Positions 1 through 48,225 of a stretch of 48,225 bases of DNA are shown piece by piece. The stretch lies in NCBI GenBank assembly GCA_013391385.1, contig JACBFI010000029.1, positions 1 through 48,225 of the forward strand, read 5' to 3'. Under the pieces are notes generated by a model. That model did no database searches and was not told the DNA's origin. It worked only from the letters and a program-made list of their open reading frames with translations. The stretch is from Sediminibacterium sp. Gen4 (GTDB lineage Bacteria; Bacteroidota; Bacteroidia; Chitinophagales; Chitinophagaceae). The position numbers were made by a program, and so were the translations under genes. Numbering within the stretch: position 1 is the first letter of the stretch; each line of letters opens with the position of its first letter.

Positions 1-158
1 GTCCTTGGGACATGATTAGTTATGATCTATCATGATCAATCATAACTAATCATGAGAATCTGCGGCCTATTGATTTAACACAATCGGTCAGATTTTCTCT
101 GAGAGGCATGCTGCATGCGCAACGAGTCCTTCTTTCCTTCCTGCAAATCCCATTTTCT
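1..158. repeat. Direct repeat copy 1 with 44-base palindrome
   Basis: This is the first of two copies of a sequence repeated with an exact period of 231 bases; the other is at 232-389. Bases 1-66 match 232-297 with a single difference. Inside lies a perfect inverted repeat, with 16-base arms catgattagttatgat (11-26) and its complement (39-54) around a 12-base loop. The remainder (88-158) is a diverged copy of the last codons of ispF. The unit begins at base 1, so more copies may lie to the left. No T-run follows the palindrome on either strand, so an intrinsic terminator is unlikely. The rest of the gap (159-231) shows nothing recognisable. Confidence 0.85.
88..158 (-). pseudogene. Detached 3' fragment of ispF
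   Basis: Read on the minus strand, this stretch encodes [20 protein letters not shown] and one more residue before TGA. That matches the C-terminal end of the intact IspF at 319-798 with only Ala/Ile and Ser/Leu changes. The codon just upstream of the fragment is TAG, so it is not part of a longer reading frame. Several silent differences separate it from the intact gene end. It is therefore either an old duplication or a tail from a different ispF allele, not a recent slip. It cannot make a functional enzyme. Confidence 0.75.
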
Positions 159-231
159 ATGTGGTGTGTTTTGTCTCGAACTTAATAAATGATGTAGCCC
201 CCTTGATGGGACGCGGATTTTCTCCACAGGA

Positions 232-389
232 GTCCTTGGGACATGATTAGTTATGATCTATCATGATCAATCATAACTAATCATGAAAATCTGCGGCCTG
301 TCAATGTAACACAATCAGTCAGATTTTCTCTAAGAGGCATGCTGCATGCGCAACGAGTCCTTCCTTTCTTCCTATAAATCCCATTTTCT
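232..389. repeat. Direct repeat copy 2 with 44-base palindrome, overlapping ispF 3' end
   Basis: This is the second copy of the 231-base-period repeat. Its palindrome has arms at 242-257 and 270-285. The repeat runs into the intact ispF gene, so the last codons of ispF are repeat sequence. The non-coding palindrome half is almost invariant between copies (65 of 66 bases), while the coding half has drifted. This suggests either selection or gene conversion on the palindrome, or recent arrival of one half. Confidence 0.85.
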
Positions 390-798
390 CTGTTGTTGTT
401 GCTTTGATGGAGACATCTTTTATAGTGATGCCTAGAATGCCTGCGATGGTTTCTTGCATTTGGGGGACATAGGGTTTTATTTTGGGGGCTTCGAGGCAGA
501 GGGTGGAGTCTATGTTGATCACTTTATAGCCTTCGGCTTCGATCAATGACTTTGTTTTGGCCAGAAGAATCTTACTGTCAATATTCTTGAATTCATTAGC
601 AGTATCCGGAAAGTGAACACCGATATCACCCAATGCGGCAGCTCCCAGCAACGCATCGCAGATGGCGTGGAGGAGTACATCGGCATCACTATGTCCAAGT
701 GCGCCTTTGTCGTGGGGAATTTTGATACCACCAATGAATAAGTCTCTTCCTTCTACCAATTGATGGTAATCTATGCCGTAGCCGATACGTATGTTCAT
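319..798 (-). CDS. ispF: 2-C-methyl-D-erythritol 2,4-cyclodiphosphate synthase
   Basis: IspF converts CDP-ME-2-phosphate to the cyclic diphosphate MEcPP with release of CMP, in the cytosolic non-mevalonate isoprenoid pathway. The 159-residue length is normal for this trimeric family. The N-terminus has the GYGIDYHQL motif carrying the metal-binding Asp and His. It is followed by [20 protein letters not shown], including the GHSDADV signature, and by [14 protein letters not shown] near the C-terminus. The ATG at 798 gives the expected N-terminus. The gene stands alone; its 3' end lies in a duplicated sequence (see 1-158). No clear promoter was found upstream, where octamer repeats begin within about 60 bases. 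Confidence 0.97.
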
Positions 799-850
799 GG
801 TGCGAAGATAGAGAAGGATGGTGGATGGCGGATGTCGGATGTCTGATTTG

Positions 851-908
851 GATATCGGGTGATCGGGTGATCGGGTAATCAGGTAATCAGGTAATCGGGT
901 AATCGGGG
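851..908. repeat. Octamer repeat array (gatcgggt-type)
   Basis: The array is made of about seven imperfect units of gatcgggt, gatcaggt, aatcaggt and aatcgggt placed head to tail. The same units recur at 1800-1987, 2422-2516 and 3810-3836. The array runs directly into the 242-base element starting at 905. There is no spacer of constant unique sequence, so it is not a CRISPR array. Confidence 0.85.
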
Positions 909-1146
909 TTTATACCCCGGAGGGGTAAAAGAATGTAGCACATGTTTGTGCGTGTGGTTTATTTACCCCGGAGGGGTAACACGGAACGGCGGGATGGATT
1001 TTTGAAACGCGTTTTGGTGGGATGGGAATGATTTTATTTTTTCATTTGCCTATTGAATATTACACCCAAATATTCTTTGTTCAACCCCTCCGGGGTTGGG
1101 GAATTCATCTATGTTTTGTGGCTACAATCTTTTACCCCTCCGGGGT
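905..1146. repeat. 242-base element with inverted ends, copy A
   Basis: One of two copies of a non-coding element; the other is at 3833-4075. The left end reads ggggtttataccccggaggg and continues into ggtaaaaga.tgtagc. The right end is its complement, gctacaatcttttacccc followed by tccggggt. Small ACCCCGGAGGGGT palindromes sit at both ends and again internally (964-977 and 1083-1097). A 62-residue ORF crosses the right half but is a by-product of the repeat. The element looks like a miniature inverted-repeat element or a large extragenic palindrome; no target-site duplication was obvious. Confidence 0.75.
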
Positions 1147-1160
1147 ATTTTGGAGTTTGA

Positions 1161-1279
1161 TCCGCCGTGGCGGATGGAGGAATCTCCTGACTATTGGGAA
1201 ATTTTCATAGGGTGAAGAATCAAGACGGTACTAACAGTGAGGGGATGTTTCGATCCGCCGAGGCGGACTCAACATGACG
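1161..1279. repeat. GTCAT-type palindromic repeat, left end missing
   Basis: This is a member of the dispersed 130-150 base family. It has the shared core ggaggaatctcctgacta, then ttttcatagggtgaagaatc, then ctaacagtgaggggatgttt, and the right end ggactcaacatgacg. The left GTCATTCCGACC end is absent. A short hairpin, tccgccgtggcgga, stands in its place beside copy A of the 242-base element. Confidence 0.75.
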
Positions 1280-1292
1280 TTCCTATTAGGAC

Positions 1293-1422
1293 CGTCATTC
1301 CGACCGAGCGGAGCGAGTGGAGGAATCTCCTGACTTTAGACAAATTCTCATAGAGTGGAGAATTGGGATGTTGCTAACAGTGAGGGGATGTTTCGATCCG
1401 CCGAGGCGGACTCAACATGACG
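1293..1422. repeat. GTCAT-type palindromic repeat, full copy
   Basis: This is a complete member. The left end is gtcattccgaccgagcggag, the centre contains ggaggaatctcc and attctcatagagtggagaat, and the right end is tccgccgaggcggactcaac followed by atgacg. The outer GTCAT and ATGAC are inverted repeats. Related copies are at 5623-5769, 5783-5919 and 5987-6118, with partial or decayed copies elsewhere in the first 7 kb. Confidence 0.8.
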
Positions 1423-1431
1423 ACAGCTTTT

Positions 1432-1474
1432 ATGAGGGGATGTTTCGATCCGCCGAGGCGGACTCAACATGACG
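1432..1474. repeat. GTCAT-type repeat, right end only
   Basis: This is an isolated right end (gaggggatgtttcgatccgc, then the cgaggcggactcaacatgac end) directly after the full copy at 1293-1422. Such a solo end suggests step-wise duplication of the terminal hairpin. A similar solo end is at 5930-5972. Confidence 0.7.
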
Positions 1475-1511
1475 GTCTTTATTCACAATTGACAATTCAC
1501 AATCCACCCCT

Positions 1512-1544
1512 CACAAAAACAACCCCGTCTCAAAAGAGACGGGG
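1512..1544 (-). terminator. Intrinsic terminator of the 252-aa/DUF5675/77-aa gene trio
   Basis: A perfect 9-base stem, ccccgtctc paired with gagacgggg around an aaaa loop, lies seven bases beyond the stop codon at 1551. Read on the minus strand it is followed by TTGTTTTTG. This is a good rho-independent terminator for transcription coming from 3284 down to 1551. It supports reading the three minus-strand genes as one transcription unit. Confidence 0.8.
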
Positions 1545-1550
1545 GAGTGA

Positions 1551-1784
1551 TCATTCTTCATGTTGCCAATCCAGGGGCTCTTCGTAGAGGGTGAGTTGGC
1601 TGAGGGCGGTGGCGGTGGCGCCGGCTGCGGCGGCGTAGCCGGAGATGGTTACCACAATGGCCGGTAATGCAACCGGTAGCGTGGCTATCGCCGTTGCAAT
1701 GGCCGTGAGCGCTAACCCCACATTCCTGATCTTTCTAAAAAACGGCGGCGTCTGCGACCGCGCGCGTCGGATGATTTTTTTCAT
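1551..1784 (-). CDS. Small single-span membrane protein, function unknown
   Basis: The protein has 77 residues. A very basic N-terminus (MKKIIRRARSQTPPFFRKIR) is followed by a long Ala/Val/Thr-rich hydrophobic stretch at about residues 22-62, long enough for one or two membrane spans. The tail is short and acidic, ending EEPLDWQHEE. I do not recognise a named family. The polarity (basic, hydrophobic, charged tail) recalls small holin-like or pore-forming proteins, but that is only an inference. It is the last gene of a minus-strand trio with a DUF5675 protein and a 252-aa protein. It is separated from DUF5675 by an octamer repeat array and followed at once by an intrinsic terminator. Confidence 0.6.
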   Translation of the reverse strand: MKKIIRRARSQTPPFFRKIRNVGLALTAIATAIATLPVALPAIVVTISGYAAAAGATATALSQLTLYEEPLDWQHEE

Positions 1785-1799
1785 GATTTTTAATTTTTT

Positions 1800-1987
1800 A
1801 TGATCGGGTGATTGGGTGATCAGGAGATCAGGAGATCAGGTGATCGGGTGATCGGGTGATCAGGTGATCGGGTGATCGGGTGATCAGGTAATCGGGTGAT
1901 TAGGAGATCGGGGAGATTCTTTTAATTACTAGTAACCCGAAACCTGATTACCTGATTACCCGATATCCCGATTTCCCCAAACCCCAA
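1800..1987. repeat. Octamer repeat array with opposed halves
   Basis: From 1800 to about 1914, roughly fourteen units of gatcgggt, gatcaggt and gatcagga run in one direction. The spacer gagattcttttaattactag follows, and then complementary units (acccgaaacctgattacctg and so on) run to about 1987. The whole can fold back on itself. The same spacer with the same opposed layout occurs at 2422-2516, so this is a defined repeat and not random low complexity. It fills the gap between the 77-aa gene and the DUF5675 gene. Confidence 0.85.
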
Positions 1988-2404
1988 TTACCTCCTTGTT
2001 TTCGCACTAATCACAGTCAGCAGAATGGTTTCCCGACTTTGTAGGGCTTGTAACAATTTGCCGATCAGCATGTCAAATGCCTGTTGGCTTTGCTCGCCGG
2101 TTCCGGGGCCGGTGAGGAGTAGTACAGGGGCGATACAGCCTTTTAGTTCGCGTGCGGCATGGTTGGCGGGATGGATGAGTATATAACTCCTTCCCGGCAC
2201 ATCTTTTACTTCTATATGCCAGCGAAACTTCGGACTATACCTACGCTTCAGTACATACGTGCCTTCAGGTATACATGACCTGTTCAGCTCATTGTTACGC
2301 CAGGGCAACTCTATCGTATAACACAACGGTTCACTGTTTGCCCCCATCGTCAACAAACCATTCGTTCCCTCCGCGTGATAAGTGCGGTGAATGGTTAAGT
2401 GCAT
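1988..2404 (-). CDS. DUF5675 family protein
   Basis: The protein has 138 residues starting at MHLTIHRTYHAEGTNG. It shows the features I associate with DUF5675: an early LTMGANSEPLCYTIELPWR segment, then IPEGTYVLKRR, then YILIHPANHA, and a conserved KGCI cysteine. The biochemical role is not established. The order of an IHP..N motif followed by GCI resembles the active site of L,D-transpeptidase-like peptidoglycan enzymes, but this is only an inference. A longer frame extends upstream to 2485, but those 27 residues are translated from the octamer repeats, so the ATG at 2404 is preferred. No signal peptide is visible. Confidence 0.75.
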   Translation of the reverse strand: MHLTIHRTYHAEGTNGLLTMGANSEPLCYTIELPWRNNELNRSCIPEGTYVLKRRYSPKFRWHIEVKDVPGRSYILIHPANHAARELKGCIAPVLLLTGPGTGEQSQQAFDMLIGKLLQALQSRETILLTVISAKTRR

Positions 2405-2421
2405 AGTAAATCTTTGATTTT

Positions 2422-2516
2422 GGTGATCGGGTGATCGGGTGATCAGGAGATCGGGTAATCGGGAGATTCTTTTAATTACTAGCAACCCGATAACCTGATA
2501 ACCCGATTTCCCGATA
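2422..2516. repeat. Octamer repeat array, second opposed copy
   Basis: About six units of the gatcgggt/gatcagga type lead into the same spacer, gagattcttttaattactag, and then complementary units (aacccgataacctgataacc). This is a shorter sister of 1800-1987. It occupies the gap between the DUF5675 gene and the 252-aa gene. The two arrays therefore sit immediately 5' and 3' of the DUF5675 gene. Confidence 0.85.
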
Positions 2517-2525
2517 CCCTACAAC

Positions 2526-3284
2526 TTACCCCTGATCCACACGGATTACCGTGCTGTTGATGGAGGCGGTGCTCATGAGGGGATAGTAGTGACCATTGAT
2601 TTCTGTGAAGTACTCTAGTTTAAGTGCTATCACTACCGGATCGGTACTGTTTGCCGGTAGCGTTTCTGTTAACACTGTTTCCGGTAATACTTCATTATCA
2701 ATCAATAACTTTTCTGTGGATACCATTACCTTACTGATTTCTCCTGTTTCAAAATTCAACGCTGCCGCTGCCAGTGTGAACATGAAATGAGTAGCATTGG
2801 CCGGTACATTCAAACGTTGTTTGGGAATCATTGGCTGTATCGTAGCAACCGTAACTCCTGTTAGTCGATTGAATGCAGAGGAATAACCGCCATTGATTGC
2901 CGTATCAATGCTACCGCTACCTGTGAAATCAAATCCTACCAACATACTTAGGTCGCCAAGGCTTGCGCGTCTTTGTCCGCGTAAATTGGTGGTATCCGTT
3001 TTGCGAATTGCATTCATCAACTTCACTGTTTGCTGAATCAATGACTTGTTCTTGATGTTCCAGTTGAGGTCTGTGAATGCATTGCGGAATATCCTGGCTT
3101 CTGTGGTCATGATTCCAAATTCAGAAGTGTGGTCTCGCCATGCCTGGAATTGTTGTCCGGATTGACGTTCCGCCATATTGATTTTACTTTTTTGTCTGGC
3201 TTTAAATCCCGATTTGGTATGCGAGTAAGTAACATCACCTACTGTTCCGCTTAACCGATGGGTGCCAAATTGTTTTGCTGCCAT
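2526..3284 (-). CDS. Conserved-type hypothetical protein, first gene of the DUF5675 trio
   Basis: The protein has 252 residues from MAAKQFGTHRLSGTVG; a longer frame begins ten codons earlier. The N-terminus has the pattern LSGTVGDVTYSHTKSGFKAR and is basic (RQKSKIN), followed by RNAFTDLNWN. It is rich in Thr, Ser and Asn, with short beta-prone stretches toward the C-terminus. There is no signal peptide or membrane span. The SGxVGxVxY...G...R start loosely resembles small Bacteroidota hypothetical families of the DUF6266 type, but I cannot assign it. It is transcribed ahead of the DUF5675 gene and the 77-aa membrane protein, with octamer arrays between the genes. Confidence 0.6.
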   Translation of the reverse strand: MAAKQFGTHRLSGTVGDVTYSHTKSGFKARQKSKINMAERQSGQQFQAWRDHTSEFGIMTTEARIFRNAFTDLNWNIKNKSLIQQTVKLMNAIRKTDTTNLRGQRRASLGDLSMLVGFDFTGSGSIDTAINGGYSSAFNRLTGVTVATIQPMIPKQRLNVPANATHFMFTLAAAALNFETGEISKVMVSTEKLLIDNEVLPETVLTETLPANSTDPVVIALKLEYFTEINGHYYPLMSTASINSTVIRVDQG

Positions 3285-3421
3285 TGTTTTGTTTTTACGT
3301 TTTAAAAAATTCACCCGTGATTCATTTCTCGGGTGGTGTTTGTTTCCCGCTGCAGACGGGCCACCGGTGGTTTGTTAACGAGATCAAAACTAATGGCTGC
3401 ATCACCCGGTCAGGGCTGGTA

Positions 3422-3437
3422 GGGCTGGTACCAGCCC
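3422..3437. repeat. 16-base perfect palindrome
   Basis: The sequence gggctggtaccagccc is fully self-complementary and is preceded by an extra half copy (cagggctggt). It lies in the gene-free stretch 3285-4185, about 140 bases upstream of the start of the 252-aa gene. It may be a regulatory site or just another small extragenic palindrome; no function can be assigned. Confidence 0.5.
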
Positions 3438-3639
3438 TGATAAAGTATTGTAAATGAATGAAGTGTGACGATAAGAATAGAAGAACAGCAGCATGTCCAA
3501 TATCCAATTTCGAAGTTGAATATTCGATATTGGTTATTCTGCTTTTACTTAAGATTTTCCTAAGACAGGTGACTGACCGGGTACTAAGAACTAAACGACG
3601 ATATCGGGAGAGAGATACGTGGGGGTTACGAGCGTGATA

Positions 3640-3795
3640 AGAGAGTCATAAGAGAATGATAGTGATTTCATAGTGAAACGATAATGAAGTCATAGTGGAA
3701 GCATAAGGGACAAGAGACAAGAGACAGGGTACAAGGTCCAAAGGACTCCCTTGGAGAAGCTACAAGTTACAGGCTGCAAGCTGCAAGCTATATGT
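3640..3795. repeat. Short-period degenerate repeats
   Basis: Three runs follow one another. First come cata-containing units (gagtcataagagaatgatag, gtcatagtggaagcataagg). Next is gacaagagacaagagacagg with a roughly seven-base period. Last is gctacaagttacaggctgca followed by agctgcaagct, also with a seven-base period. No reading frame or unique sequence is convincing here. The gap continues into the octamer units and the 242-base element at 3833. Confidence 0.6.
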
Positions 3796-3832
3796 TGATG
3801 TCTGATTTTGGATATCGGGTAATCGGGATATC

Positions 3833-4075
3833 GGGGTTTATACCCCGGAGGGGTAAAAGATTGTAGCTCCAAAAAAATCCAAAATTTTATTTACCCCGGA
3901 GGGGTAACACGAGACGGCGGGTTTAGTTTTTGAAAAGCGTTTCGGCGTGATTGAATGATTTTGTTTTTTAATTGCGCCTATTCAATGGTGCACCCAAATA
4001 TTCTTTGTGCAACCCCCTCCGGGGTTGGGGAATTCCTATATGCTTTGGGGCTACAATCTTTTACCCCTCCGGGGT
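3833..4075. repeat. 242-base element with inverted ends, copy B
   Basis: Copy B aligns with 905-1146 along its whole length. It has the same left end (ggggtttataccccggaggg), the same middle landmarks (ttaccccggaggggtaacac; cacccaaatattctttgt) and the same right end (gctacaatcttttacccctc). Like copy A it is preceded by octamer units (gatatcgggtaatcgggata) and followed by part of a GTCAT-type repeat, so a composite block has been repeated. The 67-residue ORF at its right half is a repeat by-product. Confidence 0.75.
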
Positions 4076-4100
4076 GTTGTTAGGGTTGGTGATGATAAAT

Positions 4101-4166
4101 ATTGCTAACAGTGGGGAGAGATGTCTCCGCTCTCCCCACTTGCGTCGGGATTCGGTCGACATGACG
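4101..4166. repeat. GTCAT-type repeat, right part
   Basis: This is a partial member: attgctaacagtggggagag, then a hairpin tctccgctctccccact-type segment, ending tcggtcgacatgacg. The left end is missing, as at 1161-1279, and again it follows directly after a copy of the 242-base element. Confidence 0.65.
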
Positions 4167-4185
4167 GTTTTATGATGGGGTCATG

Positions 4186-5310
4186 TCAATGACTGAGGAT
4201 CGCTATTTTTTGTAGCATGGTGGTGATATGTGTTCTTACGATGGCGAGGGCGGGGCCTTCTAGGGAGTAGAATTTATCATAGAGATGTCGCGCTGATATG
4301 GGGGCTGTGGTTCGGCTGGTTCTGAATGTTTGTGATACCATTCTCATCAACTCTTTATGGTTGTTGGTGGTTAAAATATTTGCCTCTATCAGTACTCGAA
4401 AGAAAGCAGCTAATTGTGAAACAGAAAGCGTGGTGTGGAATAATAAATCTTGTGATGATTGCTCAATCGCTGTGTTGTTTTTCTCTAGCTCCTGACACCT
4501 TATCAACTCCATCTGTATTGCTTCTTTTAATTGGTCTTTTATAGAAGGTAATGCAGGCTCTGCGCCCATTTGGTCGATCAATGGAATACGGTCTACCCAG
4601 TGCAGGTATGTGACCCAATGTTGAATGGGGTTGGTAGATGCTGTCTGTAGCAGCGTACAACGCTCGATGAAAAAATGAATAAAGAGCGAGTGGTTACAAT
4701 TGCGTCGTATGAGTGTAAAAATCATTGCGGTGGTGGTATCTTCATACAAACCCGCTTGTTCGGATGGTAAAATGGATAAGAGCTCTGTCCAATATTCTGC
4801 ATGGTAATAGCTGTGGGTACCTGTTCTGTGCAACTGATTTTGATAGAGAGTACGCAATAATGCGATCAGTGAAGTGGGGGAGCTGTCTTCTGATACCTTC
4901 TCAGACAAAGATTCCCAATAAGCATCCTGCTGTTCTTTGATGGGATCCCATAGCGAACGCGGCATGGGTTCATAGGGATTGAAGTGCTCCGAAAAATGTC
5001 TTCGTACAAAATCAAGGGTATCGGTACACCAGATCTCTAACTGTTCATGGGTACGGTTGCGTTTTTGTTCCGGTGGACGGGTACGGTATAATTTCTCCAG
5101 CCAGATATGTAAGATTTTTACCGTAACGATTACCATGCTACGCAAAGCTTTTTTGCATTGCACCATTACAAATGCGCCGGTAAAATCCTTTTCCAGCTCT
5201 CTGGCTTTTAGTGTAGCTTCTTTTCTCTTTTGTTCCCTGACTGTTTCAGTAATGTCTTGTTGTGTACCCTCATGTATTAAAACATTCAGCTCCCTTAATG
5301 TATGGTTCAT
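4186..5310 (-). CDS. Hypothetical protein, possibly RteC-like C-terminus
   Basis: The protein has 374 residues and no signal peptide. One hydrophobic stretch (SMVIVTVKILHIWLEKLY, about residues 57-75) may be a membrane segment or a buried helix. The rest is mostly helical and polar. The last 80 residues (LSVSQLAAFFRVLIEANILT, then a Ser/Thr-rich link, then a helix ending TTMLQKI) resemble the C-terminal part of RteC-type proteins, which regulate Bacteroidota mobile elements. This is by-eye similarity only. The gene is isolated, with repeat blocks on both sides and no mobility gene nearby. Start codon ATG at 5310; no convincing promoter seen. Confidence 0.6.
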   Translation of the reverse strand: MNHTLRELNVLIHEGTQQDITETVREQKRKEATLKARELEKDFTGAFVMVQCKKALRSMVIVTVKILHIWLEKLYRTRPPEQKRNRTHEQLEIWCTDTLDFVRRHFSEHFNPYEPMPRSLWDPIKEQQDAYWESLSEKVSEDSSPTSLIALLRTLYQNQLHRTGTHSYYHAEYWTELLSILPSEQAGLYEDTTTAMIFTLIRRNCNHSLFIHFFIERCTLLQTASTNPIQHWVTYLHWVDRIPLIDQMGAEPALPSIKDQLKEAIQMELIRCQELEKNNTAIEQSSQDLLFHTTLSVSQLAAFFRVLIEANILTTNNHKELMRMVSQTFRTSRTTAPISARHLYDKFYSLEGPALAIVRTHITTMLQKIAILSH

Positions 5311-5461
5311 ACGCTTTTTTTAGTGATGGCATTCGGCAGGTATCATTGCAACCCTCCGATCGTATGTACATCTAAAATGGGGAGATGTGATACAATATAA
5401 ATATTTTCTATATAAATAAAAAATATTTATCTTCATATATCCCCCCGCAAACCCAATGGTT

Positions 5462-5575
5462 ATGCCCCAACAATCTCCCCCACCAGACAAAGGCTGGACA
5501 AAAATTCAATGGATCATTTTCTATTTGTGTTTGCTTTTTTTATTGGATTGGGTATGTGGGGGTTTTAGGTACTAG
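5462..5575 (+). CDS. Possible 37-residue membrane peptide
   Basis: A short frame encodes a polar, proline-rich start (MPQQSPPPDKGWTKIQW), a single hydrophobic span (IIFYLCLLFLLDWVCGG) and a three-residue tail. It lies in an AT-rich gap without any other gene. The composition is plausible for a small single-span protein. There is no Shine-Dalgarno sequence, no known family and no comparative support, so it may be chance. Confidence 0.3.
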   Translation: MPQQSPPPDKGWTKIQWIIFYLCLLFLLDWVCGGFRY

Positions 5576-5622
5576 TCTCGCCTGAGGCGAGATGAGTTGG
5601 GTGAATCTTCATAATTAGAACC

Positions 5623-5769
5623 GTCATTTCGACCGATCCGCCTCGGGCGGAGAGTGGAGAAATCTCCTGACTATTGAAAATTTTTCATAGCGTGAAGAAT
5701 CAGGATAGTGTCTCGCCCTAGGCGAGATGGGGAGATGTTTCGATCCGCCTAGGCGGACTCAACATGACG
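5623..5769. repeat. GTCAT-type palindromic repeat, full copy with extra hairpin
   Basis: A complete member, from gtcatttcgaccgatccgcc to cggactcaacatgacg. Unlike 1293-1422 it carries an additional hairpin, tctcgccctaggcgaga (5711-5727), before the right-end gatccgcctaggcgga hairpin. A similar hairpin, tctcgcctgaggcgaga, lies just outside at 5576-5592. This makes the terminal hairpins look like exchangeable cassettes. Confidence 0.8.
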
Positions 5770-5782
5770 CTCCTGTTAGTAC

Positions 5783-5919
5783 CGTCATTCCGACCGATCC
5801 GCCTCGGGCGGAGAGTGGAGGAATCTCCTGACTATTGGAAAATTTTCATAGGGTGGAGAATCAGGATGCTGCTAACAGTGGGGGGGTGTCTCCGCTCGCT
5901 ACGCTCGGTCGACATGACG
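5783..5919. repeat. GTCAT-type palindromic repeat, full copy
   Basis: A complete member, from gtcattccgaccgatccgcc to gctcggtcgacatgacg. The right end here is tccgctcgctacgctcggtc in place of the usual gatccgccnnggcggactc. It is a good complement of the family's alternative left end, gaccgagcggagcgag. It lies 14 bases after the previous copy. Confidence 0.8.
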
Positions 5920-5929
5920 TCAGCTTTTA

Positions 5930-5972
5930 AGAGGGTGATGTTTCGATCCCCCTCGGCGGACTCAACATGACG
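5930..5972. repeat. GTCAT-type repeat, right end only
   Basis: A solo right end, gagggtgatgtttcgatccc followed by cctcggcggactcaacatga and cg, placed directly after the full copy at 5783-5919. It mirrors the arrangement at 1432-1474. Confidence 0.65.
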
Positions 5973-5986
5973 CTCCTGTTAGTACC

Positions 5987-6118
5987 GTCATTCCGACTGG
6001 AGCGTAGCGCAATGGAGGAATCTCCTGACCTTAGTGAAATTCTCATAGAGTGGAGAATCGAGATAGTGCTAATAGTGAGGAGATGTTTCGACTCCGCTGC
6101 GCTTCACTCAACATGACG
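5987..6118. repeat. GTCAT-type palindromic repeat, full copy
   Basis: A complete member, from gtcattccgactggagcgta to gcttcactcaacatgacg. The end hairpins differ again (ggagcgtagcgcaatgg; actccgctgcgcttcact), yet each remains self-complementary or complementary to the opposite end. It ends 25 bases before the start codon of the 138-aa membrane protein. Confidence 0.8.
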
Positions 6119-6143
6119 ACAGCTTTTTTAAAACACATACCCC

Positions 6144-6560
6144 ATGTCCAAATACACATCCTTCCTTCTCCAACTCCTCGCACTCCTCTTTTTAAATTGG
6201 ATGTTACTGGTTTTGATGCCGGTGATTGCTGATGCTTTAATGTTGGGGATGCTGGAATGGGATGCGGTGGGTGTGGTGTTTTGTTGGGGGATACAGGTGG
6301 CTTTTTTGATCGTTTCTTTTTCTCTACGTGATTATTTGATGGCATATGTCAATGCATCAGTCAAACAGTTTCATCCATTCATGAAATACAGCTTGCTATT
6401 GGGAAAAGTCTGGGTTTTGTGTACCGGACTCTGGTTATTGATTTCTAAAATGAATGGGTTTGGTTTTTTATTGTTGGGGGAAATGACGTTGCTGATGGTA
6501 CAGATTTATTGTTGGGTGGGGATGGCTGCGCCGATGGGGAGGTGGAGGTTGTCGTCCTGA
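6144..6560 (+). CDS. Small multi-span membrane protein, function unknown
   Basis: The protein has 138 residues and about four hydrophobic spans (approximately residues 6-30, 38-62, 82-102 and 106-126). They are joined by short loops, of which only RDYLMAYVNASVKQFHPFMK is clearly polar and basic. There is no signal peptide cleavage site or recognised motif. The frame is open throughout, begins with ATG and has sensible codon use, so it is probably a real gene. It lies alone between a block of palindromic repeats and a decayed repeat, so the context says nothing about function. Confidence 0.5.
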   Translation: MSKYTSFLLQLLALLFLNWMLLVLMPVIADALMLGMLEWDAVGVVFCWGIQVAFLIVSFSLRDYLMAYVNASVKQFHPFMKYSLLLGKVWVLCTGLWLLISKMNGFGFLLLGEMTLLMVQIYCWVGMAAPMGRWRLSS

Positions 6561-6564
6561 CCTG

Positions 6565-6645
6565 CTTCGGCGGGAGGCCCCAGACTTTAGGAAAAGTCGG
6601 ATAGAATGCAGAGTCTGGATGTCACTAATAATGAGAAGGTTTTAA
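6565..6645. repeat. Decayed GTCAT-type repeat
   Basis: The stretch gggaggccccagactttagg, then atagaatgcagagtctggat, then actaataatgagaaggtttt follows the order of the family core (ggaatctcctgactttag, catagagtggagaatngggatg, gctaacagtgaggggatgttt) with many substitutions. It appears to be an old or distinct subfamily member. Confidence 0.45.
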
Positions 6646-6665
6646 ATCAGCTCTAGCGCTAAAAA

Positions 6666-6905
6666 TTATGATAACATTTTCTCAGATGCCATTTGCATTC
6701 TGAAGCTTAAATCAGCATCTAGTGATTCAAAATGATAATGAAGCCGATCTTTGGGATCAATATGCATTACAAGTGTTACTTTTTTGCTATTTATTTCTGG
6801 AATAAATGGGTGAATCCATTTAGGTAATTTCGATATAAACATATCTTTTTCAGACATTTTTAATGTTTCACCATTCCACTTTTCAAATCGAATATTCTTT
6901 ATCAT
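6666..6905 (-). CDS. Hypothetical 79-residue protein downstream of rfbA
   Basis: A small soluble protein of mixed composition with no signal peptide, membrane span or recognised motif. It starts MIKNIRFEKWNGETLKMSEK and is rich in Lys and Met. The ATG at 6905 lies 25 bases after the rfbA stop on the same strand, so it is probably co-transcribed with rfbB-rfbA as the last gene. The AT-rich composition matches its neighbours. I do not recognise it, and nothing in its sequence points to nucleotide-sugar chemistry. Confidence 0.5.
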   Translation of the reverse strand: MIKNIRFEKWNGETLKMSEKDMFISKLPKWIHPFIPEINSKKVTLVMHIDPKDRLHYHFESLDADLSFRMQMASEKMLS

Positions 6906-6930
6906 CTCTAAAAATAATTTACTATATCAA

Positions 6931-7788
6931 TTATTTAAGTTGTTTTAAATATTCACCATACCCACTTTTTGCATAATGATCAGCTAAAATTAATAATTCT
7001 TCTCTATTAATATACCCCATTCTCCAAGCTACTTCTTCAATACACCCAACTTTTTGAGCTTGTCTTTTTTCAATAACACGTACAAATTCACAGGCATCGC
7101 TGAGTGAGTCAAAAGTACCTGTGTCAAGCCACGCTGTACCTCTGCCCATGATACCTACTTGCAGCTTACCTTGTTTTAAGTATTCGTTGTTAACAGTGGT
7201 TATTTCGTATTCCCCACGTGCAGATGGTTGTATGCTTTTGGCGATGTCTACTACTGTGTTATCGTAAAAATATAGACCTGGAACAGCATAATTTGATTTT
7301 GGGTTTACAGGTTTCTCTTCAATGGAAAGAGCGGTATGATTTTCATCAAATTCAACCACGCCATACCTTTCAGGATCTTGTACTTCATAGGCAAATACTG
7401 CGCCGCCATCTACATCATTAAAGGATTGTACCAATTGCACCAATCCTGCTCCATAAAAAATATTATCGCCCAGAATCAATGCAACTTTATCTGTTCCAAT
7501 AAATGATTCGCCAATGACAAATGCTTGCGCCAATCCATTTGGTGTTTCTTGTACTGCATAAGAAAATTGGCAACCCAATGTTTGCCCAGTGCCTAGAAGT
7601 CTTTGAAATTGGATACTTTCTTCAGGTGTGGTAATGATTAATATTTCTCGAATACCCGCTAGCATTAGAATTGAAAGGGGGTAATAAATCATGGGCTTAT
7701 CATAAATAGGCATGAGTTGTTTACTGATGCCTTTGGTAATGGGGTAGAGTCTGGTGCCTGAGCCGCCTGCTAAGATGATGCCTTTCAT
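6931..7788 (-). CDS. rfbA: Glucose-1-phosphate thymidylyltransferase
   Basis: RfbA (RmlA) joins dTTP and glucose-1-phosphate to give dTDP-glucose, the entry to dTDP-deoxysugars. At 285 residues it has normal length. It begins [18 protein letters not shown], the nucleotide-binding signature, followed by [18 protein letters not shown] and by [10 protein letters not shown] with the metal-binding Asp. It lies six bases after rfbB on the minus strand, a two-gene unit divergent from gmd. No rmlC or rmlD is present in the window. The product is therefore more likely used by the FdtA/FdtB genes at 26.9-30.2 kb than for rhamnose, unless rmlCD lie elsewhere. Confidence 0.97.
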
Positions 7789-7794
7789 AGTGAT

Positions 7795-8847
7795 TTATCT
7801 ATTTTGATACATGGTTTCATAGTAATGTTGATAATTACCAGTGGTAACATTTTTTAACCATTCAGTGTTGTTAAGATACCAATCAATAGTCGCAGAAAGA
7901 CCTTCTTCGAAAGTAACGCTTGGTTTCCATCCCAACTCTTTGTTCAATTTAGAAGCATCAATAGCATATCTTTTATCATGCCCGGGACGGTCTTTCACGT
8001 AAGTGATCAAGTTTTCACTTTGACCAGCTTGTCTTCCTAACTTTTGATCCATTAAGCGACAAAGTAATTTTACGAGATCAATATTTTTCCATTCATTGAA
8101 TCCGCCAATATTATAAGTGCTACCTCTTTGTCCTTTATGGAATATGAGGTCGATGGCTACAGCATGATCTTTTACAAATAACCAATCTCGAGTATAGTTT
8201 CCATCACCATACACCGGTAAGGGCTTTTGATGAATGATGTTATTGATGAATAGGGGGATCAGTTTTTCAGGGAAATGATTGGGGCCATAGTTATTGCTAC
8301 AATTAGAGATGATCGTAGGAATGCCATATGTTTCATGATAAGCCCGAACAAAATGATCAGAAGAAGCTTTGCTGGCTGAATAAGGTGAACGAGGGTCATA
8401 AGGAGTGGTCTCAGTGAAATAACCTGTTTCTCCCAAGCTGCCGAAAACTTCATCCGTTGAAACATGATAAAATAGGTGATCCTCTTCTTTGTTCCAAAGT
8501 TGCTTAGCTGTGTTCAATAAATTAACGGTACCTACAATATTGGTATACACAAAATCTAGAGGAGAATGAATGGATCGGTCAACATGTGATTCGGCCGCTA
8601 AATGAATGACATCCGTAATTTGATATTGCTCAAAAATTTGGCGCAAGTCTTCGGATTCTAAAATATTCGCCTTTACAAATTGATAGTTGTTATTATTTTC
8701 TACATCTCTTAGGTTCTCAAGATTTCCGGCATATGTTAATGCATCTAAGTTAATAATCTTGTAATCAGGATACTTGTTTACAAATAGATTCACTACATGT
8801 GATCCAATAAAACCCGCTCCACCTGTAATTAAAATACACTTAGTCAT
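7795..8847 (-). CDS. rfbB: dTDP-glucose 4,6-dehydratase
   Basis: RfbB (RmlB) converts dTDP-glucose to dTDP-4-keto-6-deoxyglucose using tightly bound NAD. The 350-residue length fits. Visible features are the Rossmann motif GGAGFIGSH (residues 9-17), the catalytic STDEVFG with Asp-Glu at about 132-133, and the YSASK pair Tyr156/Lys160. The RDWLFVKDH and RPGHDKRYAID segments are typical of RmlB. The gene is the first of the rfbB-rfbA unit. The 118-base gap to gmd must hold divergent promoters. Confidence 0.97.
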   Translation of the reverse strand: MTKCILITGGAGFIGSHVVNLFVNKYPDYKIINLDALTYAGNLENLRDVENNNNYQFVKANILESEDLRQIFEQYQITDVIHLAAESHVDRSIHSPLDFVYTNIVGTVNLLNTAKQLWNKEEDHLFYHVSTDEVFGSLGETGYFTETTPYDPRSPYSASKASSDHFVRAYHETYGIPTIISNCSNNYGPNHFPEKLIPLFINNIIHQKPLPVYGDGNYTRDWLFVKDHAVAIDLIFHKGQRGSTYNIGGFNEWKNIDLVKLLCRLMDQKLGRQAGQSENLITYVKDRPGHDKRYAIDASKLNKELGWKPSVTFEEGLSATIDWYLNNTEWLKNVTTGNYQHYYETMYQNR

Positions 8848-8965
8848 AAATTAATTATTGTCAAATTGCCACGAAAATAGCTTTCATGTATTAATTATTC
8901 AATATTATCTTGGTAAGAGAAGTTAATCGCCTATAAAAGTTAATATTGCAAAATAATTCTAGGGA
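8848..8965. promoter_or_regulatory. Divergent promoter region between rfbB and gmd
   Basis: This very AT-rich gap of 118 bases separates two divergently transcribed nucleotide-sugar units. On the plus strand, TAATATTG (about 8941-8948) differs by one base from the Bacteroidota -7 consensus TAnnTTTG and lies close to the gmd start. On the minus strand, TATTTTCG about 40 bases upstream of the rfbB start is also one base off. Both assignments are by eye and weak. The presence of promoters in the gap is near certain from the gene layout alone. Confidence 0.45.
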
Positions 8966-10075
8966 ATGAAAAAAGCTCTCATCACAGGTATTACCGGACA
9001 AGATGGTGCCTATTTAGCTGATTTATTACTGCAAAAAGGCTACGAAGTACATGGTATCAAAAGAAGAAGTTCTTTATTCAATACCCAACGAATCGATCAT
9101 ATTTACCAGGACCCTCATATCGCTAACAGAAATCTAGTTTTGCATTATGGAGATCTATCTGATGCCTCAAACCTAATACGCATTATCCAAGAAGTGCAAC
9201 CTGATGAAATTTATAATCTGGGTGCGATGAGTCATGTAAAAGTGAGCTTTGAAACACCAGAGTATACGGGTAATGTAGATGGCTTGGGTACCCTGCGTAT
9301 TTTAGAAGCAGTTCGTTTATTAGGACTCACGCAAAAGACAAAAATATATCAGGCTTCTACCTCAGAATTATATGGATTGGTACAGGAAGTGCCTCAAAAA
9401 GAAACCACTCCTTTCTATCCACGTTCTCCCTATGGTGTTGCTAAATTATACGGCTACTGGATCACCGTCAACTATCGAGAAGCCTATAACATGTATGCCT
9501 GTAATGGTATTCTTTTCAACCACGAATCACCTACACGCGGAGAAACTTTCGTCACCCGTAAGATCACCCGAGCGGTAGCCAAAATTGCACTGGGTTTGCA
9601 AGATTGCCTTTACATCGGTAACCTAGACGCCCAACGCGACTGGGGTCATGCCAAAGACTATGTAGAAGCCATGTGGCTTATGTTACAACAAGAGCACCCC
9701 GAAGACTTCGTCATTGCTACAGGCATCACTACACGCATTCGGGATTTTATCAGTATGGCTTTTGCTGAGGTAGGTATTGAGTTGCGTTTTGAAGGTTCAG
9801 GTGATCAAGAGATTGGAGTGGTGAGCGCTTGTAAAGGTTCTTACACAGTACCGATTGGAACTCCTGTTGTAAAAGTTGATACTCAGTATTATCGTCCTAC
9901 TGAAGTAGACTTATTGATCGGTGATTCGACCAAGGCTAAAGAGAAATTGGGCTGGCAACCGAAGTACTCACTTGCTGATATGGTGAAAGAAATGGTAGAA
10001 AGCGACCTGAGATTGTTTGAGAAACAACAGTTTTTGAAAAATAACGGATACGATATCCGAAACGAATTCGAATAA
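8966..10075 (+). CDS. gmd: GDP-mannose 4,6-dehydratase
   Basis: Gmd makes GDP-4-keto-6-deoxymannose from GDP-mannose, using NADP; it is the first step to GDP-L-fucose. The 369 residues match the family. Motifs include [15 protein letters not shown] at the N-terminus, then [17 protein letters not shown], the Ser-Thr of QASTSELYG, and YGVAK with Tyr156 and Lys160. The nucleotide-binding [19 protein letters not shown] segment is also present. It is followed 126 bases later by fcl, with a long inverted repeat between them. Together they would supply fucose for the surface glycan encoded downstream, although no fucosyltransferase is certain. Confidence 0.97.
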
Positions 10076-10105
10076 CGACCTCTCTCCGTGAAACTCCGTG
10101 AAAAA

Positions 10106-10158
10106 CTCTGTGCAACTCTGTGGTTAAAGTTCTTTTGTAACCACAGAGTTGCACAGAG
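10106..10158. terminator. Long perfect inverted repeat between gmd and fcl
   Basis: Two perfectly complementary 21-base arms (10106-10126 and 10138-10158), beginning ctctgtgcaactctgtgg, flank an 11-base loop. Further partial copies of the arm sequence surround it (ctccgtgaaactccgtg before, gcagagttgcacagag after). There is no T-run after the stem, so classic intrinsic termination is doubtful. It may stabilise transcript ends or be an extragenic palindrome of the same type as others in this genome. Confidence 0.5.
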
Positions 10159-10201
10159 TAATGGCGCAGAGTTGCACAGAGGGATTTAATGAATCCTAAT
10201 C

Positions 10202-11155
10202 ATGAATAAAGAGTCGAAAATATATGTTGCTGGACACAAAGGGATGGTAGGGAGTGCCATAGTAAGAAAGTTAGAAGCAGAGGGCTATACCAATCTTGTA
10301 TTGCGGAACTCTAAAGAATTAGATCTTCGCAATCAACAAGCTGTAGATACATTCTTTGCAACCGAAAAACCCGAATATGTATTCCTCGCAGCAGCCAAGG
10401 TAGGAGGGATACAGGCGAATAATACTTATCGGGCAGACTTTATTTATGAGAACCTGATGATAGAAGCAAATGTGATTCATGCTGCTTACCAACACAAGGT
10501 TCAGAAATTATTGTTTTTGGGGTCTTCTTGTATTTACCCTAAGCTGGCGCCACAGCCTTTGAAAGAAGAATCTTTATTATCCGGTTATCTGGAGCCCACC
10601 AATCAACCCTACGCCATTGCAAAGATTGCCGGGATAGAATTGTGTGATGCATATAGAAGGCAATATGGTTGTGATTTTATTTCTGCAATGCCAACCAATT
10701 TGTATGGCCCGAATGACAATTATGATTTAGAGAAATCACATGTATTACCGGCCTTACTGAGGAAATTCATGACTGCCGTTGAAAATGGGGACGAGTCTGT
10801 AACCGTTTGGGGCAGAGGAACACCGCTTCGAGAGTTTTTACATGTGGATGATATGGCTGCCGCTTGTTTATTTCTAATGCAAAAGGTTTCTGCTACAAGT
10901 ATGCCCGCAAATGAGCTCGCCATGTGGAATGTAGGATTAGGCTCAGATATCTCTATCGCCGATTTAGCTCAGTTGATCGGAACGATCACCGGCTTCCAGG
11001 GAACCATCCACTTCGACGCCACCAAACCCGACGGCACCCCCCGCAAACTCATGGATGTCTCCAAGCTAAAAGCTCTAGGCTGGCAAGCTTCCATCTCATT
11101 AGAAGACGGGATTCGACAAGTTTACAATGACTTAATGATCAATCGACCCTGGTGA
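10202..11155 (+). CDS. fcl: GDP-L-fucose synthase
   Basis: Fcl (WcaG) epimerises and reduces GDP-4-keto-6-deoxymannose to GDP-L-fucose with NADPH. At 317 residues it has family length. Clear motifs are [16 protein letters not shown] at the N-terminus, [14 protein letters not shown], the [15 protein letters not shown] segment with the catalytic Ser and Cys, and YAIAK with Tyr137 and Lys141. It pairs with gmd upstream. It is followed by a 360-base gap with promoter-like features, so it ends the fucose unit before the large polysaccharide operon. Confidence 0.97.
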
Positions 11156-11194
11156 ATAGTTACTGCTTTTAACACTAAGTAAAAATGTGAGGAA

Positions 11195-11208
11195 TAAATA
11201 CGTATTTA
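11195..11208. promoter_or_regulatory. 14-base perfect palindrome upstream of the polysaccharide operon
   Basis: The sequence taaatacgtattta is perfectly self-complementary and lies 40 bases after the fcl stop. It lies about 90 bases upstream of the putative -7 element at 11287. It is AT-rich and operator-like, but no regulator can be named. Confidence 0.35.
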
Positions 11209-11216
11209 CTCTAAAA

Positions 11217-11248
11217 ACCTAGTACCTAGCACCTAGTACCCAGTACCC
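11217..11248. repeat. Heptamer repeat acctagt x4
   Basis: Four imperfect seven-base units, acctagt, acctagc, acctagt and acccagt, are followed by a partial accc. The short-period style is like the octamer arrays of the first 4 kb, but the sequence is different. The array lies upstream of the putative operon promoter. Confidence 0.75.
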
Positions 11249-11286
11249 TTCCTCAACAAGAATATTTTTTAAATCCCCCCATCCCC

Positions 11287-11294
11287 TATATTTG
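11287..11294 (+). promoter_or_regulatory. Candidate Bacteroidota -7 promoter element
   Basis: TATATTTG fits the TAnnTTTG consensus of Bacteroidota primary sigma factor promoters exactly. It lies about 220 bases before the start of the export gene. A clear -33 TTG was not found; the upstream spacer is T- and C-rich. If used, it gives a long leader containing the direct repeats at 11404-11435 and the hairpin at 11454-11490. The assignment is by consensus only. Confidence 0.45.
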
Positions 11295-11403
11295 CAACCT
11301 GAACCAAATTTATCCCCCCAATTTTAGCGGTTCAGTTGGTTATTATGCTTTGATTTTCTTAACATTGCATTGATTTTTCAATCTTTTGTTTTGGATATTT
11401 TTT

Positions 11404-11435
11404 TGTACCGAAAAGGGCTGAAAAATGTACCGAAA
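11404..11435 (+). promoter_or_regulatory. Twin tgtaccgaaa sites in the operon leader
   Basis: The decamer tgtaccgaaa occurs at 11404-11413 and 11426-11435, 22 bases apart from start to start, which is about two DNA turns. Same-face twin sites of this kind suit a dimeric DNA-binding protein, or could be paired RNA elements in the leader. No regulator is identified. Confidence 0.4.
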
Positions 11436-11453
11436 TTCCCTTTTTTACGTATA

Positions 11454-11490
11454 TGGTTTCGCCATTATGTGACTGAGGTTGGCGAAGCCA
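11454..11490 (+). promoter_or_regulatory. Leader hairpin just before the export gene
   Basis: The arms tggtttcgcca (11454-11464) and tggcgaagcca (11480-11490) form an 11-pair stem with one G-U pair and a 15-base loop. It ends 25 bases before the ATG at 11516. It could influence translation or transcript stability of the first gene in the operon. Confidence 0.5.
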
Positions 11491-11515
11491 TGTTTTGAAT
11501 CCTTATATTAGGTCT

Positions 11516-13984
11516 ATGAAAATGCATTTTTTATTGAGGTTTACTATTGTTACTTTATTCTTTCTAGCTGCTTCCACGCTGCAGGCTCAGGATATTTTGA
11601 AAGGCAAGGATCTAAGTGCGCTCAAAGTGGATCAGTTGTCTGATGCGGATATTGCCAAATTGAAAGCTCAGTTGAATGAATCTAAGATGACTATTGAGCA
11701 GGCTGAACAAATGGCATTGGCAAAAGGAATGAGTGCAGCTGAGTTTGCTAAGTTAAAAGCCAGATTGAATGCAGGTGCCCAAGGTCAAAAAGCTACCGGT
11801 GCACTAAAGTCAGACTCCAAGGGTAATGGTAAAACGATCGAAAAACAAAATAACAGTACTGATTCGTTGGATACTGAACAATATGAAAAGAAAAAGCCAC
11901 AGCCATTGATTAATCCTCTGATCTTTGGTTCAGAATTGTATACTTCTGTGGCGCCGAATTTTGAACCCAATCTGAAATTGGCCACTCCTTTGAATTATGT
12001 ATTGGGACCTGATGATGAATTGTTGGTAACTGTGTACGGAGTTCAGGAATATACGGGGGAGTTATTAGTGTCAGATGAAGGCAATATCAATGTGCCCAAT
12101 GTGGGGCAAATAAGAGTAGCAGGTTTGACCATTGAAGCCGCTACACAGAAGTTGAAAGCCATGCTAGGGAATCGTGTGTATCCTTATTTAAAAAATGGAG
12201 GATCTAAATTATCTGTTACGTTGAATAAAATCAGAAGTATCAAGGTAACGGTGATAGGCGCAAATAGACCCGGTAATTATACATTGTCTTCTTTATCTAC
12301 TGTATTCAATGCTTTGTATGTTGCAGGTGGCCCAACAGAGTTTGGTAGTTTTCGTGAAATAGAGTTGGTGCGTAATAACAAAGTGGAGCGCAAGATCGAT
12401 TTGTATCGGATGTTATTGAAAGGAGATCAATCAGATAATATAGGTCTGAAAGACAATGATGTGATTCGTATTCCAGCCTATAAAAAAAGAGTGGAGTTGC
12501 AAGGGCAAGTGAAAAGACCGGGTATTTTTGAAGTATTACCGGGAGAGCGTTTTCAACAAGTACTGGAATTTGCATCCGGTTTTACTGATACAGCGTATAC
12601 GGCTATTGTGAAAGCTTTTCAAAACAGTGATAGGGAAAGAAAAGTTAAAGATGTATCGGCATTAGAGTACCAACAATACCAGCCTGAGTCAGGTGATGTA
12701 TTCGTGGTATCCAAAATTTTAAACCGCTTTCAGAATAGGGTCAAGATCAATGGGGCTGTATTTAGACCCGATGTGTACGAGTTAACTAACGGTTTAACGG
12801 TTGGTGACTTGATCCGCAAAGCGGATGGTTTAAAAGAAGACGCTTATACTGGTAGGGCACAGATATTACGTTTACAAGATGATTTAAGAAGATCCATTTT
12901 ATCTTTTGATGTACGCAAGGCTTTGTCAGGTGATGCAGTACATAATTTACTATTAAAACGTGAAGATGAGATTTTGATTAGTTCTGTATTGGATTTACGT
13001 GATTCTTTTAAGGTAACGATTCAGGGTGAGATCAGAATTCCGGGGGAATATGATTTTGTAGAGAACCTCACTTTACGAGATATTATACTACAAGCAGGGG
13101 GGGTTACTGATGCGGCTTATAAGAGTATAGAAATTGCACGATTAATCAAAAGAGATAGTATTGCGCCTACCGATAATAGAGCCAGTTCTATTATCAACAC
13201 AGAGATCGATGGAGATCTTAGTATTGGGGCTGGTGCGGTTCATATTATGCCCTATGATGTAATTACGGTCCGTAGAAAAGCTGGCTATACTTTACCTGAA
13301 ACAGTAACAATCTCAGGTCAGGTACAATATCCAGGTCCTTATGCTTTGAGTAACAGAAGCGAACGAGTAAGTGATCTATTGAAACGCTCAGGTGGCTATA
13401 CTCCCGATGCTTATCCAGCTGGTGCTTATATCAAACGGTATTTGACGGATGAAGAAAAGAAGAAAAAAGAAGCAGCTAAAGAGATACAGAAAAATATTAG
13501 CAATAAAGATACCGCTACTCTAAGAGAGCTTGAAGAAGGCAGCAAAAAAGAGTTTGTGAGGGTGCCCATTGATCTTCCTTCTATTATGAATAATCCAGGA
13601 TCTATTGAAGATCTGGTTCTGCGTATCAATGATGAATTAGTAATCCCTAAGTTTGATGCGCAAGTAAAAATTAGTGGGGCTGTATTATTAGAGACGCAAG
13701 TGCCATTTAGTGAAAAAAATACTTTCAAAGATTACATTAGTAGTGCCGGTGGATTTAGTGGAGATTCATGGATTAAAAATTCTTATGTTGTTTATGCAAA
13801 TGGAAAAGCTGCTACTACCAAAAGATTTCTGTTTTTTAAAGCATACCCCAAAATATTTCCAGGAAGCGAAATTATTGTCCCTAAAAAGCCTGAAAGAAAA
13901 GGTATGACTACCGGTGAAATTATTGGTATTTCAAGTGCAATGGCTAGCTTAGCTGGCGTTGTAATTGCAATTTTAAGATTATAA
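11516..13984 (+). CDS. SLBB-domain polysaccharide export protein (Wza-like)
   Basis: This is probably the outer-membrane export channel for the glycan. The 822 residues start with a signal peptide (MKMHFLLRFTIVTLFFLAAS, cleavage near LQAQD). A charged helical segment follows, then a polysaccharide-export domain (LGPDDELLVTVYGVQEYTGE). Six SLBB-like repeats come next, each with a pattern such as QGQVKRPGIFEV or SGQVQYPGPYAL ahead of an AGG or SGG turn. The C-terminus has a hydrophobic helix (GEIIGISSAMASLAGVVIAI). A TTG-initiated frame starts at 11495, but ATG at 11516 begins right at the signal peptide. It is the first gene of the plus-strand operon, preceded by a structured leader. Confidence 0.92.
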   Translation: MKMHFLLRFTIVTLFFLAASTLQAQDILKGKDLSALKVDQLSDADIAKLKAQLNESKMTIEQAEQMALAKGMSAAEFAKLKARLNAGAQGQKATGALKSDSKGNGKTIEKQNNSTDSLDTEQYEKKKPQPLINPLIFGSELYTSVAPNFEPNLKLATPLNYVLGPDDELLVTVYGVQEYTGELLVSDEGNINVPNVGQIRVAGLTIEAATQKLKAMLGNRVYPYLKNGGSKLSVTLNKIRSIKVTVIGANRPGNYTLSSLSTVFNALYVAGGPTEFGSFREIELVRNNKVERKIDLYRMLLKGDQSDNIGLKDNDVIRIPAYKKRVELQGQVKRPGIFEVLPGERFQQVLEFASGFTDTAYTAIVKAFQNSDRERKVKDVSALEYQQYQPESGDVFVVSKILNRFQNRVKINGAVFRPDVYELTNGLTVGDLIRKADGLKEDAYTGRAQILRLQDDLRRSILSFDVRKALSGDAVHNLLLKREDEILISSVLDLRDSFKVTIQGEIRIPGEYDFVENLTLRDIILQAGGVTDAAYKSIEIARLIKRDSIAPTDNRASSIINTEIDGDLSIGAGAVHIMPYDVITVRRKAGYTLPETVTISGQVQYPGPYALSNRSERVSDLLKRSGGYTPDAYPAGAYIKRYLTDEEKKKKEAAKEIQKNISNKDTATLRELEEGSKKEFVRVPIDLPSIMNNPGSIEDLVLRINDELVIPKFDAQVKISGAVLLETQVPFSEKNTFKDYISSAGGFSGDSWIKNSYVVYANGKAATTKRFLFFKAYPKIFPGSEIIVPKKPERKGMTTGEIIGISSAMASLAGVVIAILRL

Positions 13985-13998
13985 GTTAATATTCGAGT

Positions 13999-15096
13999 AT
14001 GGTTGAACATTCAAATCAAATTCCGACTCTTGCATCTGATGAAGTAACTCTTAAGGATATCATTCAGAAAGTTGAAAACAACTTACTTTATGTAAAAAAA
14101 AGGTGGAAGGTGATTTTTGTTGCGTCACTTATTGGTGGAATGTTTGGATTTGGTTATGCATATGTGCAAAAAACAAATTATATAGCAACATTAACATTTG
14201 CTCTCGAAGATGAGAAAAGTAACGGAGGATTAGGAGGAGCATTAGGATTAGCCAGTTCATTAGGGTTAGATCTCGGAGGCGGTGCTGGGGGGGCTTTTAG
14301 TGGTCCAAACCTTACTGCATTGATGAAGAGTAGAAGGTTAGTGGAGCAGGCATTGCTAAGTTCTGTAATCCTACCCAAAGGAGATACTATTACACTCGCT
14401 GAAATGTACATTTCTTTTAATAAATGGCGAGAAAAATGGGAAAAAAACACTCCATCTTTTAATAAAAAGCTACAATTTCTACCATATTCAAAAAGAGAGA
14501 ATTTCTCATTGCAGCAGGATAGTGTGCTTGAAAGAATCTATTCAAAAATTATTTACGAAAATCTAGTTATTGAACAAAAAGACAAAAAGGTTTCTATTAT
14601 CAGTATTGAAGTTAAAACTGAACATGAACTTTTCTCGAAATATTTTGCAGAAGCTCTTGCAAAGGTTGTATCTGATTTTTACGTTGACACTAAAAGCCGA
14701 AAAGCAAAAATTAATGTATCGATATTAGAGAGGCAAACTGATTCGATCAGAACTGAGTTGAATAATGCAATTACTGGAGTCGCAGTAGCAAATGATAATA
14801 CCTACAATTTAAACCCTGCATTTAATATTCAAAGAACTCCTTCTACGAGAAAACAGATCGATGTACAAGCAAATACGGCTATTTTGACAGAACTTGTAAA
14901 AAATTTGGAGCTTGCTCGTGTAACTTTAAGACGTGAAACGCCTTTAATTCAACCCATTGATGCTCCTATATTACCTTTACTTAAAGAGAATAAAAGTGGG
15001 CTAGGACTTTTTATTAAGGGAAGTTTGATAATATCAATTCTTACCTTAATTGGATTACTTGGTCAAAAATCTTGGCGTGAAATAATGAATAAATAA
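13999..15096 (+). CDS. Wzz-like chain-length determinant protein
   Basis: A polysaccharide co-polymerase of the inner membrane that controls glycan length and works with Wzy and the export channel. The 365 residues have an N-terminal span (about 36-56, VIFVASLIGGMFGFGYAYVQ), a periplasmic region with a Gly-rich stretch near 75-95, coiled-coil-prone segments, and a C-terminal span (about 334-354). No cytoplasmic tyrosine-kinase domain follows, so this is the short, kinase-free type. A PIDAPILPL segment precedes the second span, as usual for Wzz proteins. It starts 14 bases after the export gene. From here the sequence becomes more AT-rich. Confidence 0.88.
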   Translation: MVEHSNQIPTLASDEVTLKDIIQKVENNLLYVKKRWKVIFVASLIGGMFGFGYAYVQKTNYIATLTFALEDEKSNGGLGGALGLASSLGLDLGGGAGGAFSGPNLTALMKSRRLVEQALLSSVILPKGDTITLAEMYISFNKWREKWEKNTPSFNKKLQFLPYSKRENFSLQQDSVLERIYSKIIYENLVIEQKDKKVSIISIEVKTEHELFSKYFAEALAKVVSDFYVDTKSRKAKINVSILERQTDSIRTELNNAITGVAVANDNTYNLNPAFNIQRTPSTRKQIDVQANTAILTELVKNLELARVTLRRETPLIQPIDAPILPLLKENKSGLGLFIKGSLIISILTLIGLLGQKSWREIMNK

Positions 15097-15124
15097 TGAT
15101 TTTAATATAAACATTGAATTTAAA

Positions 15125-16420
15125 ATGTCTTTAGTAAAAAAGAAAATAGGAATAATAGGACTTGGGTATGTTGGTTTACCGCTGGCCGTTGAATTTGCAA
15201 AAAAGTATCAGGTAGTAGGGTTTGATATAAATGAAAGGAGAGTAGCTGAACTACTTAGTGGAAACGATAACACACTTGAAGTGACTAATACCACATTAAA
15301 AGATATATTAAAATCATCTAAAGACTTAAAAGATAATTGGTTTTATCCTTCTACTAAAATAGAGGATATGTCAGACTGTAATGTTTATATTGTGACAGTG
15401 CCAACACCAACAGATAAACATAATCGCCCCATACTTACTCCTATGTTAAAGGCGAGTAGTACAATTGCTAAAGTTTTGAAAAAAGATGATATTGTAATTT
15501 ATGAAAGTACAGTTTATCCAGGTGTGACTGAAGAAGAGTGTGTGCCTGTTTTAGAATCGGAATCTGGTCTTAAATTCAATATAGATTTTTTTGTCGGCTA
15601 TTCCCCAGAAAGAATCAATCCAGGAGATAAGCAACATACTGTTGCGAACATTGTTAAGGTAACATCCGGATCAACTCCTGAGATTGCGGAGATAATAGAT
15701 CAATTATATCGATCAATTATCACAGCAGGAACTTTTAAGGCATCAAGCATTAGAGTTGCAGAAGCAGCAAAAGTGATCGAGAATTCACAACGTGATATCA
15801 ATATTGCATTTGTAAATGAACTGTCTAAAATATTCCGTTTACTTGGAATTAATACAAATGAAGTATTGGACGCTGCTTCTACCAAATGGAACTTTCTGAA
15901 ATTTAAACCGGGATTAGTTGGTGGTCATTGCATAGGAGTAGATCCATATTATCTTGCGCAGAAAGCTCAGGAGGTTGGTTATTTCCCAGAGATCATACTG
16001 GCAGGTAGAAGAGTAAACGATGGCATGGGCAAATTTGTAGTATCTGAAACCGTAAAACTGATGATTAATAAAGACATTGCAGTAAGTGGTGCAAAAGTTT
16101 TGGTACTTGGTTTTACATTTAAAGAGAATTGTCCTGATGTGCGTAATACAAAAGTGATTGATATCGTTAACGAACTTAAAGTATATAATACTCAAGTTGT
16201 TATTGTAGATCCATGGGCGAACACTGAAGAGGTTCGTCATGAGTATCATGTAGAAACAATGCCAAGTGTGCCGGGTAATTTATTGTTTGATGCAGTAATC
16301 TTAGCGGTTGGTCATAAAGAATTTGTTTCGCTTAATCTGCAACAGTATTTAAAGACTAACTCAGTCGTGTTTGATGTGAAAGGAATATTGGATAATACCA
16401 TTTCAGACGGAAGTTTATAA
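15125..16420 (+). CDS. tviB: UDP-N-acetylhexosamine 6-dehydrogenase (TviB/WbpO type)
   Basis: This enzyme oxidises C6 of UDP-GlcNAc (or UDP-GalNAc) twice with NAD to give the uronic acid. The 431 residues show the Rossmann signature GIIGLGYVGLPLAVEFAKKY at the N-terminus. TVPTPTD and YESTVYPGVTEE follow, then YSPERINPGDKQ and the catalytic cysteine in GGHCIGVDPYYL (Cys269). A second nucleotide-binding domain begins near VLVLGFTFKENCPDVRNTK. The sequence is closer to the TviB/WbpO branch than to UDP-glucose dehydrogenases. The next gene is a WbpP-type epimerase, so the pair should yield UDP-GlcNAcA and UDP-GalNAcA. Confidence 0.92.
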   Translation: MSLVKKKIGIIGLGYVGLPLAVEFAKKYQVVGFDINERRVAELLSGNDNTLEVTNTTLKDILKSSKDLKDNWFYPSTKIEDMSDCNVYIVTVPTPTDKHNRPILTPMLKASSTIAKVLKKDDIVIYESTVYPGVTEEECVPVLESESGLKFNIDFFVGYSPERINPGDKQHTVANIVKVTSGSTPEIAEIIDQLYRSIITAGTFKASSIRVAEAAKVIENSQRDINIAFVNELSKIFRLLGINTNEVLDAASTKWNFLKFKPGLVGGHCIGVDPYYLAQKAQEVGYFPEIILAGRRVNDGMGKFVVSETVKLMINKDIAVSGAKVLVLGFTFKENCPDVRNTKVIDIVNELKVYNTQVVIVDPWANTEEVRHEYHVETMPSVPGNLLFDAVILAVGHKEFVSLNLQQYLKTNSVVFDVKGILDNTISDGSL

Positions 16421-16427
16421 ATAAAAA

Positions 16428-17453
16428 ATGTTTAATAAAGAACTTTATAATACAATATACCATCAAACGGATATTTCAAACTTTAAGTTTTTGATAACTG
16501 GAGGCGCTGGTTTTATCGGAAGTAACCTAGCAGAATACTTGTTGCGTAACAATGCGGGTCTTGTGCGCGTACTTGATAATTTGTCTAACGGCTATGCTGA
16601 AAATATCAGTCCATTTGAGAAATTAGCAAATTTTGAATTTATTAATGGTGACATACGTGATTTAGAAACTTGTCGTAAAGCAGTTGACGGTATCGACTAT
16701 ATCAGCCACCAGGCTGCATTGGGTTCTGTGCCAAGGTCTATTTCAGATCCCATTACCTCAAATGACGTGAATATATCCGGGTCACTTAATATGTTGGTTG
16801 CTGCCAAAGAATCCACATCCTTGAAAAGGATGGTATATGCAGCATCTTCTTCAACTTACGGTGATAGCATGGCTTTGCCAAAGATTGAAGGACATGAAGG
16901 GCGACCATTGAGTCCGTATGCGGTTACAAAAGCTGTTAATGAAATGTATGCTGAAGTATTTTCTAATATTTATGGATTACACACGATAGGTTTACGTTAT
17001 TTTAACGTATTTGGCCCAAAACAGAATCCCAACAATCCATACGCTGCAGTAATTTCTATTTTTTGTAGGAATTTTATTGAGGGATTGCCTTCTGTTATTT
17101 TTGGGGATGGTACCACGACTAGGGATTTTACCTTTATTGAGAATGTAGTTCAAGCGAATGTAAAAGCAATGTTTTTAGAGAGTATCTCTAGTCATGACGT
17201 TTTTAATGTTGCCTGCGGTGCACAGATCAGTCTAAATGATATTATTGACATCCTTGGTAAACTTTCAGGTAATCCCATGTCCGCTCAATACAGGGAAAGC
17301 CGAAAAGGAGATATTCGACACTCAAAAGCAAGTATTGCAAAAGCACAGGCTACATTAGGATACGAGCCACTGGTTAATTTTGAAGACGGTCTGGAAATTG
17401 TTTATCGTTGGTATAAAAACAGCGGATTAATCAAACAACACCAAAACGAATAA
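16428..17453 (+). CDS. wbpP: UDP-N-acetylhexosamine(uronic acid) 4-epimerase (WbpP/TviC type)
   Basis: An extended short-chain epimerase that inverts C4 of UDP-GlcNAc or UDP-GlcNAcA to the galacto form. The 341 residues include TGGAGFIGSNLAEYLLRNN near residue 24, HQAALGSVPRSI, AASSSTYGD and SPYAVTK with Tyr164 and Lys168. The N-terminal extension before the Rossmann fold (about 20 residues) and the QAALGSVPRS segment are typical of WbpP/TviC. It begins seven bases after the dehydrogenase stop. Whether the acid or the neutral sugar is the true substrate cannot be told from sequence. Confidence 0.9.
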   Translation: MFNKELYNTIYHQTDISNFKFLITGGAGFIGSNLAEYLLRNNAGLVRVLDNLSNGYAENISPFEKLANFEFINGDIRDLETCRKAVDGIDYISHQAALGSVPRSISDPITSNDVNISGSLNMLVAAKESTSLKRMVYAASSSTYGDSMALPKIEGHEGRPLSPYAVTKAVNEMYAEVFSNIYGLHTIGLRYFNVFGPKQNPNNPYAAVISIFCRNFIEGLPSVIFGDGTTTRDFTFIENVVQANVKAMFLESISSHDVFNVACGAQISLNDIIDILGKLSGNPMSAQYRESRKGDIRHSKASIAKAQATLGYEPLVNFEDGLEIVYRWYKNSGLIKQHQNE

Positions 17454-17459
17454 TAATAA

Positions 17460-18236
17460 ATGAAAGCGGTAATACTTGCAGGAGGTTTAGGAACGCGTAT
17501 TTCTGAGGAAACACACCTGAAGCCTAAGCCTATGATTGAAATCGGTGGAATGCCAATTTTATGGCATATTATGAAAATATATTCTTCCCATGGTGTAAAC
17601 GACTTTATAATCTGCTGTGGTTATAAGGGATATGTAATCAAAGAATATTTCGCAAATTACTTTCTGCATATGTCAGATGTAACATTTGATATGCACCAGA
17701 ATAAAATGGAGGTGCATTTTCAGAAAGCAGAGCCATGGCGTGTTACCCTTATAGATACCGGTGCTGAAACTCAAACAGGAGGTAGGCTGAAAAGGGTTTA
17801 TGAGTACATAAAGGATGAAGAATGTTTCTGCTTTACTTATGGTGATGGATTGTCTGATGTAAATATTACAGACCTGATCAACTTCCACAAAAAACATGGC
17901 AAGCTGGCCACAGTAACAGCAGTTCAACCCCCGGGACGTTATGGTGCATTGAACATACAGGGCGATAACAATGTTTCCGGTTTTTTGGAGAAGCCGAAAG
18001 GTGAAGGAGGGTATATCAACGGGGGGTATTTTGTATTGTCTCCAAAATGTGTTTCGCTTATAGAAGGCGACGACACTCCGTGGGAGATAGTTCCGCTTTC
18101 TACACTGGCTACTGATGGACAACTACAGGCTTATGAACACAACCGGTTCTGGCAGGCTATGGATACACTTAGGGAAAAAATGCTACTTGAAGAACTATGG
18201 ACTTCTGGCAAAGCGCCATGGAAAAACTGGAAATAA
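17460..18236 (+). CDS. rfbF: Glucose-1-phosphate cytidylyltransferase
   Basis: RfbF (DdhA) makes CDP-glucose from CTP and glucose-1-phosphate, the entry to CDP-3,6-dideoxyhexoses. The 258 residues begin MKAVILAGGLGTRISEETHL, followed by KPKPMIEIGGMPILWHIMK, the ICCGYKGYVIKEYF segment, TGGRLKRV and FCFTYGDGLSDV with the metal-binding Asp. The Gly-rich start with RISEET distinguishes it from thymidylyl- and uridylyltransferases. It starts six bases after the epimerase and is followed by rfbG and rfbH in the order seen in classical dideoxyhexose clusters. Confidence 0.97.
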   Translation: MKAVILAGGLGTRISEETHLKPKPMIEIGGMPILWHIMKIYSSHGVNDFIICCGYKGYVIKEYFANYFLHMSDVTFDMHQNKMEVHFQKAEPWRVTLIDTGAETQTGGRLKRVYEYIKDEECFCFTYGDGLSDVNITDLINFHKKHGKLATVTAVQPPGRYGALNIQGDNNVSGFLEKPKGEGGYINGGYFVLSPKCVSLIEGDDTPWEIVPLSTLATDGQLQAYEHNRFWQAMDTLREKMLLEELWTSGKAPWKNWK

Positions 18237-18243
18237 AAATAAG

Positions 18244-19302
18244 ATGAACAAATCATTGCTTGATTTTTTTAGTGGTAAGAAAGTATTTATTACAGGTCAT
18301 ACCGGTTTTAAAGGGTCTTGGCTGAGCTACCTGCTCAGCGAACATGGTGCAATCGTAAAAGGGTATTCAAAAGCCCCCAACACCGATCCTAATTTATTCG
18401 ACCTTCTCGGACTGGAGAATAAAGTGGAATCTTCTATCAATGATATCAACGATTTTGTGAAGCTCAAGAAGGCAATTCTCGATTTTGAACCAGAATTTAT
18501 CCTACACCTAGCGGCACAACCGCTAGTAAGGTATTCCTATAAAAACTCGTTGGAAACACACCAGACTAATATCGTCGGTACAGCCAACGTATTGGAAGCT
18601 GCGCGAAAATTGAAAAACGTTTGTTCAGTTATATGTGTAACAACCGATAAAGTGTATAAAAACAAAGAATGGGAATTTCCTTACCGCGAAATAGATGAGT
18701 TGGGTGGGTATGATCCTTACAGTTCGAGTAAGGCTGCAGCAGAGTTAATCATTTCATCTTATCGCGAATCATTTTTTCAACAGGGACATGTGCAGATCGC
18801 AAGTGTGAGGGCTGGGAATGTGATTGGTGGCGGCGATTGGTCTGAAGACAGGTTGATCCCCGATATCGTCAGGTCTATAGCAAAAGGCGAACGTGTGGAA
18901 ATAAGGAATCCGAACGCCATTAGGCCGTGGCAGCATGTGCTGGACCCGCTTTTTGGATACCTGAAATTGGCCATGTTGATGCACAAGGAACCGCGGCGTT
19001 ATGACCAAGCCTGGAATTTTGGTCCAAAGAGCAACGAAGTCAAATCTGTTTTAGATGTTGTAAATGTGTTTTATGCAACAAACGATATGGAGGTAGACTA
19101 CCAGCTCAGTATACAGGATAAAATGCATGAAGCAGGAATTTTAAAACTCGACATTTCAAAATCTTCCGTGTTCCTAGGCTGGACTCCGATTTTGAATTCT
19201 CAGCAAGCAATTGAAACAACCGCCAGATGGTACAGGTCTTTTCTTGCGGAAGTGCCAGCGGAGGAATTGGTAAAACAGGATATCAGCCTTTTTATAAAAT
19301 AG
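18244..19302 (+). CDS. rfbG: CDP-glucose 4,6-dehydratase
   Basis: RfbG (DdhB) converts CDP-glucose to CDP-4-keto-6-deoxyglucose with bound NAD. The 352 residues from MNKSLLDFFSGKKVFITGHT show the GHTGFKGSW nucleotide loop (18-26), HLAAQPLVRYSYKNSLETHQ, VTTDKVYKN with the catalytic Thr-Asp-Lys, and PYSSSK with Tyr159 and Lys163. RAGNVIGGGDWSEDRLIPD is typical of this enzyme. A longer frame reaches back into rfbF to 18115, but the extension has no family counterpart. The ATG at 18244, seven bases after rfbF, is preferred. Confidence 0.97.
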   Translation: MNKSLLDFFSGKKVFITGHTGFKGSWLSYLLSEHGAIVKGYSKAPNTDPNLFDLLGLENKVESSINDINDFVKLKKAILDFEPEFILHLAAQPLVRYSYKNSLETHQTNIVGTANVLEAARKLKNVCSVICVTTDKVYKNKEWEFPYREIDELGGYDPYSSSKAAAELIISSYRESFFQQGHVQIASVRAGNVIGGGDWSEDRLIPDIVRSIAKGERVEIRNPNAIRPWQHVLDPLFGYLKLAMLMHKEPRRYDQAWNFGPKSNEVKSVLDVVNVFYATNDMEVDYQLSIQDKMHEAGILKLDISKSSVFLGWTPILNSQQAIETTARWYRSFLAEVPAEELVKQDISLFIK

Positions 19303-19307
19303 AATCT

Positions 19308-20618
19308 ATGAATTTTGATTACAAGAACATTGTATCCGACTCTTTGCGTAATGAGCTATCTGCCATTATAGCAAATAACGTTTCCCAAAAGATAGTTCCG
19401 GGTGTTAATTACATTCCTGTAACAGGGAAAGTAATAGATGTTGATGATATCTTGCACGGTGTTGACGCAACCCTCGATTCGTGGTTAACAGCTGGTCGTT
19501 ATTCGCAGGAGATGGAAAGAGAACTGGCGCGTTACTTTGGCAGCCGTTTCTCGTTTCTCGTTAATTCCGGTTCATCTGCGAACCTCCTTGCTTTTTATGC
19601 ATTAACCTCTCCAAAACTCATTGACAGGGCGATCAGGCCTGGTGATGAAATTATTACCGTGGCGGCAGGATTTCCTACTACCATTAACCCGATGATACAA
19701 TTCGGCTGTATCCCGGTTTTCATAGATGTTGATATACCTACCTACAATATCAAGGCTGATGAAATAGAAAGAGCCATTACATCCAAAACCAAAGCGATCA
19801 TGATCGCTCACGCGCTCGGTAATCCTTTTGATCTGAAAACGGTAATGGAAATTGCACGCAAATACAATCTCTGGGTTATCGAGGACGATTGCGATTCACT
19901 TGGAGCGACCTACAACGGGAAGAAGACAGGAACGTTCGGCGACCTTGCCACACTTTCTTTTTACCCGGCTCACCATATCACGATGGGAGAAGGGGGGGCT
20001 GTATTGGTTAACAATGCTAAACTCAAAAAAATTACCGAAAGTTTCCGTGATTGGGGACGTGATTGCTGGTGTGCTCCTGGAAAAGACAATACATGCGGAG
20101 AAAGGTTTTGCCAGAAACTTGGTGAACTGCCTGAAGGATACGATCATAAATACACTTATTCGCATATCGGCTTTAACCTGAAAGTTACCGATACGCAGGC
20201 GGCAATCGGGCTTAATCAGCTTCGCAAAGCAGATCATTTTGTAAAAAGAAGACGCGAAAATCACGCAATGCTTTACCAGAAAATGAAATCGCTGGAAGAA
20301 CATTTCATTCTTCCCGAAGCTACCCCTAACGCGGATCCTAGTTGGTTTGGATTTATGCTTACAGTGAGACCTGGCTCGCCTATTTCAAGAAATAAACTTG
20401 TCAATCAACTCGAAGACAATAAAATCGGAACCAGACTGTTTTTCGGCGGTAACCTTCTCAAGCAACCCGCATACTCCAATATCAATTGCAGGAAAATGGA
20501 TGACCTAGCGAACACAGACCTTATCATGAACAATTCATTCTGGTTAGGTGTTTGGCCGGGCCTCAAAGAAAATCACTACGATTACATCGTTGAAAAAATC
20601 AATCAATTAATTAAATAG
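19308..20618 (+). CDS. rfbH: CDP-6-deoxy-D-xylo-4-hexulose-3-dehydrase (E1)
   Basis: RfbH (DdhC/AscC, E1) removes the C3 hydroxyl of CDP-4-keto-6-deoxyglucose using PMP and an iron-sulfur cluster, giving CDP-4-keto-3,6-dideoxyglucose after reduction. The 436 residues show the hallmark change: in SFYPAHHITMGEGG a His (His222) replaces the Lys that holds PLP in ordinary aminotransferases. A Cys-rich insert RDCWCAPGKDNTCGERFC (Cys253, 255, 263, 268) supplies cluster ligands. The frame extends back to 19227, but ATG at 19308 gives the family N-terminus. The partner reductase E3 (DdhD/AscD) is not in the window. Confidence 0.96.
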   Translation: MNFDYKNIVSDSLRNELSAIIANNVSQKIVPGVNYIPVTGKVIDVDDILHGVDATLDSWLTAGRYSQEMERELARYFGSRFSFLVNSGSSANLLAFYALTSPKLIDRAIRPGDEIITVAAGFPTTINPMIQFGCIPVFIDVDIPTYNIKADEIERAITSKTKAIMIAHALGNPFDLKTVMEIARKYNLWVIEDDCDSLGATYNGKKTGTFGDLATLSFYPAHHITMGEGGAVLVNNAKLKKITESFRDWGRDCWCAPGKDNTCGERFCQKLGELPEGYDHKYTYSHIGFNLKVTDTQAAIGLNQLRKADHFVKRRRENHAMLYQKMKSLEEHFILPEATPNADPSWFGFMLTVRPGSPISRNKLVNQLEDNKIGTRLFFGGNLLKQPAYSNINCRKMDDLANTDLIMNNSFWLGVWPGLKENHYDYIVEKINQLIK

Positions 20619-20624
20619 TATAAA

Positions 20625-22385
20625 ATGAATCATCAAGTTTTTGTTGAAAATTGCAGAAATGAGTTTTCTTTTTTAAAGAACCCAGATAACATTTCAAATT
20701 TACTTGCTTCGCATGTGCAGGTTATTAATGGTGGTTACCTTGTTCCTTTAACAGGGATACATCTCAATAACGATGAAATACTGGAATCACTTTGGTCATG
20801 GCGCGAAGAACATTATTACGCATACCCTTCAAGAAATAAAACGACAATCGAAAGCACCCGTAATTGGATTCAGAAAGCTGTTATCGATAACCCTGACAGG
20901 ATTTTGTTCCTGATTTATGATGAACGGCAGAAATTCGTTGGTCATGCAGGTTTTGCAGATGCTGGCAATGCGGATTGTGAACTTGAATTCGACAATATTC
21001 TTCGTGGCGATAAAACTGCGAGGAAAGGATTGATGGCAGATGTGATGGCAACACTCGAAAATTGGGCAAGAACAGTATTGTTTCCGAACGGTTTTTACCT
21101 GCGTGTGCTGGAAAGCAACAAACATGCAGTGACATTCTACAATAAAATTGGATTTGTTGAAAGCTCCAAATATGGATTGGTAAGAGAAGATGTTGAGAAT
21201 GGATACAGGCTGATTAAAGCTGCTGAAGCTGACCAACTTGCAGACAGCTTTATCGTTATGAAACCTGCTTTGAAAACAAATGCCGGTAAAAAAATGATCC
21301 TGACCGCCGGCCCTTCGATCGGCAGCAGGGAGAAAGTATATGCGCTTGATGCAGCAACAAAAGGATGGAACAATGAATGGAGTAAGTATCTCACATTGTT
21401 CGAAAAAAAATTCGCAGAGTACGTAGGCGTTAAATATGCAATCGCTACATCTTCTTGCACAGGTGCCTTACATATCTCACTAAATGCATTGGGCATAGGA
21501 CCTGGTGACGAAGTAATCGTTCCTGAAGTTACATGGGTTGCAAGTGCAAACGCGATCAGGTACGTGGGAGCTACTCCGGTGTTTGCAGATGTTGACAAAA
21601 ACACGTGGAATGTTTCTGCGGAATCGATCAGAAGTTTGATCAATGAGAGGACCAAAGCAATAATTCCAGTACACCTTTATGGAAACCCTTGTGATATGGA
21701 CCCTATTATGCAGATCGCAAAAGAGAATAACCTCTATGTTGTAGAAGATGCTGCACCATCTATCGGCGCAGAATACAAAGGTAAAAAAACAGGGTCGTTC
21801 GGACATTTCGCTGCATTCAGCTTCCAGGGAGCAAAACTGGCGGTAACAGGAGAAGGCGGGATGATCTGTACAAATGATGATGAGCTTTACAAAAAGGCCT
21901 ACCGTATATGGGACCAGGGAAGAATACCAGGAACATTCTGGATTGAAGAACTGGGTGTGAAATATAAAATGTCGAATATACAGGCGGCATTGGGATTAGG
22001 CCAATTAATGAGGAACGATGCGATGGTTGAAGCAAAACGCAGAATCAACGAATGGTACAAAGCCAGGCTCGGAAACATATCTCAACTCGATTTCTGGCAG
22101 GAAGAAGCTGATTCAAAATGTATTTATTGGATGACCAATATCCGCCTCAACGAAAATGCAACTATTTCCCGAGATGAGTTTTGTAAGAGATTAAAAGAAA
22201 ACAACGTAGATACAAGACCTGTCTTCCCTCCTATCAGCCAATATCCTTACTGGCCTAAAAAGCAGGACCCACAACCTGTGGCAAATGAAGTAGGTGTTAC
22301 CGGGATCAACCTGCCCAGCGGTGTAGGGCTTACTAAGGAAGAAGTGGAATATGTATGTGATAAAATCATTGAAATCTTAAAATAA
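20625..22385 (+). CDS. Fusion of GNAT N-acyltransferase and DegT/DnrJ sugar aminotransferase
   Basis: The protein has 586 residues in two domains. Residues 1 to about 215 look like a GNAT acetyltransferase (WSWREEHYYAYPSRNKTT early, FVGHAGFADAGNADCELEFD, then FYLRVLESNKHAVTFYNKIG with the typical N..A..FY.K.GF end). Residues about 222-586 are a PLP-dependent sugar aminotransferase (EVIVPEVTWVASANAIRYVG, VVEDAAPSIGAEYKGKKTGS, and FSFQGAKLAVTGEGG with the PLP lysine Lys404). It should transfer an amino group to a keto sugar and then acylate it. It sits between rfbH and a split transketolase, so the substrate is probably CDP-linked. Separate genes are the usual arrangement; the fusion is unusual. 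Confidence 0.88.
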   Translation: MNHQVFVENCRNEFSFLKNPDNISNLLASHVQVINGGYLVPLTGIHLNNDEILESLWSWREEHYYAYPSRNKTTIESTRNWIQKAVIDNPDRILFLIYDERQKFVGHAGFADAGNADCELEFDNILRGDKTARKGLMADVMATLENWARTVLFPNGFYLRVLESNKHAVTFYNKIGFVESSKYGLVREDVENGYRLIKAAEADQLADSFIVMKPALKTNAGKKMILTAGPSIGSREKVYALDAATKGWNNEWSKYLTLFEKKFAEYVGVKYAIATSSCTGALHISLNALGIGPGDEVIVPEVTWVASANAIRYVGATPVFADVDKNTWNVSAESIRSLINERTKAIIPVHLYGNPCDMDPIMQIAKENNLYVVEDAAPSIGAEYKGKKTGSFGHFAAFSFQGAKLAVTGEGGMICTNDDELYKKAYRIWDQGRIPGTFWIEELGVKYKMSNIQAALGLGQLMRNDAMVEAKRRINEWYKARLGNISQLDFWQEEADSKCIYWMTNIRLNENATISRDEFCKRLKENNVDTRPVFPPISQYPYWPKKQDPQPVANEVGVTGINLPSGVGLTKEEVEYVCDKIIEILK

Positions 22386-22389
22386 AAAT

Positions 22390-23199
22390 ATGTCGTCAAG
22401 TGCAGATCTGGCGCAGAAAATCAGGCAACACATTGTAAGAATGGTCCATAACTCAGGTGGCTCACATCTTGCCAGTGCTCTCTCAATTGTAGATATTGTT
22501 AGTGTGCTATATAATGAAGTGCTCAAGTTCGATTCCGGTAATCATCAGTGGAGTGAAAGAGACAGGTTTATCCTCAGCAAGGGGCATGGTTGTACTCCTA
22601 TATACGCCGCTCTCGCTGAGTCTGGTTTTTTCCCAGTAACGGATCTTGACACCTACGGAAAAAATTCATCTATTCTGATGAATCATATCAGTCATAAGGT
22701 ATCAGGGGTAGAGTTTTCTACTGGAGCGCTTGGGCATGGTTTGCCGTTTGGTGTTGGTAAAGCCAAAGCTGCTAAAATGAGTAAACAGTCATGGAATACT
22801 TATGTGGTACTCAGCGATGGAGAACTTGATGAAGGGTCAAACTGGGAAGCTTTTATGTTCGCTGCTCACCACAAGCTTGATAACCTGACTGCGATCATCG
22901 ACTATAATAAACTGCAAAGCCTCGATACTGTTGAGAATACATTGAATCTTGAGCCCCTTTATTCCAAACTAAAGTCTTTCGGTTGGGCAGTTTACGAAGT
23001 AGATGGTCATGACCATGGGCAACTGGCAAAGACCTTACCTCTATTGAATGAAGGAAAGCCCAAAGTAATCATCGCTCATACAACAAAAGGCAAAGGTGTC
23101 AGCTTTATGGAACACAAAGTAGAATGGCACTACAAAACGCCGAATGTTAACGAATTAGCAGACGCACTGGCTGAAATACAACAAAAAAAATCAAAATGA
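22390..23199 (+). CDS. Transketolase-like protein, N-terminal (TPP-binding) subunit
   Basis: This is the pyrophosphate-binding half of a split transketolase, 269 residues. It shows RDRFILSKGHGCTPIYAALA, SGVEFSTGALGHGLPFGVGK, and the TPP motif SDGELDEGSNWEA...DYNKLQ (the leading Gly is Ser here). KVIIAHTTKGKGVSFMEHK and WHYKTP follow, as in transketolases. It overlaps the C-terminal half by four bases (ATGA), which implies translational coupling and a heterotetramer. Its place after rfbFGH and an aminotransferase points to a role in sugar-nucleotide chemistry, such as transfer of a two-carbon ketol to a keto sugar. A role in the pentose pathway is less likely. Confidence 0.92.
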   Translation: MSSSADLAQKIRQHIVRMVHNSGGSHLASALSIVDIVSVLYNEVLKFDSGNHQWSERDRFILSKGHGCTPIYAALAESGFFPVTDLDTYGKNSSILMNHISHKVSGVEFSTGALGHGLPFGVGKAKAAKMSKQSWNTYVVLSDGELDEGSNWEAFMFAAHHKLDNLTAIIDYNKLQSLDTVENTLNLEPLYSKLKSFGWAVYEVDGHDHGQLAKTLPLLNEGKPKVIIAHTTKGKGVSFMEHKVEWHYKTPNVNELADALAEIQQKKSK

Positions 23200-24083
23200 G
23201 AAACGCTTTTATCGACGAGCTGGTTAAACAAGCCCGGGAAAATGAAAAGATAGCGCTTGTTGTGGGAGACCTCGGATATAAGGTGGTTGAACCATTCGCC
23301 ACCGCGTTTCCTGAAAGATTTATTAATGCTGGGGTAGCCGAGCAAAATATGACAGGTCTTGCAGCAGGATTGGCATCAGAAGGGTTTCATGTATTTACCT
23401 ATTCGATTGCAAACTTTCCAACTTTCAGGTGTGCGGAGCAGATCAGGAACGATATAGACTATCATCAGTTGCCTGTAACAGTTGTTACCGTAGGTGGTGG
23501 GCTTGCCTATGGAAACTTGGGTTATTCGCATCACGCAATTCAGGATTATGCGCTGATACGGACAATGCCGAATATGTTAATCGCTTCTCCCGGCGACCCT
23601 CTCGAAGTGAGAGCTACTTTACAATACCTGGTAGACCATCCGCAACCATCTTATCTTAGATTGGGAAAAGCAGGTGAGCCAAATTTCAATAGCACAATAC
23701 CGGTTGTTAAGCCCGGAGAGTGGGTCTCTATTCATAAGGGCGACGAAGACAAATGTATCCTTTGTACAGGTGCCACGATCAACCTAGCTATGGAATGGCT
23801 GAAAACAGAAGCGTATGAAAACTACTCTATATACTCGTTGCCCCTGTGGAGTATGGCTTCAAAAGAAATGCAGGCTGAAAAAGCAATGCAATTCTCTAAA
23901 ATAGTAACAATAGAAGATCACCTGGCAGATGGTGGTTTTGGTTCGTGGTTCCTAGAATCCTGCTACCCGCTGATCAGAACACATAACCTTGACATAACAT
24001 GCAAAGCACTTGACAGAAAAGTGTGTGGAATGGTGGGCACGCAAGGTTACCTGAATCACATGGGTGGAATAGCGGTAAAGTAA
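23196..24083 (+). CDS. Transketolase-like protein, C-terminal subunit
   Basis: The second half of the split transketolase, 295 residues, carries the pyrimidine-binding domain and the C-terminal domain. Features are ALVVGDLGYKVVEPFATAFP, NAGVAEQNMTGLAAGLASEG with the conserved Glu that activates TPP, and GNLGYSHHAIQDYALIRTMP. The C-terminal segment KIVTIEDHLADGGFGSWFLE is typical. The start codon overlaps the stop of the N-terminal half. Together the halves give about 560 residues, shorter than housekeeping transketolase. It is the last gene of the putative CDP-sugar cassette. Confidence 0.92.
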   Translation: MRNAFIDELVKQARENEKIALVVGDLGYKVVEPFATAFPERFINAGVAEQNMTGLAAGLASEGFHVFTYSIANFPTFRCAEQIRNDIDYHQLPVTVVTVGGGLAYGNLGYSHHAIQDYALIRTMPNMLIASPGDPLEVRATLQYLVDHPQPSYLRLGKAGEPNFNSTIPVVKPGEWVSIHKGDEDKCILCTGATINLAMEWLKTEAYENYSIYSLPLWSMASKEMQAEKAMQFSKIVTIEDHLADGGFGSWFLESCYPLIRTHNLDITCKALDRKVCGMVGTQGYLNHMGGIAVK

Positions 24084-24114
24084 TATTGACTAACAAGAGA
24101 TAAGAAATATCGTT

Positions 24115-25329
24115 TTGAAGATTGTAAGAAAATTCCGGTCTGGGGGGCGCAGAATATTAAATTTGGCTCGATCAATTACACTGGCGCGCCCATTCAATAT
24201 CGTAGATGAGGAAATAGGCAGACAAATTGTAACGATCAAAGATGAAACTGTTGAGCCGATCTATTTTCCGCCTGTTTTTGAACTTTCAACCGGTGGAAGA
24301 ATTGATTATATCAATGACAGGTTGAGTTTTCGTGAGATAGATGACGCTACCGTTTACCATGGATCTGATTTCGTAACTACGGGGCAATCTGTATTGTGGA
24401 AAAAATTTTTTCTATCACAATGGCAGAAAATGATTCCTTCCGATGCATTTATGTTTAAACGGGAGGGTAAAAAACTCTATATCAATAAGCCCAGAAAGGT
24501 ATTTTCGGTAGACTTGGGATTTAGCATGTTAGGGGTTCACTCTCACATCTGGACACATTTCCTGATGCAGCATTTTCCAAAACTGATGTGCCTCGATGCC
24601 GTAGCCGATGGAAAACAAACGATAACAATACTGCATCCTTTTTATGAGGATGCCCAGGTGAGCTATCTTTTCAGGTACTTTGCCGGACTTTACCCTAAAG
24701 TGTCTTTCCTGGAGATAGGTATTAACCAGGCTGTTTTTTGCAGGAAATTATATTATCTGAATAATACCTCACAGATATCGGATCATGCAACCTATATAGC
24801 GCCTTCTGATATCATTGTTCCCAGGTTTGTGTTGGATTTGCTCAAAAACAATCTTAATACATTACTCGAAAGACAGGCAGCGGAAATAACCCCGGAAAGA
24901 GAAAGCTATCCTTCAAAAATATATATCGGCAGAAGGGGACAGCGCGGTTTATTGAATCCCGATGAAGTTGAATCATTCTTTGTCTCGCGCGGTTTTGAAA
25001 TAATTCACCCAGAACGATACACGCTTGTTGAGAAATACAGGCTATTCAGGCATGCGGAAATTATTGCGGGTCCTGGTTCAAGCGGTTTTACGAATATGAT
25101 CTTCTGTAAACCGGGAACGCGGATATTGCTTTTTTCAAATTATCAAAGACTGGTGGATGCTTTTTCGTTCTACAAATATTTTGGTATCAGGTTATTGGTC
25201 TTGAACGATCAAGATTCGGATCAGACCATACATGCCAGCTATACAATATCCATTGATAAACTGGCAAGGTCATATGCCTACCTGCTAAATGATGTTTCCT
25301 TTAACGGAGACTATACCCCAACATCGTAA
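24115..25329 (+). CDS. Glycosyltransferase family 61-like protein (DUF563)
   Basis: A 404-residue protein resembling DUF563/GT61 glycosyltransferases of capsule clusters. The diagnostic part is C-terminal: SKIYIGRRGQRGLLNPDEVE, then FEIIHPERYTLVEKYRLFRH, then AEIIAGPGSSGFTNMIFCKP. The N-terminal half is less conserved. No membrane span is seen, so it is probably cytoplasmic or peripheral. It would add one sugar of the repeat unit; its location right after the CDP-sugar cassette suggests, but does not prove, that it uses that product. The start is the TTG at 24115, since no ATG lies between the in-frame stop at 24091 and the conserved part. Confidence 0.8.
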   Translation: MKIVRKFRSGGRRILNLARSITLARPFNIVDEEIGRQIVTIKDETVEPIYFPPVFELSTGGRIDYINDRLSFREIDDATVYHGSDFVTTGQSVLWKKFFLSQWQKMIPSDAFMFKREGKKLYINKPRKVFSVDLGFSMLGVHSHIWTHFLMQHFPKLMCLDAVADGKQTITILHPFYEDAQVSYLFRYFAGLYPKVSFLEIGINQAVFCRKLYYLNNTSQISDHATYIAPSDIIVPRFVLDLLKNNLNTLLERQAAEITPERESYPSKIYIGRRGQRGLLNPDEVESFFVSRGFEIIHPERYTLVEKYRLFRHAEIIAGPGSSGFTNMIFCKPGTRILLFSNYQRLVDAFSFYKYFGIRLLVLNDQDSDQTIHASYTISIDKLARSYAYLLNDVSFNGDYTPTS

Positions 25330-25375
25330 TCCGCGCCTGCGATTGTTGCAAACTCACCGGAAGGGCGTCCTAATA

Positions 25376-26845
25376 ATGACAGATTCCAGATCTTCTTATC
25401 GCCAGATACTAAAATCCACATCGATATTCGGAGGTGTTCAATTATTCAATATACTTATCAGCATCCTGAAGTCGAAGATATTGGCCCTGTTGGTGGGGCC
25501 AACTGGGATCGGTATCATCAGTCTGTTTACTTCTACAACTGGATTCGTTGGTGGGCTGACTAATTTCGGTTTAGGAATAAGCGGGGTAAAGGATATTTCG
25601 ATTGCAAACGAACAGGGAGATATCTCAAAAATATCGAAGGTTATAACAGTTCTAGGCAGATGGGCATTGATAACCGGGTTGTTAGGAACAGTTATTGTGA
25701 TGGCTCTATCAGGGTGGCTAAGCCGGGTAACGTTCGAGAATAATCAATACACGCTCGGATTTATATTGGTATCAGCCACGTTATTGTTTACACAGCTTAA
25801 TGTTAGCCAGCTGGCTGTGTTGCAGGGAATGCGTAAGTTGCAATGGCTTGCGAAGGCGAATATCATAGGTAGCTTACTAGGGCTTGTGGTGTCTGTACCG
25901 CTGTATTATTTGTATGGGAAGGACGCTATCGTTCCTGTTATTGTTTTGTCAGCTTTTATCTCCCTTCTGCTATCATGGTTCTTTACAAAGAAGATAAAGG
26001 TTCACAAGTTACCCGTTTCTAGGCAGGAAACATGGTCTATTGGCAAAGGGATGCTGCTGATGGGTTTTCTGATGAGCTTAAGCAACCTGATGGTATTGGG
26101 TGCATCTTATATTACACGTTTGTTTATACAAAACGAGGGAGGACTTGTTGAAGTAGGACTATACAGTGCCGGCTTTATGATTATCACTACGTACACGGGG
26201 CTTATATTTAATGCGATGAGTGCGGACTATTTTCCGCGGCTATCTTCTGTAGCCAACTCGAATGAAGAAAGTAAAAAGGCTATCAACCAACAGGCTGAAG
26301 TTGCAACCCTTGTGCTCGCTCCGATATTACTGTTTTTTTTGATTTTTGTAGAACTGGTAATTCTTCTGCTTTACTCCAATCAGTTTATGGCGATCAGGGA
26401 GATGATGCATTGGATGGTGATCGGAATATTCTTCAAAGCGGCAAGCTGGGCGGTAAGCCTGATCCTTGTGGCAAAAGGCGCTTCCAGGCATTTTTTCTGG
26501 AGCGAATTGATTGCCAACATTTATATGCTGGCATTGAACCTTGCGGGTTTCAAACTGTGGGGGTTAACGGGGCTTGGGGTTTCTTTCATGGCAGGATATA
26601 TCATTTACCTAGTACAGGTGTATTCGATAGTGAAATCAAAATACGCTTTCCGCTTTGATACGGAATTCTATAAAATTTTTGGATTGAATCTGGCTCTGAT
26701 TCTAACTGGTTTTGCGCTTGTTAAGGTGTTGCCACCGGTATACGCATATGGAATAGGGTTCATATTGATATGTTTATCTATCTGGTATTCCTTTATCCAG
26801 CTCGATAAGCGAATGGGCATCATGGCCATGATAAGGAAAAAATAA
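25376..26845 (+). CDS. wzx: O-unit flippase (Wzx)
   Basis: A polytopic inner-membrane protein of 489 residues that flips undecaprenyl-linked repeat units to the periplasm. It has about twelve hydrophobic spans spread evenly. The early STSIFGGVQLFNILISILKS and LVGPTGIGIISLFTSTTGFV segments are typical of the polysaccharide-biosynthesis branch of the MOP superfamily. An upstream frame start at 25289 overlaps the GT61 gene and adds a non-conserved leader, so ATG at 25376 (MTDSRSSYRQILKSTSIFGG) is chosen. Together with Wzy and Wzz it marks the locus as Wzx/Wzy-dependent. Confidence 0.92.
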   Translation: MTDSRSSYRQILKSTSIFGGVQLFNILISILKSKILALLVGPTGIGIISLFTSTTGFVGGLTNFGLGISGVKDISIANEQGDISKISKVITVLGRWALITGLLGTVIVMALSGWLSRVTFENNQYTLGFILVSATLLFTQLNVSQLAVLQGMRKLQWLAKANIIGSLLGLVVSVPLYYLYGKDAIVPVIVLSAFISLLLSWFFTKKIKVHKLPVSRQETWSIGKGMLLMGFLMSLSNLMVLGASYITRLFIQNEGGLVEVGLYSAGFMIITTYTGLIFNAMSADYFPRLSSVANSNEESKKAINQQAEVATLVLAPILLFFLIFVELVILLLYSNQFMAIREMMHWMVIGIFFKAASWAVSLILVAKGASRHFFWSELIANIYMLALNLAGFKLWGLTGLGVSFMAGYIIYLVQVYSIVKSKYAFRFDTEFYKIFGLNLALILTGFALVKVLPPVYAYGIGFILICLSIWYSFIQLDKRMGIMAMIRKK

Positions 26846-26880
26846 CATCGTAAGTATTCTCAAGCGTAAGCCTGAAAAAT

Positions 26881-27285
26881 ATGGAACTACAAATTCTCCA
26901 GCTGCCTAAGTTCGAAGATCCCCGTGGTAACCTGTCGTTTATTGAAGAAGGTAAACACATTGAGTTTACCATACAACGTACTTATTGGATTTACGATGTG
27001 CCGGGTGGGCAGGTTCGCGGTGGCCATGCCTTTAAGAAACAGCACGAACTTATCGTGGCGCTTTCCGGGAGTTTTGATGTAGAGGTAGACAACGGGGAAA
27101 AAAAGGAGAATTTTTCACTCAGCCGTTCTTACTACGGGTTATATATTCCTGCCGGATTGTGGAGACAGATGCAGAATTTTTCTACCAACTCAGTTGCCTT
27201 GGTGTTGAGTTCCACTCATTATGATGAGAATGATTATATCTACGATTATTCAGATTTTCTAAAATACCGGAACATCCATGGCTAG
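26881..27285 (+). CDS. FdtA/WxcM-like cupin, isomerase-like with a replaced histidine
   Basis: A 134-residue cupin of the FdtA/QdtA family, which isomerises dTDP-4-keto-6-deoxyglucose to the 3-keto sugar. The core reads RTYWIYDVPGGQVRGGHAFK. In FdtA-type enzymes the motif is normally GGHAH, with two histidines (His49 and His51 in the characterised FdtA). Here the second is Phe51. The protein may therefore have altered chemistry or stereochemistry, or serve as a non-catalytic partner. It overlaps the next gene, an intact paralogue, by eight bases. Both belong to a tightly coupled block ending with an FdtB-like aminotransferase. Confidence 0.85.
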   Translation: MELQILQLPKFEDPRGNLSFIEEGKHIEFTIQRTYWIYDVPGGQVRGGHAFKKQHELIVALSGSFDVEVDNGEKKENFSLSRSYYGLYIPAGLWRQMQNFSTNSVALVLSSTHYDENDYIYDYSDFLKYRNIHG

Positions 27286-27691
27286 CAGCGTTTACGATTG
27301 CAGTGTTTTACCACTCAGCAAAATTCACAACCGTGCAGGAAATATTACGGTGATAGAAGGCGACCACAGTGTGCCTTTTCCCATTAAAAGGATCTACTAC
27401 CTTTACGATATACCCAGCGGCGAAACACGTGGCGGTCACGGACACAAAGAACTGTATCAGCTTATTGTTGCCGCCAGCGGCTCATTTGATGTGGTGCTCG
27501 ATGATGGCAGGAACAAGAGAATTGTTACTCTTAACAGACCCGATTATGGATTGATGGTTGTTCCCGGAATATGGAGGGAATTGCTAGAGTTTTCTTCGGG
27601 GGCTATATGTCTGGTAATGGCCTCCGAAATTTATACAGAATTGGATTATATAAGGGAATACAAAGATTTTATCGCTTATAAGAATGCTTGA
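27278..27691 (+). CDS. fdtA: dTDP-6-deoxy-3,4-keto-hexulose isomerase (FdtA/QdtA-like)
   Basis: A 137-residue cupin, paralogue of the preceding gene, with the complete motif YLYDIPSGETRGGHGHKELY including His54 and His56. It should convert dTDP-4-keto-6-deoxyglucose to a dTDP-3-keto-6-deoxyhexose. Its configuration at C4 (galacto as in FdtA, gluco as in QdtA) cannot be read from the sequence. The substrate would come from rfbA/rfbB at 6.9-8.8 kb. It overlaps the gene before by eight bases and the gene after by eight bases, a sign of translational coupling. Confidence 0.88.
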   Translation: MASSVYDCSVLPLSKIHNRAGNITVIEGDHSVPFPIKRIYYLYDIPSGETRGGHGHKELYQLIVAASGSFDVVLDDGRNKRIVTLNRPDYGLMVVPGIWRELLEFSSGAICLVMASEIYTELDYIREYKDFIAYKNA

Positions 27692-28619
27692 GATTATTAA
27701 ATATACTGCGGCGCATAAGAAGCAGTGGGACGAACTGGTTGCCGCCTCGAAAAATGGAACTTTCCTTTTCCTCAGGGACTATATGGACTATCATGCCGAC
27801 CGGTTTACCGACGCATCATACATGCTTCTGCGCAAAGGCAAAATGGAAGCGCTTCTTCCGGGTAATATCAAAGATAAAAGTTACTATTCGCATCAGGGAT
27901 TAACTTACGGTGGGTGGGTCAGTTCCACCAAACTGGCTGCAACGGAGATTGTAGAAGCCTTTCAACTGCTCAACAGCGAGCTTGCAACTGCCGGGGTGGA
28001 TGAGGTGATTTATAAACCGGTGCCGCTTATCTATCACCAGGTTCCGGCGCAGGAAGATCTGTATGCCTTGTTCTTGAACAAAGCAGAAAAAATTGCATGT
28101 CATATCTCTTCCACTATTTATCAAAACAACAAACCACGTTTTATTGAATCGCGCAAAAGCGGTATTCGCAAAGCGGTGAGGGAAGGCGTAAAGATATCCG
28201 AAACAACGGATTTTGCGGCATTCTGGAATATTCTTGAGAACAATCTCGGTAATAAGTTCAATACCAAACCTGTTCACTCTCTTGAAGAAATTGAACTGCT
28301 AAGCGGCCGGTTCCCTAGCAATATCAAATTGTATCTGGCTCATCAGAATGGAGAAGCAGTGGCTGGAACAGTACTTTATGTAATGAAGAATATCATACAT
28401 GTACAATATATCTCTGCAAGCCTGGTCGGTAAGGAATGCGGTGCATTGGATTTGCTGTTTGATCAATTGATCAACCAAACATTTGCTGCTGTGCCTGTAT
28501 TCGATTTCGGACAGTCGACAGAGCAAATGGGAAATTATCTCAATGAGAACCTGATCTTCCAGAAAGAAGGCTTTGGCGGACGCGGCATAGTATATGAGGC
28601 ATACCGCTATAGCATATGA
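27684..28619 (+). CDS. FemAB/GNAT-like acyltransferase
   Basis: A 311-residue cytoplasmic protein with a double-GNAT, FemABX-like layout. The N-terminal half has NGTFLFLRDYMDYHADRF and KSYYSHQGLTYGGWV. The C-terminal half has RKSGIRKAVREGVKI, LYLAHQNGEAVAGTVLYVMK, and FDFGQSTEQMGNYLNENLIF, as in acyltransferases of the GNAT/FemAB family. It lies between the FdtA-like isomerases and a GNAT, overlapping both neighbours by a few bases. A role in adding an acyl or aminoacyl group to the amino sugar is likely, but the donor is unknown. Confidence 0.7.
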   Translation: MLEIIKYTAAHKKQWDELVAASKNGTFLFLRDYMDYHADRFTDASYMLLRKGKMEALLPGNIKDKSYYSHQGLTYGGWVSSTKLAATEIVEAFQLLNSELATAGVDEVIYKPVPLIYHQVPAQEDLYALFLNKAEKIACHISSTIYQNNKPRFIESRKSGIRKAVREGVKISETTDFAAFWNILENNLGNKFNTKPVHSLEEIELLSGRFPSNIKLYLAHQNGEAVAGTVLYVMKNIIHVQYISASLVGKECGALDLLFDQLINQTFAAVPVFDFGQSTEQMGNYLNENLIFQKEGFGGRGIVYEAYRYSI

Positions 28620-29080
28620 CAACGAAAGATACATCGCTGAGTCTTGTCGCATACGACCCAACTTTCCTGGAACTTTCCTGGAATTGGCTCAACGATTCTG
28701 AAATAAAGAAAATGACCCATACGCCCGATTTTACACGTGATGAGCAACATGCATGGTTTGCAGGATTGGCTAGTAAAACGGACTATAAAATATGGGGTCT
28801 GCAATACAACGGTAAACCTATCGGCGTTTGCGGGTTAAAGAAGATCACAGGTACCGATGCAGAATACTGGGGCTATATTGGTGAAAAGCAGTATTGGGGT
28901 ATCGGGTTGGGTAGCGCGATTTTGCAACTTATAGAAAGCGAGGCAGCAAAAGCCGGACTGTATTCTGTATGGCTGAGTGTAATTCCAGAAAACATCCGTG
29001 CAATCCGTCTTTACCGGAAAAACGGGTACACTGAAGAAAATCAACAAGGTGATTTACTTATAATGCGAAAAAGAATATGA
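28616..29080 (+). CDS. GNAT family N-acetyltransferase
   Basis: A 154-residue single-domain GNAT resembling RimJ/RimL and PseH-type enzymes. [19 protein letters not shown] is at the start, [10 protein letters not shown] in the middle, [18 protein letters not shown] as the acetyl-CoA loop, and [16 protein letters not shown] near the end. It probably N-acetylates the 3-amino group made by the next gene, giving dTDP-Fuc3NAc or dTDP-Qui3NAc. It overlaps both neighbours in ATGA fashion (28616-28619 and 29077-29080). Known FdtC/QdtC acyltransferases are hexapeptide-repeat proteins, so this is a non-homologous replacement if the inference is right. Confidence 0.85.
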
Positions 29081-30198
29081 TCAAATTTTTAGATCTCAAA
29101 AAAATCAACGACAGTTTCGAGCCTGAACTATCACAGGCAATACAGAATGTACTAAATTCAGGCTGGTATTTAACCGGGGGAGAGAACAAGGCTTTTGAAG
29201 AAGAGTTTGCAGCCTTTGTAGGCACCAAACATGCCATAGGCGTAGCTAACGGTCTTGATGCACTCCGGCTGATATTAAAAGCGTATATGGAGATGGGGCT
29301 AATGAACGAAGGAGATGAGATCATTGTACCGGCTAACACGTTCATCGCCTCAGTGTTGGCTATATCCGATAACAAGCTTGTGCCGGTATTGGTTGAGCCA
29401 GAGCCAAGCAGTTTTAATCTGGACGCGTCGAAGATTGAAAAATATATAAACCCACGTACAAGGGCCATTATGCTCGTTCACCTGTACGGGCAGAACGCTA
29501 TGAATCCTGGCATACAGGAAATTATCGACAGGCATAAACTTAAGCTCATAGAAGACAGCGCCCAGTCTATCGGGGCTGTGTATGGTGGCAGGAAAACCGG
29601 TGCTTTGGGGCATGCATCAGGCCATAGTTTTTACCCCGGGAAAAACCTGGGTTGCCTTGGCGACGGTGGAGCTGTAACTACTAACGATGATGAACTGGCA
29701 ACATTGATCCGCACTCTCGCCAACTACGGGTCAAAGAAAAAGTACCATTGTGAACATAAGGGTCTCAATTCACGGCTCGATGAGATACAGGCAACAATTC
29801 TTCGCGTGAAACTTAAAAGACTTAACGCAGATAACAAACGCCGCCGCGAAATTGCGCAATATTATATTTCTAATATCAAGAATCCACATATTATACTACC
29901 GGCGCTTACTGATGCAACCGCGGTGGCAGAAAATGAAACAGCTGTTTGGCATCTTTTTGTGATCCGCTCCGCCAAGCGTGAAGCCCTTCAATCTTTTCTT
30001 ACAGAAAATGGCGTGCAAACTTTGATACACTATCCTATTCCGCCACATAAACAGGAGGCATATCGGGAAATGAACGGTTTAAGTTTCCCTGTTACTGAAC
30101 AAATACATGCCGAGGTGTTAAGCCTACCGATTAGCCCGGTGATGGAGGATGAAGAAGTTAAAATAGTAGTTGACGTTGTCAACAGATTTCAAGCGTGA
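29077..30198 (+). CDS. fdtB: dTDP-3-amino-3,6-dideoxyhexose aminotransferase (FdtB/QdtB-like)
   Basis: A PLP-dependent sugar aminotransferase of 373 residues, transferring an amino group from glutamate to C3 of the 3-keto sugar made by FdtA. Motifs include [67 protein letters not shown] and [18 protein letters not shown], where Lys189 is the PLP lysine. The [20 protein letters not shown] and HYPIPPHKQ segments are typical of the FdtB/QdtB branch. It closes a five-gene block in which every junction overlaps. Confidence 0.9.
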
Positions 30199-30249
30199 TA
30201 ACATACGTATCAATTAGCACTTACTAAACGCGCCAGCCCGTAATCATTC

Positions 30250-31176
30250 ATGATCGATCAGTTGTCAGCTCCCCTCGTTTCCATATTCATCATATCTTAT
30301 AACCAGGAAGAATTTATAGAGGCAACACTGGATTCTGCATTCAACCAGGACTATCCAAACTTGCAGGTGGTTATCTCAGATGATGCCAGTACAGACAGAA
30401 CGGTGGAGATTATCCGGGCTTACCAGCAAAAGCGACCGGAGCTCGTAGCCATTTTCAATACTACTAACCTTGGCATTACAAAGAACTGTAACGTGTGCCT
30501 TGCCCAGTGCACGGGTGAGTACATCGCTTTTTTGGGCGGTGATGACCTGTTTTTGCCCGGTAAGATCTCTGCACAGGTAAAATGGTTTGAGGAAGATAAA
30601 GACCGCGTGATATGCGGTCACGATTGCGAGATATTCGACAACCAGACCAAAGCCGTACTGGCTATCGATGTTCCATACCGAAAGAAAGGTTATGGAGTAA
30701 AATCGTGGATAGAAGATGGCATGATTCTCTCTGCACAAACATTAATGATACGTAATGCCGCCAGGCCGGCCATCGGGTTTGATGAAAGAACGGGAATAGT
30801 AGCCGACTGGAAGTTTTTTATCGATATGCTTTTAAAAGGGGGCGAATGCGGATATATTCCAGGCGTTTATAGCAAATACAGGAAACATTCCAGTAATATC
30901 ACGCTTACAAGTACCAACTATATGACCGCAGGATATAAGCAATCGCTGCTGGATCAGTTATATACGCTATCCTATATCGAGGCGTATTATCCTGAATTTT
31001 CAAGGTCGTGTAAGGTGCGGCGGAAGAAATTATTTTATGTGAGGTTATTTGTGGCATTCAAACATAGCGACAGCCGTGTTGTTAAAGCGTTGATTAGCTG
31101 TTTTACAGTTACTGCGTTCTCTGTGATCAGTACAAGGGCACTTTCGAACAAATTCAGAGCATGGTTTCGTAAATAG
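30250..31176 (+). CDS. Glycosyltransferase family 2
   Basis: A GT-A fold, inverting glycosyltransferase of 308 residues without membrane spans. It has the GT2 start LVSIFIISYNQEEFIEATLD, then VVISDDASTDRTVEII and a metal-binding GGDDLFLPGK. GFDERTGIVADWKFFIDM lies in the acceptor half. It follows the 3-amino-sugar block after a 51-base gap and may transfer that sugar. Which donor it uses is not visible from sequence. Confidence 0.9.
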   Translation: MIDQLSAPLVSIFIISYNQEEFIEATLDSAFNQDYPNLQVVISDDASTDRTVEIIRAYQQKRPELVAIFNTTNLGITKNCNVCLAQCTGEYIAFLGGDDLFLPGKISAQVKWFEEDKDRVICGHDCEIFDNQTKAVLAIDVPYRKKGYGVKSWIEDGMILSAQTLMIRNAARPAIGFDERTGIVADWKFFIDMLLKGGECGYIPGVYSKYRKHSSNITLTSTNYMTAGYKQSLLDQLYTLSYIEAYYPEFSRSCKVRRKKLFYVRLFVAFKHSDSRVVKALISCFTVTAFSVISTRALSNKFRAWFRK

Positions 31177-31208
31177 CCGTCAGTGGCAATTCTTCGCACA
31201 CGTTCCTT

Positions 31209-32504
31209 ATGGTACTTCGGTTCTTTAAATACTATTTTGTTGGGTTCTTCTTGATATTCGGGCCGGTACTGAATGGAACACCATTGGGGCCCTACGGCGA
31301 TGTGATCTTTTTACTATCACTGGTTATTATTTTTTTCGGCGCCCTCACGAGCAAAAAGATCGGGTCTTTCTCAAAAGAGCAGGTCTTTTTTACGGCAGTT
31401 TCTCTACTGCTGATCATCTACCCGATGGTCACGTCACTCTTATTCGATCCCGGTCACTTCAAAGACAATATACAGGTTTACTTAAAACCGGTAAGGATAT
31501 TGATCACGTACCTGGGGTGTTATTATTTTGTAAAAAACATATATAACGATAAAAATACTAAAACTGAGTCGAAAGTAAAGTACGTGTTTAATATAATTTA
31601 CTATTCGGTAGTTATACATGCTATCATCATGTGTACTCAGTTTTTGAGTCCTGCATTTCGTGACGCAATCTATCAATACACGACAAATCCTGATGATATT
31701 AGGAGCATATTTAGCTTAAACTTTAGAATGGGGGGGTTAGTAGGGATAGGTGGAGCAACATTGTCTGTTTTTCAATCGATAGGGTTTTTATTATTCCCCT
31801 TTGTTCAGAGTCAAACTAAAGTCAAATGGGTTAAGATATTAAATATCAGTTTTCAATTCTTGATATTTATTTCAATGATTATCTGTGGTCGAAGTGGAAT
31901 TGTTGCTGTTTTTCTTTTCTTTCCGCTTGTGGAAATTTTAAAGGGTAAGGCAGTATTGGCAATTCTTTTGAAGTATATGTTGCTGTACATAACCATTTTT
32001 TTTGTTGGATACGCGTTATTGATGGTTGCTCTTGAATTTATAGGGGATGATTCATTGGGTGGACCATTGTTTAGATCATTTGATATTTTAATCCAGTCAA
32101 AAGAAGCCGGAACTTATCAGAACGAAACCCAAGATTTATTAGCCGATATGTTATTATTTCCGACAGATTTTGTAACTATTATTTTTGGAAATCCATTCTA
32201 TTTTACAAATGCGAGCTCATTTGATAGGGTAGTGACTTCGGATATTGGCTATATTATATACTGGTGGGCTTTCGGAATTATTGGTTTTTTTCTATATCAC
32301 ATTACTTATTTTTACCTTTTATTTAAAGGATTTGTAAAACGTAAAGTTAATCGTTATTATGCAGCTTGTTTACTTGTAACGATCATTACACTTTTTTTTC
32401 AAACAAAAGAGATGTTCATTTTTGCTCGTGTTGGTTTTTCAATGCATATGTTACTATATTTTTCAGCAATATTTCAAGATAAATACAAGATGAACCAAGT
32501 TTAA
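31209..32504 (+). CDS. wzy: O-antigen/polysaccharide polymerase (Wzy-like)
   Basis: A 431-residue inner-membrane protein with about eleven hydrophobic spans and a larger loop between about residues 285 and 330, as in Wzy polymerases. Sequence conservation in Wzy is low; the call rests on topology, size and location. It would join repeat units in the periplasm, with length set by the Wzz-like protein. Base composition changes inside the gene. The row 31381-31440 has 28 G/C of 60, but 31561-31620 has only 17 of 60, so the gene may be a recombinant of two sources. Confidence 0.8.
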   Translation: MVLRFFKYYFVGFFLIFGPVLNGTPLGPYGDVIFLLSLVIIFFGALTSKKIGSFSKEQVFFTAVSLLLIIYPMVTSLLFDPGHFKDNIQVYLKPVRILITYLGCYYFVKNIYNDKNTKTESKVKYVFNIIYYSVVIHAIIMCTQFLSPAFRDAIYQYTTNPDDIRSIFSLNFRMGGLVGIGGATLSVFQSIGFLLFPFVQSQTKVKWVKILNISFQFLIFISMIICGRSGIVAVFLFFPLVEILKGKAVLAILLKYMLLYITIFFVGYALLMVALEFIGDDSLGGPLFRSFDILIQSKEAGTYQNETQDLLADMLLFPTDFVTIIFGNPFYFTNASSFDRVVTSDIGYIIYWWAFGIIGFFLYHITYFYLLFKGFVKRKVNRYYAACLLVTIITLFFQTKEMFIFARVGFSMHMLLYFSAIFQDKYKMNQV

Positions 32505-32544
32505 ATAATTAAACTCTTATTTAAGCATCAAGATTTAAAAAATT

Positions 32545-34416
32545 ATGTGCGGCATTAGTGGTATTATAAGTCAGTATAATGAAGAAGCAAGGAAGGAGTC
32601 TGTTCTAATAATGAATCAAGCGATATTTCATCGTGGCCCTGATGAAGATGGTATGTATTCTGATAATTATTGTACGCTAGCAATGCGTAGGCTCTCTATT
32701 ATCGATCTTAATACTGGCAAGCAACCTCTATATTCTACCTGTGGTGAGTATTTAATCTTCTTCAATGGTGAAATATACAATTACCGAGAACTTAAAGGAG
32801 AGCTTGTAAATGAAGGGTACACTTTTAAAAGTAACTCTGATACAGAGGTTGTAGTGAATATGTATAAACATTTTGGAAAGTCAATGCTCTTGAGACTAAA
32901 AGGAATGTTTGCATTCTGTATTTATCATATTACTACCAAAAAATTCTTTTTTGCTCGAGATAGGTTTGGTGAGAAACCCTTTTTTTATAGTCAGAATGAA
33001 AAGGGGTTTGTTTTCAGTTCTGAATTAGGGGCACTGTTGAGTTGTGCTATAGAACCCCCAAAACTTAATCATGGTAAACTGTCGGAATATCTTTATGCAG
33101 GTTATGTAAAAGAACCTTATACATTAGTTCAAGGTGTATACAGTCTTCAACCTGGGTACTTTTTAGAGCTTGATGAAAATCAAAAAATTATTTCTCAACC
33201 CTATTTTAAAGTACAATATACAATTGATAACAATATTAAGAGTATCCAAGATGCCGCAGATCTTGTAAAGCCATATTTCCAGAATGCGGTAAATCGTCAA
33301 ATGATCAGTGATGTTCCTATAGGAGCATTTTTATCTGGAGGGATTGATTCTAGTTCGGTCGTAGCAATGATGTCGCTACTTAGTAGCAAACCTGTAAGTA
33401 CGTTTACAGTAAAGTTTAAAACCGCTGGTTATGATGAGAGCCAAATAGCTTCATTAGTGGCTAAAAAATTCAATACCGACCACCATGAGATCACGGTGGA
33501 GAATAATAATTTTAGTGAAGAGCGGTTTTGGCGAATACTTAGACATGTAGGGCACCCGTTCCCTGATTCCTCTGCGATACCTACTGATATTGTGACAAGC
33601 GAAATTTCAAAATATGTAAAAGTGGCATTATCCGGCGATGGTGGGGATGAAGTATTTGGAGGATATACAGTTTTTGATTGGTATTCAAAAATTTACTCGA
33701 TAAGAAAATTACCTTCATTTATTCGGAACTCGTCATATGAGATTTTACAATTAGTAAATAAAAAACTCAATAACAATAAAGTTAGACAACTAACAAAAGC
33801 ATTAAACATCGCTTCTTTGCCATTTGAAGAAGGGTTTCATGAAACTCATGCCTTATTTGATAGTAAAGAAGTAAAACAGCTTTTTGATAGTAATGAAATT
33901 ATTAGATTTGATTACAATGATCAACCGTCGCTGCTTAGATCAATGATGCTTTATCGTATTAAATATGATCTTCCTCTTGATATGTTGGTTAAAGTAGATA
34001 GAATGAGTATGGCCAACTCATTAGAAGTTCGTGCCCCTTTCTTAGATCCTGATCTTTTTGATATCAGTTGTACGATTCCAGATCAATTTCTAAGAGGTGG
34101 GGGTTTAGGTAAGTTGGTTGTTAGGAAGATGATGGAGCATGATTTACCTGATGAGGTGTTCAATCATCCGAAGTCTGGCTTTAGTATTCCACTCCATGAT
34201 TTTAAAAATGAAGAGTTTAAACAGCTAGCAACCCAACTGATGAGTGAGTCTGTGATGAAACAACTGTTTGACGAAACAAGGTTACATAAAATACTACAAA
34301 TAGGATTATCAAGTAAGACCAATGATTCTGCTGGGAGTATCTACAGAAAGACACACCAACTTTGGAGTTTAATGATGTTATCAGGATGGATTAAGATGTA
34401 CAAAATAGAACTATAA
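32545..34416 (+). CDS. asnB: Glutamine-hydrolysing asparagine synthase-like amidotransferase 1
   Basis: A 623-residue AsnB-type protein. The glutaminase domain starts with the nucleophile Cys2 (MCGISGIISQYNEEARKESV) and has HRGPDEDG and FNGEIYNYREL. The synthetase domain has the PP-loop SGGIDSSS (264-271) and ALSGDGGDEVFGGY. All catalytic landmarks are present. In surface-glycan clusters such proteins (for example WbpS) amidate sugar carboxyl groups instead of aspartate. With UDP-HexNAcA enzymes at 15.1-17.5 kb, a uronamide is a reasonable prediction. It is one of two AsnB homologues flanking a glycosyltransferase. Confidence 0.92.
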   Translation: MCGISGIISQYNEEARKESVLIMNQAIFHRGPDEDGMYSDNYCTLAMRRLSIIDLNTGKQPLYSTCGEYLIFFNGEIYNYRELKGELVNEGYTFKSNSDTEVVVNMYKHFGKSMLLRLKGMFAFCIYHITTKKFFFARDRFGEKPFFYSQNEKGFVFSSELGALLSCAIEPPKLNHGKLSEYLYAGYVKEPYTLVQGVYSLQPGYFLELDENQKIISQPYFKVQYTIDNNIKSIQDAADLVKPYFQNAVNRQMISDVPIGAFLSGGIDSSSVVAMMSLLSSKPVSTFTVKFKTAGYDESQIASLVAKKFNTDHHEITVENNNFSEERFWRILRHVGHPFPDSSAIPTDIVTSEISKYVKVALSGDGGDEVFGGYTVFDWYSKIYSIRKLPSFIRNSSYEILQLVNKKLNNNKVRQLTKALNIASLPFEEGFHETHALFDSKEVKQLFDSNEIIRFDYNDQPSLLRSMMLYRIKYDLPLDMLVKVDRMSMANSLEVRAPFLDPDLFDISCTIPDQFLRGGGLGKLVVRKMMEHDLPDEVFNHPKSGFSIPLHDFKNEEFKQLATQLMSESVMKQLFDETRLHKILQIGLSSKTNDSAGSIYRKTHQLWSLMMLSGWIKMYKIEL

Positions 34417-34417
34417 A

Positions 34418-35536
34418 ATGGGAAAGAAGCGAGTTTTATTCGTTGGGTCATTTAAAAATGCTGGGAAAGATGGAAGCGTTGGTGGGCAAATGTATGCTTG
34501 TAAATCCTTGATTTCTTCGTCTTTGTCAGAAACAGTAGAATGGATTTTGTTAGATTCAACCGGTGATTCAGTACCCCCTCCACCTATTAGTAAGCGTTTA
34601 TTTTTGGCATTCAAGCGAGTAATCAAATTTATTTATTTAATAATTAAATTTAGACCACAAGTAACTTTAATATTCTCGGCGAATGGTACTAGCTTTTTAG
34701 AAAAGGGAATGATGGTTTTAATAGCTTCAATATTTTCTATAAAGACTATATTAGCCCCAAGGGGTGGTCCTTTAGAGCATGAAATAAACAAGAGCAGATT
34801 ATTCAGGTCATTTGCGAAATTAGTCTTACGCCGATCAAGTTTTGTCATATGTCAAGGAAATTTTTGGAAAGCGTTCTTTTCATCTATAGAGCGCAGCAAT
34901 CCCCAAAAATATGTTAGTATCCCTAACTGGATTGATTTAGACAATTACATTTATAATGATAAAAGAACTATAACTAATATTCATAGAAAAGATGAAGAGG
35001 CAGTAATGATTTTATTTATGGGTTGGGTTCAATCTGACAAAGGAGTTTTTGATTTATATTCTGCTCTTTCCGGCGAGTCATTGAAAAATAAACGCTTGCA
35101 TATTGCAATATTGGGGGATGGACCAGCGAGAGAGGAATTAATGACTTCTTCTAAAAAACAAAATAATCCAAAACATACATACGAGTTTCCTGGTTGGGTG
35201 CATGGTATTTCAAAAGCAAACTATTTAGCTAAAGCAGATATATTTATACTTCCATCTTATTCTGAAGGTATGCCCAATTCTTTAATGGAAGCTATGGCGA
35301 GTGGTATACCTAGTATTGCTACTGATGTGGGGGGAGTAAAAGATCTGATTGGTAACAATGAAAGTGGGCTGGTCATTAAAGTGGGGGATATAAAAGGAAT
35401 TTCTAATGCTATTCTGTACTACATAAATGAAACCTCGGAAACAGAAAGAATAGTACAATCGGCTCGTCAAGTTATTTTGAATAATCATTCTCTTGAAATT
35501 GCGTCAAAGAAAATGAAGACCTTAATCGAAAATTAA
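34418..35536 (+). CDS. Glycosyltransferase family 4
   Basis: A GT-B fold, retaining glycosyltransferase of 372 residues. The N-terminus MGKKRVLFVGSFKNAGKDGS holds a Gly-rich acceptor loop. The donor half has LFMGWVQSDKGVFDLYSAL, HIAILGDGPAREELM and the E-x7-E motif region IFILPSYSEGMPNSLMEAMA. It starts one base after the first asnB stop and is followed 14 bases later by the second asnB. It adds one sugar of the repeat unit. Composition is clearly AT-rich. Confidence 0.93.
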   Translation: MGKKRVLFVGSFKNAGKDGSVGGQMYACKSLISSSLSETVEWILLDSTGDSVPPPPISKRLFLAFKRVIKFIYLIIKFRPQVTLIFSANGTSFLEKGMMVLIASIFSIKTILAPRGGPLEHEINKSRLFRSFAKLVLRRSSFVICQGNFWKAFFSSIERSNPQKYVSIPNWIDLDNYIYNDKRTITNIHRKDEEAVMILFMGWVQSDKGVFDLYSALSGESLKNKRLHIAILGDGPAREELMTSSKKQNNPKHTYEFPGWVHGISKANYLAKADIFILPSYSEGMPNSLMEAMASGIPSIATDVGGVKDLIGNNESGLVIKVGDIKGISNAILYYINETSETERIVQSARQVILNNHSLEIASKKMKTLIEN

Positions 35537-35550
35537 ATATCAAGTAGTAT

Positions 35551-37455
35551 ATGTGCGGAATAGTTGGTGGAATTGGTAACATTCAAGGTGATACAGGGTC
35601 AATACTAGAACTAATATCTCATAGAGGTCCGGATTCTTCTGGCTATTATGTGCAGCAGAATTTTTTTTTAGGTCATACAAGACTAGCGATACAAGATTTA
35701 TCAGAAAATGGGAATCAACCTATGTTTTCTACTGATAATCGTTATGTTATCATTTTTAATGGTGAGATTTATAATCACCATGAAATAAGAACTGAAATTA
35801 AAGAGGAGTTTGATTTTAGGTCTTCAGGAGATACCGAGACAGTCCTTAACGCATACATAAAATATGGTATTTCATTTTTGAATAGGCTAAATGGAATTTT
35901 TGCATTTGCTATTTATGATAAAAAAGAAGATGAAATATTGATTGCCCGCGATCAGTTTGGAGTAAAGCCTTTATATATTTATCAAGATGATGATATTCTG
36001 TTATTCGGGTCAGAAATAAAAACCTTTTTACCAAGCACCATAAACAAAGAGTTATCTCCTGCTGCATTCACCAATTATCTTGAATTTTTATGGTCTCCGG
36101 GGGAACTAACCCCCTTTACTTATGTAAAAAAGTTATTACCAGGACATTGTTTAAAGTTTAAGCTTTCTGATTATAAAAATGCGAAGTCAGTAAAATATTA
36201 TCAGTGGATTGTTCCGGAGAAATCAACTGACATACCAGAAAATACATTGGTTGACATATTGGAGGAGAAATTATTAAAGGCAGTAGATCGTCAAATGTTA
36301 TCAGATGTGCCAGTCGGTTTTTTTCTTTCCGGAGGATTAGATTCTAGCTTATTGGTTGCCATCGCCAGAAAGCTATATCCAGATCGGAAATTCACGTGTT
36401 TTACTATTGATGTAGGTAACTGGGGTGCGGGTATAGAAGATTTTGCTGATGATCTCCAATATGCTAAAAAAGTCGCAGAAACACTTCAAGTTGATTTAAA
36501 GATTATCAAAGCAGATATTGATATTGTTCAAATGTTTGATAAAATGATCTGGCATTTGGACGAACCCCAGGCTGATGCAGCACCTTTAAATGTACTGAAT
36601 ATTGCTCAACTTGCTCGGGAGAATGGTATTAAAGTATTGATTGGCGGGGCAGGGGGAGATGATATTTTTTCGGGATACAGAAGACATCAGGCATTGCGGT
36701 ATGAAAAATATTTTCAGCGCTTACCCATTATTTTCAGAAAACTTATTCAGCTAATTGTTCAACAATTTCCTTCTAATAAACCTTTGTTTAGACGGATAAA
36801 AAAAATACTTTCAGCCATTGATAAATCACCTCTTGAAAGGCAAGCAGGATATTTTGGCTGGCTGCCAACAGACGTAGTTAAATCCCTATTTTCTGAAGAA
36901 TGGAAAATAAAACTAAATCATTATGATCCCTATGATTATTTCTATCAGTTGGCAAAACAGTTACCTGAAGATTCAGATGTACTCTCAAGAATGTTATATT
37001 GGGAGTTAAAGACTTTTTTGGTAGATCATAATTTGAATTATACTGATAAAATGGCGATGGCTGTTGGTGTGGAAGCACGAGTACCATACTTAGATATGGA
37101 GTTAGTAGCGTTTTCAAAAATAATTCCGTCAGATTTGAAAATGAAAGGAAAGGAGGCAAAATATATACTCAAAAAGGTTGCTGAAAGATACCTCCCTATG
37201 GATGTTATTTATAGACCCAAAACCGGATTCGGTGCTCCAGTTAGACAATGGATCACGAAGGATCTTCAGCCTATGATTGAGGATCGACTGTCTCCCGATC
37301 GTTTGCGTAAACGTGGTATTTTCGATGCTGAGAAAGTGTGGGATTTGATAGAGGCAAATAAAGCAGGTAAAATAGATGCCTCTTATTCAATTTGGTCTCT
37401 TCTAGCGATAGAGAGTTGGTTAACCCAATTTGTTGATGCGGACAAATATTCATAA
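35551..37455 (+). CDS. asnB: Glutamine-hydrolysing asparagine synthase-like amidotransferase 2
   Basis: A second complete AsnB-type protein, 634 residues. It has Cys2 (MCGIVGGIGNIQGDTGS), a short SHRGPDSSG and FNGEIYNHHEI glutaminase signature, the PP-loop SGGLDSS (260-266) and LIGGAGGDDIFSGYRRHQ. The C-terminus has RPKTGFGAPVRQWI, typical of this family. It is clearly diverged from the first copy at 32545, so it is not a recent duplicate. It may amidate a different carboxyl group or act at a different sugar. No residue was seen that would disable it. Confidence 0.92.
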   Translation: MCGIVGGIGNIQGDTGSILELISHRGPDSSGYYVQQNFFLGHTRLAIQDLSENGNQPMFSTDNRYVIIFNGEIYNHHEIRTEIKEEFDFRSSGDTETVLNAYIKYGISFLNRLNGIFAFAIYDKKEDEILIARDQFGVKPLYIYQDDDILLFGSEIKTFLPSTINKELSPAAFTNYLEFLWSPGELTPFTYVKKLLPGHCLKFKLSDYKNAKSVKYYQWIVPEKSTDIPENTLVDILEEKLLKAVDRQMLSDVPVGFFLSGGLDSSLLVAIARKLYPDRKFTCFTIDVGNWGAGIEDFADDLQYAKKVAETLQVDLKIIKADIDIVQMFDKMIWHLDEPQADAAPLNVLNIAQLARENGIKVLIGGAGGDDIFSGYRRHQALRYEKYFQRLPIIFRKLIQLIVQQFPSNKPLFRRIKKILSAIDKSPLERQAGYFGWLPTDVVKSLFSEEWKIKLNHYDPYDYFYQLAKQLPEDSDVLSRMLYWELKTFLVDHNLNYTDKMAMAVGVEARVPYLDMELVAFSKIIPSDLKMKGKEAKYILKKVAERYLPMDVIYRPKTGFGAPVRQWITKDLQPMIEDRLSPDRLRKRGIFDAEKVWDLIEANKAGKIDASYSIWSLLAIESWLTQFVDADKYS

Positions 37456-38265
37456 ATGATGAACGAAAAAATAGCAGTTAAAGATTTTTGGAATGAAAGT
37501 TCTTGTGGAGAGGTCTTGTATTTAAAAGGAGAGGATGAAATTGAAGCATTCAACCATCAATCTACTATGCGGTACAAACTTGAACCGTATATATTAACGT
37601 TTGCTAATTTTGCTTCAGCAGCCAATAAGAAAGTTCTTGAAATTGGTGTAGGTCTTGGTGCAGATCATCAAAAATTTGCTGAAGCAGGAGCGAATTTAAC
37701 AGGAATTGATCTTACAGATAAGGCGATATCACATACAAAGCGTAGATTTTCGATTTTTGGTTTGAACTCAGCACTACATGTTGGAGATGCGGAAAATTTA
37801 TCTTTTGCAGATGAGTCCTTTGATATTGTGTATTCATGGGGTGTCATACATCATAGTCCCGATACCCCAAAAGTTGTGGAACAAATATTTCGTGTGTTAA
37901 AACAAGGTGGGGAAGCAAGGATTATGATCTACCATACACGAAGTATTGTAGGATATATGCTCTGGTTAAGATATGGTCTTTTTCGATTGAACCCTTTTGT
38001 GACTCTCAGAGAAATTTATGATAAGTATCTTGAAAGCCCGGGAACAAAAGCATATACCATTAAAGAAGCAAAGCAAATGTTTGCTCAATTTTCAACGGTG
38101 CAGATAACAACTACTCTTACACATGCTGACTTGCTTACATCTGATGCAGGGCAAAGGCATAGAGGTAAGTTACTGTTGATTGCAAAAAAACTATTTCCGA
38201 GAGCTATTATAAGACACCTAATGCCTGGGCATGGACTATTTATGATGATCAAAGCTACTAAGTGA
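37456..38265 (+). CDS. Class I SAM-dependent methyltransferase
   Basis: The 269-residue protein has a Methyltransf_11-type core: motif I VLEIGVGLGADHQKFAEAGA, GIDLTDKAISHTKRR, GDAENLSFADESFDIVYSWG and VIHHSPDTPKVVEQIFRVLK. The C-terminal third has a basic, partly hydrophobic stretch. It begins directly after the second asnB stop (adjacent codons; a second ATG follows at once). A role in O-methylating a sugar or the chain end is likely from context only. Confidence 0.88.
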   Translation: MMNEKIAVKDFWNESSCGEVLYLKGEDEIEAFNHQSTMRYKLEPYILTFANFASAANKKVLEIGVGLGADHQKFAEAGANLTGIDLTDKAISHTKRRFSIFGLNSALHVGDAENLSFADESFDIVYSWGVIHHSPDTPKVVEQIFRVLKQGGEARIMIYHTRSIVGYMLWLRYGLFRLNPFVTLREIYDKYLESPGTKAYTIKEAKQMFAQFSTVQITTTLTHADLLTSDAGQRHRGKLLLIAKKLFPRAIIRHLMPGHGLFMMIKATK

Positions 38266-38266
38266 T

Positions 38267-40393
38267 ATGAAGCAAATAATACAAGACCTAAAGAAAGGTG
38301 ATACAATACTAGAAGAAATCCCTATGCCAATTGTAAGAAGAGGAACCGTGTTAATTAAAACACACCGTTCTCTTGTTTCATTAGGTACAGAAAAAATGCT
38401 TAAGGAGTTTGGTAAAGGGAATTTGATCACAAAAGCTCGTCAGCAACCTGACAAAGTAAAACAAGTATTAGATAAGATTAAGACAGAAGGATTGATGCCG
38501 ACTTTAGAAGCTGTATTTAATAAGTTGGGAGAACCTTTGCCGCTTGGTTATTGTAATGCAGGTGAAGTGATTGCTGTAGGTGAGGGGGTTACGGAATTTT
38601 CTATTGGAGACAGGGTTGCTAGTAATGGACATCATGCAGAAGTTGTTTGTGTGCCGAAGAATCTGGTGGCTAAAATACCGGATAATGTTTCTTATGAAGA
38701 GGCTTCTTTTGCGGTGATTGGTTCTATTGGTTTACAGGGAATCCGTTTGGTAAATCCAACTTTGGGAGAAACGGTTGTAGTCATTGGTTTAGGGCTTATC
38801 GGTCTTCTCACATCAGAATTATTAGTAGCGAATGGATGTAATGTGATTGGTTTTGACTATGACCAACGAAAAGTAGATCTAGCACAACAAAAAGGTGTTC
38901 AGGCGTTTAATGCAGCAGATGTTGATGTAGTCAAAATAGTTGAATCACTTACCAATCAAATTGGAGCTGATGCAGTTTTAATTACAGCTTCTACCAGCAG
39001 TAATGATGTGATTAGTCAGGCTGCAAAAATGTCCCGAAAAAGAGGACGTATAGTTTTGGTAGGGGTGATTGGATTGGATATTAAAAGAGACGATTTTTAT
39101 AAAAAAGAATTGAGTTTTCAGGTCTCTTGTTCTTATGGTCCCGGCCGTTATGATGAAGACTATGAGCAAAAAGGGATGGACTATCCTATCGGATTTGTAA
39201 GATGGACTGAGAAGCGAAATTTTGAAACCATATTACAGGCTATTGCGAAACGTCGAATAACGGTTACAGATCTGATTACAGAAAGAGTGGCTTTGAAAGA
39301 TTACCTGAGTATTTATAATAATCTGGGTAAGGGTTCTATTGCTTCCATTTTAGAGTATACGCCTGATGAAGTTCAAGAAGCAAGATATGTTGAAGTTGTT
39401 ACCAAAAACTGGCAAGGAACTGGGAAGGGGGTAATTGGGATTATTGGTGCCGGTAATTTCACAAAGATGACAGTGATGCCTGCATTGAAAAATTCAGGTG
39501 CTCAATATAAATACATTTCCAGTGCCGGGGGTTTAACTGCTACATCTCTTGCAAAGAAGTATGGTATTGCGCAAGCAACTACTGATTACAGAATGATATT
39601 GGATGATCAGCATGTTGACTTGGTGATCATAACGACCCGACATGATCTGCATGCTAAAATGGTGACTGAGGCATTACAATCGGGCAAGCATGTATTTGTT
39701 GAAAAACCGTTGGCAATAGATCCTGATGGATTAGCTGCTATTATAGATACCTATCGTACTGTGAATAATGGTGCATCTGTGAACGTAGGGTTTAACCGTC
39801 GTTTTTCACCTTATGCCCAAAAGGCCAAGTCATTGATCGGGGAAGCAGGTGCTGATTTGAATATGATCGCTACTATGAATGCCGGTTTTATACCCAAAGA
39901 TGTTTGGGTACAAGACATGAAAACAGGTGGAGGGCGTATTATTGGTGAAGCTTGTCACTTTATTGACTTGATGCAGTTTTTCTCCGGTAGCCAAGTGAGT
40001 ACGGTGGTAATGAGTGGTTTAGGGGTGCATCCGGAAGAGAATACAGATAACGCTATTATTACGCTTCGATTTGAAAATGGGGCACAAGGGGTAATTCATT
40101 ATTTTTCGAATGGCAGTAAATCCTATCCTAAGGAAAGAATTGAATTGTACACACAAGGCAGAACTTTGGTGATTGACAATTTCAGAAAGATGAGTGGGTA
40201 CGGATTCGGGCGATTCTCATCGATGCGTTCCGGATTGGACAAAGGCCATAAAACGCAGTTTAAAACTTTGGTAGACAATATTAAAACAACAGGTCACCCC
40301 TTGATTCCTTTTGAAGACATTGTTAATACAACAAAAGCTTCTTTTGCAGCGCTGGAAAGTTTAAGAACAGGCAGCTGGGTTCAGATACAATAA
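38267..40393 (+). CDS. Bi-domain oxidoreductase: zinc-type alcohol dehydrogenase fused to Gfo/Idh/MocA
   Basis: The protein has 708 residues. The first half (about 1-360) is an MDR alcohol-dehydrogenase fold with PLPLGYCNAGEVIAVGEGV, IGDRVASNGHHAEVVCVP and GLGLIGLLTSELLVANG. The second half (about 385-708) is a Gfo/Idh/MocA dehydrogenase with VIGIIGAGNFTKMTVMPAL (Gly-rich loop near 393) and HVFVEKPLAIDPDGL, where EKP is at 479-481. Two NAD(P)-binding domains in one chain suggest two linked redox steps on a sugar. Such fusions occur in O-antigen and exopolysaccharide clusters, next to WecB and heparinase-like genes as here. The exact reaction is unknown. Confidence 0.9.
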   Translation: MKQIIQDLKKGDTILEEIPMPIVRRGTVLIKTHRSLVSLGTEKMLKEFGKGNLITKARQQPDKVKQVLDKIKTEGLMPTLEAVFNKLGEPLPLGYCNAGEVIAVGEGVTEFSIGDRVASNGHHAEVVCVPKNLVAKIPDNVSYEEASFAVIGSIGLQGIRLVNPTLGETVVVIGLGLIGLLTSELLVANGCNVIGFDYDQRKVDLAQQKGVQAFNAADVDVVKIVESLTNQIGADAVLITASTSSNDVISQAAKMSRKRGRIVLVGVIGLDIKRDDFYKKELSFQVSCSYGPGRYDEDYEQKGMDYPIGFVRWTEKRNFETILQAIAKRRITVTDLITERVALKDYLSIYNNLGKGSIASILEYTPDEVQEARYVEVVTKNWQGTGKGVIGIIGAGNFTKMTVMPALKNSGAQYKYISSAGGLTATSLAKKYGIAQATTDYRMILDDQHVDLVIITTRHDLHAKMVTEALQSGKHVFVEKPLAIDPDGLAAIIDTYRTVNNGASVNVGFNRRFSPYAQKAKSLIGEAGADLNMIATMNAGFIPKDVWVQDMKTGGGRIIGEACHFIDLMQFFSGSQVSTVVMSGLGVHPEENTDNAIITLRFENGAQGVIHYFSNGSKSYPKERIELYTQGRTLVIDNFRKMSGYGFGRFSSMRSGLDKGHKTQFKTLVDNIKTTGHPLIPFEDIVNTTKASFAALESLRTGSWVQIQ

Positions 40394-40414
40394 CACATAC
40401 TTCTAATCATTTCC

Positions 40415-41509
40415 ATGAATATTACATTGATTGCTGGTGCGCGACCGAATTTTATGAAGATTGCACCTATTATTGAAGCCATAGAAAAACAACAGCAGCT
40501 TGGAAAAGCCATCCAATACCGATTGGTTCATACGGGTCAGCATTATGATAAAAATATGAGTGAGAGCTTTTTTGTTCAGCTGGGAATTCCTGCACCTCAT
40601 GCGAATTTGGAGAGTGGAGGAGGAACGCAGGCTGAGCAAACCGCCAATATCATGGTGCGTTTTGAAAAAGAGTTATTATCGCATCCAACAGATGTTGTAT
40701 TGGTGGTAGGGGATGTAACTTCTACGCTCGCCTGTTCTATTGTGGCTAAGAAATTGAATATTCAGGTAGTACATGTGGAAGCCGGTATTCGTTCTTATGA
40801 TATGAGTATGCCGGAAGAAATCAACAGAATGGTGACGGATGCTATTACTGATCATTTTTTCACAACTTCTGAAGTAGCCAATCTGAATCTACAAAGAAAT
40901 GGTATACCTGATGATCGTATTCATTTTGTAGGGAATACAATGATTGACACCTTATTGAAGCAAGAGCAAAATTTTCAACAACCCTCTATTTGGAAAGAAG
41001 CCGGATTACAACCCGGGCAATATTTTGTATTGACCTTACATCGGCCTGCCAATGTGGATGGAGAACAAAAATTAAAAGAATTATTGGATACAATTATAGA
41101 AGGCTCCAAAGGATTACCCATTATTTTCCCGGTTCATCCTCGAACTGCTAAGAACTTACAATCATTGGGTATTCAAACGGATCATTTGTGGATGACAGAT
41201 CCGATGTCTTATTTAGAGTTTAATTATCTCGTAAAACATGCCAAAGCAGTCATTACAGATAGTGGCGGGATCACTGAAGAAACCACAGTTATGCGAGTGC
41301 CGTGTATGACATTACGGAATAATACAGAACGTCCGGAAACTGTTACGGTAGGAACCAATGAACTGATTGGAACAGATCCGAAGAACTTACCTCCGGCTTT
41401 TGATCGACTTTTTACAGGTCAATGGAAAAAAGGTGCTATTCCAGAATTGTGGGATGGTAAGACAGGCGAACGTATTGTGGCCATTTTAGATCAACTTTAC
41501 AATCACTGA
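40415..41509 (+). CDS. wecB: UDP-N-acetylglucosamine 2-epimerase (non-hydrolysing)
   Basis: WecB interconverts UDP-GlcNAc and UDP-ManNAc, or acts on a related UDP-HexNAc derivative. The 364 residues start MNITLIAGARPNFMKIAPII, followed by HTGQHYDKNMSESFF, VVGDVTSTLACSIVAKKL, VHVEAGIRSYDMSMPEEINR and the later TDSGGITEETTVMRVPCMTL. All family landmarks are intact. It lies between the bi-domain oxidoreductase and the heparinase-like gene. It could also play the FnlC/WbjD role in making an L-FucNAc-like sugar, given the WbuB-like transferase two genes downstream. Confidence 0.93.
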   Translation: MNITLIAGARPNFMKIAPIIEAIEKQQQLGKAIQYRLVHTGQHYDKNMSESFFVQLGIPAPHANLESGGGTQAEQTANIMVRFEKELLSHPTDVVLVVGDVTSTLACSIVAKKLNIQVVHVEAGIRSYDMSMPEEINRMVTDAITDHFFTTSEVANLNLQRNGIPDDRIHFVGNTMIDTLLKQEQNFQQPSIWKEAGLQPGQYFVLTLHRPANVDGEQKLKELLDTIIEGSKGLPIIFPVHPRTAKNLQSLGIQTDHLWMTDPMSYLEFNYLVKHAKAVITDSGGITEETTVMRVPCMTLRNNTERPETVTVGTNELIGTDPKNLPPAFDRLFTGQWKKGAIPELWDGKTGERIVAILDQLYNH

Positions 41510-41513
41510 TTGA

Positions 41514-43103
41514 ATGTTCCGCAAGTTCTTGCGTTTGTTTCATACACTGGGTCACATCAAGGGAATTCAATGGCGTTATCAGTTATGGTATAGGGTTAAA
41601 AATCGTTTTATTTCTATCCATTGGTACACCCAATATTTACAAAGAAGTTTTATTCCGCTTGATTTACAAGTAGCAGGTATACTGCATTCGAGACAAAAAG
41701 AGTATTTCGGCCATCTTTCTTTTGAATTTATAGGGTTGCCACAATCTTTTGATCATCGTATTGATTGGAATTTTCAAGGGCATGGTAAACTATGGAATTA
41801 TAACCTCCAATACTTTTCTTATTTACTAGATGAGGGCATTCCTGTTGACGAAAGACTTCGGTTGTTGAGAGATTTTTCTGATCAATTACTGGCATCGACT
41901 GTTCCACCTGAACCCTATCCGGTTTCACTTCGGGTAGTAAATACTTTGCTTTTTCATTCTCGGTATCCAATCACCGATGCTATTATGCTTGAAGCATTAC
42001 AAAAACAGATTGATTACTTAGCTAATAATCTCGAATATCATTTACTGGCTAATCATTTGCTGGAAAATGCTTTTAGTTTATGGATTGCCTCTATTTACCT
42101 TTCCGATCAACTTCTGTATAAAAAGTCTTCTCGCTTATTAGTTTCTCAGCTAGATGAGCAGATTCTTGAAGATGGGGGACATTACGAATGTAGTGTGATG
42201 TATCAGAGTATTTTGCTGAGTAAGTTATTACTTTGTATCGATGCAGCTAAAAAAGCGGATTGGGTAAAACCCTCCTTGTTAAGCATTTTGGAAGAAAAAG
42301 CGTCCAAAATGCTAGGTTGGATCAACTGCTACAGTTTTCCTGATGGAAGTTGGGCACTGATGAATGATGCGGCTGAAAAAATTGCACCGACAACAGCCAC
42401 TTTAAATGAAGCAGCAGCTCTATTACATATCAAACCGGCCAATATTGAACTGAAAGATTCCGGATTCCGGAAGATGAAAGGCGAGCATTGGGAATTGTTG
42501 ATCAAAACCGGAGGCGTGCAGCCTGCTTATCAACCTGGGCATGTACATGCTGATGTTTCGTCTTATTGTCTCTGGTATAAAGGGCAACAAGTAATTGTAG
42601 ATCCGGGTATATCTACTTATGCCGTTTCGGAAAGAAGAAATATTGAAAGAGGCACAGGTGCGCATAATACTATTTCAATCAATGGTTATAATCAAAGCGA
42701 TGTTTGGGGAGGTTTTAGGGTAGGGAAAAGAGCAAGAATTAGTAACCTGGAAGATTCGAGTCAGTGTATTAAAATTGCCATACACCCATACTTTCATAGA
42801 AGCTGCATCCACGAAAGAAGATTTGTTAAAATGGATGATGATAGCTTTTTTATAGAAGACAGTATTCAAACAGCTCCCTTCGTAACAGTGTCAAAAGGCA
42901 ATATTCAATTCGCAGCCCATGTATCTGTCAATCATCAAAAAGGAGTAATTAAAATGGATGGTGTTTCCATAGCAGTACAAGGAGTCAAAAATGAAAAGCT
43001 TGAAAAAGGACACTATGCAGTTTCTTATCATCAGTTAGCGTCCGGTATCCGATATGAATACCAGTCTTGTCCTATCAGTCGATTTACTTTTACTTTTTCA
43101 TGA
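41514..43103 (+). CDS. Heparinase II/III-like protein
   Basis: A 529-residue protein with the alginate-lyase/heparinase II-III layout. An N-terminal alpha-helical toroid domain (with EYHLLANHLLENAFSLWIAS) is followed by a beta-sandwich domain (PGHVHADVSSYCLWYKGQQV, then VDPGISTYAVSERRNIERGT, then GAHNTISINGYNQSDVWGGF). Its catalytic-type Asn/His and Tyr/His positions appear kept. There is no signal peptide. Periplasmic polysaccharide lyases of this family normally have one, so this protein would be cytoplasmic. Homologues occur in O-antigen clusters beside WecB and bi-domain oxidoreductases, but their function is not settled. Confidence 0.85.
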   Translation: MFRKFLRLFHTLGHIKGIQWRYQLWYRVKNRFISIHWYTQYLQRSFIPLDLQVAGILHSRQKEYFGHLSFEFIGLPQSFDHRIDWNFQGHGKLWNYNLQYFSYLLDEGIPVDERLRLLRDFSDQLLASTVPPEPYPVSLRVVNTLLFHSRYPITDAIMLEALQKQIDYLANNLEYHLLANHLLENAFSLWIASIYLSDQLLYKKSSRLLVSQLDEQILEDGGHYECSVMYQSILLSKLLLCIDAAKKADWVKPSLLSILEEKASKMLGWINCYSFPDGSWALMNDAAEKIAPTTATLNEAAALLHIKPANIELKDSGFRKMKGEHWELLIKTGGVQPAYQPGHVHADVSSYCLWYKGQQVIVDPGISTYAVSERRNIERGTGAHNTISINGYNQSDVWGGFRVGKRARISNLEDSSQCIKIAIHPYFHRSCIHERRFVKMDDDSFFIEDSIQTAPFVTVSKGNIQFAAHVSVNHQKGVIKMDGVSIAVQGVKNEKLEKGHYAVSYHQLASGIRYEYQSCPISRFTFTFS

Positions 43104-44269
43104 AAAAGATATTATACTTAAGTTTTTATTTTGAACCGGATTTGTGTGCAGGTTCTTTTCGCAATTCTCCTTTAGCAAGAGAGCTCGCAAGGCAAGTGGG
43201 ACCAAACGATATGGTTGATGTAATTACTACCGTTCCTAACCGTTACAGCAGTTTTTCAGCCGAAGCCCAGCAGGATGAGCATGCTGGTAACCTGCGGATT
43301 CGCAGAATCATGCTACCTTCGCATAAGAGTGGTTTTATAGACCAGATCAAGGCTTTTTATCATTATTACCGGGAAGTAAAAAACAAGATTCAATACACAG
43401 AATACGATCTGGTTTTTGCATCCTCTTCAAGACTGTTTACTGCCTATCTTGGCTACAGGATCGCTTCTAAGAGAGGTATTCCCTTATACCTTGATATCAG
43501 GGATATTTTTACTGATACTTTGAATGATGTGATTGTTAATCGTTTGGTGAAATTCTTATTACTACCTGTTTTAAGAAAAATAGAGGCTGCTGTATTTAAT
43601 TATGCCATACATATCAATCTGATTTCTGCAGGATTCAAAGAATATTTTTCAAAATATGCCAAACCTCAATACAGCTATTATACCAACGGTATAGATCAGG
43701 AGTTTATTCAATCCTCTACTTATGAAGAGCTACTTGCTCCTTCGCCGATTACAATTACATATGCTGGTAATATAGGGGAAGGACAAGGATTACATAAAAT
43801 CATACCTCAGGCTGCAAAAATATTGGGAGATCAGTATCATTTTAAAGTGATTGGGGATGGTGGGGCCAGGAAGCTGTTAGCAGCAGCAATTGAGCTAGAA
43901 CAGGTGAACAATGTATCTATTGAGAAACCGGTTAAGCGTGCTGAATTACTGGAAATATACAAACGATCGCATTACTTGTTTATGCATTTAAATGATTATT
44001 TGGCTTTTGAGAAAGTGCTTCCTTCTAAAGTTTTTGAGCTTGGCGCTTTCCCTCGACCGGTTATTGCAGGTGTGAATGGTTATGCAAGATCATTCATTCA
44101 GCAACACCTATCAAATGTGTTATTGATACAGCCGGCGAACCCAGATGAATTGGTAGATAAGCTCAGGGATTATTCTTACCAAATAGAAAATAGAGATCAC
44201 TTCATCCGTTCGTTCAATCGAAAACAAATCAATACAGAAATGGCTGCATCCATTGCAGGTTATTTATGA
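43100..44269 (+). CDS. Glycosyltransferase family 4 (WbuB-like)
   Basis: A GT-B glycosyltransferase of 389 residues, starting MKKILYLSFYFEPDLCAGSF, with the acceptor loop LCAGSFRNSPLARELARQVG. It continues with YDLVFASSSRLFTAYLGYRI and PLYLDIRDIFTDTLNDV; the donor half has ITYAGNIGEGQGLHKIIPQA. These features resemble WbuB/FucNAc-type transferases. The frame extends back to 43067, but the ATG at 43100 overlaps the heparinase-like stop (ATGA) and is preferred. It would use the UDP-HexNAc derivative made by the neighbouring WecB and bi-domain oxidoreductase. Confidence 0.88.
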   Translation: MKKILYLSFYFEPDLCAGSFRNSPLARELARQVGPNDMVDVITTVPNRYSSFSAEAQQDEHAGNLRIRRIMLPSHKSGFIDQIKAFYHYYREVKNKIQYTEYDLVFASSSRLFTAYLGYRIASKRGIPLYLDIRDIFTDTLNDVIVNRLVKFLLLPVLRKIEAAVFNYAIHINLISAGFKEYFSKYAKPQYSYYTNGIDQEFIQSSTYEELLAPSPITITYAGNIGEGQGLHKIIPQAAKILGDQYHFKVIGDGGARKLLAAAIELEQVNNVSIEKPVKRAELLEIYKRSHYLFMHLNDYLAFEKVLPSKVFELGAFPRPVIAGVNGYARSFIQQHLSNVLLIQPANPDELVDKLRDYSYQIENRDHFIRSFNRKQINTEMAASIAGYL

Positions 44270-45192
44270 GTAACGTATTCATTACCGGTGCATCGGGTTT
44301 TGTAGGCAAAAACTTATCTAGTTACTTGCAACAAAAGAATATAGATACAATATCTTTTTCCCGAAGTGCTGGAGGTGATTATGGATTAGTGAATGATTTT
44401 TTTCTTAACAGTAGAGAAGTAGGTACAATTGTTCATTTGGCAGGTAAAGCACATGATCTTAGGCGATCGGTGAATAGTGAGGATTATTATAAAGCGAACA
44501 CTGAATTAGCACAACAATTATTTGATGCCTTTTTAAAGTCGCATGCTACCGTTTTTATTTATATCAGTTCTATAAAAGCATTGGCTGATAGCACAGATGT
44601 TCCTCTTACAGAAGATATACAGCCTGAGCCCAAAACTGATTATGGTAAGTCTAAGTTAGCTGCTGAGGTTTATTTACAAAAACAAGTACTTCCCGTTGGA
44701 AAGCGACTATATATACTAAGACCTTGCATGATACATGGTCCCGGGAATAAAGGTAATTTGAATTTATTATATCAGGTAGTTAGGAAAGGTATTCCTTACC
44801 CTTTGGCTGCATTTGATAATGCACGATCTTTTTTATCGGTAGAAAATCTCTGTTTTGTTATCGCGGAGTTACTAAAGAGAGAAGATATTGCTTCGGGCAT
44901 TTATCATGTTGCCGATGATACGCCGATTAGTACGATAGATGTAGTTCAACTCATTGCAAATGTTTTAGGTAAGCGTGGTAAGATATGGAAGGTTTCTCCT
45001 GGTTTAATCAAATGCCTGGCAGGTATGGGAGACATTTTTCATTTGCCACTTAATTCAGAACGACTACATAAGCTTACTGATAGCTATATAGTCAGTAATC
45101 ATAAATTAGTTACTGCTTTGCAACTTTCATTACCCGTAGCTGCAAAGGAGGGATTACAAAAAACGATAGAATCATTTAAAGATGTGGCTTAG
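44266..45192 (+). CDS. NAD-dependent epimerase/reductase (WbpV-like, UDP-QuiNAc/FucNAc C4 reductase)
   Basis: An extended short-chain reductase of 308 residues with VFITGASGFVGKNLSSYLQQ, HLAGKAHDLRRSV, ISSIKALAD and DYGKSKLAAE (catalytic Tyr and Lys). The HLAGKAH motif and the following LRPCMIHGPGNKGNLNLLYQ match the WbpV/WbcO-linked group. That group reduces the C4 keto group of UDP-2-acetamido-2,6-dideoxy-4-ketohexose to UDP-QuiNAc or UDP-FucNAc. It overlaps the preceding gene by four bases and the WbpL-like gene by eleven bases. WbpM, which makes its substrate, ends the operon. Confidence 0.85.
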   Translation: MSNVFITGASGFVGKNLSSYLQQKNIDTISFSRSAGGDYGLVNDFFLNSREVGTIVHLAGKAHDLRRSVNSEDYYKANTELAQQLFDAFLKSHATVFIYISSIKALADSTDVPLTEDIQPEPKTDYGKSKLAAEVYLQKQVLPVGKRLYILRPCMIHGPGNKGNLNLLYQVVRKGIPYPLAAFDNARSFLSVENLCFVIAELLKREDIASGIYHVADDTPISTIDVVQLIANVLGKRGKIWKVSPGLIKCLAGMGDIFHLPLNSERLHKLTDSYIVSNHKLVTALQLSLPVAAKEGLQKTIESFKDVA

Positions 45193-46156
45193 TTATTTAT
45201 TTTTTTTTATTATATGGTTTGTTATTGAATGGTTTTATTTTGGGATAGCCAAACGATTTTCTATAGTTGATAAACCCAATGCCCGGAGTTCTCATGATAT
45301 TGTTACAATTAGGGGTGGAGGGATTATTTTTCCAGTAGCGATTCTTGTGGGACTATTGTATGAACAGCCCACCCAATGGATACTGATAGCCTCATTATTA
45401 TTGATTGCCATACTCAGTTTTATTGATGATACCAGCCATGTAGACAGCAAGATTCGATTGGTGTTGCAAAGTGTAGCGGTGGGTAGTATATTGTATTTGG
45501 TTACTCCACAGTTTTCATTACTCCTGCTACTTTTTTTATTCATTTTGATCACGGGTGTGATCAATGCGTATAATTTTATGGATGGAATCAATGGTATTAC
45601 GGTTTTGTATTCCTTGGTTACTTTAGGTAGTATGTATTGGGTACAGCAATCTATACCTGCTTTTCTATCTGATTATCTTTTTATCGCATTATTAACTGCA
45701 CTACTTGTTTTTAGTTTTTTTAATGTGAGAAAAAAAGCAGCTTGTTTCTCTGGAGATGTTGGAAGTGTTTCTCTTGCTTTTATTTTTTGTTTTTTATTAT
45801 TAAAAATGTCTATTGTTACTGATTTTGGATGGTGGATACTTTTTTTGGGTGTCTATGGGGTGGATACTGTGTTTACGATTGTTTGTAGAATTTTCAGAAA
45901 AGAACCCTTAATGCAAGCACATCGATCACATTTCTATCAATACCTGGCAAATGAAGCAGGGTGGACTCATATTCAGGTAAGTATACTATTCGCCATCGTA
46001 CAACTGGTATTAAATATTTCTGTAGTGTATAGCTATACGACCGGTCAAATTTGGGTTAGTTTAGCTGCATTATTTGCTTTTGTTATTATATATACTATAT
46101 TTAGACTCCGATTAGAAGGTCATAAGCGTTTATTTGTTACTTATAACCCTGACTAA
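45182..46156 (+). CDS. Undecaprenyl-phosphate HexNAc-1-phosphate transferase (WbpL/WecA-like)
   Basis: A polytopic membrane enzyme of 324 residues with about ten spans that starts the glycan by moving a HexNAc-1-phosphate to undecaprenyl phosphate. It has FSIVDKPNARSSHDIVTIRG, the IDDTSHVD motif, NAYNFMDGINGITV and CFSGDVGSVSL. The C-terminal cytoplasmic loop AHRSHFYQYLANEAGWTHIQ is typical of the WbpL branch. The 11-base overlap with the WbpV-like gene and the nearby WbpM imply UDP-FucNAc or UDP-QuiNAc as donor. It is the only initiating transferase in the window. Confidence 0.92.
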   Translation: MWLSYLFFFIIWFVIEWFYFGIAKRFSIVDKPNARSSHDIVTIRGGGIIFPVAILVGLLYEQPTQWILIASLLLIAILSFIDDTSHVDSKIRLVLQSVAVGSILYLVTPQFSLLLLLFLFILITGVINAYNFMDGINGITVLYSLVTLGSMYWVQQSIPAFLSDYLFIALLTALLVFSFFNVRKKAACFSGDVGSVSLAFIFCFLLLKMSIVTDFGWWILFLGVYGVDTVFTIVCRIFRKEPLMQAHRSHFYQYLANEAGWTHIQVSILFAIVQLVLNISVVYSYTTGQIWVSLAALFAFVIIYTIFRLRLEGHKRLFVTYNPD

Positions 46157-46162
46157 CTGTTT

Positions 46163-48094
46163 ATGTTTCAAAAAATCAATATTGTTCCTCGTTGGATCAT
46201 ATTCTTGATTGACTCTGCCATCTGTGCTTTTGCCATGGTATTTGCTCATTTGGTTCGATATAATCTATCTGTAGAAGCATTGGACTGGCAGGTATTGAGT
46301 GGGAATGTATTGATCCTTTTATTGATCAACTCTATCGTATTCATCAATTTCAGGACTTACGCTGGCATTATACGCTATACCGGTATTCAGGATGCATTGA
46401 GGATTTGTTATGCAATTCTGATGACCACTTCTGTTTTATTTTTTATTGGGTTGGTTTCAGCTAATACAGGAGGGGGAGCTTTGGCGTTTCCGAATGTTAC
46501 TTTGATTATTTATAGTTTATTTAGTTTTCTATTTCTGATTTCTTATCGGGTTATTGTAAAATATGTATTTGCTTATCTCCGTAACTATAAGATGGATCGC
46601 AAAACTGTGATCATCTATGGGGCGGGGGAGGCTGGTTTTGCTACAAAAAGAGTATTAGAGCATGATGCCACTTCCAATATCACTGTAGTCGCGTTTGTGG
46701 ATGATGATATGCGTAAAGTAGGGAAAGTGGTAGATGGTATTAAAATACACCACACACTAGATTTACAGACCCTCACGTTAGGGCAAAAGATTGATGAGAT
46801 CATCCTTGCTGCATTTACCATCACTCCAGCTAAGAAAAATGAACTGGTTGATTTTTGTTTGGATCATGATATTAAAGTATTGAACGTTCCACCTTTGGAT
46901 AAATGGATCAATGGTGAATTCTCTGCACGTCAATTACAAACGATTAAGATTGAAAACCTCTTAGAACGAGAACCGATTCGTATCAATAATGAAGAGATTG
47001 CGAATCAAGTAAAAGGTAAACGTGTATTGGTAACAGGAGCTGCCGGTTCTATAGGTAGTGAAATTGTTCGTCAACTCCTGCGCTTTCAACCGCATACCAT
47101 TATTCTTTGTGATCAAGCTGAAACACCATTGCATCATTTAGAATTGGAATTACAGGAGTTGAATCCTAGTACTGCTTGTATTCCATATTTAGGTGATGTT
47201 ACCAATGAGGAGCGCATGCAGGAAATGTTTGCGATGTATGAACCAAATTATGTATATCATGCTGCTGCCTATAAGCATGTGCCGATGATGGAGCTTTGTC
47301 CGTCAGAAGCCATTTTGACTAATGTGATGGGGACTAAAATCATTGCTGACTTAGCCGTTAAATACCATGTACATCGTTTTGTAATGGTATCCACTGATAA
47401 AGCTGTGAACCCTACCAACGTAATGGGTGCTTCTAAACGCTTAGCAGAATGTTATGTACAATCACTGTATCACTCTGCAGCGAATACCGGTGATAAAGAT
47501 AAATTCACCAAATTCATCACTACCCGTTTTGGTAACGTGTTAGGATCCAACGGATCTGTGATCATTCGCTTTAAAGAACAAATTGAAAAAGGAGGACCGG
47601 TTACGGTTACACATCCCAATATCACCCGTTTCTTTATGACCATTCCCGAAGCTTGTCAGCTCGTACTCGAGGCAGGTAGTATGGGTAGCGGTGGTGAAAT
47701 ATTTGTATTCGATATGGGTAAGCCTGTTCCCATTGTTGATCTTGCTAAGAAAATGATTCGTCTATATGGGTATGTTCCGGGTATTGATATTGAAATCAAA
47801 TACAGTGGATTGCGTCCCGGTGAGAAACTCTATGAAGAGCTTTTAATGGATTCTGAAAATACTTTACCTACTTATCATGAAAAAATCATGATTGCTAAAG
47901 TGCGGAATATTCAATTCGACTCCATGCATCAGGAATTTACTTCTTTGATTCAGTTGGCTAAGCAGAGGAAGGGGACTATGGAGATGGTGGCTAAGATGAA
48001 ACAACTCGTTCCGGAGTTTATTAGTAATAATTCGGTTTTTGAACAACTGGATAGCAGCAAGAATGCTGGAGTTATTGAGATGAAAGTAAGTTAA
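46163..48094 (+). CDS. wbpM: UDP-GlcNAc 4,6-dehydratase, membrane-bound (WbpM/CapD-like)
   Basis: The protein has 643 residues. Four N-terminal membrane spans (to about residue 140) are followed by a first Rossmann domain (TVIIYGAGEAGFATKRVLEH) and the catalytic short-chain dehydratase domain (GKRVLVTGAAGSIGSEIVRQ). The active site is the WbpM variant in which Met replaces the usual Tyr: STDKAVNPTNVMGASKRLAE. It makes UDP-2-acetamido-2,6-dideoxy-4-ketohexose, reduced by the WbpV-like enzyme and used by the WbpL-like transferase upstream. It is the last gene of the operon. The last codons form the left arm of the terminator. Confidence 0.95.
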   Translation: MFQKINIVPRWIIFLIDSAICAFAMVFAHLVRYNLSVEALDWQVLSGNVLILLLINSIVFINFRTYAGIIRYTGIQDALRICYAILMTTSVLFFIGLVSANTGGGALAFPNVTLIIYSLFSFLFLISYRVIVKYVFAYLRNYKMDRKTVIIYGAGEAGFATKRVLEHDATSNITVVAFVDDDMRKVGKVVDGIKIHHTLDLQTLTLGQKIDEIILAAFTITPAKKNELVDFCLDHDIKVLNVPPLDKWINGEFSARQLQTIKIENLLEREPIRINNEEIANQVKGKRVLVTGAAGSIGSEIVRQLLRFQPHTIILCDQAETPLHHLELELQELNPSTACIPYLGDVTNEERMQEMFAMYEPNYVYHAAAYKHVPMMELCPSEAILTNVMGTKIIADLAVKYHVHRFVMVSTDKAVNPTNVMGASKRLAECYVQSLYHSAANTGDKDKFTKFITTRFGNVLGSNGSVIIRFKEQIEKGGPVTVTHPNITRFFMTIPEACQLVLEAGSMGSGGEIFVFDMGKPVPIVDLAKKMIRLYGYVPGIDIEIKYSGLRPGEKLYEELLMDSENTLPTYHEKIMIAKVRNIQFDSMHQEFTSLIQLAKQRKGTMEMVAKMKQLVPEFISNNSVFEQLDSSKNAGVIEMKVS

Positions 48095-48114
48095 ACTTAC
48101 TTTCATCTTTTTTT
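48079..48114 (+). terminator. Intrinsic terminator overlapping the wbpM stop codon
   Basis: A perfect 12-base stem, gatgaaagtaag paired with cttactttcatc around a ttaaa loop, is followed by seven T. The left arm is the last codons of wbpM, and the TAA stop (48092-48094) lies in the loop. This ends the 36-kb operon. A ribosome finishing translation would cover the stem, so termination may depend on when translation ends. Confidence 0.85.
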
Positions 48115-48149
48115 AGCCTTTTTAATTAATAAAACGTTTAAAAAAGGCT
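48115..48149 (+). terminator. Second hairpin after the operon terminator
   Basis: The sequence agcctttttaa is paired with ttaaaaaaggct (one bulged A) across a loop of about 11 bases. It follows the main terminator directly and may act as a back-up or as a terminator for transcription from the other side. The remaining 76 bases to the window end show no feature that I can support. Confidence 0.5.
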
Positions 48150-48225
48150 ACCCTCCGTTTACTTTCTTTGTCTCTTAAGTAACTAAATTATCAGGAACCA
48201 GTACTAAACCTAATCTTGTTGCTTG

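Follow-up and report, generated by a model that had tools for sequence, protein, structure and literature searches.

Comparative genomics points to a split transketolase as a candidate sugar-branching enzyme in CDP-dideoxyhexose glycan operons

The window, a 48,225-nt stretch of Sediminibacterium sp. Gen4 DNA, carries between positions 17460 and 24083 a compact block of six open reading frames, rfbF, rfbG, rfbH, a GNAT-DegT fusion, tkN and tkC:

17460..18236, + strand: rfbF (ddhA), glucose-1-phosphate cytidylyltransferase (TIGR02623, 452 bits, cut-off 300)
18244..19302, + strand: rfbG (ddhB), CDP-glucose 4,6-dehydratase (TIGR02622, 467 bits, cut-off 278)
19305..20618, + strand: rfbH (ddhC), CDP-4-keto-6-deoxyglucose 3-dehydrase, E1 (NF011936, 698 bits, cut-off 423)
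20625..21263, + strand: fusion, GNAT N-acyltransferase domain, about residues 1-213 (PF13302 and PF00583 matches)
21264..22385, + strand: fusion, DegT aminotransferase domain, about residues 214-586 (PF01041, 383 bits)
22390..23199, + strand: tkN, N-terminal (thiamine diphosphate, ThDP) half of a split transketolase (PF00456, 127 bits; N chain of PDB 6yak, 241 bits)
23196..24083, + strand: tkC, C-terminal half of the split transketolase (PF02779, 91 bits; PDB 6yaj, 135 bits)

From rfbF through tkN the genes are separated by 7, 2, 6 and 4 bp, and tkN and tkC overlap by 4 bp, so the block looks like a single operon. For rfbG the ATG at 18244 is the likely start, and the mechanical ORF start at 18115 is disfavoured. 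A first-pass annotation had described five genes in one closely spaced block; the spacing stands, the count does not. Its naming of rfbF, rfbG and rfbH is confirmed by scores that all exceed the curated cut-offs, as expected for a CDP-3,6-dideoxyhexose pathway. Immediately upstream of rfbF lies an unrelated TviC-like short-chain reductase (SDR), and a second amino-sugar gene set is found near the block.

The RfbF, RfbG and RfbH families are established producers of CDP-4-keto-3,6-dideoxyglucose. The top PDB match of the window RfbH is 3bcx (554 bits), and the stretch SFYPAHHITMGEGG, in which a His occupies the position of the aminotransferase Lys, is identical in both proteins. RfbH also carries the C-x-C-x7-C cysteine motif of a [2Fe-2S] cluster, whose individual ligands we assign by assumption. 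The window gave no match to the E3 reductase (DdhD), and matches elsewhere in its genome are generic, 51 bits at most; just 8 of the 41 loci with a close tkN (see below) have an E3 match within 7 kb.

Within the fusion, the GNAT Pfam matches span residues 55-178 and the DegT match residues 232-581. The GNAT part resembles PseH weakly (TIGR03585, 25 bits against a cut-off of 93) and is 35-41% identical to the GNAT parts of four other fusions. The closest PDB entries to the DegT domain are perosamine synthetases (331 bits), and its catalytic Lys lies in an SFQGAK motif present in all five fusions seen, four of which, leaving out L115, make up the fusion alignment. All five sit in transketolase loci, four of them having been located via tkN. 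Among Burkholderiales, 398 genomes other than the centre genome yielded no full-length fusion. A search with the aminotransferase across 296 genomes of the phylum returned, besides the window, only DegT matches of at most 44% identity, and a search of plasmids gave no place covering 80% of the query.

The window tkN and tkC possess the ThDP-binding and catalytic residues of transketolases: H26, H66, H100, D155, N185 and H261 are retained in tkN, and R358, E411 and H473 in tkC (E. coli numbering). The PF02780 score of tkC is below the cut-off (23 against 25.9 bits). We take the ketol donor to be bound by H26, H66, H100, H261 and H473. In tkC, H461 is replaced by Gly, D469 by Leu and R520 by Lys, at positions that presumably contact the acceptor and its phosphate. 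The same replacements, with Leu or Met at 469, occur in all 40 readable members of the 41 close-tkN loci, where the catalytic residues are kept. By contrast, TktA of E. coli and the split transketolases of Pedobacter in the same alignment retain H461, D469 and R520. These pocket replacements argue against a pentose-phosphate role, which we set aside for tkN/tkC on this ground as highly improbable; activity on pentose-pathway substrates only was the finding that the first-pass annotation had said would count against its reading. Position 385 (Ser) was dropped as pocket evidence, the column shifting with the alignment. Altered pockets are not confined to the module: Gly at 461 also occurs in transketolases of other settings (L037, L132, L050 and L157). 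In tkN trees (41 close-tkN and 32 other rows, and a second, hand-picked subset of 48 rows) the module transketolases form a group of their own.

The genomic setting of tkN was compared between 41 loci with a close tkN, including the window, and 41 loci with a more distant one. Since 80 of 152 relatives were listed and the patterns find only some, the counts are lower bounds; many contigs are short, and absences are weak. Among the loci listed, at least one of rfbF, rfbG and rfbH accompanies a close tkN in 37 of 41 and all three in 31 of 41, whereas none of the 41 distant-tkN loci listed has a match above 29% identity, which disfavours chance co-occurrence. The neighbourhood search proposed earlier thus recovered rfb genes in 37 close-tkN loci and the fusion in five, and 32 of the 37 rfb-linked loci are without it. 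The linkage is kept across distant taxa in varied gene orders: rfbH follows tkC in L119 and L120, and rfbFGH lie on the opposite strand in L108. Two loci with a close tkN, L121 and L122, are devoid of rfbFGH.

An exchange of one gene was apparent when these 37 loci and one more, cut off at a contig end, were counted together. Of the 38, 33 carry an SDR and five the GNAT-DegT fusion, with both or neither in none; the SDR354 and SDR347 classes in this count were assigned leniently, at identities as low as 26%. The tkN proteins of L085 (SDR) and L087 (fusion) are 86% identical and are sisters on the tkN tree (100% SH-aLRT), and the gene that differs sits between rfbH and tkN. Over the tree the fusion label changes four times, two of the changes being forced by strongly supported branches. 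Twelve of the 33 SDR loci have an SDR308 gene after tkC, outside the slot of the fusion. Judged by the tested SDR classes, the window module has no YerF-like branch-ketone reductase and carries the fusion instead. This substitution of the fusion for a reductase suggests that amination falls on the ketone of the new side chain and not on C4; of the two sites proposed at first, the side chain is thus favoured by gene content.

A comparison with YerE was possible in the Burkholderiales, where SDR308 is found in seven of 45 RfbH loci, accompanied by an acetolactate-synthase-like enzyme in five and by a transketolase in two. Under a fixed 6-kb rule, SDR308 occurs in 6 of 17 loci with a ThDP enzyme versus 1 of 28 without (Fisher p 0.008). 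When L220, whose ThDP enzyme lies 5.9 kb off, is shifted by hand to the ThDP side and L212 and L221 are left on the other, the table becomes 7/18 versus 0/27 (p 0.0007); moving L212 and L221 as well, whose acetolactate-synthase-like matches lie at distances of 7.2 and 8.1 kb, gives p 0.0017. In L217 and L227 the acetolactate-synthase-like protein shows the full set of three TPP-enzyme Pfam domains, and the transketolases paired with SDR308 (L203 and L241) belong to a more distant subgroup in which H100 is Leu. Because SDR308 is common to the transketolase and acetolactate-synthase-like (YerE-type) loci, the two ThDP enzymes look interchangeable in the rfbFGH setting. Their mutual exclusion was set aside as proof, since 4 transketolase and 14 acetolactate-synthase-like loci of 45, with no overlap, are too few. 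A YerE-type match within 6 kb is absent from all 41 close-tkN loci, the window among them. In L223 a DegT gene lies between rfbF and rfbG with no transketolase or GNAT match, so a related aminotransferase can occur in an rfbFGH setting without branching.

Based on these gene contents and residues, we consider it on balance probable that the product of the operon is a CDP-activated amino 3,6-dideoxyhexose, branched at C4 and N-acylated, destined for the surface glycan that the surrounding genes encode. RfbF, RfbG and RfbH would supply CDP-4-keto-3,6-dideoxyglucose, and the tkN/tkC heteromer, replacing YerE of the yersiniose route, would take a two-carbon ketol unit (probably hydroxyacetyl) from hydroxypyruvate or a ketose phosphate and join it to the C4 ketone, giving a tertiary alcohol that bears a hydroxyacetyl branch. 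In most relatives an SDR appears to reduce the new branch ketone. In the window, DegT would instead transaminate it to a 1-amino-2-hydroxyethyl branch, the fused GNAT domain would acylate the amine, probably with acetyl, and a nearby glycosyltransferase may use the CDP-sugar next. The overall first-pass reading, a transketolase-made branch followed by amination and acylation, finds support in the tie between transketolase and rfbFGH, the shared SDR308, the exchange of fusion and reductase, and the pocket replacements.

Other uses of the same genes were weighed. DegT could aminate C4 of CDP-4-keto-3,6-dideoxyglucose and GNAT acylate it to give a linear 4-acylamino-3,4,6-trideoxyhexose, with the transketolase serving another step or sugar. 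Perosamine synthetases, the nearest structural relatives of the DegT domain, do aminate C4, and L223 has the order rfbF-DegT-rfbG-rfbH with no transketolase; we nevertheless regard this as unlikely, as the fusion replaces an SDR between such close relatives as L085 and L087, 32 of the 37 loci that link transketolase to rfb lack it, and every fusion found, though four of the five were located via tkN, belongs to a transketolase locus, with no full-length copy in the 398 other Burkholderiales genomes. It is improbable that rfbFGH and the transketolase/DegT/GNAT set are mere neighbours serving two different sugars: glycan clusters are mosaics, another amino-sugar set lies nearby in the window, and L121 and L122 have a close tkN on its own, but the linkage persists across distant taxa through several rearrangements.

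The transketolase could also be the pentose-phosphate enzyme of the genome, trapped in a glycan operon. No other gene of the window genome, which is 98% complete, matches PF00456 above 24 bits, and split N-halves are many in the phylum. Set against this are its altered pocket and separate grouping, together with the other transketolase of its relatives: at least two PF00456 matches are present in 33 of the 35 module genomes searched (35 of 39 close-tkN loci, leaving out L109, L118, L121 and L122), and we hold this origin to be highly improbable. Finally, the transketolase might build the branch from something other than a C2 ketol, for instance the acetyl of pyruvate or a ketol of greater length, so that the aminated sugar would resemble yersiniose or carry a longer branch. 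The presumed ketol-donor residues are all retained in the window, and we judge such a donor unlikely, even though the pocket is remodelled and donor length does vary among sugar-branching ThDP enzymes, for example in ErwE (PMC12247030).

Taken with its relatives, the proposed branched-sugar pathway has a close counterpart in that of yersiniose (DdhABC(D), YerE and YerF), where the C2 unit is attached by a ThDP enzyme according to a 2025 review (PMC12247030). It shares with yersiniose the CDP-4-keto-3,6-dideoxyglucose acceptor set and, through the Burkholderiales acetolactate-synthase-like and transketolase loci, the SDR308 family; it differs in that a hydroxyacetyl rather than an acetyl unit is expected, and the window would aminate and acylate where yersiniose is reduced. 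A literature title search returned nothing else relevant to the pathway. In its transketolase section, the review treats sugar-branching transketolases as unproven proposals only, with split transketolases proposed for miharamycin and amipurimycin in Streptomyces; its 13 putative sequences are all from Streptomycetes and none was assayed (PMC12247030). Those belong to antibiotic clusters, whereas the present ones lie in CDP-dideoxyhexose glycan operons of other phyla. The alphaKADH2 sugar-branching enzymes (aldgamycin, kibdelomycin) are likewise two-subunit ThDP enzymes, and the branch ketone of kibdelomycin is transaminated; however, they use pyruvate, belong to the alpha-keto acid dehydrogenase family and make antibiotic sugars, and the review's passages on them mention no GNAT fusion (PMC12247030).

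Catabolic split transketolases of the L123-L131 type have three replacements in common with the module (D469 to Leu, Q474 to His and R520 to Lys) and group with it, apart from housekeeping transketolases, across a branch of 99% SH-aLRT support. The neighbours of L124, unlike those of the module, encode isomerase-like, apiosidase-like and glycerol-kinase-like proteins and an ABC transporter rather than glycan genes. We presume that this type may be apulose-4-phosphate transketolase.

With slightly less confidence than for the window itself, we lean towards a widespread and so far undescribed class of CDP-sugar pathways for Gram-negative surface glycans, in which ketone-accepting split transketolases build 4-C-(hydroxyacetyl) dideoxyhexoses and the finishing step is exchangeable: a reduction, with or without an FkbM methyltransferase, or, in the window, amination followed by acylation to 4-C-(1-acylamino-2-hydroxyethyl)-3,6-dideoxyhexose. 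Ketone-using transketolases for chiral tertiary alcohols are a reaction still pending according to section 2.3 of the review (PMC12247030); if the proposal is correct, these operons would offer ready candidates, some in named strains. Several branched surface sugars would become predictable from gene content, and one backbone would be diversified by swapping its finishing enzyme.

The gene block described in the first-pass annotation was confirmed by reading the ORFs of the window: 17460-24083 holds six complete ORFs, all in the same direction, in the order rfbF, rfbG, rfbH, a 586-aa GNAT-DegT fusion (N-acyltransferase plus aminotransferase domains) and the two halves, tkN and tkC, of a split transketolase. 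RfbF, RfbG and RfbH exceed their NCBIfam curated cut-offs by wide margins, and RfbH carries a His in place of the aminotransferase Lys together with a C-x-C-x7-C motif, matching the solved E1 enzyme. The DegT half of the fusion retains its catalytic Lys (SFQGAK), and the best matches of tkN and tkC are two chains of one solved split transketolase. Apart from generic matches, DdhD was not found in the window genome; a DdhD match lies within 7 kb in 8 of the 41 close-tkN loci defined below. A second amino-sugar set (26881-30198) and further genes also lie in the window:

within 26881-30198, an FdtA-family gene (PF05523)
27278-27691, a neighbour resembling it by appearance
within 26881-30198, a 311-aa protein with no Pfam match
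within 26881-30198, a GNAT-like ORF
within 26881-30198, a DegT aminotransferase
32545-34416 and 35551-37455, a pair of asparagine-synthase-like proteins within a single glycan cluster, combining PF00733 with a glutamine amidotransferase domain
38267-40393, a 708-aa protein in which a zinc alcohol dehydrogenase-like half is fused to a GFO/IDH/MocA half

We scanned genome_contigs (one genome per species, 84,980 species) for tkN and kept the best 80 of 152 relatives for comparison. Among these 80, 39 (L085-L122, L134) share 54-66% identity with the tkN of the window, and their hosts include beta-, gamma- and alphaproteobacteria, Magnetococcales, Nitrospina and Bacteroidota; with L075, from a phylum search, and the window they make up the 41 close-tkN loci. 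At least one of rfbF, rfbG and rfbH is present in 37 of these and all three in 31, the exceptions being L107 (tkN at a contig end), L118 (a 3.3-kb contig), L121 and L122. Matches to rfbF/G/H above 29% identity were found at none of the other, more distant 41 of the best 80 loci. In a phylum sample of 296 genomes, a single genome besides that of the window had a tkN more than 51% identical (63%). The close tkN/tkC pairs without rfbFGH adjoin a DegT and a TylF-like methyltransferase gene (L121) or a GAPDH-like gene and a sugar transferase (L122), and possibly build other transketolase-derived sugars. Two or more PF00456 matches occur in 33 of 35 module genomes searched, which suggests that the module transketolase is not the housekeeping copy. 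The window genome is the one caveat: a PF00456 search of this 98% complete assembly found no second transketolase above 24 bits, an absence that could reflect either an assembly gap or true loss; 11 of 12 other genomes of the genus that were searched have a strong match.

The 37 rfb-linked loci and L107 each carry one of two finishing genes, a short-chain reductase (SDR) in 33 (classes SDR354 and SDR347 being assigned with loose thresholds) or the GNAT-DegT fusion in five (the window, L087, L101, L115 and L116), never both and never neither. Sampled SDRs are NAD-dependent epimerase/dehydratase proteins by Pfam. Most SDR genes, like the fusion, lie between rfbH or rfbG and tkN, unlike the SDR308 class, which is 3′ of tkC. 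The fusion is dispersed over the tkN tree (four changes, two forced by strongly supported branches), and L085 (SDR) and L087 (fusion) have tkN 86% identical and different genes between rfbH and tkN. Read most simply, SDR and DegT would share one substrate ketone, that made by the transketolase. An FkbM-type methyltransferase gene between SDR and tkN (L096 and L105 by Pfam; L109, L112, L114 and L134 by tblastn) suggests an O-methylated branched sugar.

RfbH was found (E up to 1e-100) in 44 of 349 Burkholderiales genomes, and 45 loci, some on short contigs and with L096 left out, were compared. A transketolase lies near rfbFGH in four, an acetolactate-synthase-like enzyme in 14 (including L220, placed by hand, its enzyme being 5.9 kb away) and neither in 27, among which L212 and L221 have an acetolactate-synthase-like match 7-8 kb distant. 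Both acetolactate-synthase-like proteins checked have all three TPP-enzyme Pfam domains; our label "YerE-type" denotes fold family and neighbourhood. Seven of the loci carry the reductase family SDR308, which accompanies the acetolactate-synthase-like enzyme in five and transketolase in two, suggesting that the two ThDP enzymes may be equivalent. Under a fixed 6-kb rule this is 6/17 with a ThDP enzyme versus 1/28 without (Fisher p 0.008), and with L220 moved 7/18 versus 0/27 (p 0.0007), both uncorrected for relatedness. L203 and L241 have more distant split transketolases (two transketolases in L241) adjoining rfbFGH and SDR308. Their H100 is replaced by Leu, and they may have been recruited separately, with a different donor. 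L223 has rfbF, a DegT without GNAT, rfbG and rfbH and no transketolase match, possibly a direct C4-amination pathway.

According to a review (PMC12247030), YerE takes activated acetaldehyde from pyruvate and adds it to CDP-3,6-dideoxy-4-keto-D-glucose; for miharamycin and amipurimycin, a hydroxyacetyl unit is proposed, but unproven, to be transferred to keto sugars; the branch ketone of kibdelomycin undergoes transamination; and a bioinformatic study yielded 13 putative sequences, all of them split-gene transketolases of Streptomycetes. Among the open-licence papers listed by literature searches, none described, by title or abstract opening, a glycan cluster that combines rfbFGH with a transketolase. 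From sequence comparison, the pathway first proposed, in which the transketolase would add a ketol unit at C4, DegT would aminate and GNAT acylate, is the best-supported reading; the amination site had been left between the side-chain ketone and C4, and the SDR/fusion exchange favours the branch ketone. The window pathway would resemble the yersiniose system in sugar branching and differ in enzyme class and in its acylamino finish.

The transketolase pocket was compared with E. coli TktA, whose numbering is used. H26, H66, H100, D155, N185, H261, R358 and E411 are kept in the 41 close-tkN loci. The remainder of tkC can be read in 40 of them, L085 being cut; there H473 is unchanged, and H461 is replaced by Gly, R520 by Lys and D469 by Leu (Met in L106). 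H461, D469 and R520, which we take to bind acceptor and phosphate, are present in TktA and, among others, in the Pedobacter split transketolases L148-L151. Position 385 was dropped as evidence, its residue column shifting with the alignment. The pocket changes are not unique to the module: Gly461 recurs in L037, L132, L050 and L157, and the L123-L131 type, transketolases that look catabolic, has D469 and R520 changes in common with it and falls, in the tree, to the module's side of a branch with 99% support. One of these, L124, neighbours genes for apiosidase-like, isomerase-like and glycerol-kinase-like proteins and an ABC transporter, surroundings that could fit apiose use. Apulose-4-phosphate transketolase joins a ketol unit to DHAP, a ketone; if the L123-L131 type are such enzymes, they would provide a precedent for a ketone acceptor.
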